Made by a program: the position numbers and the translations under genes. Shown in pieces: positions 1 through 34,718 of a DNA stretch of 34,718 bases. The notes beneath the pieces are model-generated. The model was not told the DNA's origin, ran no database searches, and saw nothing but the letters and a program-made list of their open reading frames with translations. Positions within the stretch are counted from its first letter, which is position 1, and every line of letters starts with the position of its first letter. The DNA is from Gammaproteobacteria bacterium (GTDB taxonomy: Bacteria; Pseudomonadota; Gammaproteobacteria; AKS1): positions 1 to 34,718 of the forward strand of contig JALTKS010000111.1 of NCBI GenBank assembly GCA_027006175.1. The letters are read 5' to 3'.

Positions 1-90
1 CAAAGGTTCAGGGCAATTGAATCGAACAAAGTGAGATTCCCTGAGCCAGCAGCTAAGCTCTGGCAGCAGTGCGAACCCAACTTTCAAACA

Positions 91-138
91 AGAAAAAATA
101 TGTCTCAAAAAATAGGTCTCTGAAAAAATAGGTCTCTG
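91..138. repeat. 16-bp tandem repeat, nearly three units
   Basis: Two exact copies of AAAAAATAGGTCTCTG lie at 107-122 and 123-138. A diverged, shorter unit with the core AAAAAATATGTCTC precedes them at 93-106. The units look like recent slippage duplication. The last unit forms part of the hairpin called as the moaE terminator. Confidence 0.75.
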
Positions 139-147
139 GAACCTATT
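123..147 (-). terminator. probable Rho-independent terminator of moaD-moaE
   Basis: Read on the minus strand, AATAGGT (147-141) and ACCTATT (133-127) can pair as a 7-bp stem with a 7-nt loop, TCCAGAG. A run of T follows directly (to 123). It sits about 50 bp beyond the moaE stop in the direction of transcription. The stem is A/U-rich, so efficiency is uncertain. The neighbouring tandem unit could add a second T-run. Confidence 0.5.
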
Positions 148-193
148 AAATTAAATGCTGGCAGCAGTGCGAACCTGATTTAAAACAACACCC

Positions 194-640
194 TCACCCA
201 TCTGTATTCTTCTCCACCCACCGAGCACCATCTTTCAAGGTCTCTTTTTTCCAAAACGGCGCATCCGTTTTTAATGTCTCAATCAACATCCGCGCCGCAT
301 CAAACGCCGCCCCCCGATGTGCCGACCATGCCGCCACCAGCACAATCGAATCATTCGGCTTAATCTCACCCACACGATGCAAAATCAGACAATCCAAAAT
401 TGGATAATCTGCCATCGCCTGTTCACAAATTTTCTCTAACGCCTTTTCCGTCATGCCGGCGTAATGCTCCAAAAACATCGCACTGACATCATCGCCTTCA
501 TTGAAGTCACGCATCGTTCCAACGAAACTGGTTGTTGCACCATATTGCCCCGCTCCATGCTGTTGAACCAATCCAGCCTCAAAAGCCATTAGCTCACGAT
601 ACGGTTCAAAAGCGCCTTCAAATAAAACCACCTTTGGCAT
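194..640 (-). CDS. moaE: molybdopterin synthase catalytic subunit MoaE
   Basis: This is the large subunit of molybdopterin synthase, which with MoaD converts cyclic pyranopterin monophosphate into molybdopterin by inserting the two dithiolene sulfurs in the cytoplasm. The 148-residue length is normal for MoaE. Family-typical blocks are visible: GATTSFVGTMRDFNEGD near residues 34-50, LEHYAGMTEKALEKI near 57-71, and the lysine-rich C-terminal segment FWKKETLKDGARWVE that carries the substrate-binding lysines. The ATG lies 1 nt after the moaD stop, and the GGAGG in the last moaD codons can serve as its ribosome binding site, so the two subunits are translationally linked. No moaA or moaB is in the window. 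Confidence 0.95.
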   Translation of the reverse strand: MPKVVLFEGAFEPYRELMAFEAGLVQQHGAGQYGATTSFVGTMRDFNEGDDVSAMFLEHYAGMTEKALEKICEQAMADYPILDCLILHRVGEIKPNDSIVLVAAWSAHRGAAFDAARMLIETLKTDAPFWKKETLKDGARWVEKNTDG

Positions 641-641
641 G

Positions 642-875
642 TTAGCCTCCTGTCACTGGCGGAAAAAATGCGACTTCGTCATTATCTTTAACGGTGGCAT
701 CTGCGTTTACGTAATCCTGATTCACCGCCATTAACAAATTACTGGGCATGGCTTTACCCTCCGACACGGCAGACCACACATCTGCCACGGTATTAATATT
801 CGCCGCATCCAGTTCATCATCGCCGCGACCGATTTCATCACGCAAACTCGCAAAAAAAAGTACTTTAATACTCAT
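642..875 (-). CDS. moaD: molybdopterin synthase sulfur carrier subunit MoaD
   Basis: This is a ubiquitin-like sulfur carrier that donates sulfur from its C-terminal thiocarboxylate to the MoaE active site. The 77-residue protein starts MSIKVLFFASLRDE and ends FFPPVTGG, with the double glycine that must be exposed for adenylation by MoeB. An in-frame start further upstream is possible. I chose the ATG at 875 because GAGGG lies 4 nt before it (884-880) and because MoaD proteins begin at this strand. It is the first gene of the moaD-moaE pair and diverges from moaC. Confidence 0.93.
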   Translation of the reverse strand: MSIKVLFFASLRDEIGRGDDELDAANINTVADVWSAVSEGKAMPSNLLMAVNQDYVNADATVKDNDEVAFFPPVTGG

Positions 876-934
876 ATGTCCCTCAAATACGGTGTTCTTA
901 ACCGCTGAAACAAGCAATTCGATGGTCAGGTCGG

Positions 935-940
935 TATAAT
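935..940 (+). promoter_or_regulatory. possible -10 element for moaC
   Basis: A perfect TATAAT lies 35 bp before the moaC ATG in the gap between divergent moaD and moaC. No good -35 hexamer is visible 16-18 bp upstream, so this is a weak call based on the -10 match and its position only. The long conserved Moco RNA motif seen upstream of many moaA operons does not fit in this 100-bp gap. Confidence 0.35.
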
Positions 941-975
941 CAATGCCTAACCGATTTTAAGGAATTGTAACACTG

Positions 976-1455
976 ATGGGTAAACTGACTCACTTTAACG
1001 CGGATGGTAATGCGCACATGGTCAACGTTGGTGATAAAGATGTGACGCGCCGTACCGCTGTAGCCGATGGCTACATTAGTATGGAAACTGACACCTTGAC
1101 GCTGATTTGTGAAGGTGGGCATAAAAAAGGAGACGTACTCGGTATTGCCCGCGTTGCCGGTATCATGGCGGCGAAAAAAACCGCTGACCTCATCCCTTTG
1201 TGTCACCCTTTACCTCTTACCCATCTTGATGTTGTGCTTGAAGCCGAGCAAGAAAATAATCGTGTGTATTGCAAAGTCACGGCTCAAACAGACGGCAAGA
1301 CCGGCGTTGAAATGGAAGCCCTGACTGCTGTACAAATTGCCCTGCTCACTATCTATGACATGTGCAAAGCGGTGGATCGCGGTATGTGTATCAGTGATGT
1401 GCAATTACTCAGTAAAGCCGGTGGCAAATCAGGAAGCTGGCAGCGATCGGGTTAA
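976..1455 (+). CDS. moaC: cyclic pyranopterin monophosphate synthase MoaC
   Basis: MoaC acts with the radical SAM enzyme MoaA in the first step of molybdenum cofactor synthesis, turning the 3',8-cyclo-GTP intermediate into cyclic pyranopterin monophosphate. The 159 residues match the E. coli protein in length and order of motifs: [18 protein letters not shown] at the start, [18 protein letters not shown], the active-site block [23 protein letters not shown], and the aspartate/lysine segment IYDMCKAVD. The conserved C-terminal KAGGKSGSW is present. AAGGA about 12 nt upstream supports the ATG. mutH starts 3 nt after its stop. Confidence 0.96.
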
Positions 1456-1458
1456 TAT

Positions 1459-2136
1459 ATGCCTCTGCCACAACCGCCGCGCAGTGAAGCCGAGCTACAA
1501 CAGCGCATTGATGCTATCGCCGGTTTACAGGTTCATGAACTCGCTGAGCAATGCGGTATTCACGTTCCTACCGATTTACGTCATCACAAGGGCTGGTTAG
1601 GCGATCTGGCCGAACGGGCTTTAGGCTGTGATGCCGCATCTTTGTCAGAGCCTGATTTCATGGGCTTAGGTATAGAATTAAAAACCTTACCCGTGAATCA
1701 AAAAGGCTTACTGCAAGAATCAACGTACATTTGCAGCGTGCCTCTCAAAGACACTGCCAAACATCAATGGCAAACCAGCTGTGTTTATAAAAAACTTCGC
1801 CATGTGCTCTGGCTACCGGTGCAAGCAAGCCCGGAGATTCCTCTGGCTGAACGTTATATTGGCACCGGATTATTATGGCGCGCATCAGAAGCTGAACTTG
1901 CTGTGCTGGAACAAGACTGGCAAGAATTAATGAGCATTATTACGCTCGGTCAATTTGAATCGTTAAGTGCTCAACATGGGGATGTATTACAAATTAGACC
2001 CAAAGCGGCCAATGCCCGTGTGTTAGTCGATGCTATTGGACCCGATGGGAAATTAATTCAGACCTTACCACGCGGGTTTTACTTACGTCCTCATTTTACC
2101 AACCACTTATTAGAACAACATTTTCTGGCGCGTTAA
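1459..2136 (+). CDS. mutH: DNA mismatch repair endonuclease MutH
   Basis: MutH is the sequence- and methylation-specific nickase of methyl-directed mismatch repair. It is activated by MutS-MutL and cuts the unmethylated strand at hemimethylated GATC. The 225 residues align along the whole E. coli protein. The restriction-enzyme-like catalytic residues are present as E52, D66, E73 and K75, the last three in DFMGLGIELK. The later blocks ELMSIITLGQFE, LQIRPKAANAR and LPRGFYLRPHFT are also intact. It begins 3 nt after moaC, so it probably shares that transcript although the two have no functional link. Presence of mutH implies a Dam methylase elsewhere in the genome. Confidence 0.96.
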   Translation: MPLPQPPRSEAELQQRIDAIAGLQVHELAEQCGIHVPTDLRHHKGWLGDLAERALGCDAASLSEPDFMGLGIELKTLPVNQKGLLQESTYICSVPLKDTAKHQWQTSCVYKKLRHVLWLPVQASPEIPLAERYIGTGLLWRASEAELAVLEQDWQELMSIITLGQFESLSAQHGDVLQIRPKAANARVLVDAIGPDGKLIQTLPRGFYLRPHFTNHLLEQHFLAR

Positions 2137-2145
2137 GAAAAACTA

Positions 2146-2535
2146 CTATGTCACCTTATCCCAAATTTCACGTATCTGATTTGATAACGTCATCGGATCA
2201 AAGGGTTTAGCAATCACATCGACGGCTCCCATGCTAATGTATTCCTGAATTTCATGCGGTTGCACTCTTGCTGTCATAAAAATAGCGGGAACATCTTGAA
2301 GCCCATTAATGTCCCGTAATTTACCCAGCGTTGTCGGACCATCCATCTCTGGCATCATCACATCCAACAACATTAATTGTGGGGAAAATTGTTCTGCCTT
2401 ATCCAGCGCCTCTTGCCCAGAACTGCATATCTCCAGGGTAAAGCGCCCTACTTGCTCCAGCGCTAATTTCGCGACGGCCTGAATATCGGGCTCATCCTCG
2501 ACATATAAAATTCGGTTGATATCCTGCTGCGACAA
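2146..2535 (-). CDS. single-domain response regulator (CheY-like receiver)
   Basis: This protein consists only of a receiver domain. Counting from the TTG at 2550, the acidic pocket is in YVEDEPD, the phospho-acceptor aspartate is D63 in LLDVMMPEMDG, the switch threonine is T93 in FMTA, and K115 is in AKPFDP. There is no output domain, so it should act by protein-protein contact or phosphotransfer. The reading frame has no ATG start. TTG at 2550 is possible, but TTG at 2535 has GGAGAAG 6 nt upstream and is preferred (129 residues). No histidine kinase is adjacent; the nearest is the MASE1 kinase at 25902-27551. It ends 9 bp from the convergent mutH stop. Confidence 0.88.
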   Translation of the reverse strand: MSQQDINRILYVEDEPDIQAVAKLALEQVGRFTLEICSSGQEALDKAEQFSPQLMLLDVMMPEMDGPTTLGKLRDINGLQDVPAIFMTARVQPHEIQEYISMGAVDVIAKPFDPMTLSNQIREIWDKVT

Positions 2536-2541
2536 AAGAAT

Positions 2542-2548
2542 CTTCTCC
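2542..2548 (-). promoter_or_regulatory. Shine-Dalgarno site deciding a TTG start
   Basis: GGAGAAG on the minus strand lies 6 nt before TTG at 2535-2533. It overlaps the alternative TTG at 2550, which has no such site. This supports the shorter receiver protein beginning SQQDINRILYVEDE after the initiator. Confidence 0.6.
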
Positions 2549-2671
2549 AACGAGGTAAACGAGGTAATTATTAAGTTATTTCTACTGAACTTTATCGGTT
2601 AAACGGTCATAATCTTTAATTATAAACTAGCCCCCTATCTAAACATATATAGCAATACAACCGACTGATTT

Positions 2672-2989
2672 ATGACACGTTTTATATTACATATGCTTGC
2701 CCATCTACTCGTGCCCGGGCTGGTTGCACGATTGGCATTCAAGGCAAATTGGCAAAAGGCATGGCTGATCATGGTAACCACCATGATCGTCGATCTGGAC
2801 CATTTATTAAGTACGCCTGTTTTTGACCCTGACCGTTGTAGCATAGGAACGCACTTACTTCATACAGAGCCGGCAATGGCCGTGTATGGCATCATGCTGT
2901 TAATCCCTCAAGTAAGAATTATTGCCAGCGGTTTACTCATTCATATGGCACTTGATGCTATCGACTGTTATTTTCAACTATTTTCATAG
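2672..2989 (+). CDS. small integral membrane protein, DUF6122-like
   Basis: The 105-residue protein has about three hydrophobic helices (roughly residues 10-22, 28-42 and 70-98) interrupted by conserved-looking polar residues: H7, H11, the DLDH cluster at 41-44, D52, H61, H64 and H91 with D95. The pattern of membrane-embedded histidines and aspartates resembles the DUF6122 family, and more distantly the YdjM-type membrane metal-dependent hydrolases. I recognise the family only by its general look, and no function is established. It stands alone, with about 120 bp of AT-rich sequence upstream and no strong ribosome binding site. Confidence 0.6.
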   Translation: MTRFILHMLAHLLVPGLVARLAFKANWQKAWLIMVTTMIVDLDHLLSTPVFDPDRCSIGTHLLHTEPAMAVYGIMLLIPQVRIIASGLLIHMALDAIDCYFQLFS

Positions 2990-3068
2990 AAACCAGAAAA
3001 TGCTGACAAACTTTCTTTTAGTGGAAATGTCCTATGTTTAGACATAAGGAAACAACGGAGTTTTTAAT

Positions 3069-3617
3069 ATGAAACGCCCAATACAATTTACAGCTCTTAG
3101 CTTACTCATTTTCAGCCTTGCGGGTTGTGCTTATCAGCCACCTAAAGATGTCAATTCCACGTTTTATGCCCCACCCGTCGGAGCAACGCTTCAATTACAT
3201 TCACCGATTACAATGCCGGCTAATGAAGGGCAGGTTCTTATACAAGATGGCAAAATTGTTACTTCTTACTGGGGCGTTGATGCTTACTATCCCAATTGTA
3301 ACTTTGAATTACGAAATAATGCTGAAGTAGAACGTATCGTAGAGCCTGATACTTTTATTGTTACACGCGTTATCCGAGACACAGAGGACGTAAGGTTGCA
3401 CCTTCCCACCATGGTTGCTACAAATGGTTCTGGTAGCGGTGGTCCACCTAATACAGATTCAATCACCATCATGGATTTAAAGTCTGACAAACAACCTGAA
3501 GTAATGCGAATGAGTTGCCAACAATGGGACTCGCCAAATGAAGCAACCCACTTGAGTATTGAACAAATACGTAAAACGCTTAAACCTTTATTTACACTTG
3601 AATTACCCAGTAATTAA
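3069..3617 (+). CDS. outer-membrane-type lipoprotein of unknown function
   Basis: The N-terminus is a lipoprotein signal, with KR at residues 2-3, a hydrophobic stretch, and lipobox LAGC with C20 as the lipidation site. Residue +2 is Ala, not Asp, so export to the outer membrane by Lol is expected. The rest (about 160 residues) is a soluble domain with three further cysteines and the phrase LIQDGKIVTSYWGVDAYYPNCNFELRN, which looks like a beta-rich fold. I do not recognise a named family. GGAG 8 nt before the ATG supports the start. Its 3' end overlaps the convergent mgtC remnant by 4 bp. Confidence 0.75.
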   Translation: MKRPIQFTALSLLIFSLAGCAYQPPKDVNSTFYAPPVGATLQLHSPITMPANEGQVLIQDGKIVTSYWGVDAYYPNCNFELRNNAEVERIVEPDTFIVTRVIRDTEDVRLHLPTMVATNGSGSGGPPNTDSITIMDLKSDKQPEVMRMSCQQWDSPNEATHLSIEQIRKTLKPLFTLELPSN

Positions 3618-3916
3618 TCACCGCTTGGGGTAATACTAAATTCAATTAAACGCTCAACAGATTTTAAACTCTCGGCAAGACTCCGAAAATTTTCGGAGTC
3701 GCTAGTGTAAATCGTCATTTCATATTCAAACAAACGCCCTTCATCAGCAAGATGGTAACTCGGGTGAAAACTCTTAATAGCGTGAGCGCTAATCAATCCA
3801 TCAATATCTTTTTGATTCACTGTTAGCAACATTAATAGCAATGATGAGATACAAACTAATGTGTGCGTACGTAAACCAGCCGGGCGACCATGCCAGGCAC
3901 GTTCCAAGTCAATAAC
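3614..3916 (-). pseudogene. MgtC/SapB family protein, in-frame internal deletion and 5' truncation
   Basis: MgtC/SapB proteins are inner-membrane proteins of about 220-240 residues with a soluble C-terminal domain. This frame keeps two ends of that family and lacks the middle. VIDLERAWHGRPAGLRTHTLV (3916 down) matches the conserved first cytoplasmic loop, and LLLMLLT matches the start of the next helix. The frame then runs without break into a C-terminal part, HLADEGRLFEYEMTIYTSD to EFSITPSGD, that matches the family's terminal domain. About 100 residues of membrane core, including the usual GIGFLGAG block, are gone, and so is the first helix. An in-frame TGA near 3937 and the lack of an ATG argue against a functional start. 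Confidence 0.7.
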
Positions 3917-3969
3917 AAGGGGGTAGTAACAATAATCATTTCATCTAACATAATCGGTATAATTCCAAA

Positions 3970-4548
3970 TTATTTATAACAAGATTTTAATTGATCAACC
4001 AAAATTTCATTGCCTATCTTTCTCAGTGTTTCAATATTTCGTTGCGGAATGTCTTCAATGTTAAGGCCTCGCTCAAGCCACTCCTCGGTAACGTCACTAA
4101 TACTTTCTTCTCTTAATAAATGCAACATTGGATAAGGTGAACGATTGGTATAGTTAGAAGCATCATCTTCGCTACAATCAGCAAAACAATAATCCGGATG
4201 AAAACTGGCTACCTGAACAACACCAGACAATTCCATTTCATCAATCATGACATCGACCACACCCAGAAAATCATTGTAGTCAGAAAACACCGTCATGCAT
4301 TGAGGATGTACAAGTAAAACAGTCTCTATTTCTTCTCTTGGTGCTTTTAGCATTTGTTGAATGGCGAATAAACTATCCTCTAATAACTGTTCTTGCGTAG
4401 TGGCATTAGAAACCTCAATAGACAAGCGATCACTTTCATACACCTTATTGGCAAATGGGCATAAATTATAGTGAATAACGGTACTTTTAACCCAGTAGCG
4501 TGTTGCTTTAATGATTTCTTCTACCGAGAAATTATTTTTGTGACCCAT
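3970..4548 (-). CDS. DUF1415 family protein
   Basis: The 192-residue soluble protein belongs to DUF1415, a proteobacterial family without known function. Recognisable blocks are VIHYNLCPFANKVY near residues 24-37, LVHPQ, the family signature VASFHPDYCFADCSEDDASN near 113-132, and NRSPYPMLHLLREESI. The conserved Cys, His and Asp in these blocks suggest a metal site or an enzyme, but that is inference. The gene diverges from the cNMP-GGDEF gene across about 108 bp that must hold both promoters. Confidence 0.88.
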   Translation of the reverse strand: MGHKNNFSVEEIIKATRYWVKSTVIHYNLCPFANKVYESDRLSIEVSNATTQEQLLEDSLFAIQQMLKAPREEIETVLLVHPQCMTVFSDYNDFLGVVDVMIDEMELSGVVQVASFHPDYCFADCSEDDASNYTNRSPYPMLHLLREESISDVTEEWLERGLNIEDIPQRNIETLRKIGNEILVDQLKSCYK

Positions 4549-4656
4549 GACTCATTCTACCTGTGCGTCAGCACACAAATTAAGGTTTTGCTGATTGTAC
4601 TCCATGCACACTATGCCACACTCTATACAACAGACATTTAAGAGATATTCTACAAA

Positions 4657-5625
4657 ATGAATCAGGCCAGCAACATTGATAATACATTAACGACAGAAGC
4701 ACTTAAATCTCAGCATATTTTACGTGGTGAATCTGACGCTAATCTTGTCTGGCTATTAAAGCACAGTGAACAACGCGCCTACAATGCCGGGGATGTTTTA
4801 CTTAGTCCTGAGAAGAACAATAACATCCTATATCTTGTTATTGATGGTCGCGTTCAGGTGCGTCTTGATTGGCAAGGCCATGAAGCACTTGCTTATCTTG
4901 AAGCGGGGCACTGTGTAGGTGAGATGTCCATTATTGAAGGAAAGCGACCTTCCGCTATTGTGGTGACCGAACAAAATTGCCGACTACTGTTAATTGAAAA
5001 AAATATTGTCTGGGCATTGATTGAACGATCTAATTCCGTTGCAAGAAATTTACTCTACATCTTATCTTCCCGTGTACGTAAAGATAATCTGGTTATTTTT
5101 GAAAGCCGACAACAACAGGCTATTTCTGAACAAAATTCAAAAATTGATGCCCTAACCAATCTCTACAATCGACGCTGGCTGGATGAGCATCTACCTCGCA
5201 TCATTCAACGAGCACAAAAAAATAATCATGCCTTTTGTATTTTAATGTTAGATATCGACCACTTTAAATTATTTAATGACAATCATGGACACCATGCTGG
5301 TGATACAGCTCTGACACTTGTTGCAGAAAGTCTTGCTGATAACATCAGACCTTATGATTCTGCCGCACGTTATGGTGGTGAGGAATTTATTATATTACTA
5401 CCTGATACCGCAGCAACGGAAGCACGTATTATTGCGGAACGTCTTCGTGAGCAAATTCGAAATCAACCGATTGAAAATATCAAAGGTAAACGGCTACCTA
5501 TGTTGACTGTTTCTATTGGTATGGCTGAATTAACGCCGCAACAAAATGCAAACCGTCTTATTGATGCCGCAGACGCGGCGCTTTATCGCGCCAAAGATAA
5601 TGGCAGGAATTGTGTTGCGATTTAG
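4657..5625 (+). CDS. diguanylate cyclase with N-terminal cyclic-nucleotide-binding domain
   Basis: Residues about 20-145 form a cNMP-binding beta-barrel with the phosphate-binding cassette GEMSIIEGKRPSA at 88-100. A short linker joins a GGDEF domain at about 160-322. The active-site signature is RYGGEEF (GGEEF at 240-244), with LDIDHFKLFNDNHGHHAGD upstream, so cyclic-di-GMP synthesis from two GTP is expected. RPYD at 231-234, five residues before the signature, is an intact RxxD product-inhibition site. There is no transmembrane segment, so it is cytosolic. The ligand of the sensor domain (cAMP or another) cannot be told from sequence. Its 3' end faces a convergent gene 6 bp away. Confidence 0.93.
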   Translation: MNQASNIDNTLTTEALKSQHILRGESDANLVWLLKHSEQRAYNAGDVLLSPEKNNNILYLVIDGRVQVRLDWQGHEALAYLEAGHCVGEMSIIEGKRPSAIVVTEQNCRLLLIEKNIVWALIERSNSVARNLLYILSSRVRKDNLVIFESRQQQAISEQNSKIDALTNLYNRRWLDEHLPRIIQRAQKNNHAFCILMLDIDHFKLFNDNHGHHAGDTALTLVAESLADNIRPYDSAARYGGEEFIILLPDTAATEARIIAERLREQIRNQPIENIKGKRLPMLTVSIGMAELTPQQNANRLIDAADAALYRAKDNGRNCVAI

Positions 5626-5631
5626 TACCAC

Positions 5632-6024
5632 TTAGTGAAGAGGCTTACCTTTACTCGGCATATTCAAGTCAACTTTAACCTGATTAACTCGCGTTTCATC
5701 AAATACCAGATCAATGGATATTTGCTGGTCATCCTGAATAATTTTTACCTGCTTTAAATCCTGTAAGCGCAGTGCCAACCAGGCACAACTGGCAGCGATC
5801 ATTGCATCATTTTCGCCTATCAGTGCTTGTGCAAGATAACCGGCAACAAATTGGGCGCGCTGTAACAAATCAGGATCATTGATTTTTTCACCTGCCAATT
5901 CAAAACCCGAGCTCATCTCTTCATCCATCTTGTCGAGATATTCCAACTGCTTCGCAGGTAATGACTTGGCACGGTCATACTCAATTTGTGACTGCCCATT
6001 TACAAAAACTTGCATCATACTCAT
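5632..6024 (-). CDS. conserved-looking hypothetical protein
   Basis: This is a 130-residue soluble, acidic protein with no signal peptide and no membrane segment. The first 70 residues are helical and charged (AKSLPAKQLEYLDKMDEEM), the middle is Ala-rich (MIAASCAWLALRLQDL), and the C-terminal 45 residues alternate as beta-strands (VKIIQDDQQISIDLVFDE). I do not recognise the family. There are several Met codons at the start (residues 1, 3 and 4), so the start may shift by a few residues. It diverges from the Trp-rich small protein across about 84 bp. Confidence 0.65.
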   Translation of the reverse strand: MSMMQVFVNGQSQIEYDRAKSLPAKQLEYLDKMDEEMSSGFELAGEKINDPDLLQRAQFVAGYLAQALIGENDAMIAASCAWLALRLQDLKQVKIIQDDQQISIDLVFDETRVNQVKVDLNMPSKGKPLH

Positions 6025-6108
6025 TGTCTAATATTCTTCGCGTGGCTATAAAATGGCGCTAGAATAGTATTACCAACACGATGTGGCAACTATAAATAGC
6101 GAATAAAA

Positions 6109-6309
6109 ATGAATTTTCATATTCCTGACTGGGTAAACTGGCTAGCACAAGATGCTGATGGGTGCTGGTGGGGCTACAGCGTAGAACCACTCCAGCATCA
6201 CAAAGGCTGGTACGAAAATGAAGTTGGCGACTACATTTTGTTAGTAAAAGAAGCCGCCAATAGTGACTGGCGTAGCACGCTACGCCAACACAAAAACCTT
6301 AGTGATTAA
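6109..6309 (+). CDS. small Trp-rich hypothetical protein
   Basis: The 66 residues include six tryptophans (8, 11, 20, 21, 34 and 54) and no signal or membrane segment. The core DGCWWGYSVEPLQHHKGWYENEVGDYILL looks like a compact beta-sheet domain. The frame is open throughout and the codon use resembles the neighbours, which supports a real gene. No ribosome binding site is evident before the ATG. The stop overlaps the convergent next gene by 4 bp. Function unknown. Confidence 0.6.
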   Translation: MNFHIPDWVNWLAQDADGCWWGYSVEPLQHHKGWYENEVGDYILLVKEAANSDWRSTLRQHKNLSD

Positions 6310-6527
6310 CTATACGATATTTCCGGATTTAAACCCGCACGATTAAGCTGTTCCATTACGTTCATCGCCATATCGCAATGCTCATCAACTTCAATCGTAA
6401 ACTCACGTGGCGTTCCCTTACCAAATTCCACATTATTGACATGCGTCATCGCCAACAAATCCGCCTTAATCAAGGTTAATCTATCTGTATCGACTTGCTC
6501 ATTAATATAAAAATGCAGTGTATTCAC
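6306..6527 (-). CDS. small protein with a possible ferredoxin-like (HMA/ACT-type) fold
   Basis: The 73-residue protein shows a beta-alpha-beta-beta-alpha-beta rhythm: TLHFYIN, DRLTLIKADLLAM, VNNVEFGK, REFTIEVDE, MAMNVMEQLNRAG, PEISYS. This fits the fold of heavy-metal-associated domains, but the CxxC metal-binding pair is absent, so it is not a standard copper or mercury carrier. The start is GTG at 6527 with AGGAG about 6-10 nt before it. Family placement is a guess; that it is a real gene is more secure. Confidence 0.55.
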   Translation of the reverse strand: MNTLHFYINEQVDTDRLTLIKADLLAMTHVNNVEFGKGTPREFTIEVDEHCDMAMNVMEQLNRAGLNPEISYS

Positions 6528-6690
6528 ATTTCTCTCCTAATCAGTCACTTCTTATTTGCCATTTTTAACGTCCAATCACCTATGTAAATCAGGTCTTCTT
6601 CATTTTCATCCCTGCATAATTTATAGCCTAGCTGATTTAATTTACGTTACCATGATTTTCATCAAAAAATTAAAAAAGAGATATGCCCCT

Positions 6691-6948
6691 ATGAATCGTA
6701 TTACTATTTACAGCACGGCTACTTGTCCAATTTGTGATAAAGCTAAGTCATTGTTCAAAAAGTGGAATATTGAATTTAAAGAATGCCGCGTCGATATAGA
6801 CAAGGCTGCACTCAAGGAAATGCTCACCATCACCAATCATGCTCGTACAGTCCCGCAAATAATCATTGATAATAAATGGATTGGCGGGTTCACAGAATTG
6901 ACTGAATTACACATGGATGGAGAGCTTGATAGCTTGATTAACACCTAA
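6691..6948 (+). CDS. glutaredoxin (GrxC-like)
   Basis: The 85-residue protein is the size of classical glutaredoxin 3, which uses glutathione to reduce protein disulfides and mixed disulfides. The active site is CPIC (C12 and C15), a variant of the usual CPYC. The cis-proline motif TVPQIIID and the glutathione-binding segment IGGFTELTELH follow in the normal places. The frame is open upstream to 6556, but the ATG at 6691 has an A/G-rich AAAAAAGAG about 10 nt before it and begins exactly at the first strand, so the shorter form is correct. It stands alone between small genes and the PAS-GGDEF-EAL gene. Confidence 0.92.
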   Translation: MNRITIYSTATCPICDKAKSLFKKWNIEFKECRVDIDKAALKEMLTITNHARTVPQIIIDNKWIGGFTELTELHMDGELDSLINT

Positions 6949-7061
6949 AATAACAAGCACTTTGAAAAATCTCTTCTATAATTATCCCTGTCTCGCTTAA
7001 TAGCTCGATAACATGTCGTTATTTAACGATATGAACCCCTTAAACTAACAACAAGCTATCA

Positions 7062-9467
7062 ATGCCCGAAAACAATCATCACAATTCAAGCAAAAAGCAC
7101 GCTATCAATTTTGAAAAAGGATCTGGTCTAATAACAACCGGCTTTCTGTTATCGATTGCGATCTTTACGGCACTGATGAGTTACGGTATTTATAATCTAC
7201 AACAAGGTCAGCAACAGGTTCGAAATCTTTCTCGTGATTTCAATACTAAATCAGGGCTAATTTTGCGAATGTACAATGCCGCAAGAGACAGGACCAACAA
7301 GCTATACTCAATGGTCAGTACCGATGATGTATTCCGCTATGACGAGCTATATGTTCAATTCAATAATGACGGTGCCCGTTTTGCGGTAGCGCGATTAGAT
7401 TTGCTTGATATGCAATTAGCGGATCAGGAGCGTTTCTTGCTCTCCGAACAATCACGGCTTTCAAAAATAGCAATACCGTTTCAATTACGTGTCATTGATC
7501 TTATGTACTCAGATAAACAGGAAGAAGCACTTAACCTGCTTACTAATAAGGCGGTTCCTGCTCAGCAAAAAGCATTACAAGTTTTGCGTGAGTTACAGGA
7601 GTACCAACGCATTAACGCCAATGAGACTTCTATTAAAACCCAATCGACCCAACAAAGAACAGTCAATCTACTTTTCATCCTTAGCGGTTTAATCATTTTA
7701 TTAAGTATCATCATTGCTATTTATGTTATTCGGCGAAACAAACAAATTGAACAGGAAATTTATATTGAAAAAGAGCTGGCTGAACTTACTTTAAATTCAA
7801 TCGGCGATGCTATTATTACGACAGATGCCAGCGGCAGAATAATGATGATGAACCCCAAAGCCGCCACGCTCACAGGCTGGTCAGAGATGACGGCACAAAA
7901 CAAACATATCAATAGTATTTTCCAGATCATCGATGAGGATAGCCAACATCGATTTATCAATCCAATAGAAGATGTCCTCACGTCTGGCGAAACAATTCAT
8001 TCAACCGCAACAGAAATTCTTATTGATCGCGATGGTAAGCAATATGGTATTGAACACAGCGTCGCACCAATAAAAGATCGTAACCAGAAAATATTAGGCC
8101 TGATCATCATCTTCCGGGATGTAACCGAAACACGCGCTCTTGCAAGCCAACTCAACTATGAAGCCACACACGACAATCTGACCGGCCTGGTCAATCGTCG
8201 TGAATTTGAAATACGACTTGATCATGCCTTCCTTAATGTTCGCGCAGATAACATCGAATACGCACTTTGTTTTATGGATCTGGATCAATTTAAACTTATC
8301 AACGATACCTGTGGTCACAATGCTGGTGATGAGCTATTACGTCAGATATCAACCATTTTAAAACAACAAATAAGAAAATCTGACACGCTCGCACGACTTG
8401 GTGGTGATGAATTTGGTGTATTACTTGAATCCTGCTCTCTAACCAAAGCAGAACAAATTGCCTACATACTACTTCGCGCTATTAACGATTTTCGCTTTAC
8501 CTGGAAAGGTCAAACATTTGATGTTGGCGTAAGTATTGGTGTCGCCCCCATTACTGCACTCACAGCCAATATTTCAGAGTTGCTTAGTGCAGCCGATACC
8601 GCTTGCTATCTCGCCAAAGACAAAGGCCGGAACCGCATTCATATTTATCATCCTGAAGATACCGAACTTGAACAACACAAAGGTGAAGTTCAGTGGGTTC
8701 AAAAAATTAATGAAGCAATAGATAATGACAACTTTATTCTCTATTACCAGCCTATAGTTAGTCTCAATAAATCCAACCCTGCCGCTAACCATTATGAGAT
8801 ATTGGTTCGAATGATGAATGAAATCGGAGACTTAATCCCTCCCATGGCTTTCATACCAGCGGCAGAACGCTATAAGCTAATGCCATCTATTGATCAATGG
8901 ATTATTCGTAACGCCTTGTTTAATATCCGGCATATATATCAAGAATCAAACGGCAGGTTTGAAAAATGTATATTCACTATTAATATCTCAGGCCAATCTC
9001 TTTCAAGTTCTGATTTTTCATCATACATCCTTGACCAACTCAAAAGATTTGAAATAAATCCGGCATCAATCTGCTTTGAAATAACCGAAACAGCAGCTAT
9101 TGCAAATATGACCAGTGCCGTTAAATTCATAACTGACTTAAAAGAAGTCGGTTGTCGCTTTGCGCTCGATGATTTTGGGAGTGGGCTTAGTTCGTTTAGT
9201 TATCTCAAAACGTTGCCTGTCGATTACATTAAAATTGATGGTACCTTTGTACGTGATATTTGTGATGATAAAACTGATCACGCCTTCGTTGAATCCATTA
9301 CTCAAATTGCGCATATAATGAATATAGAAACCATTGCAGAATTTGTTGAAGGCAGGGAAATACACAAAGAATTACATAATATTGGTGTTGATTTTGCTCA
9401 AGGCTTCTATATCGCGACTCCGATACCGCTATCTTCTTTCAGAAAAAAGGAAGATGAGCCATCCTAA
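7062..9467 (+). CDS. membrane sensor with PAS, GGDEF and EAL domains
   Basis: The 801 residues run: TM1 at about 24-45, a helical periplasmic sensor at 46-202, TM2 at 203-223, PAS at about 240-355, GGDEF at 365-530 and EAL at 545-795. The cyclase signature GGDEF is at 447-451, with RKSD (438-441) as an intact inhibitory site. The phosphodiesterase domain keeps the metal and catalytic residues: E of EIL (in place of EAL) at 579, N641, E673, D703-D704 of DDFG, K724, E760 and Q780. Both activities are therefore possible on sequence grounds. The periplasmic part looks like a four-helix bundle and its ligand is unknown. No Shine-Dalgarno is obvious before the ATG. Confidence 0.93.
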   Translation: MPENNHHNSSKKHAINFEKGSGLITTGFLLSIAIFTALMSYGIYNLQQGQQQVRNLSRDFNTKSGLILRMYNAARDRTNKLYSMVSTDDVFRYDELYVQFNNDGARFAVARLDLLDMQLADQERFLLSEQSRLSKIAIPFQLRVIDLMYSDKQEEALNLLTNKAVPAQQKALQVLRELQEYQRINANETSIKTQSTQQRTVNLLFILSGLIILLSIIIAIYVIRRNKQIEQEIYIEKELAELTLNSIGDAIITTDASGRIMMMNPKAATLTGWSEMTAQNKHINSIFQIIDEDSQHRFINPIEDVLTSGETIHSTATEILIDRDGKQYGIEHSVAPIKDRNQKILGLIIIFRDVTETRALASQLNYEATHDNLTGLVNRREFEIRLDHAFLNVRADNIEYALCFMDLDQFKLINDTCGHNAGDELLRQISTILKQQIRKSDTLARLGGDEFGVLLESCSLTKAEQIAYILLRAINDFRFTWKGQTFDVGVSIGVAPITALTANISELLSAADTACYLAKDKGRNRIHIYHPEDTELEQHKGEVQWVQKINEAIDNDNFILYYQPIVSLNKSNPAANHYEILVRMMNEIGDLIPPMAFIPAAERYKLMPSIDQWIIRNALFNIRHIYQESNGRFEKCIFTINISGQSLSSSDFSSYILDQLKRFEINPASICFEITETAAIANMTSAVKFITDLKEVGCRFALDDFGSGLSSFSYLKTLPVDYIKIDGTFVRDICDDKTDHAFVESITQIAHIMNIETIAEFVEGREIHKELHNIGVDFAQGFYIATPIPLSSFRKKEDEPS

Positions 9468-9530
9468 CTATTCACCTCGTTTATTTCGCTATGCTATGAT
9501 TAAACCATATCTATAAGGTGTGATACCACT

Positions 9531-10082
9531 GTGAATACGCAACAACAATCATTTATTACAAAGTTCGCTCTGATAAGTTTCCTGCTTGTTAGTGCGGCTA
9601 TTGCTACGGCACAGACTCGTTATGTACAACACGAGAAAATAAATAAAGGTGACACACAACTTTCTCCTTATTTTTCTATTACTCTTTCTGGCGGAAACTG
9701 GTACAGCCCACTCATGCTTAAGGTCTATCACCATGATAATGGCGACAAACAACTTATAGGTCTTAGCAAATTTTCTGAATATGCTTCACGCCAGAACGGC
9801 TATGCGATTTCTGATGACGGCAAAACGATTTTATATTTTCATCAGAACTTACCCGATGATGGAGGGGTTAATAAACCAGGCGGGCTATATGAATACAAAC
9901 ATGGACGGGGAGCTAAGCGTGTACATAGTTTTGTAAGCAACGCCGCATATTTATCTGTGCCACTTCCTCGTAACATCATTGTTTATTCCCAACTGGAAAA
10001 GATCAAAGACTCAATGCGCCTGGATAGCAAATACTATCTTCGTGACACCGATGGCAATGAGAAACTATGGGTTAACCCCTAA
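9531..10082 (+). CDS. secreted hypothetical protein
   Basis: The protein starts with a Sec signal peptide (hydrophobic FALISFLLVSAAIATAQ, cleavage likely after ATA or TAQ), leaving about 155 exported residues without cysteines. The mature part is beta-rich with repeats of short strands such as GYAISDDGKTILYF, which recall a beta-propeller or TolB-like blade, but there is too little for a family call. GTG is the start, with AAGGTG about 10 nt upstream at 9516-9521. It follows the PAS-GGDEF-EAL gene by 63 bp and overlaps the convergent eptA end by 18 bp. Confidence 0.65.
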   Translation: MNTQQQSFITKFALISFLLVSAAIATAQTRYVQHEKINKGDTQLSPYFSITLSGGNWYSPLMLKVYHHDNGDKQLIGLSKFSEYASRQNGYAISDDGKTILYFHQNLPDDGGVNKPGGLYEYKHGRGAKRVHSFVSNAAYLSVPLPRNIIVYSQLEKIKDSMRLDSKYYLRDTDGNEKLWVNP

Positions 10083-11687
10083 CTCAGTGTTAAAAATATC
10101 CTTTTTCTTATCATAAACCTCAGTCTCGACTTCCAGCAAACCTAGTACTGTATGAAAAATATTATCATGCGAGTACGCCACATCACGTAACACTTCCAGC
10201 TTTAACTCTTTCAATGGATTATTATCACCAAACCAGAATACTGCTGGCACATGAATTTGTGCGTCCGGTGCCATGAAGTACGGCATCCCGTGTAAATACA
10301 GACCATTCTCACCAAGTGACTCACCGTGATCACTAATGTAGAACATCGTTGTTTTAAAACCAGTATTTTTCTTTAAAAACGCAATCACTTTAGATAAAAA
10401 ATAATCCGTATATAAAATAGCATTGTCATAGGCATTGTTGATTTCTTCGACACGGCAATCTTCAAGCTGATTGGTCTTACAGGTTGGTTTATATTTTTCA
10501 AATGCTTTTGGGTAGCGTTTATAATAGGCGGGACCATGATTCCCCATTTGATGCAAGACAATCAATATATCGCCGTTTAGTTTACTATCAATATAGGCTT
10601 GTAGCCCCACTAACATGCCTTCATCACGACACTCCTGATCACAAACAGGATTCACATCAGCACGCCTATAACTTTCATAATCAACTCGATCGGCAATTCC
10701 TTTTGAACTTGAATTATTATCACGCCATAAAACATTGACCCCTGCATGTTTCAATACATCTAACAGGTTCTCTCTTTTAGCGGCTTTTCTAATGCTGTAA
10801 TCTTCTTTATCCAATATTGAAAACATACACGGAAGTGATTCGGCGGTTGATGTCCCACATGAATAAACATTCCTTAGGCTGAGGACATTTTGTTTTTCTA
10901 ACAAGGGATTGGTTTGTCGATAATTATTGTTTAGTGAAAATCGATCGGCTCGTGCAGTTTCTCCTACCACCAGTATGACTAACTCTCTAATTCCATCTTT
11001 TTCAAGATCGTGAGCATCTCTACCAGTAGGCATGATAACCGTGTCTTTATCTTTTAATTTAGCTGACATGACTTTACCAGCGGAATAAATATAATAAACA
11101 GGATTTGAATAATATCTAAGTGGTTTATGCTCACGTATAAAAGAAGCATAAAACTTACTAAATAGCATTACCACGGCAACAAGTGCCAACACCGCTACTA
11201 CCAGCATAATCAGTTTATTTTTTATCTCCTGCCCAAGCGATCCTGTCACTATATTTACTCTGTAAATATAATAGGATGGCAGTAAACCTAATAACAAAAA
11301 ATAAATAACCAACTTAAGACTAAAAAGATCTAGGCTTTCACTGACATCCGTGTCCAGTGCATTAATAATCATTCCATCATCAATAACAACATTATAACTA
11401 TCCATAAAATAGGCAGTTAACGAGCTAATTAATATAAATACGATTAAAAATGGTTTGATTGTATATCGACTACAAAAGGGTAAGAATAAAATAACAATGA
11501 TACTCCAGACAAATACTGTCAACGAAGCAACAAACCCGGTGTTTTTCATGTTGAGGGGATAAACCTCAACAACATGGGTAAAAAATGACGTGTTATAGAA
11601 CAGCACAAATAACGTTGTGATTATCATCAACAACTTATTGACAGAAACGTCTTTAAAGTAGTCGCCTACTCTTTGCAAAATATTCAT
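10065..11687 (-). CDS. eptA: lipid A phosphoethanolamine transferase, EptA/MCR family
   Basis: This is an inner-membrane enzyme that moves phosphoethanolamine from phosphatidylethanolamine to lipid A in the periplasm, lowering surface charge. The N-terminal 180 residues hold five hydrophobic helices. The periplasmic sulfatase-fold domain follows from about 230. E243 in VGETARADR, the nucleophile threonine T281 in CGTSTAESLPCMFS, D453-H454 in SDHGES and H466 form the zinc site. Six cysteines pair as in EptA (277/287, 349/353, 403/411). Length (540) is normal. The gene starts 12 bp after the MFS transporter stop, so it is the second gene of that operon and under the same promoter. Family members can confer polymyxin tolerance; whether this one does is not shown. 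Confidence 0.93.
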   Translation of the reverse strand: MNILQRVGDYFKDVSVNKLLMIITTLFVLFYNTSFFTHVVEVYPLNMKNTGFVASLTVFVWSIIVILFLPFCSRYTIKPFLIVFILISSLTAYFMDSYNVVIDDGMIINALDTDVSESLDLFSLKLVIYFLLLGLLPSYYIYRVNIVTGSLGQEIKNKLIMLVVAVLALVAVVMLFSKFYASFIREHKPLRYYSNPVYYIYSAGKVMSAKLKDKDTVIMPTGRDAHDLEKDGIRELVILVVGETARADRFSLNNNYRQTNPLLEKQNVLSLRNVYSCGTSTAESLPCMFSILDKEDYSIRKAAKRENLLDVLKHAGVNVLWRDNNSSSKGIADRVDYESYRRADVNPVCDQECRDEGMLVGLQAYIDSKLNGDILIVLHQMGNHGPAYYKRYPKAFEKYKPTCKTNQLEDCRVEEINNAYDNAILYTDYFLSKVIAFLKKNTGFKTTMFYISDHGESLGENGLYLHGMPYFMAPDAQIHVPAVFWFGDNNPLKELKLEVLRDVAYSHDNIFHTVLGLLEVETEVYDKKKDIFNTELGVNP

Positions 11688-11699
11688 CGTAATAATTCT

Positions 11700-12917
11700 T
11701 TATACATAATCTTTTATTATATCGGTCGGTTTTTGTTTCTCATCCGCATATTTTGTTGCTAGCCAAATAATACTGACAATAATGATAACAATGAGTGGGA
11801 CTACACTTATATTAACTGTCTTCCAACCATAATTATGCTGCAACACACCCGCTGTTAATGATGCGATGGTTACTGTGGTAAAAACAACAAAATCATTTAA
11901 CGCCTGCGTTTTACTTCGCTCTTCAGGTCGGTAGGTTTCTGTTAATAATGTTGTTCCACCAATAAACAGGAAATTCCAGCTGATGCCCAGTAAGGTTAAA
12001 GCAATCCAGTAATGTGTAACGGTATTACCAAGTAAATTGGTCGCTACACATGCCAAACCAAATATCGCCCCGATAAACATGATTTTCAGTATGCCGAATC
12101 TTAATATTAAATGCCCCGTTACAAAAGAAGGTGCATACATACCCAGAACATGCCATGAAATAACAAACGAAGTATCTGAAAAGTTATGACTATTCACATG
12201 CATTGCCAGCGGTGTCGCTGTCATAACAAATGACATTATGCCATATCCCAACATTGCACATAACAGCGCCACAATGAATTTAGGCTGTCTGGCAATAACC
12301 CATAATGATCTGGCATTACTTGTTTGCTGCTTGTTTTCAGCATGATGGTCTTCTGGCAGTTTGAGGAAACCAAGCACAATAAAGATTAAAACATAAAGCC
12401 CTATTATCGAAATGTAACTACCTGCAAAAAGCGCATTTGGAATTGATGCTCGTGTTAAATTGGCCAGGTTGGGTCCGATGACTGCGGCAATCACCCCACC
12501 GAGCAGCACCGCTGAAATCGCTTTACTCTTTAAATCATGTTCGACAATATCTGCTGCGGCAAAACGGAAATAATTACCAAAGCCATTAAATATTCCTATC
12601 AGCACCCCACTTGCAACAAAAAACCAGAAATTTTGACTAAAAATTGCGAAAGTTGCGAGTCCACCACCACTCATTCCAAAAAACGTCGCCAACATAAACG
12701 CTGCTTTTCGCCCAATTCGTGCCATTAACATGGCAGCAGGAATACTGGTTAGCATGACAGCAATAAACATCACGGCAAGAGGGAGCGTAGCCCATGACTT
12801 ATCAGGTGCCATCTCGAGCCCAACCAACGCTGTTGTGGTCAGCAACAGACTTGTGCTGCTCATCATCAATGCCTGACTGACAGCCAGCAGGGGCACATTA
12901 CGGCGAAACATGTTCAT
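11700..12917 (-). CDS. MFS transporter, 12 membrane segments
   Basis: The 405-residue protein has the length and hydrophobic pattern of a 12-helix major facilitator. The conserved loop between helices 2 and 3 is visible as ARIGRKAAFML, and a long cytoplasmic loop (LPEDHHAENKQQTSNARS) separates the two halves. Substrate cannot be read from sequence; efflux is suggested by its TetR partner. The ATG at 12917 has AAGG in reach upstream, with a second Met two codons later as an alternative. It is the promoter-proximal gene, with eptA following 12 bp downstream, and it diverges from the tetR gene across about 120 bp. Confidence 0.88.
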   Translation of the reverse strand: MNMFRRNVPLLAVSQALMMSSTSLLLTTTALVGLEMAPDKSWATLPLAVMFIAVMLTSIPAAMLMARIGRKAAFMLATFFGMSGGGLATFAIFSQNFWFFVASGVLIGIFNGFGNYFRFAAADIVEHDLKSKAISAVLLGGVIAAVIGPNLANLTRASIPNALFAGSYISIIGLYVLIFIVLGFLKLPEDHHAENKQQTSNARSLWVIARQPKFIVALLCAMLGYGIMSFVMTATPLAMHVNSHNFSDTSFVISWHVLGMYAPSFVTGHLILRFGILKIMFIGAIFGLACVATNLLGNTVTHYWIALTLLGISWNFLFIGGTTLLTETYRPEERSKTQALNDFVVFTTVTIASLTAGVLQHNYGWKTVNISVVPLIVIIIVSIIWLATKYADEKQKPTDIIKDYV

Positions 12918-12997
12918 AAAACCAGCCTTAACTAAATTATTCTAATTATTACAAACAATTAACGTTGATATGGATTTATTTTGAATCTACTTCTTAA

Positions 12998-13026
12998 ATA
13001 ACACTTGTAATAGACCGACCGGTCAA
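12998..13026 (-). promoter_or_regulatory. candidate promoter of the MFS-eptA operon
   Basis: On the minus strand TTGACC (13026-13021) is a near-consensus -35. Seventeen bases later TGTTAT (13003-12998) is a weak -10. The -35 is the right half of the dyad described at 13011-13026, so a bound repressor would block it. The -10 lacks the key second-position A, so the promoter is uncertain. Confidence 0.4.
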
Positions 13027-13033
13027 CTATATT
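13005..13033 (+). promoter_or_regulatory. sigma-70 promoter of the tetR gene
   Basis: TTGTAA (13005-13010) and TATATT (13028-13033) are separated by exactly 17 bp. The expected transcription start, about 7 nt after the -10, falls at about 13040, next to the ATG at 13041. The transcript would therefore be leaderless or nearly so, in line with the absence of a Shine-Dalgarno sequence. The 16-bp operator-like dyad fills the spacer. Confidence 0.65.
13011..13026. promoter_or_regulatory. NemR-box-like operator dyad
   Basis: TAGACCGACCGGTCAA has the layout TAGACC-N4-GGTC(A/T)A of the box bound by E. coli NemR, with a perfect GACCGGTC core palindrome. It overlaps the spacer of the tetR promoter and the -35 of the opposing promoter. 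Binding by the adjacent TetR protein would repress both directions. The site match is read from sequence; binding is inference. Confidence 0.65.
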
Positions 13034-13040
13034 CTTTTTC

Positions 13041-13652
13041 ATGGCGATTGAACAAACAACTCAACAACGCATTATCGACTCTGCCTTTGAGCTAATCTAT
13101 GCGCAAAGCTATGCCGAAGTCGGTGTTGCGGCTATTTGTGAAAAAGCCGGGGTTAAAAAAGGTAGCTTCTACCACTTTTATAAAAGCAAACAAGAACTCG
13201 CTATTGCGGTGCTTGAAGAAAAGTTTATACAACAAAAATCATCCATCCTTGATACAACCTTTACAGGTGAACACGCTGCACTCGATGAAATTGCCCTATT
13301 TCTCGAAAAAATTTATCAAATACAGTCCACATTAAAAGAAACAACAGGTCATGTACTCGGCTGCCCTTATGGTAACATCGCAATCGAGCTTTCAAGCCAG
13401 GACGAACCCATCCGTAAAAAAGTAGATCACATATTTTCTCGCAGCATCCACAGTATTCGTGACTGTTTACAGCGTGGTGCTGATGAGAATCAATCGGATC
13501 TACATGGCATTGATGTTACTGCTACCGCTGATGCGATGTTTGCTTATCTTGAAGGCATTATCCTTATGGCTAAAACACAAAATAATGCTGATGCCATAAA
13601 AAAACTTGCACCCGCAATATTAAATATCCGTATTTATCCAAATAACGCTTAA
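13041..13652 (+). CDS. TetR-family repressor, NemR-like
   Basis: The 203-residue regulator has its helix-turn-helix at about residues 25-47 (VGVAAICEKAGVKKGSFYHFYKSK). The ligand-binding half carries LGCPYGNIAIELSSQ at 107-120. NemR of E. coli has its redox-sensing cysteine (C106) in a similar Gly-Cys position, and here it is C108, so sensing of electrophiles or chlorine species is plausible but unproven. The gene diverges from the MFS-eptA operon and shares an operator dyad with it, which argues for repression of both and of itself. The ATG matches the usual N-terminus of the family and has no ribosome binding site. Confidence 0.88.
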   Translation: MAIEQTTQQRIIDSAFELIYAQSYAEVGVAAICEKAGVKKGSFYHFYKSKQELAIAVLEEKFIQQKSSILDTTFTGEHAALDEIALFLEKIYQIQSTLKETTGHVLGCPYGNIAIELSSQDEPIRKKVDHIFSRSIHSIRDCLQRGADENQSDLHGIDVTATADAMFAYLEGIILMAKTQNNADAIKKLAPAILNIRIYPNNA

Positions 13653-13654
13653 TC

Positions 13655-13867
13655 AATATTGAAGAGAATGAACGTATTTTGCTTGATATCGCCTTACGTA
13701 CCATTAACGATCCAGACAGTGTTTCGCAAACTGATATCGATGCCGCGCATGCACAAGGCTGGAGTGATCACGATATTTTTGATGCCTCTGCACAAGCAAG
13801 TAATAACCGTGCTTTTAATTATCTATTACGTACGTTCAATATTGAAAAACAAGGCGTGTTTGCATAA
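13655..13867 (+). pseudogene. C-terminal remnant of an AhpD-like (carboxymuconolactone decarboxylase family) protein
   Basis: Directly after the tetR stop an open frame encodes NIEENERILLDIALRTINDP and then VSQTDIDAAHAQGWSDHDIFDA, ending about 28 residues later. This matches the last 60-70 residues of peroxidase-related AhpD-like proteins, which are normally 150-190 residues long. The N-terminal half with the redox CxxC and histidine is missing, because tetR occupies the sequence upstream. No ATG or ribosome binding site precedes the fragment in this frame, only a TTG at 13679. Functional expression is unlikely. Confidence 0.55.
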
Positions 13868-13906
13868 CAACATAACTCCCATTGCCAAGGACGGCCTTTT
13901 TAACGT

Positions 13907-14506
13907 ATGATTTTTTATATGAAATTCATCTTAGCTCTTTCATTGTTCATTCCCGGCTTATTGCAAGCAAGCGGTGTCACCACTGGTGTTGATGAACAAG
14001 CAAAACTCCCCTATTGGCAATATCAAAATGAGGCTATTTCAATTCGTTTTATACAGCGACTCCCTGATCAAACGCGCGGTTATTTTATGGCACGTGGATT
14101 TTCAGGCAAACATGCGGAGTTGGTTGCTAATAGCTGTGTCTTTCAAACTATTTTTAGAAATGTCTCTGACAAAACCGTTCCCACTCAAATTGATTACGAT
14201 ATAAATAACTGGCAAGTCATTAGCAAAGACAAAAAGACTAATATTAAAACACGAGAAGATTGGGCTGCGGAATGGCAAAAGTTAAACGTGGCAATGCCGG
14301 CAAAACTTGCCTTTAACTGGGGCTTGTTACCAACCACTCAACATTACCAACCCGGTGATTATAACTGGGGCATGGCAACCTTTAATCTTCCATCCGGTCG
14401 TTACTTCAATTTGACGTTGACCTGGCTGCAAGGAAATAAGCAGCACAGTGTGGTACTACCTAAAATGCAATGCGCAGAAGATCTGCACCTTGATCCTGAA
14501 GGATAA
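13907..14506 (+). CDS. secreted protein of unknown function, coupled to a TlpA-like protein
   Basis: A Sec signal (MKFILALSLFIPGLLQASG, starting at the second Met at 13919) precedes about 175 mature residues. There are only two cysteines, C77 in ANSCVFQ and C189 in KMQCAED, which could form one disulfide. The rest is beta-rich with several tryptophans, and I do not recognise a family. Its stop overlaps the ATG of the following thioredoxin-like gene (TAATG), so the two are translated together and may act together in the periplasm. ATG at 13907 is kept as the outer boundary; 13919 gives a more typical signal peptide. Confidence 0.7.
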   Translation: MIFYMKFILALSLFIPGLLQASGVTTGVDEQAKLPYWQYQNEAISIRFIQRLPDQTRGYFMARGFSGKHAELVANSCVFQTIFRNVSDKTVPTQIDYDINNWQVISKDKKTNIKTREDWAAEWQKLNVAMPAKLAFNWGLLPTTQHYQPGDYNWGMATFNLPSGRYFNLTLTWLQGNKQHSVVLPKMQCAEDLHLDPEG

Positions 14507-15048
14507 TGTTTATGTGTAAAAAAAGTTTCATTAAATACGGTCTTTACTTAGTACTTATTTTACAAGCCAGTTTTGCTTTAGCCGGTAACACCGCCTTTAA
14601 TAAACTCAAACAGCCTTTTACCGCCGCAGAATTTGCACTCAAAGATATTGACGGCAAATTACACCGCCTGTCTGATTACCGAGGTAAAGTCATTGTTCTG
14701 AATTTCTGGGCAACCTGGTGTCCACCTTGCCGCGAAGAAATGCCCTCAATGGAACGTGCCCGTAAAAAACTACTTAAAGATGATGTCGTGATCCTTGCTG
14801 TCAATGTTGGTGAAGATGAAGATACTATCTTTAATTTCACCGGTGATTACCCCGTTGAATTTCCACTACTGATGGATAGTAAAGGTGAGGTAATAAAAAA
14901 TTATCCCGTCATGGCATTACCGACAACTTATATTATTAGCCCGGATGGCATCGTTACCCATCGAACATTGGGCGGCCGGGAATGGGACAATGATCAAATT
15001 CTAAATGAATTGCGCGCGATGCAGAAAAAATCGCCTGATAAGAAATAA
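14506..15048 (+). CDS. periplasmic TlpA/ResA-like thiol-disulfide oxidoreductase
   Basis: This is an exported thioredoxin-fold protein. The signal peptide ends around residue 26 (ASFALAG), the active site is CPPC at 72-75 in NFWATWCPPCREEMP, and the cis-proline is P139 in MALPTTYII. ResA/TlpA proteins usually reduce disulfides in apocytochrome c or copper-site proteins and depend on a DsbD or CcdA donor, none of which is in this window. Translation is coupled to the upstream secreted protein through an overlapping TAATG. The 180-residue length is typical. The partner is the likeliest specific substrate, but that is inference. Confidence 0.92.
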   Translation: MFMCKKSFIKYGLYLVLILQASFALAGNTAFNKLKQPFTAAEFALKDIDGKLHRLSDYRGKVIVLNFWATWCPPCREEMPSMERARKKLLKDDVVILAVNVGEDEDTIFNFTGDYPVEFPLLMDSKGEVIKNYPVMALPTTYIISPDGIVTHRTLGGREWDNDQILNELRAMQKKSPDKK

Positions 15049-15053
15049 TCCGT

Positions 15054-15251
15054 TTAGCGATTCATTTCGCTATCACGGTTCTTAAAGGCGGAATTAATAT
15101 CACCCTCTACCTTTCTCGCCTTATCCATCGCTTTTATCTGATTATCGAGGATGCCGTTGTCAGAATTCACCTTGTTTCCGGAACCATTGTCACCACAACT
15201 ACTTAATAAAAATAACGAAAATATACTTACTAATAATAGTGTTAGACGCAT
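15054..15251 (-). CDS. small lipoprotein
   Basis: The 65 residues begin MRLTLLLVSIFSLFLLSSC, a clean lipoprotein signal with C19 as the lipid anchor followed by Gly. The remaining 46 residues are polar and helical (LDNQIKAMDKARKVEGDINSAF). An ATG at 15266 is also in frame, but GGAG (15264-15261) lies inside that longer form and 9 nt before ATG 15251, so the shorter start is preferred. It resembles the small lipoproteins of unknown function that many gammaproteobacteria carry. It converges with the TlpA-like gene 5 bp away. Confidence 0.7.
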   Translation of the reverse strand: MRLTLLLVSIFSLFLLSSCGDNGSGNKVNSDNGILDNQIKAMDKARKVEGDINSAFKNRDSEMNR

Positions 15252-15260
15252 TTTCATCTT

Positions 15261-15264
15261 CTCC
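15261..15264 (-). promoter_or_regulatory. Shine-Dalgarno site deciding the lipoprotein start
   Basis: GGAG on the minus strand lies 9 nt before ATG 15251. The upstream ATG at 15266 has no such site before it. The shorter protein also gives a more regular signal peptide. Confidence 0.55.
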
Positions 15265-15320
15265 ATGGTTGTTAACTACCTTTATATCAAAGTTTAAGGT
15301 ATGATGCGCTCACAATTTCT

Positions 15321-15340
15321 GGTGCACTTCGGTCTGCACC
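15321..15340 (+). other. hairpin in the long rhlE leader
   Basis: GGTGCA and TGCACC pair around CTTCGGTC, giving a perfect 6-bp stem. It sits in the 185-bp region before rhlE, which has no open gene. A second, imperfect hairpin follows at about 15409-15425. RNA helicase genes often have structured, autoregulated leaders, so this may be one. No U-run follows, so it is not a terminator. Confidence 0.4.
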
Positions 15341-15451
15341 TGTTTAAAACGCGGTAAAGCTCTCAGCCTCACCTCGAAACATCCAAGTAATATCTGCCCT
15401 AGACCGACCCAAACAAATGTTTTGGTAGGCCAGTTCTGGAGATTTTTTAAC

Positions 15452-16756
15452 ATGTCATTTGAAACACTCGGCTTATCAGCCGAATTAATTCGTGCTGTAT
15501 CCGATAACGGCTACACCAAACCAACCCCTATTCAGCAACAAGCGATACCCCTTATTCTTGAAGGTCGCGATCTTATGGGTGGCGCACAAACAGGTACCGG
15601 TAAAACAGCGGGCTTCACGTTACCTTTACTACAACGTCTGGTTGATAACCCACATTCAGAAAAAGGTCGTCGCCCTGTTCGTGCACTCATTTTAACGCCA
15701 ACGCGCGAGCTGGCAGCACAAGTTCATGAGAGTGTACAAACATATGGTCGTCATCTACATTTAAAATCAGCCGTGATTTTTGGTGGTGTTAGTATTAATC
15801 CACAAAAACAAAAGCTCATCAAAGGTGTTGATATTGTTGTCGCAACACCGGGACGCTTGCTTGATCATGTTAGTCAACGTTCCATTAACCTTTCCAAGAT
15901 TGATATTCTGGTGTTGGATGAAGCTGATCGCATGCTTGATATGGGTTTTATCCATGACATCCGCAAGGTACTTAAACTGGTTCCGCAAAAGAAGCAGACC
16001 CTGTTATTCTCGGCAACGTTCTCTGATGATATTAAATCACTTGCCAATGGCCTGCTGAATTCACCCGCCTTGATTGAAGTCGCTCGTCAAAATGCAGCGA
16101 CTGATACTGTATCTCAGGTTGTACACCCTGTTGATAAGAAACGTAAACGTGAATTACTCTCTGCACTGATTGGTGGTAATGAGTGGCAACAAGTACTCGT
16201 TTTTACCCGCACTAAACATGGCGCCAACCGACTTGCTGAACAACTCGGTAAAGATGGTATTACCGCTGCGGCAATTCATGGTAATAAAAGTCAAGGCGCA
16301 CGCACCCGTGCATTGACTGATTTTAAATCTGGAAAAATCCGTGTTTTAGTCGCCACCGATATTGCCGCGCGTGGTCTTGATATCGATCAACTCCCACATG
16401 TTGTTAACTTTGAACTACCCAATGTTGCTGAAGATTATGTGCACCGTATTGGTCGTACAGGTCGTGCCGGAAATGAAGGCGAAGCCATGTCACTGGTTTG
16501 TGTCGATGAATTAAAACTACTCAAAGACATTGAGCGTCTGATTAAAAAAGAAATTCCAAGTGTCACTTTCGAAGGCTATGAACCTGATCCATCTATAAAA
16601 CCAGAACCTATTCAAAATGGTCGCGGTGGTAATCAGCGCCGAGGACGTAAGCCTTCTGCTAAAAAATCAAATGCAGCACGGGGTGGAAATCGTTCAAATC
16701 AGGCTAAGCGCTCAAATAACCAGAATCATTCCCGAAGCCGTAGCGGTAATCGTTAA
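15452..16756 (+). CDS. rhlE: DEAD-box RNA helicase RhlE
   Basis: This ATP-dependent RNA helicase acts in ribosome assembly and RNA turnover, often in the cold. All helicase motifs are present in order: Q-motif [48 protein letters not shown], and [10 protein letters not shown]. The last 60 residues are rich in Arg, Gly, Asn and Ser ([16 protein letters not shown] and onward), the disordered RNA-binding tail typical of RhlE. The frame is open to 15422, but ATG 15452 has GGAG 11 nt upstream and gives the standard N-terminus MSFETLGLS. The long leader suggests its own promoter. Confidence 0.95.
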
Positions 16757-16816
16757 CTATATATTAAATATACCTGAGCATAATAAAGGGTAGAAATATT
16801 ATTATCCTAACTTTTA

Positions 16817-17245
16817 TTATTCTACTGAATTTGCTGTCAGAAACATAGCCTTACTTAGTGCAGTAAAAAAATTCTGATATGGTTCAGGGTCTGAAACTGA
16901 TGTTAAATTGTATTGTGCATTTGCTCTTACTAATAATTGAGATTTTCCCCTATGCCTTACAGTTACAGTCATTCTAAGACTATAACCATCAAGTTTAGTG
17001 CCACTTACTGTTCCAAGAACCTCATCTGCTTTATCTACGACAAAGCCTAAATCTTGTAAGGTCGCAATCACTGTTCTTAATGTAGTATTTTTATCCGTAG
17101 TATCAAAAGATCTAGTTTGTATACTTCTAAGCTGCACTTGACTTGAATCTGTTTTTAATAACTGATCTTTTGACGTAGTCTGACAACCGACCATTACTGT
17201 AAGTGATAACCCGATAACCCATAAACTTATAATTATTTTTTTCAT
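16817..17245 (-). CDS. lipoprotein, third gene of lipoprotein operon, paralogue of the second
   Basis: The signal MKKIIISLWVIGLSLTVMVGC has a lipobox ending at C21. The mature 120 residues share a pattern with the upstream gene product: QTRSFDT, LQDLGFVVDKAD, a Gly-Thr-Lys turn, and the C-terminal PYQNFFTALSKAMFLTA. It therefore looks like a shorter duplicate lacking the hydrophobic insertion. Its ATG overlaps the previous stop in an ATGA quartet (17242-17245), which implies translational coupling. No known family is recognised. An envelope role with the SmpA-like first gene product is inferred from the operon. Confidence 0.75.
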   Translation of the reverse strand: MKKIIISLWVIGLSLTVMVGCQTTSKDQLLKTDSSQVQLRSIQTRSFDTTDKNTTLRTVIATLQDLGFVVDKADEVLGTVSGTKLDGYSLRMTVTVRHRGKSQLLVRANAQYNLTSVSDPEPYQNFFTALSKAMFLTANSVE

Positions 17246-17775
17246 ATTTTATGTGCCTCTAAAAACACTGATTTTGATAGCCTGTCAAAGAAGTCTTGAT
17301 AAATTTTGGGATCTCGTATTCCTTCTATTTTAGAGACCCTCTTTTGAGTATCCCATACAATTCGTTGAAATGTTACTCTAACATGATGTGTTTTTATATC
17401 ATGTTTAAACGGTCTTACAACAATAGACGCTTTAATTTTTTGTTTCTCATCAATCGGCATTGAGCCACCGCCTAACAAGGCTACAAATACCGCTACTGCA
17501 ACCTGCCCTGACTCTACTGCATCCCTATCTTTAGAACCAACTATCAAACCAAGTTTTGTTTCACTTTCATCAATATTAAACCCAAGATCTTGCAAAACTC
17601 CTGCAGATGCAGCTAACACATCATTTTCTACAATACCTTCATACTTTCTTGTTTGTAATGTTCTTTGCTTTAAAGATTCATGTGAAAGCTTAAGAGCTTC
17701 TTTAGGTATTGTTGTTTGACATGAAGGTAGAAATATTACAAAAATTAACAAAGAAATTTTCTGAATATTTAGCAT
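17242..17775 (-). CDS. lipoprotein, second gene of lipoprotein operon
   Basis: The lipoprotein signal MLNIQKISLLIFVIFLPSC anchors at C19, with GGGGGAG just before the ATG as a strong ribosome binding site. The mature part contains RTLQTRKYEG, VLQDLGFNIDESETKLG and the ending PKIYQDFFDRLSKSVFLEA, all shared with the next gene. A hydrophobic stretch near residues 93-105 (VAVAVFVALLGGG) is present here and missing from the paralogue, and it may insert in a membrane. Function unknown. The gene lies 21 bp after the SmpA-like gene and overlaps the following gene by 4 bp. Confidence 0.75.
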   Translation of the reverse strand: MLNIQKISLLIFVIFLPSCQTTIPKEALKLSHESLKQRTLQTRKYEGIVENDVLAASAGVLQDLGFNIDESETKLGLIVGSKDRDAVESGQVAVAVFVALLGGGSMPIDEKQKIKASIVVRPFKHDIKTHHVRVTFQRIVWDTQKRVSKIEGIRDPKIYQDFFDRLSKSVFLEAHKI

Positions 17776-17796
17776 ATTCTCCCCCTTACATTAAAT

Positions 17797-18234
17797 TTAG
17801 AATCGTGATGTATGATATGCAAAATCGCGTACACGACTTTCTTTATTAAATTTTATTATAACTGTCAAAGTTCTTTGAGATTTTGAGCTTGCACCACTTG
17901 ATTCATTATACCCCCCTCCAACTCCCCCTACTGTTGAGCCACCAAAACCAAGTATTAATGATGATACTCCTCCGCTACTAGTGGAATATGCCGTTTCAGT
18001 TGACAACTTATCGTAAATCCAAACTTCTCTTCTCTTTTCATCAGTTGATACAATGTTTGGAGAACCTAAAGCTGCTGCCACTTCTGCTCCACTCATTCCA
18101 ACTTTGATTTCTTTCTGAACGGTACCTACAGTAACTCTATTTGAATTATCGCGTACTCTATCTCTGTGCTCAGAAGCAGTAACACAACCAGTTAATGATA
18201 AAATTATTACTCCTAGTGCTATAATACGAAACAT
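17797..18234 (-). CDS. SmpA/OmlA-like (BamE-fold) lipoprotein
   Basis: MFRIIALGVIILSLTGC is a lipoprotein signal with C17. It is followed by a domain with the SmpA/OmlA pattern: VQKEIKVGMSGAEVAAALGSP, then REVWIYDK, and a C-terminal strand TLTVIIKFNKESRVRDFAYH. The glycine- and serine-rich loop in the middle (SSGGVSSLILGFGGSTVGG) is unusual for BamE itself, so this is a relative, not the Bam complex subunit. A longer frame to 18267 exists, but AGAGGGA at 18247-18241, 6 nt before ATG 18234, decides the start. It is the first gene of the three-lipoprotein operon. Confidence 0.8.
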   Translation of the reverse strand: MFRIIALGVIILSLTGCVTASEHRDRVRDNSNRVTVGTVQKEIKVGMSGAEVAAALGSPNIVSTDEKRREVWIYDKLSTETAYSTSSGGVSSLILGFGGSTVGGVGGGYNESSGASSKSQRTLTVIIKFNKESRVRDFAYHTSRF

Positions 18235-18240
18235 ACAATT

Positions 18241-18247
18241 TCCCTCT
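18241..18247 (-). promoter_or_regulatory. Shine-Dalgarno site deciding the SmpA-like start
   Basis: AGAGGGA on the minus strand, 6 nt before ATG 18234. It lies inside the longer possible frame that begins at 18267, and choosing 18234 yields a standard lipoprotein signal. Confidence 0.6.
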
Positions 18248-18391
18248 CTATGCCAAATTAATTTCATATTTAAAGTTCAGGCAACAATAGCATATATAAG
18301 GATAATAATATCCTCAAAAATTCATATTGTTATTTTCATAGTATACTGCTATTAAAGTTTGAGCCATAACCACTAGCGAATGAATGTAAAC

Positions 18392-18406
18392 AATAGCGTT
18401 GCTATT
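18392..18406 (-). terminator. weak hairpin at the end of the DUF5062 gene
   Basis: AATAGC and GCTATT pair as a perfect 6-bp stem around a 3-nt loop directly at the stop codon. The minus-strand sequence after it has GTTTAC and not a real U-run, so termination would be inefficient. It may let some transcription pass on to the lipoprotein operon. Confidence 0.3.
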
Positions 18407-18642
18407 TATTTTAGTTTCGATGCCCACATCGCAAGACGATGCTTCATTGATTTTTGTGATACCTGATCTTCTGGCATAGGTGTAATGACTTTATCGTGAC
18501 AAAGTAAGCGGTAAATATATTCAATTTTCTCATTGGCTGAGTCCGTTGCTTCAAATTCCACAACACCGCGTTCTTCACCGTATTTTACGCCCGCGGCAAT
18601 GGCTTTTTTTACCATTTCTGCTTCATTCTTTAGTTTTTTCAT
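18406..18642 (-). CDS. DUF5062-like small protein
   Basis: The 78-residue cytosolic protein reads MKKLKNEAEMVKKAIAAGVKYGEERG, then FEATDSANEKIEYIYRLL and MKHRLAMWASKL. This order matches my recollection of the DUF5062 family found in Vibrio and relatives, which has no known function. It is helical and charged with one cysteine. GGGAGA about 6 nt before the ATG is a good ribosome binding site. It diverges from the secreted Arg-rich gene across about 150 bp that holds a perfect dyad (18696-18710). Confidence 0.65.
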   Translation of the reverse strand: MKKLKNEAEMVKKAIAAGVKYGEERGVVEFEATDSANEKIEYIYRLLCHDKVITPMPEDQVSQKSMKHRLAMWASKLK

Positions 18643-18695
18643 ATCAATCTCCCGCGCTAATCTATTGATACTAATATAATTAGAACTGTTTTGAC

Positions 18696-18710
18696 TAGCA
18701 TAACATGCTA
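18696..18710. promoter_or_regulatory. perfect dyad in a divergent promoter region
   Basis: TAGCATAACATGCTA is a perfect inverted repeat with 6-bp arms and a 3-nt centre. It is in the gap between DUF5062 (minus) and the Arg-rich secreted protein (plus), 85 bp before the latter's start. TTGACT at 18691 overlaps its edge, but no matching -10 is seen. It is a candidate operator; no regulator is suggested by the neighbours. Confidence 0.35.
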
Positions 18711-18794
18711 TTCAGCTTCGGTTCAGGCATCTCTCTGTAATCTACGTTCAAGGCTTGGGAATACCTGAGCAATTTAACAAAAAAGAGGTGAACC

Positions 18795-19343
18795 ATGAAT
18801 ATACAAAAAATAGCCACTGTAATCGCAATCACGACCAGTTTAGGTTTAATGAGCTTAACGCCAGCACAGGCTAACGATCGTCAATCTCGTTATAGCAACT
18901 ATGGTAGTGAGCGACATGATATTCAAAATAATCGTCGTGCCAATAAATCTCTACGTCATGAAATTCGTGAAAACCGTCGTGCCAATAAAGCGATACGCCA
19001 TGAAATCCGTGATAATCGTAAAGCAAATAAGATAATACGTCATCAGGCACGAGAAGAACGTCATTATAACGCCCAGGTTGAACATCGCCGTGACAAACGA
19101 CGCGTACGTCAACATGACAATTACCGAGCTGGTTATATCAATAACCCATTAGAGCATCGTTACAAACATAAAAGAGGTATTCCACATCGCCATGCGGCCG
19201 GTGTTGCGGTTCCACATAAAAGCTGGCGTAAACAGCATCAACGTTGGGATTATGCGCGTTTTGATGGCAGAGGATATCAGAACAACCTGCAAGTACGATT
19301 CATTGCCAGTAACGAACCACATGATAATCGTTACAACTACTAA
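18795..19343 (+). CDS. secreted, highly basic protein with 14-residue repeats
   Basis: A Sec signal peptide (about residues 1-26, ending TPAQA) is followed by a very basic, His-rich and Asn-rich sequence. Three 14-residue repeats lie at 46-59, 60-73 and 74-87: NRRANKSLRHEIRE, NRRANKAIRHEIRD, NRKANKIIRHQARE. They should form an amphipathic, strongly charged helix. The C-terminal half is rich in His, Arg and Tyr (HRYKHKRGIPHRHAAG) and contains no cysteine. I do not know a function; RNA, polyanion or metal binding in the periplasm is conceivable. The gene is preceded by AAGAGGTG and is followed by a strong terminator, so it is monocistronic. Confidence 0.8.
   Translation: MNIQKIATVIAITTSLGLMSLTPAQANDRQSRYSNYGSERHDIQNNRRANKSLRHEIRENRRANKAIRHEIRDNRKANKIIRHQAREERHYNAQVEHRRDKRRVRQHDNYRAGYINNPLEHRYKHKRGIPHRHAAGVAVPHKSWRKQHQRWDYARFDGRGYQNNLQVRFIASNEPHDNRYNY
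18930..19055 (+). repeat. three 42-bp coding repeats
   Basis: Three in-frame 42-bp units encode the 14-residue repeats of the basic secreted protein. The first two are close copies; the third has diverged (RRANK to RKANK, HEIR to HQAR). A partial older unit (RHDIQN) may precede them. Confidence 0.75.
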
Positions 19344-19354
19344 TCAAGGTCAAT

Positions 19355-19386
19355 AAAAAAGGTCAGATTTATTCTGACCTTTTTTT
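19355..19386. terminator. strong bidirectional Rho-independent terminator
   Basis: AAAAAA GGTCAG ATTTATT CTGACC TTTTTTT: a perfect 6-bp G/C-containing stem, extended by A-T pairs, with an A-run on one side and a T-run on the other. It ends the basic secreted protein gene (plus) and the dienelactone hydrolase operon (minus), which converge here. Confidence 0.92.
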
Positions 19387-19410
19387 ATTGGCTACCCTTT
19401 AACTAAAAAA

Positions 19411-20190
19411 TTAGCAGCTTTGCTTTTCTGAGCCCGTCGGATCCTGAATACCTAACTGCAGTACCCGATGAAACATTTCAAACATCATCTCATTACAGAT
19501 ATTTGCCAATGGTTGATTATATCGATATCCCTCGTCACGAATGAAAGCATGTTGTGCATTAAACTCATGCCATGTGAAATTAACATTCGCTGATGTCAGT
19601 TCACTGTAAATAGTTTGACGACCTTCCGGTGGAATATGCGGATCTTGTTTACCCCAGATCATTAACATTTCACCTTGAATTTCCTTAAAACGATTTAATG
19701 TATCGTCTTGCATCCCTTTAGCCAATGTTTGGCTATGGATGTCAGTTGCATAAAAACTCACCCCCGCCTGTATTTCAGGGTTCATTGCACAACGAACACT
19801 TAAATGTCCACCAAGGCAAATGCCAACACAACCTAAACGACCATTGCAATCGCCTCGACTTAACAGGTGGTCAATACAGGCTCGTGCATCATCGTCGTAT
19901 GATGCCAGGGTTTTATCGGTTTTATATTGATTACCTTTCTCTGTATCAGCCTGATTGTATTCAAAAGGACTGCCAGGCGCTTCAAAGTCATGGTAAATCT
20001 CAGGAACCGCAACCACATAACCATGACATGCCAACATTCTTGCCGTACGCGCAATAGGGCCTGTCATTTGATAGATCTCGGCAAATAATACAATACCGGG
20101 AAATTGACCTTCCGCTACAGGACGAAAAATAAAAGTACGCATCACGCCTACAGGCGTATTCAGATCCACATGGTCTTCTTGTATCAGCAT
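19411..20190 (-). CDS. dienelactone hydrolase family protein
   Basis: This alpha/beta hydrolase of 259 residues has the dienelactone hydrolase triad: nucleophile C125 in GICLGGHL, D183 in WGKQDPH and H214 in NAQHAF. E39 in FAEIY sits where the family has a conserved glutamate. Classical members open dienelactones in chlorocatechol breakdown, but most genomic homologues act on unknown esters or lactones, and no aromatic pathway genes are nearby. It follows the YeeE-like transporter with a 22-bp gap, so the two are probably co-transcribed. The natural substrate is not deducible. Confidence 0.88.
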   Translation of the reverse strand: MLIQEDHVDLNTPVGVMRTFIFRPVAEGQFPGIVLFAEIYQMTGPIARTARMLACHGYVVAVPEIYHDFEAPGSPFEYNQADTEKGNQYKTDKTLASYDDDARACIDHLLSRGDCNGRLGCVGICLGGHLSVRCAMNPEIQAGVSFYATDIHSQTLAKGMQDDTLNRFKEIQGEMLMIWGKQDPHIPPEGRQTIYSELTSANVNFTWHEFNAQHAFIRDEGYRYNQPLANICNEMMFEMFHRVLQLGIQDPTGSEKQSC

Positions 20191-20212
20191 TAAACGTCTC
20201 TGAATTATTTTC

Positions 20213-21232
20213 CTATACGGTCTTTTCCATCATTTTCGTTGTGATACTAATTCCCACAACCATACCAATAACCGCAAGAAATGATTCCATTGAAAGTGTT
20301 GAAATACCGGTTAAGCCCTGACCAATATTACAACCATACGCCATGATGCTACCAATACCCATTAACGAGCCGCCAATGATCGCCATCTTAGCCATTCCCT
20401 TTGCAGGCATCGTAACACTAAAACGACCACGCACTATCGCATAGATAAATGAAACAATCGCAATCCCAATCACAAAAGAAATAGCGTATGAAAGTCCCGG
20501 AATGCGGCCCGAAATAAAGATATAACCTAGCCGTGCAAGCGGTCCAGACACCGTAATACCAGATGGTTTAGTTGGGTCAAATTCATCCTGTGCTAACACG
20601 CCCGTAATATACCAACTGGCAATAATTAAACTGCCAATAATAAGCCCCGCAGCAATCATTTGTTTATCTAAGCCATTTTTAGAATTCTTAATAATAAATA
20701 ACAATAAAGCCGCCACCACAACGGCTAACACAATCCAGGGTGAAATTGAAAGTAATGATGCAATACCCGCATCATTGACACTGACTGATGTCGCAATCGT
20801 TAAATCAACCCGAGGCGTTTCCAGAAAACCGAACTGAATAACCGCAGCAACCAGCGCGAAAGAAAGCAGTGCCAATAAAGCATGAATACTGCCTTCCATT
20901 GTTCTGATTAATGTCCTGACTGAACAACCACCCGCGATGGTTGCACCAATACCAAAAATGAGTCCGCCAACCGATGCACCAAACCAGTCAAGCGTCTCAT
21001 TTCGATATGATGAATCCGCTATTGCAACAACGTCCATCATTTCCAGTAATTGTGTTCCTGTAATACCAACTAATAAGGTCACAGCAAAAGCAACTGCCTG
21101 ACGACTATCTTTAATTAGCAATAAATTACTCGTGCCTGCAACCAGACAAAACCGCAGCTGTTGAATAACAATCGCAAAAATTGCGCCCACTGCCAGTCCA
21201 CCACCAACTAACCAAATGTTAATATCTTCCAT
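20213..21232 (-). CDS. YeeE/YedE family (TsuA-like) thiosulfate/sulfur transporter
   Basis: The 339-residue membrane protein has both halves of the YeeE/YedE fold in one chain. Three cysteine-centred motifs that line the thiosulfate path in TsuA are present: QLRFCLVAG (C29), AGGCSVRTLI (C103) and AYGCNIGQGLTG (C301). Uptake of thiosulfate or a related sulfane compound across the inner membrane is therefore expected. No TusA-like (YeeD) partner gene is adjacent, which is unusual for this family. Upstream on the same strand is the DUF3047 gene (about 88 bp gap) and downstream is the hydrolase. Confidence 0.88.
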   Translation of the reverse strand: MEDINIWLVGGGLAVGAIFAIVIQQLRFCLVAGTSNLLLIKDSRQAVAFAVTLLVGITGTQLLEMMDVVAIADSSYRNETLDWFGASVGGLIFGIGATIAGGCSVRTLIRTMEGSIHALLALLSFALVAAVIQFGFLETPRVDLTIATSVSVNDAGIASLLSISPWIVLAVVVAALLLFIIKNSKNGLDKQMIAAGLIIGSLIIASWYITGVLAQDEFDPTKPSGITVSGPLARLGYIFISGRIPGLSYAISFVIGIAIVSFIYAIVRGRFSVTMPAKGMAKMAIIGGSLMGIGSIMAYGCNIGQGLTGISTLSMESFLAVIGMVVGISITTKMMEKTV

Positions 21233-21320
21233 TACATTTGCCCCATTATTATTATTTTCGATGCCACATCATTAACTAAATAACACCATTTGACAATCTA
21301 CCAGCCTCAATTAACCTTAT

Positions 21321-22100
21321 TTATTGATTTTGCGACTCTTTTTCTATGCGTGGTAATAGCCGAACATCACCATAAAAAGCAGTGGCGGCCTCACCGGTAT
21401 TATCTGTATCTGTCATGAATGCGATACCCAGTATCGCAGGTGGTTCTTCACCAAAGGCGCGTACATAATCATCATAAATATTACGCTGTTGTACCACCCA
21501 TTGACCCGCTTGTTTATTGCCACTTTGCAACACATACATTTGCACTCGTTCAGAATAGACATTCGGTATTAAAGTACCAACAGGTAATTTATTTGCCCAA
21601 ATATAATTCAGTGCCGCAAGCGGGGGGTATTCACCATGAATATGGTAATAACTTTCATAACTAATTCGCTCAAACCAGGATAAACGCGAGGCATCATATT
21701 CAAAGAAAATATAAAATCGTGCAGGATAATCATCCCCATCACGCTTTGTTGCATCGCCTTTACTTAATACGCGATTAATTTTCCAGTGCCACTGCACTAT
21801 AGGTGTTTTTTTAAGATCAATTTTAATTCGGTAAAACATGGCAGAGGCGGTATTCTCGCTATCGGCACGAACAACCAGTACCCCGTTATCTTTTACCAAA
21901 CTGTATTTCGTTTTGCGTTCTATCCCGGCTAAATCAAGTGGCTCCCAGCCTTCGGGAAAGACCGCATCCGTTGCCGCTTTAGAAAATGAACCCACCTCAA
22001 TAGCTTCCTGTGCGTTCCCTCTCACTGCCAACAATAGCAGCAACAAAGAGAACCCATAAAGGGCTAAATGAAAACTTGAAAATGACGGGAAAGATCTCAT
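21321..22100 (-). CDS. exported DUF3047 family protein
   Basis: The protein has a Sec signal (YGFSLLLLLLAVRGNAQEA) followed by a 220-residue domain with the DUF3047 hallmarks: WEPLDLAGIERKTKYSLVKD, VQWHWKINRVL, DDYPARFYIFFEYD, LNYIWANK and a late TDTDNTGEAATAFYGDV. The family looks beta-sandwich-like and is of unknown function. The frame is open to a TTG at 22115, but ATG 22100 gives a normal signal peptide, so it is preferred. It could lead the transporter-hydrolase operon, though the 88-bp gap leaves room for a separate promoter. It diverges from the site-2 protease gene. Confidence 0.8.
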   Translation of the reverse strand: MRSFPSFSSFHLALYGFSLLLLLLAVRGNAQEAIEVGSFSKAATDAVFPEGWEPLDLAGIERKTKYSLVKDNGVLVVRADSENTASAMFYRIKIDLKKTPIVQWHWKINRVLSKGDATKRDGDDYPARFYIFFEYDASRLSWFERISYESYYHIHGEYPPLAALNYIWANKLPVGTLIPNVYSERVQMYVLQSGNKQAGQWVVQQRNIYDDYVRAFGEEPPAILGIAFMTDTDNTGEAATAFYGDVRLLPRIEKESQNQ

Positions 22101-22160
22101 ATTTCTACTGAACAAATACCTTAAAGTTTTTTTACACTAACTGATATACTAGTGCCTATT

Positions 22161-22820
22161 ATGTTTGAACATCTCAGTACTTACCAATTACTGGCGATAG
22201 CCGTTTTACCAACACTATTTGCCATTGTGGTGCATGAAATAGCGCATGGTTGGGTTGCCTATCAACTTGGTGACAGCACCGCCTATAAGATGGGGCGACT
22301 TACGCTTAATCCTGTCAAGCATATCGACCCTATTGGCACCATTCTTGTTCCTGCTGTGCTTATTTTTACCTTGGGTTTTGCCTTTGGTTGGGCTAAACCG
22401 GTTCCTATAAACTGGTATCAATTAAAACATCCAAAGCGAGACATCGCATTAGTGGCTATTGCCGGTCCTGCTTCTAACTTGCTCATGGCGATTGCCTGGG
22501 GGCTTGTGGTTAAACTTACCCTGTTGTTGCCAGACAACCTGGAAACGATCTCATCACTACTTAGAACGATGGGCTTATTTGGTATTTTAATAAATGTATT
22601 GCTAATGGTCTTTAATTTAATCCCTATTCCACCAACAGATGGGGGAAGAGTTGCAGTTAGTCTACTACCAACACCTGCTGCCAGGTTATTAAGCAAATTA
22701 GAGCCCTTCGGTATGCTCATTCTTGTTGCTTTAATTTTCAGTGGTCTTCTTTGGCAATTTATTGGTCCCTTAATGAATTCTGCCACGGCGATAATTTATG
22801 CCATCACCGGAATTGGATAA
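22161..22820 (+). CDS. site-2 protease family (M50) membrane metalloprotease
   Basis: This small rhomboid-length protein is a member of the minimal S2P group, which lacks PDZ domains, unlike RseP. The zinc site is HEIAHG near residues 25-30, and the second metal ligand is the aspartate of PIPPTDGGRV near 170; family members usually have PLDGG. There are about six hydrophobic segments. ATG 22161 (MFEHLSTY) is chosen over the GTG at 22152. Substrate is unknown. It stands alone as the first plus-strand gene after the DUF3047 cluster. Confidence 0.88.
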   Translation: MFEHLSTYQLLAIAVLPTLFAIVVHEIAHGWVAYQLGDSTAYKMGRLTLNPVKHIDPIGTILVPAVLIFTLGFAFGWAKPVPINWYQLKHPKRDIALVAIAGPASNLLMAIAWGLVVKLTLLLPDNLETISSLLRTMGLFGILINVLLMVFNLIPIPPTDGGRVAVSLLPTPAARLLSKLEPFGMLILVALIFSGLLWQFIGPLMNSATAIIYAITGIG

Positions 22821-22822
22821 CC

Positions 22823-23068
22823 TTACTGATTACTGTGTGCATTCAGCATCGTAAATAATGACTGTGCTTGTTCCGCTGCCTCACCACCTAATGTTGTCAG
22901 ATAACCACCATCTGCTTGCGTAATAAATCCCTTTTCAAATAACCGTTGTGCAGCGGCAATTTTATCCGGTTCAGCGGTTTTATGAACTTTAATCCCTTTC
23001 TGCGTATTGCTAAGGTCATAAAGCATTAATAAATCGAGTTCAGTTAAATTTTCTTGCGTATAGCCCAT
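22823..23068 (-). CDS. TIGR02647 family small protein
   Basis: The 81-residue protein matches TIGR02647: LTELDLLMLYDLSNTQKGIKVH, AAQRLFEKGFITQADGGYLTTLGGEAAEQAQ. The winged-helix-like layout (helix, helix, then YLT-LG turn) suggests DNA binding, but that is inference. A longer frame begins at 23083; AAAGG at 23080-23076, 7 nt before ATG 23068, decides the shorter start. The stop faces the site-2 protease stop 2 bp away. Confidence 0.85.
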   Translation of the reverse strand: MGYTQENLTELDLLMLYDLSNTQKGIKVHKTAEPDKIAAAQRLFEKGFITQADGGYLTTLGGEAAEQAQSLFTMLNAHSNQ

Positions 23069-23075
23069 TTGGATA

Positions 23076-23080
23076 CCTTT
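23076..23080 (-). promoter_or_regulatory. Shine-Dalgarno site deciding the TIGR02647 start
   Basis: AAAGG on the minus strand lies 7 nt before ATG 23068 and inside the codons of the longer alternative start at 23083. This selects MGYTQENLTEL as the N-terminus. Confidence 0.55.
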
Positions 23081-23151
23081 CATTTAAATAACCATTATCG
23101 TGAAACCAAGCTTTCTTGATATTTACATATTTTGGCTGTTATAAGTAGTCC

Positions 23152-23517
23152 ATGCTTTATTCCATTGCCGCCGATACTTTACTGATAGTGCATTTGCTCT
23201 TTATTGTTTTTGTCGTTTTAGGCGGCATACTGGTTTTCAAATGGCACAAACTTTTCTTACTTCACCTTCCAGCGGTCGGCTGGGGTGCCCTGGTTGAATT
23301 TAATCACTGGATTTGTCCTCTCACCCCTTGGGAAAATGCCCTACGGCGCGCGGCGGGTGAAGCCAGCTACGAAACAGGGTTTATTGAACACTACCTGATT
23401 CCGCTTATTTACCCTACAAATCTCACCCAGGATCTGCAACTTATACTCGGAAGCAGCGTTATTATTATCAATTTAGCCATATATAGCTTGTTATTACTAA
23501 AAATCAGGCAACACTGA
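23152..23517 (+). CDS. DUF2784 family membrane protein
   Basis: The 121-residue protein has three to four membrane helices: about residues 8-27, 37-48 and 96-116. The conserved stretch LPAVGWGALVEFNHWICPLTPWENALR near 39-65 and GFIEHYLIPLIYP identify DUF2784, a widespread small inner-membrane family without known function. The gene stands between TIGR02647 (divergent) and ygiQ. A TATAAT at 23541-23546, 24 bp after its stop, may be the -10 of the ygiQ promoter, though no clear -35 is visible. Confidence 0.85.
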   Translation: MLYSIAADTLLIVHLLFIVFVVLGGILVFKWHKLFLLHLPAVGWGALVEFNHWICPLTPWENALRRAAGEASYETGFIEHYLIPLIYPTNLTQDLQLILGSSVIIINLAIYSLLLLKIRQH

Positions 23518-23597
23518 CAAAATTCAAGCTGAAAATACGTTATAATTGCAGAGTATAACACTCGGGTAATCCCCTATCTTATTACGACATTTCAATT

Positions 23598-25802
23598 ATG
23601 CACACAGCCAAGAATCTCTTTTCACATCGTCAATACTGGGCTAAACGCTTCGGTATCGCACCGGTATTGCCCATGTCCCGTGAGGAGATGTACGAACTTG
23701 GCTGGGATAGCTGCGATATTATTCTTGTCACTGGCGATGCCTACGTTGATCACCCCAGCTTTGGCATGGCGATGATTGGTCGATTATTAGAATCACAAGG
23801 CTTTCGGGTTGGGATACTCTCGCAACCAAACTGGCAAGATAAAAATGCCTTCATGGAATTAGGTCAACCCAATTTATTTTTTGGGATCACCGCCGGTAAC
23901 ATGGATTCAATGGTTAATCGCTATACGGCAGATCGGCGTCTACGTAATAATGACGCCTACACCCCCAATGGTGAAGCAGGTAAACGTCCGGATCGTTCAG
24001 TGATGGTTTACAGTCAACGTGTTCGTGAAGCTTACAAAGGTGTTCCGGTTATTATTGGTGGGATTGAAGCGAGTTTACGCCGTATCGCCCATTATGATCA
24101 CTGGTCAGGCAAGGTACGCAAATCAGTACTGCCTGATTCAAAAGCAGACATGCTTGTTTATGGTAATGCCGAACGCGCCATTACCGAAATTGCACACCGT
24201 CTTGCCAATGGAGAAGCCATTTCTGATATCAAAGATGTGCGTGGCACCGCCTATATGTGTAAAACTGCACCGCAGGACTGGTCTATCGTCAATTCAACCG
24301 ACGTTGATAAACCCGGTGTGATTGAACAACATCCCGATCCCTATGAAGCTCAGGCGGATTGCGACAAAAACAAAACTGAAACGACGAATAACAAAGTTGT
24401 TGTGCAACTGGATGCGCGGCGTGTAAAACTAGACCGTGATAGAACCGTCTTACGCTTACCCTCTTTTGAGCAAGTTGCCGGTGATAAAGTACTTTATGCT
24501 CATGCCTCGCGCGTTTTCCACATGGAAACAAACCCGGGAAATGCACGCGCATTAATGCAGGAACACGGCCAACGTACTGTCTGGTTAAACCCACCGCCTA
24601 TTCCACTCACAACCGCAGAAATGGATCGGTTATTTGAATTTCCTTATACACGTCAGCCGCATCCATCCTATGGTAAAGCAAAATTACCCGCATGGGAGAT
24701 GATCCGCTTCTCCATCAATATTATGCGTGGCTGTTTTGGTGGCTGTACTTTTTGTTCCATCACTGAACATGAGGGGCGAATTATTCAGAGTCGTTCTGAA
24801 GATTCTATTATTAATGAGATAGAAACAATTCGCGATACGGTACCGGGTTTTACCGGTAATATTTCTGATCTCGGTGGGCCTACGGCGAATATGTATCAAC
24901 TCACCTGTAAAAGTGAAAAAATCGAATCTGCCTGTCGCCGACTTTCTTGCGTTTACCCGGATATCTGCAAAAACCTTAACACCAATCACAAACCACTGAT
25001 CAATCTCTACCGCCGTGCACGTAATCTTAAGGGAATTAAAAAAATATTTATCGCCTCCGGGCTGCGTTACGACCTTGCCGTTCGCTCACCCGAGTATGTA
25101 AAAGAACTGGTACAACATCATGTTGGTGGTTATCTTAAAATCGCACCTGAACATACAGAAACCGGCCCACTCAGCAAAATGATGAAACCGGGTATCGGTA
25201 GCTACGATAAATTTAAGGAAATGTTTGAGAAATTTTCCAGACAGGCCGGCAAGGAACAATACTTGATTCCTTACTTTATTTCAGCACACCCCGGCACGAC
25301 CGATGAAGACATGTTGAATCTGGCTTTATGGTTGAAGAAAAACAAATTTCGACCAGATCAGGTTCAGGCGTTTCTACCCACGCCCCTGGCCATTGCCTCA
25401 GCAATGTATCACACCGCCAAAAACCCTTTAAAAAAGGTTAACCGGGAATCTGAACGTGTCAGCGTGGTTCGTGGTGATAAGCGCCGCCGTTTGCATAAGG
25501 CTTTTTTACGTTATCACGATGCTGAAAACTGGCCAATGCTGCGTGCCGCCTTAAAACGCATGGGACGTTCTGATTTAATTGGCAATGGCAAACAGCATCT
25601 TGTTCCAAGTTGGCAGCCAGCCGGCACAGGTGGGCGCCCGGAAGGAGCTCGAGGCTATGCGGCTAAAAAGAAACAAGCCGCACAAGATAAACGTAGCGGC
25701 AAAAAGACCGCAACTCAATCACGGCGTAAACCCGCATCTAAAAAACGAGTAATATCAAAGGGTTCATCAATCAGGAAAAAGAAGCACGTACATAGAAAAT
25801 AA
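23598..25802 (+). CDS. ygiQ: YgiQ family radical SAM protein
   Basis: This is a 734-residue radical SAM protein of the UPF0313/YgiQ family, whose reaction is not established. The iron-sulfur cluster ligands are C379, C383 and C386 in [19 protein letters not shown]. The N-terminal 350 residues hold the family-specific domain ([25 protein letters not shown]), and the region after the cluster holds LKIAPEHTE and [14 protein letters not shown]. The last 60 residues are Lys- and Arg-rich and disordered, as in many homologues. A candidate -10 (TATAAT, 23541-23546) precedes it. Confidence 0.93.
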
Positions 25803-25901
25803 CAACAATAAAATTAATAGATCTCACATTTTCCATACAGTTATGCTTTACTGAGCCGATACAATCCATAGTAAATAGAGTACCCAGTAAGCACTAACAT
25901 T

Positions 25902-27551
25902 ATGATTTCAACATTACCCCTAAAAGCAAAAAAGTTCTTCAGTATAGAATCACTACATAGTGATTATATTATGGGGGTTGTCCTTCTAGCCACGGTCTAT
26001 GCGCTTGCAGGACGACTTGGCTCGCTGTTTGCGACAGCTGATGGCAATATCACTCTTATCTGGCCACCCTCTGGTATTGCTTTGGCAGCACTGATTATAT
26101 TTGGTAACCGCTTATGGCCAGGAATCCTCATAGGGGCAATTATTGCAGACTTCCTGGCAACAAATAATGTTTTAGCTTCAATAGGAATGGCTGTAGGAAG
26201 CACCGTCTCAAGCTTAATGGGAAGCCTGTTAGTATCCGTATTTATTGGCAAAGAAAATCCTCTTTCACGAACCATTAATCTTTATAAATTTTTCATCATT
26301 GTACCAGCTTCTACTGCCATTGCTGCGTTTATTGGCACTATCATGCTAGTCATCAATGGCGTTGCCAATCCAACTAATTTTGATTCGGTAATGCTCACCT
26401 GGTGGCTTGGTGATACAATTGGCATACTTGTATTTGCTCCTTTATTTCTTGCCTGGCAAAATAACATTCAACTACCTTTAATGGTGAAACCTAAGTACCT
26501 TGAGACAGCTATTTTCACTATACTATTAATATCAACCTCTTCTTTACCTTTTATTTTGAATCTCCCGCTAGATATTGTTGGCTACCCTCTTGCCTTTATT
26601 AGTTTTCCTTTTTGTATTTGGGCTGCTTACCGTTACTGCATGAAACAAGTTACTATCACGATTGTTATTATCATGATTGTTGCTATTTACGGCACCATCA
26701 CTGAACAAGGCCCTTTTCACAAAGACACATTGGCAGAATCTCTCTTTCTGTTACAAACTTTTATGCTTATCATTGTAACCACCACCCTAAGTCTTGCTTC
26801 TGCTGTGTTTGAACGACAACGATTTGAATTTCGACTGATTGAGCAACGGGAAAAAGCAGAGGAACTCACACTTGCTAAATCTCAATTCATGTCAAACATG
26901 AGTCATGAACTTCGCACTCCCTTAAATGCGATTATTGGGTTTAGTCATATATTGGAACAGGACGATTCAAATCTTAATAAACAACAACATGAATTTATTA
27001 ACTACATTAGTGATGCAGGTAGCCACTTACTCCACTTAGTCAACGATCTTCTCGATATTGAACAAGGTGATGCTAAAAAATTAAACATACAGTTAACAAA
27101 AGTAAATTTAAATACCGCTATGCTGGAAAGTATTCGCTTTATTGAACATATGGCAGACAAACGGAATATCTCTATTAACTTCGAGAAAGGAACAAATGAG
27201 GAACTACATGTCTTTGCGGATAAAGTTCGTCTCCGCCAGGTACTCATCAACCTGTTATCTAACGCGGCCAAGTATAATCCGGAAGGCGGCAGCATTACCG
27301 TTACGTGTGGTAAACAGGATTCATCTCATACACGTATTGCCATTACTGACACAGGTGATGGCATTAGTGAAGAACATATTGATAAGATATTTGAGCCCTT
27401 TAACCGTGCTCAAATTGAAGGTAGTCGTATCGAAGGCTCTGGCATTGGCTTAACGGTTGCACAAAAACTGGTTGAATTAATGCACGGAACTATTTCTGTT
27501 GAAAGCGAAATAGGCAAAGGTAGTACATTTACCATCATTCTTCCCAGCTGA
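25902..27551 (+). CDS. MASE1-domain histidine kinase
   Basis: The 549-residue protein starts with a MASE1 sensor of about eight membrane helices (residues 22-305; TLIWPPSGIALAAL and TWWLGDTIGILVFAP are typical). It continues with a short coiled linker, a HisKA dimerisation domain with phospho-acceptor H335 in FMSNMSHELRTPLNAIIG, and a HATPase domain with the N box NLLSNAAKYNPEGG and glycine boxes DTGDGI and GSGIGL. No receiver or Hpt domain is attached, and no response regulator gene is adjacent. The stand-alone receiver at 2146-2535 lies far away, and any pairing is speculative. The signal sensed by MASE1 is unknown. Confidence 0.93.
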   Translation: MISTLPLKAKKFFSIESLHSDYIMGVVLLATVYALAGRLGSLFATADGNITLIWPPSGIALAALIIFGNRLWPGILIGAIIADFLATNNVLASIGMAVGSTVSSLMGSLLVSVFIGKENPLSRTINLYKFFIIVPASTAIAAFIGTIMLVINGVANPTNFDSVMLTWWLGDTIGILVFAPLFLAWQNNIQLPLMVKPKYLETAIFTILLISTSSLPFILNLPLDIVGYPLAFISFPFCIWAAYRYCMKQVTITIVIIMIVAIYGTITEQGPFHKDTLAESLFLLQTFMLIIVTTTLSLASAVFERQRFEFRLIEQREKAEELTLAKSQFMSNMSHELRTPLNAIIGFSHILEQDDSNLNKQQHEFINYISDAGSHLLHLVNDLLDIEQGDAKKLNIQLTKVNLNTAMLESIRFIEHMADKRNISINFEKGTNEELHVFADKVRLRQVLINLLSNAAKYNPEGGSITVTCGKQDSSHTRIAITDTGDGISEEHIDKIFEPFNRAQIEGSRIEGSGIGLTVAQKLVELMHGTISVESEIGKGSTFTIILPS

Positions 27552-27558
27552 ATTAATG

Positions 27559-28074
27559 TTAATTCTTAAGGCTGTTATTTATATCCCGATTTTCACGTAT
27601 AAATTTATTATCATTCATATCACAAAATGCTTTTGCCGCTCTATCGTACAAAACAACATTCACCGATGCCGCTAAATTCATACTCTTAATGGTTGGGATA
27701 TAAACCACCGCGTCGGCCCTATCGATAATATCCTGTGTCATTGATCCATCTTCAGGACCAAACACATATAATACATTGTCCGGATGCTGAAATTGTGGCA
27801 ACGCAGTCGCATTCTCAACAAACTCAACACAAACCACCTTCATATCCTGCGAAACACAATCCAGAATTTCTGGCACTTCTTTCAGAGAAATAGATTTCCC
27901 TACTTTACGGTGCATGTCAGGTAAATCAGGGTTACGCATAAGTGCGCGAGGGTATCGCTTACCTGTATAAAAAACACTATCCACAGAAAAATTCCCGGCT
28001 GTTCTCATAATTGAGCTGACATTATGTGGACTCTTGGGATTAATTAATCCTATACTGACAGATGTTTTTTTCAT
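27559..28074 (-). CDS. TrmH-family (SpoU) RNA methyltransferase
   Basis: The 171-residue protein has the trefoil-knot methyltransferase motifs: motif 1 NVSSIMRTAGNF near residues 18-29, motif 2 VLYVFGPEDGSM, and motif 3 IPTIKSMNLAASVNVVLYDRA. The short length matches SpoU-type enzymes such as TrmL that methylate a ribose 2'-OH in tRNA, but the RNA target cannot be told from sequence. It converges with the MASE1 kinase gene; the 7 bp between the stops lie within a perfect 16-bp inverted repeat. Downstream of the DUF2058 gene on the same strand, it may be the last member of a three-gene cluster. Confidence 0.88.
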   Translation of the reverse strand: MKKTSVSIGLINPKSPHNVSSIMRTAGNFSVDSVFYTGKRYPRALMRNPDLPDMHRKVGKSISLKEVPEILDCVSQDMKVVCVEFVENATALPQFQHPDNVLYVFGPEDGSMTQDIIDRADAVVYIPTIKSMNLAASVNVVLYDRAAKAFCDMNDNKFIRENRDINNSLKN

Positions 28075-28107
28075 TTTTATTGTATGCGTAAAAAATAAAC
28101 TTGTTTT

Positions 28108-28653
28108 CTACCACATTAAATCATCTGGAATTGCATATTCCGCATAAGGATCATCTTCATCTGAATCTTTTTCAATACTATGGCTTGCACTAATAATACT
28201 TTTTTCATCGCGTTGTTTAATTTTATCCGCTACAATTTGAGGAACTAATTTATAATTTTCTCCTAACTTCGCCACCATTAAACGCCCAGACATTAGTGAC
28301 TTATAGCCTTGCTCAGAAACGTATAGATGCTTAACTAAACTATTATCAGTAAAGTTATAAACGATATCGCCTTCAACATCATCGATAGTATTATTTTCAA
28401 TTAACTGTTTTATTTGTGCTGCTATCGCTTTACGCTCAGCCTCAGCATTGATTTGCTGATTCATGACACGATCACGTTCAGTTTTCTCTGCAAGCGCTTG
28501 CTTCGCTAATTTATCTGCTTCCTTACGCTGTTTTGCTTGTAGCTTCTTTGATGTGTTTTTCTTTTTCTTATACTGGTCATGTTTAACTTTATTGGCTTTG
28601 TTCTTATCCACTAAACCCGCTTGTTTCAATTGGTCAAAAAGTGAATTGGCCAT
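28108..28653 (-). CDS. DUF2058 (YaiL-like) protein
   Basis: The 181-residue protein starts MANSLFDQLKQAGLVDKNKA, the signature of DUF2058, followed by a very Lys-rich helical segment (about residues 22-60) and a conserved C-terminal part, EGDIVYNFTDNSLVKHLYVSE, ending in an acidic tail. YaiL is annotated as nucleoprotein-associated in E. coli, and nucleic-acid binding would fit the basic helix. Its ATG overlaps the stop of the DUF6524 gene (TAATG), so these two are translated together. Confidence 0.88.
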   Translation of the reverse strand: MANSLFDQLKQAGLVDKNKANKVKHDQYKKKKNTSKKLQAKQRKEADKLAKQALAEKTERDRVMNQQINAEAERKAIAAQIKQLIENNTIDDVEGDIVYNFTDNSLVKHLYVSEQGYKSLMSGRLMVAKLGENYKLVPQIVADKIKQRDEKSIISASHSIEKDSDEDDPYAEYAIPDDLMW

Positions 28654-29069
28654 TAGTGGTCATCCACATCATCAGCATCCACTTGCCCAGACATACGGCG
28701 ACGGATATGAGACCAGGACATACCTACCGTTAATATGATGGTCATAATAATAAGCCCCGCATAACTATAAAACCGGGCACTGTCTTCTGATGTTAAACCG
28801 GCATCAATAAGGAACCAGAGAATCGCTGCACACAGCCCTGATACCAGCACCAGACCAACCGGCCCTAACGAGCGCAATGTAGCACGTATAAAAATCACCC
28901 AACCGATAATAATAACAATACCCACAATCACTTTTACTGGCGACAGGGGTAAGAAATTCAAAATCCCCCAGTGGTAGTAGGAATAACCTTCCGGGTTATA
29001 AGTAGCAAACACCACCAATGCTGCTAATAAAAAACGTATGCCTATTCCTGCCCAAGAAAGTTGTTTCAT
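28653..29069 (-). CDS. DUF6524 family membrane protein
   Basis: This small 138-residue protein has four hydrophobic helices (about 8-25, 43-62, 70-88 and 98-117). The N-terminal block IRFLLAALVVFATYNPEGYSYYHW and the middle LPLSPVKVIVGIVIIIGWVIFIRATLRSLG are the features I associate with DUF6524. The last 20 residues are hydrophilic and acidic. No function is known. It leads the unit with DUF2058 and possibly the TrmH-family gene, and diverges from the VWA lipoprotein gene. Confidence 0.75.
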   Translation of the reverse strand: MKQLSWAGIGIRFLLAALVVFATYNPEGYSYYHWGILNFLPLSPVKVIVGIVIIIGWVIFIRATLRSLGPVGLVLVSGLCAAILWFLIDAGLTSEDSARFYSYAGLIIMTIILTVGMSWSHIRRRMSGQVDADDVDDH

Positions 29070-29161
29070 AATTTAGTGACCTTGATCTTAATCCCGATAA
29101 TTTAATGTAAGGAGGCAATATAAACAGAAAAACCGCCTACTACAACAAGGTTTATATCAAC

Positions 29162-29186
29162 AATATTATATATAACGAATAATATT
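29162..29186. promoter_or_regulatory. AT-rich inverted repeat in a divergent promoter region
   Basis: AATATTAT at 29162-29169 and ATAATATT at 29179-29186 are perfect arms with a 9-nt centre. The repeat is in the 186-bp gap between DUF6524 (minus) and the VWA gene (plus), 70 bp before the latter. It could be an operator or a melting region; the low sequence complexity keeps confidence low. Confidence 0.3.
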
Positions 29187-29255
29187 TAACCCCACTCAGA
29201 CTACTCCTGCGTTTATAGCCTCACAAGATGATTTTTAAACTGAAGGAGTTACTAA

Positions 29256-30914
29256 ATGAACATATCAACAACACTTAAACCTTTAACCATTGCAGTTGCC
29301 AGTGCAATTATTTTAATTGGCTGTGTATCAACCGAAAATGATCATATTGCTAAAGAAGTAACACTAAAACAATCGCTTAGCGACCAAACAACAGCGCCAT
29401 CAATTCCGGCAACCAAGGCTTTACAAAAACGACAATCACAAGCAATGCGCCTAGCCACTCTGTCTCAGATTAGAATAGCCCAGATTCCTCAAGACCGGGA
29501 AAATTACAATCATTTCAACGATAATCCGGTTAAACGGGTTGTCGAACAACCTGTTTCAACTTTTAGTATTGACGTTGATACAGGTGCTTATGCCAATGTT
29601 CGCCGACTACTTAATCAAGGTAGCTTACCTCGCGAAGATGCGGTAAGAATTGAAGAACTGGTTAATTACTTTAGTTATGACTATCCACAACCTGAAGGTA
29701 AGCAGCCCTTTAGTGTCACGACTGAGCTTTCAACCACACCATGGAACAAAGACACCTTACTGTTACATGTGGGCATACAAGGCAAGGATATTGCCAGGCA
29801 AACGCTGCCCGCCTCTAATCTGGTCTTTCTTGTGGATGTTTCTGGTTCCATGCGATCAGCCAATAAACTCGGGATGCTAAAAAATTCACTTAAATTACTG
29901 ACTAAACAACTTCGCCCGCGAGATAAGGTATCACTCGTTGTTTATGCCGGCGCCAGTGGTGTCGTACTCTCGCCGACTGCAGGTGATCAAACTGCGACTA
30001 TTTCTCAGGCACTTAATCAATTAACGGCAGGTGGTAGCACCAATGGTGCTGCGGGTATTCAACTTGCCTATCAACTCGCGGAACAAAGTTTCATTAAGGA
30101 TGGTATCAACCGCGTTATTATTGCAACGGATGGTGATTTTAATGTTGGTACCACCAACTTCGATGCGCTCATTGACTTGATAGAAGAAAAACGTAAGGGC
30201 GGCGTATCGCTTACCACACTTGGTTTCGGCATGGGTAATTATAATGACCATCTCATGGAACAACTGGCTGATGCGGGTAATGGTAATTACGCTTACATCG
30301 ATACCCTTAACGAAGCACAAAAGGTACTCGTAGATGAAATGAGTTCAACGCTAAATACCATTGCTAAAGATGTGAAAATACAGATTGAATTTAATCCATC
30401 ACAGATCGCAGAATACCGTTTAGTCGGCTATGAAAATAGACTACTCAAACGCGAAGATTTTAATAATGACAAAATAGATGCAGGTGACATTGGCGCAGGG
30501 CATACAGTAACCGCCTTATACGAAATCTCACTGGTTGGCGGTAAAGGCAACTATACTGATCCGCTTCGCTATCATCGCCAGCGTTCACTACTGGAAAAGA
30601 GCACCAAACAGGGCGAACTTGCCTTCTTACGCTTACGCTACAAACAACCTGATAGCGATAAAAGTACCCTGATAGAAACACCCATCAATAAGCAGTTATT
30701 ACAAACAACGCTTGAAAAAACCAGTGATCGTTTCCGCTTCTCCGCATCGGTTGCTGCTTTCGGTCAACAACTTCGCGGGGGAAATTATTTAAAGGATTAT
30801 GATTACAGCGATATATTGACACTTGCGAGGAACGCTCGTGGTCAGGATCCTTTTGGTTATCGTGGTGAGTTCCTTAAATTGGTTAACCTGGCGAAAAGTC
30901 TCGATGCTCGCTAA
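29256..30914 (+). CDS. YfbK-type VWA-domain lipoprotein
   Basis: A lipoprotein signal with lipobox LIGC (C23) anchors this 552-residue protein. After a variable linker, the YfbK N-terminal domain (PVSTFSIDVDTGAYANVRRLL near 99-119) is followed by a von Willebrand A domain. Its metal-ion adhesion site is D194, S196, S198 in LVDVSGSMRSAN, with a second loop ATDGDFNVG. The DUF3520 domain ends the chain (LARNARGQDPFGYRGEFLKLV). Such proteins are envelope-facing binding modules of unknown partner. GGAG sits 8 nt before the ATG. The sigma and probable anti-sigma genes follow on the same strand, 53 bp later. Confidence 0.93.
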   Translation: MNISTTLKPLTIAVASAIILIGCVSTENDHIAKEVTLKQSLSDQTTAPSIPATKALQKRQSQAMRLATLSQIRIAQIPQDRENYNHFNDNPVKRVVEQPVSTFSIDVDTGAYANVRRLLNQGSLPREDAVRIEELVNYFSYDYPQPEGKQPFSVTTELSTTPWNKDTLLLHVGIQGKDIARQTLPASNLVFLVDVSGSMRSANKLGMLKNSLKLLTKQLRPRDKVSLVVYAGASGVVLSPTAGDQTATISQALNQLTAGGSTNGAAGIQLAYQLAEQSFIKDGINRVIIATDGDFNVGTTNFDALIDLIEEKRKGGVSLTTLGFGMGNYNDHLMEQLADAGNGNYAYIDTLNEAQKVLVDEMSSTLNTIAKDVKIQIEFNPSQIAEYRLVGYENRLLKREDFNNDKIDAGDIGAGHTVTALYEISLVGGKGNYTDPLRYHRQRSLLEKSTKQGELAFLRLRYKQPDSDKSTLIETPINKQLLQTTLEKTSDRFRFSASVAAFGQQLRGGNYLKDYDYSDILTLARNARGQDPFGYRGEFLKLVNLAKSLDAR

Positions 30915-30915
30915 A

Positions 30916-30936
30916 ACATAATAACTATCATTATGT
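30916..30936. promoter_or_regulatory. perfect 7-bp dyad between the VWA and sigma genes
   Basis: ACATAAT and ATTATGT pair around AACTATC immediately after the VWA stop. With no U-run after it, this is not a terminator of the usual kind. It may be an operator of an internal promoter for the sigma gene, or a stabilising hairpin that sets the VWA-to-sigma expression ratio. Confidence 0.35.
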
Positions 30937-30967
30937 CTCGTTTCATAAATTATGCCATTATATCAAC

Positions 30968-31518
30968 ATGGATCAATCGATGAATGATGAAACGCTGATG
31001 CTGGCTTACCAACGTGGTGATAGTACCGCCTTTGAGAATCTATACAGCCGTCACAAAGGCGGTATTTATCGCTATCTTAAACGTCAGTGTGGCAATGATG
31101 CCACGGCAGAAGAACTGTTTCAGGATGTCTGGCTTAAAATCGTTAATGCACGAAAAAATTATAAGGTGACCGCAAAATTTACAACCTGGCTTTACCATAT
31201 TGCCCACAACCGATTGATTGATCACTATCGTAAAAATAACCGGCTTCCTGATTCCTATGAGGATGACGAGCCAGACGAATTTGAAGACCATTGCACTATC
31301 GATCCCGTAACCGAAATTAACCGTACTCGACAAGCCGAAAAGTTGCTCGACTGCATTCGGCAACTCCCGGAAGCACAGCGTGAAAGTTTCTTGCTTAAAG
31401 AAGAAACCGGCCTGTCATTAATCGACATTGCTAATATCGCCGGTACCAGTCGTGAAACAATTAAAAGTCGTGTTCGCTATGCCCTTGGCGCATTACGCCG
31501 TTGCCTGCAGAGGTTGTC

Positions 31519-31522
<4 letters not shown>
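30968..31522 (+). CDS. ECF-type sigma-70 family sigma factor
   Basis: The 184-residue protein has region 2 at about 24-92 (AFENLYSRHKGGIYRYLKRQ, ELFQDVWLKI, FTTWLYHIAHNRLIDHYRK) and region 4 at about 125-178 (LPEAQRESFLLKEETGLSL, then the helix-turn-helix IANIAGTSRETIKSRVRYALGAL). An acidic linker (EDDEPDEFED) joins them, and regions 1 and 3 are lacking, as in ECF factors. Its stop overlaps the start of the next gene in an ATGA quartet. The first Met (30968) or the fifth codon (30980) could start it; no clear ribosome binding site decides. Confidence 0.92.
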
Positions 31523-34454
<2,932 letters not shown>

Positions 34455-34506
34455 TTATAGAGAAAATCGGGACGAGGTTCACGCCCTTATTCGCTTCTAT
34501 GTGCCG

Positions 34507-34718
34507 CTATAATCGGCGTGAATAGCGCAGCTTGGCATTAAATTTATCCATCGGCAATTCATCGACATGACGTGTGTAGATGTTCCCATTCAAGTATTCC
34601 ATCTCATCGTCAAGTTCAGATTCTAAGAGATCTTTGTACCAGGCTTTGCGCTTACCATTCTCACCCGCACTCCAGCGATAGCCACGTTTTTTCAAGTCAT
34701 CTTTTTTCTCAAATGGTG
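34507..34718 (-). CDS. C-terminal end of a 3'-5' exonuclease (DnaQ-like), cut by the window edge
   Basis: The frame is open to the end of the window, so only the last 69 residues are seen: DDLKKRGYRWSAGENGKRK, then WYKDLLESELDDEMEYL, and a tail LPMDKFNAKLRYSRRL. This pattern (LKxRGYRW with following AWY) is found at the C-terminal end of a group of proteobacterial 3'-5' exonucleases related to DNA polymerase III epsilon. The catalytic Exo motifs would lie beyond position 34718. The internal Met-like TTG at 34695 is not the start. It is in the same direction as the isocitrate dehydrogenase gene. Confidence 0.6.
   Translation of the reverse strand, partial: PFEKKDDLKKRGYRWSAGENGKRKAWYKDLLESELDDEMEYLNGNIYTRHVDELPMDKFNAKLRYSRRL

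Follow-up and report, generated by a model that had tools for sequence, protein, structure and literature searches.

A NemR-type operator within a tetR promoter facing an MFS-eptA gene pair in a gammaproteobacterium, and its possible extension to lipid A modification

The dyad TAGACCGACCGGTCAA (13011-13026, strandless), located in the promoter of a tetR gene, is a predicted NemR-type operator, because it holds a fixed place in the promoters of tetR homologues and the same site is present at Escherichia coli nemR. It lies in a stretch of 34,718 nucleotides (contig JALTKS010000111.1), hereafter the window. The account favoured here, to which a probability of about 0.5 is given, is that a NemR-type self-repressor, once partnered with an ahpD-like gene, was brought by rearrangement next to an MFS transporter gene and eptA, which it would now co-repress and co-induce.

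Genes of the locus

The genome holding the window (G000, 2.47 Mb) was compared with three congeners, G001, G002 and G003 (JALTKP010000140.1; assembly 80% complete). The MFS gene (11700-12917, minus strand; 405 aa) is followed on the same strand by eptA (10065-11687; 540 aa), the second gene of the pair, and 12 bp (11688-11699, minus strand; 39 bp in G003) separate the MFS stop from the eptA start. The tetR gene (13041-13652, plus strand; 203 aa) diverges from the pair, with the predicted operator between it and the MFS gene. This gene order, with its coordinates and strands, agreed with the first-pass annotation.

By family score the eptA product is a full-length lipid A phosphoethanolamine transferase. 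It scored 632.6 bits with NCBIfam NF028537 (cut-off 500), both Pfam domains (EptA_B_N and Sulfatase) were found, and the motifs GETARAD, SCGTSTAES and SDHGES were all kept in an alignment to the MCR-1 structure 9nww. The earlier label of "MFS efflux" held as to family (Pfam MFS_1, 99.9 bits) but not as to efflux, no specific NCBIfam model having scored above its cut-off with this protein; a PDB sequence search with it gave no match.

Transcription of eptA from a promoter of its own within the MFS 3' end, without co-transcription with MFS, was weighed and is improbable. A candidate, ATGAGA-16-TATAAT, is found 28 nt ahead of eptA, adjoined by the half-operator ACCGACCG (11723-11730), an 8-mer found twice in the window, a count reached by 3 of 100 shuffles. 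An equal promoter score was, however, obtained in 62 of 300 shuffles, neither the promoter nor the half-site is conserved in G003, and no terminator-like site was found between MFS and eptA.

The operator in the tetR promoter

The dyad fills the 17-bp spacer of the tetR promoter (13005-13033, plus strand), TTGTAA (13005-13010)-17-TATATT (13028-13033), and the same layout is found in homologues and at E. coli nemR. The dyad is of the TAGACC-N4-GGTCTA type that NemR-type repressors bind. On the minus strand its right half is TTGACC, the -35 of a candidate promoter directed towards MFS; both features had been described from the letters and were confirmed. With the -10 stopping 7 nt ahead of the ATG, tetR probably has a leaderless mRNA. 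Across the class (L064-L093) the -10 of NemR-type tetR genes likewise lies about 6-7 nt from the ATG, which suggests that leaderless mRNAs are conserved.

The number of occurrences does not set the dyad apart: chance predicts 0.21 copies of GACC-N4-GGTC in the window, and one or more were present in 19 of 100 shuffles. The window count could not exclude a chance match; position-specific conservation ruled it out. The dyad is the sole full match in the 2.47-Mb genome. A 25-nt run containing the dyad and the tetR -10, AATAGACCGACCGGTCAACTATATT, is identical in G003, while most of the adjacent 37 bp on the MFS side has diverged there. The class was surveyed in a sample of 369 genomes, from which 30 homologous tetR loci were taken, window and G003 counted in. 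ACC-N4-GGT stands at -24 to -28 of the start codon in 24 of these genes, and at the remaining six loci the operator is degenerate or displaced; typically TTGACTTGACCGACCGGTCWACTATAAT is separated from the ATG by about 6 nt. About half of the homologous loci have a second operator ahead of the downstream gene. Exact operator matches in the 369 genomes numbered 15, all but one at a homologous tetR, and the reversed-operator control gave no match across the same genomes. Inspection of the E. coli MG1655 sequence showed TAGACCGACTGGTCTA at -27 relative to the nemR ATG. This comparison makes it nearly certain that TetR represses its own gene through the dyad.

The regulator and its probable signal

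The TetR protein consists of a Pfam TetR_N helix-turn-helix domain and a TetR_C_13 or similar C-terminal domain. It is 22% identical to E. coli NemR, whose structure 4yze was its second-best PDB match (phmmer, 1.1e-11). All 30 homologues share C33, C108 and K178, the last two of which align with NemR Cys106 and Lys175. At the positions of NemR C21, C98, C116, C149 and C153 the protein has no cysteine, I19 and S118 taking the places of C21 and C116. In NemR, according to a review, C106 together with K175 serves the response to hypochlorite, and C21 together with C116 the response to electrophiles (PMC7464077). As the C106-K175 pair is kept while C21 and C116 are missing, a thiol oxidant is the likely signal rather than electrophiles in general, and the electrophile sensing first proposed for this locus goes too far.

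The proposal that tetR is NemR-like was borne out. Resemblance to NemR in operator sequence, operator position and the Cys106/Lys175 pair is well supported by the comparison; judged by its neighbouring targets or its remaining cysteines, the protein is not a NemR ortholog.

Loss of an ancestral partner gene

In relatives the homologous tetR adjoins an AhpD-like gene (resembling TIGR01926, with a score under the cut-off of that model), an AhpC/TSA peroxiredoxin gene or TusA/DsrE2, without MFS or eptA. TusA and/or DsrE2 are linked to tetR at L076, L077, L082, L087 and L091, which suggests a sulfur- or persulfide-related signal in part of the TetR group.

In G003 the AhpD-like gene is intact behind tetR (L061 1406-1978) and keeps its own operator. 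Comparison with G003 revealed in the window a remnant of this "peroxidase-related" gene, its last 70 codons (13655-13867, plus strand), directly behind tetR. A clean deletion of about 0.45 kb has fused the end of tetR with codon ~119 and removed the 5' part of the AhpD-like gene along with its operator; the dyad thereby remains as the one full operator of the genome. No other AhpD-like copy was found there. The remnant still looks constrained (dN 0.10, dS 1.25), and the loss is therefore recent. It is too fresh for TetR conservation to say much about selection after the deletion, and such conservation was dropped as proof of an MFS-eptA role following the loss.

Origin of the arrangement

The tetR-MFS-eptA trio is present in the window genome and in G003, both from uncultured gammaproteobacteria, and absent from G001 and G002; the MFS-eptA pairing, looked for in close relatives, thus recurred in one congener but not in the other two. 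Identity between G000 and G003 is 84% for TetR, 85% for MFS and 76% for EptA, and the trio has been kept across a dS above 1.6 (TetR, dN 0.096 vs dS 1.61). The MFS gene, a hypothetical gene of the type starting at 9531 and a GGDEF-EAL gene are linked in G000, G001 and G003, and in G002 MFS is still near the 9531-type gene. In G001 there is no eptA between MFS and the 9531-type gene, and a CHAT gene, not tetR, stands upstream of MFS. In G002 the MFS gene, eptA and a tetR-ahpD module occupy distant places. A cytochrome bd oxidase subunit I gene (L061 5671-7008) lies between eptA and the 9531-type gene in G003 and is absent from the window.

In the EptA tree the window and G003 copies are joined next by the stand-alone, SulP-linked copy of G002, with support of 100/99; the second eptA of G000 and of G003 falls in a different branch. 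A recent foreign or mcr origin of eptA was ruled out by this placement, and plasmid matches were all below 60% identity. By parsimony, the eptA of the genus and the tetR-ahpD module would have joined the MFS gene in the ancestor that G000 and G003 share. The eptA homologues often adjoin SulP-type sulfate permease genes, on either side and in several families (L033, L034, L055, L056, L057), and a functional link is possible.

Elsewhere the operator was found upstream of none of 34 other MFS loci. A loose ACC-N4-GGT occurred at two of them (L007 at -215 and L010 at -96), without the operator core and flanks. Pfam scans showed no second TetR among 33 upstream neighbours of MFS genes, and among 38 upstream neighbours of eptA genes MFS_1 appeared only at G003. 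An old conserved MFS-tetR-eptA cassette was ruled out by the missing trio in G001 and G002 and by the 34 MFS loci. On these comparisons the arrangement is a lineage-specific rewiring by local rearrangement, rather than a general logic of eptA.

Control of MFS and eptA

In the proposed mechanism, TetR binds the dyad inside its own promoter and represses itself, as the comparison supports. A thiol oxidant (reactive chlorine, oxygen or sulfur species) would modify Cys108, perhaps with Lys178, and cause release in the manner of NemR. The ancestral partner of TetR would have been the AhpD-like peroxidase-related gene with its second operator. In an ancestor shared by G003 and the window species, this tetR-ahpD module would have arrived divergent to an MFS gene already old, with the eptA native to the genus placed behind that MFS gene. 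As the dyad overlaps the best MFS-ward promoter, TetR probably represses MFS-eptA and would co-induce both genes. Once the ahpD-like gene and its operator were lost, the window genome would have only tetR and, probably, MFS-eptA left as targets.

The candidate MFS-eptA promoter (12998-13026, minus strand) is TTGACC (13026-13021)-17-TGTTAT (13003-12998). At the same place G003 has TTGACC-18-GATAAT, and in both genomes the top-scoring MFS-ward promoter uses the TTGACC of the dyad. With the approximate promoter weights used for scoring, the G003 score was reached by 12 of 300 shuffles; the window score was reached by 104 of 300 and is no better than that of shuffled sequence. The window -10 is poor and lies within the non-conserved part of the spacer.

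These data also bear on a second explanation, that the dyad is the autoregulatory operator of tetR (formerly of ahpD too) only, with MFS and eptA as passive neighbours served by a promoter nearer the MFS start; it is possible, with the odds somewhat against it. Relatives without a nearby MFS or eptA carry the same operator in the same layout, so conservation of the operator needs no MFS-eptA role; since the operator is older than the arrangement, the presence of the dyad alone does not mark MFS or eptA as a target. The TTGACC half is expected from the operator consensus in any case, the MFS-ward promoter at the dyad is weak in the window, and the operator is missing upstream of the 34 other MFS loci. 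The MFS leader, 55 bp (12918-12972, minus strand), is conserved between G000 and G003, the intervening -10 region is not, and a separate promoter could lie in these 55 bp by the MFS start, possibly the weak TCAACG-18-TAGAAT. No good promoter was found in the leader, however (best score 6.2), the best promoter sits at the dyad in both species, and a repressor on 13011-13026 would cover the TTGACC site. The leader also contains a near-palindrome, ATTAACGTTGAT (12958-12969), which is the same in G003 and may be a site for another regulator.

Control of MFS-eptA by the repressor is favoured by the MFS-ward promoter at the dyad, the short MFS-eptA gap and the retention of the trio through a dS above 1.6. 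The co-induction from one shared operator put forward in the first-pass annotation is plausible, as drawn from gene order and the -35 overlap, and joint control of MFS and eptA by a thiol-oxidant-sensing repressor stands at about even odds. The wider statement, that a NemR-type one-component thiol-redox repressor has captured lipid A phosphoethanolamine transfer, is tentative, at a little short of an even chance. An oxidant would then induce outer-membrane modification together with the transporter, in place of two-component sensing of polymyxins or metals, and in the window species, after the ahpD-like loss, this would be the sole role of the regulator besides self-repression.

Comparison with known systems

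The E. coli nemRA-gloA system shares with the window the TetR fold, an operator (TAGACCGACYGGTCWA) at -27 of the regulator ATG inside the promoter, and the equivalents of Cys106 and Lys175. It differs in its neighbours, the window locus having MFS-eptA and the AhpD-like remnant in place of nemA or gloA, and in that the window TetR has a divergent candidate target. AltR of Pantoea ananatis is also a NemR-related TetR repressor of its own and stress-tolerance genes, and its response needs one conserved cysteine, Cys100; its operator is CAATCTAC-N6-GTAGATTG, and its targets are genes for thiosulfinate tolerance rather than for lipid A modification (PMC13178969).

In the mcr-5 operon of Tn6452 an eptA-type gene and MFS-type transporter reading frames are combined in one operon (PMC9462459). 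That operon is transposon-borne, has a ChrB-domain gene in place of TetR, and no NemR-type operator was reported in it (PMC9462459). The pairing of MFS and eptA has a precedent there.

Two-component systems, PmrAB among them, are the known regulators of eptA. In P. aeruginosa, control is exercised by ColRS with zinc (PMC9952513). The eptA genes under these systems encode the same phosphoethanolamine transferase family, but under two-component control, unlike the one-component TetR proposed here. A limited literature search returned no report of a TetR repressor linked to eptA, a weak argument for novelty.

Significance

If the link between the operator and MFS-eptA is false, the comparison still delimits a group of NemR-type regulators whose operator stands at a fixed position, whose mRNA is probably leaderless and whose partner genes handle peroxide or sulfur. 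If the link is true, an eptA gene would have come under an oxidant sensor through a rearrangement that can be traced, with the states before, intermediate and after all present in one genus, and it would become possible to test how envelope modification is recruited into a redox regulon.
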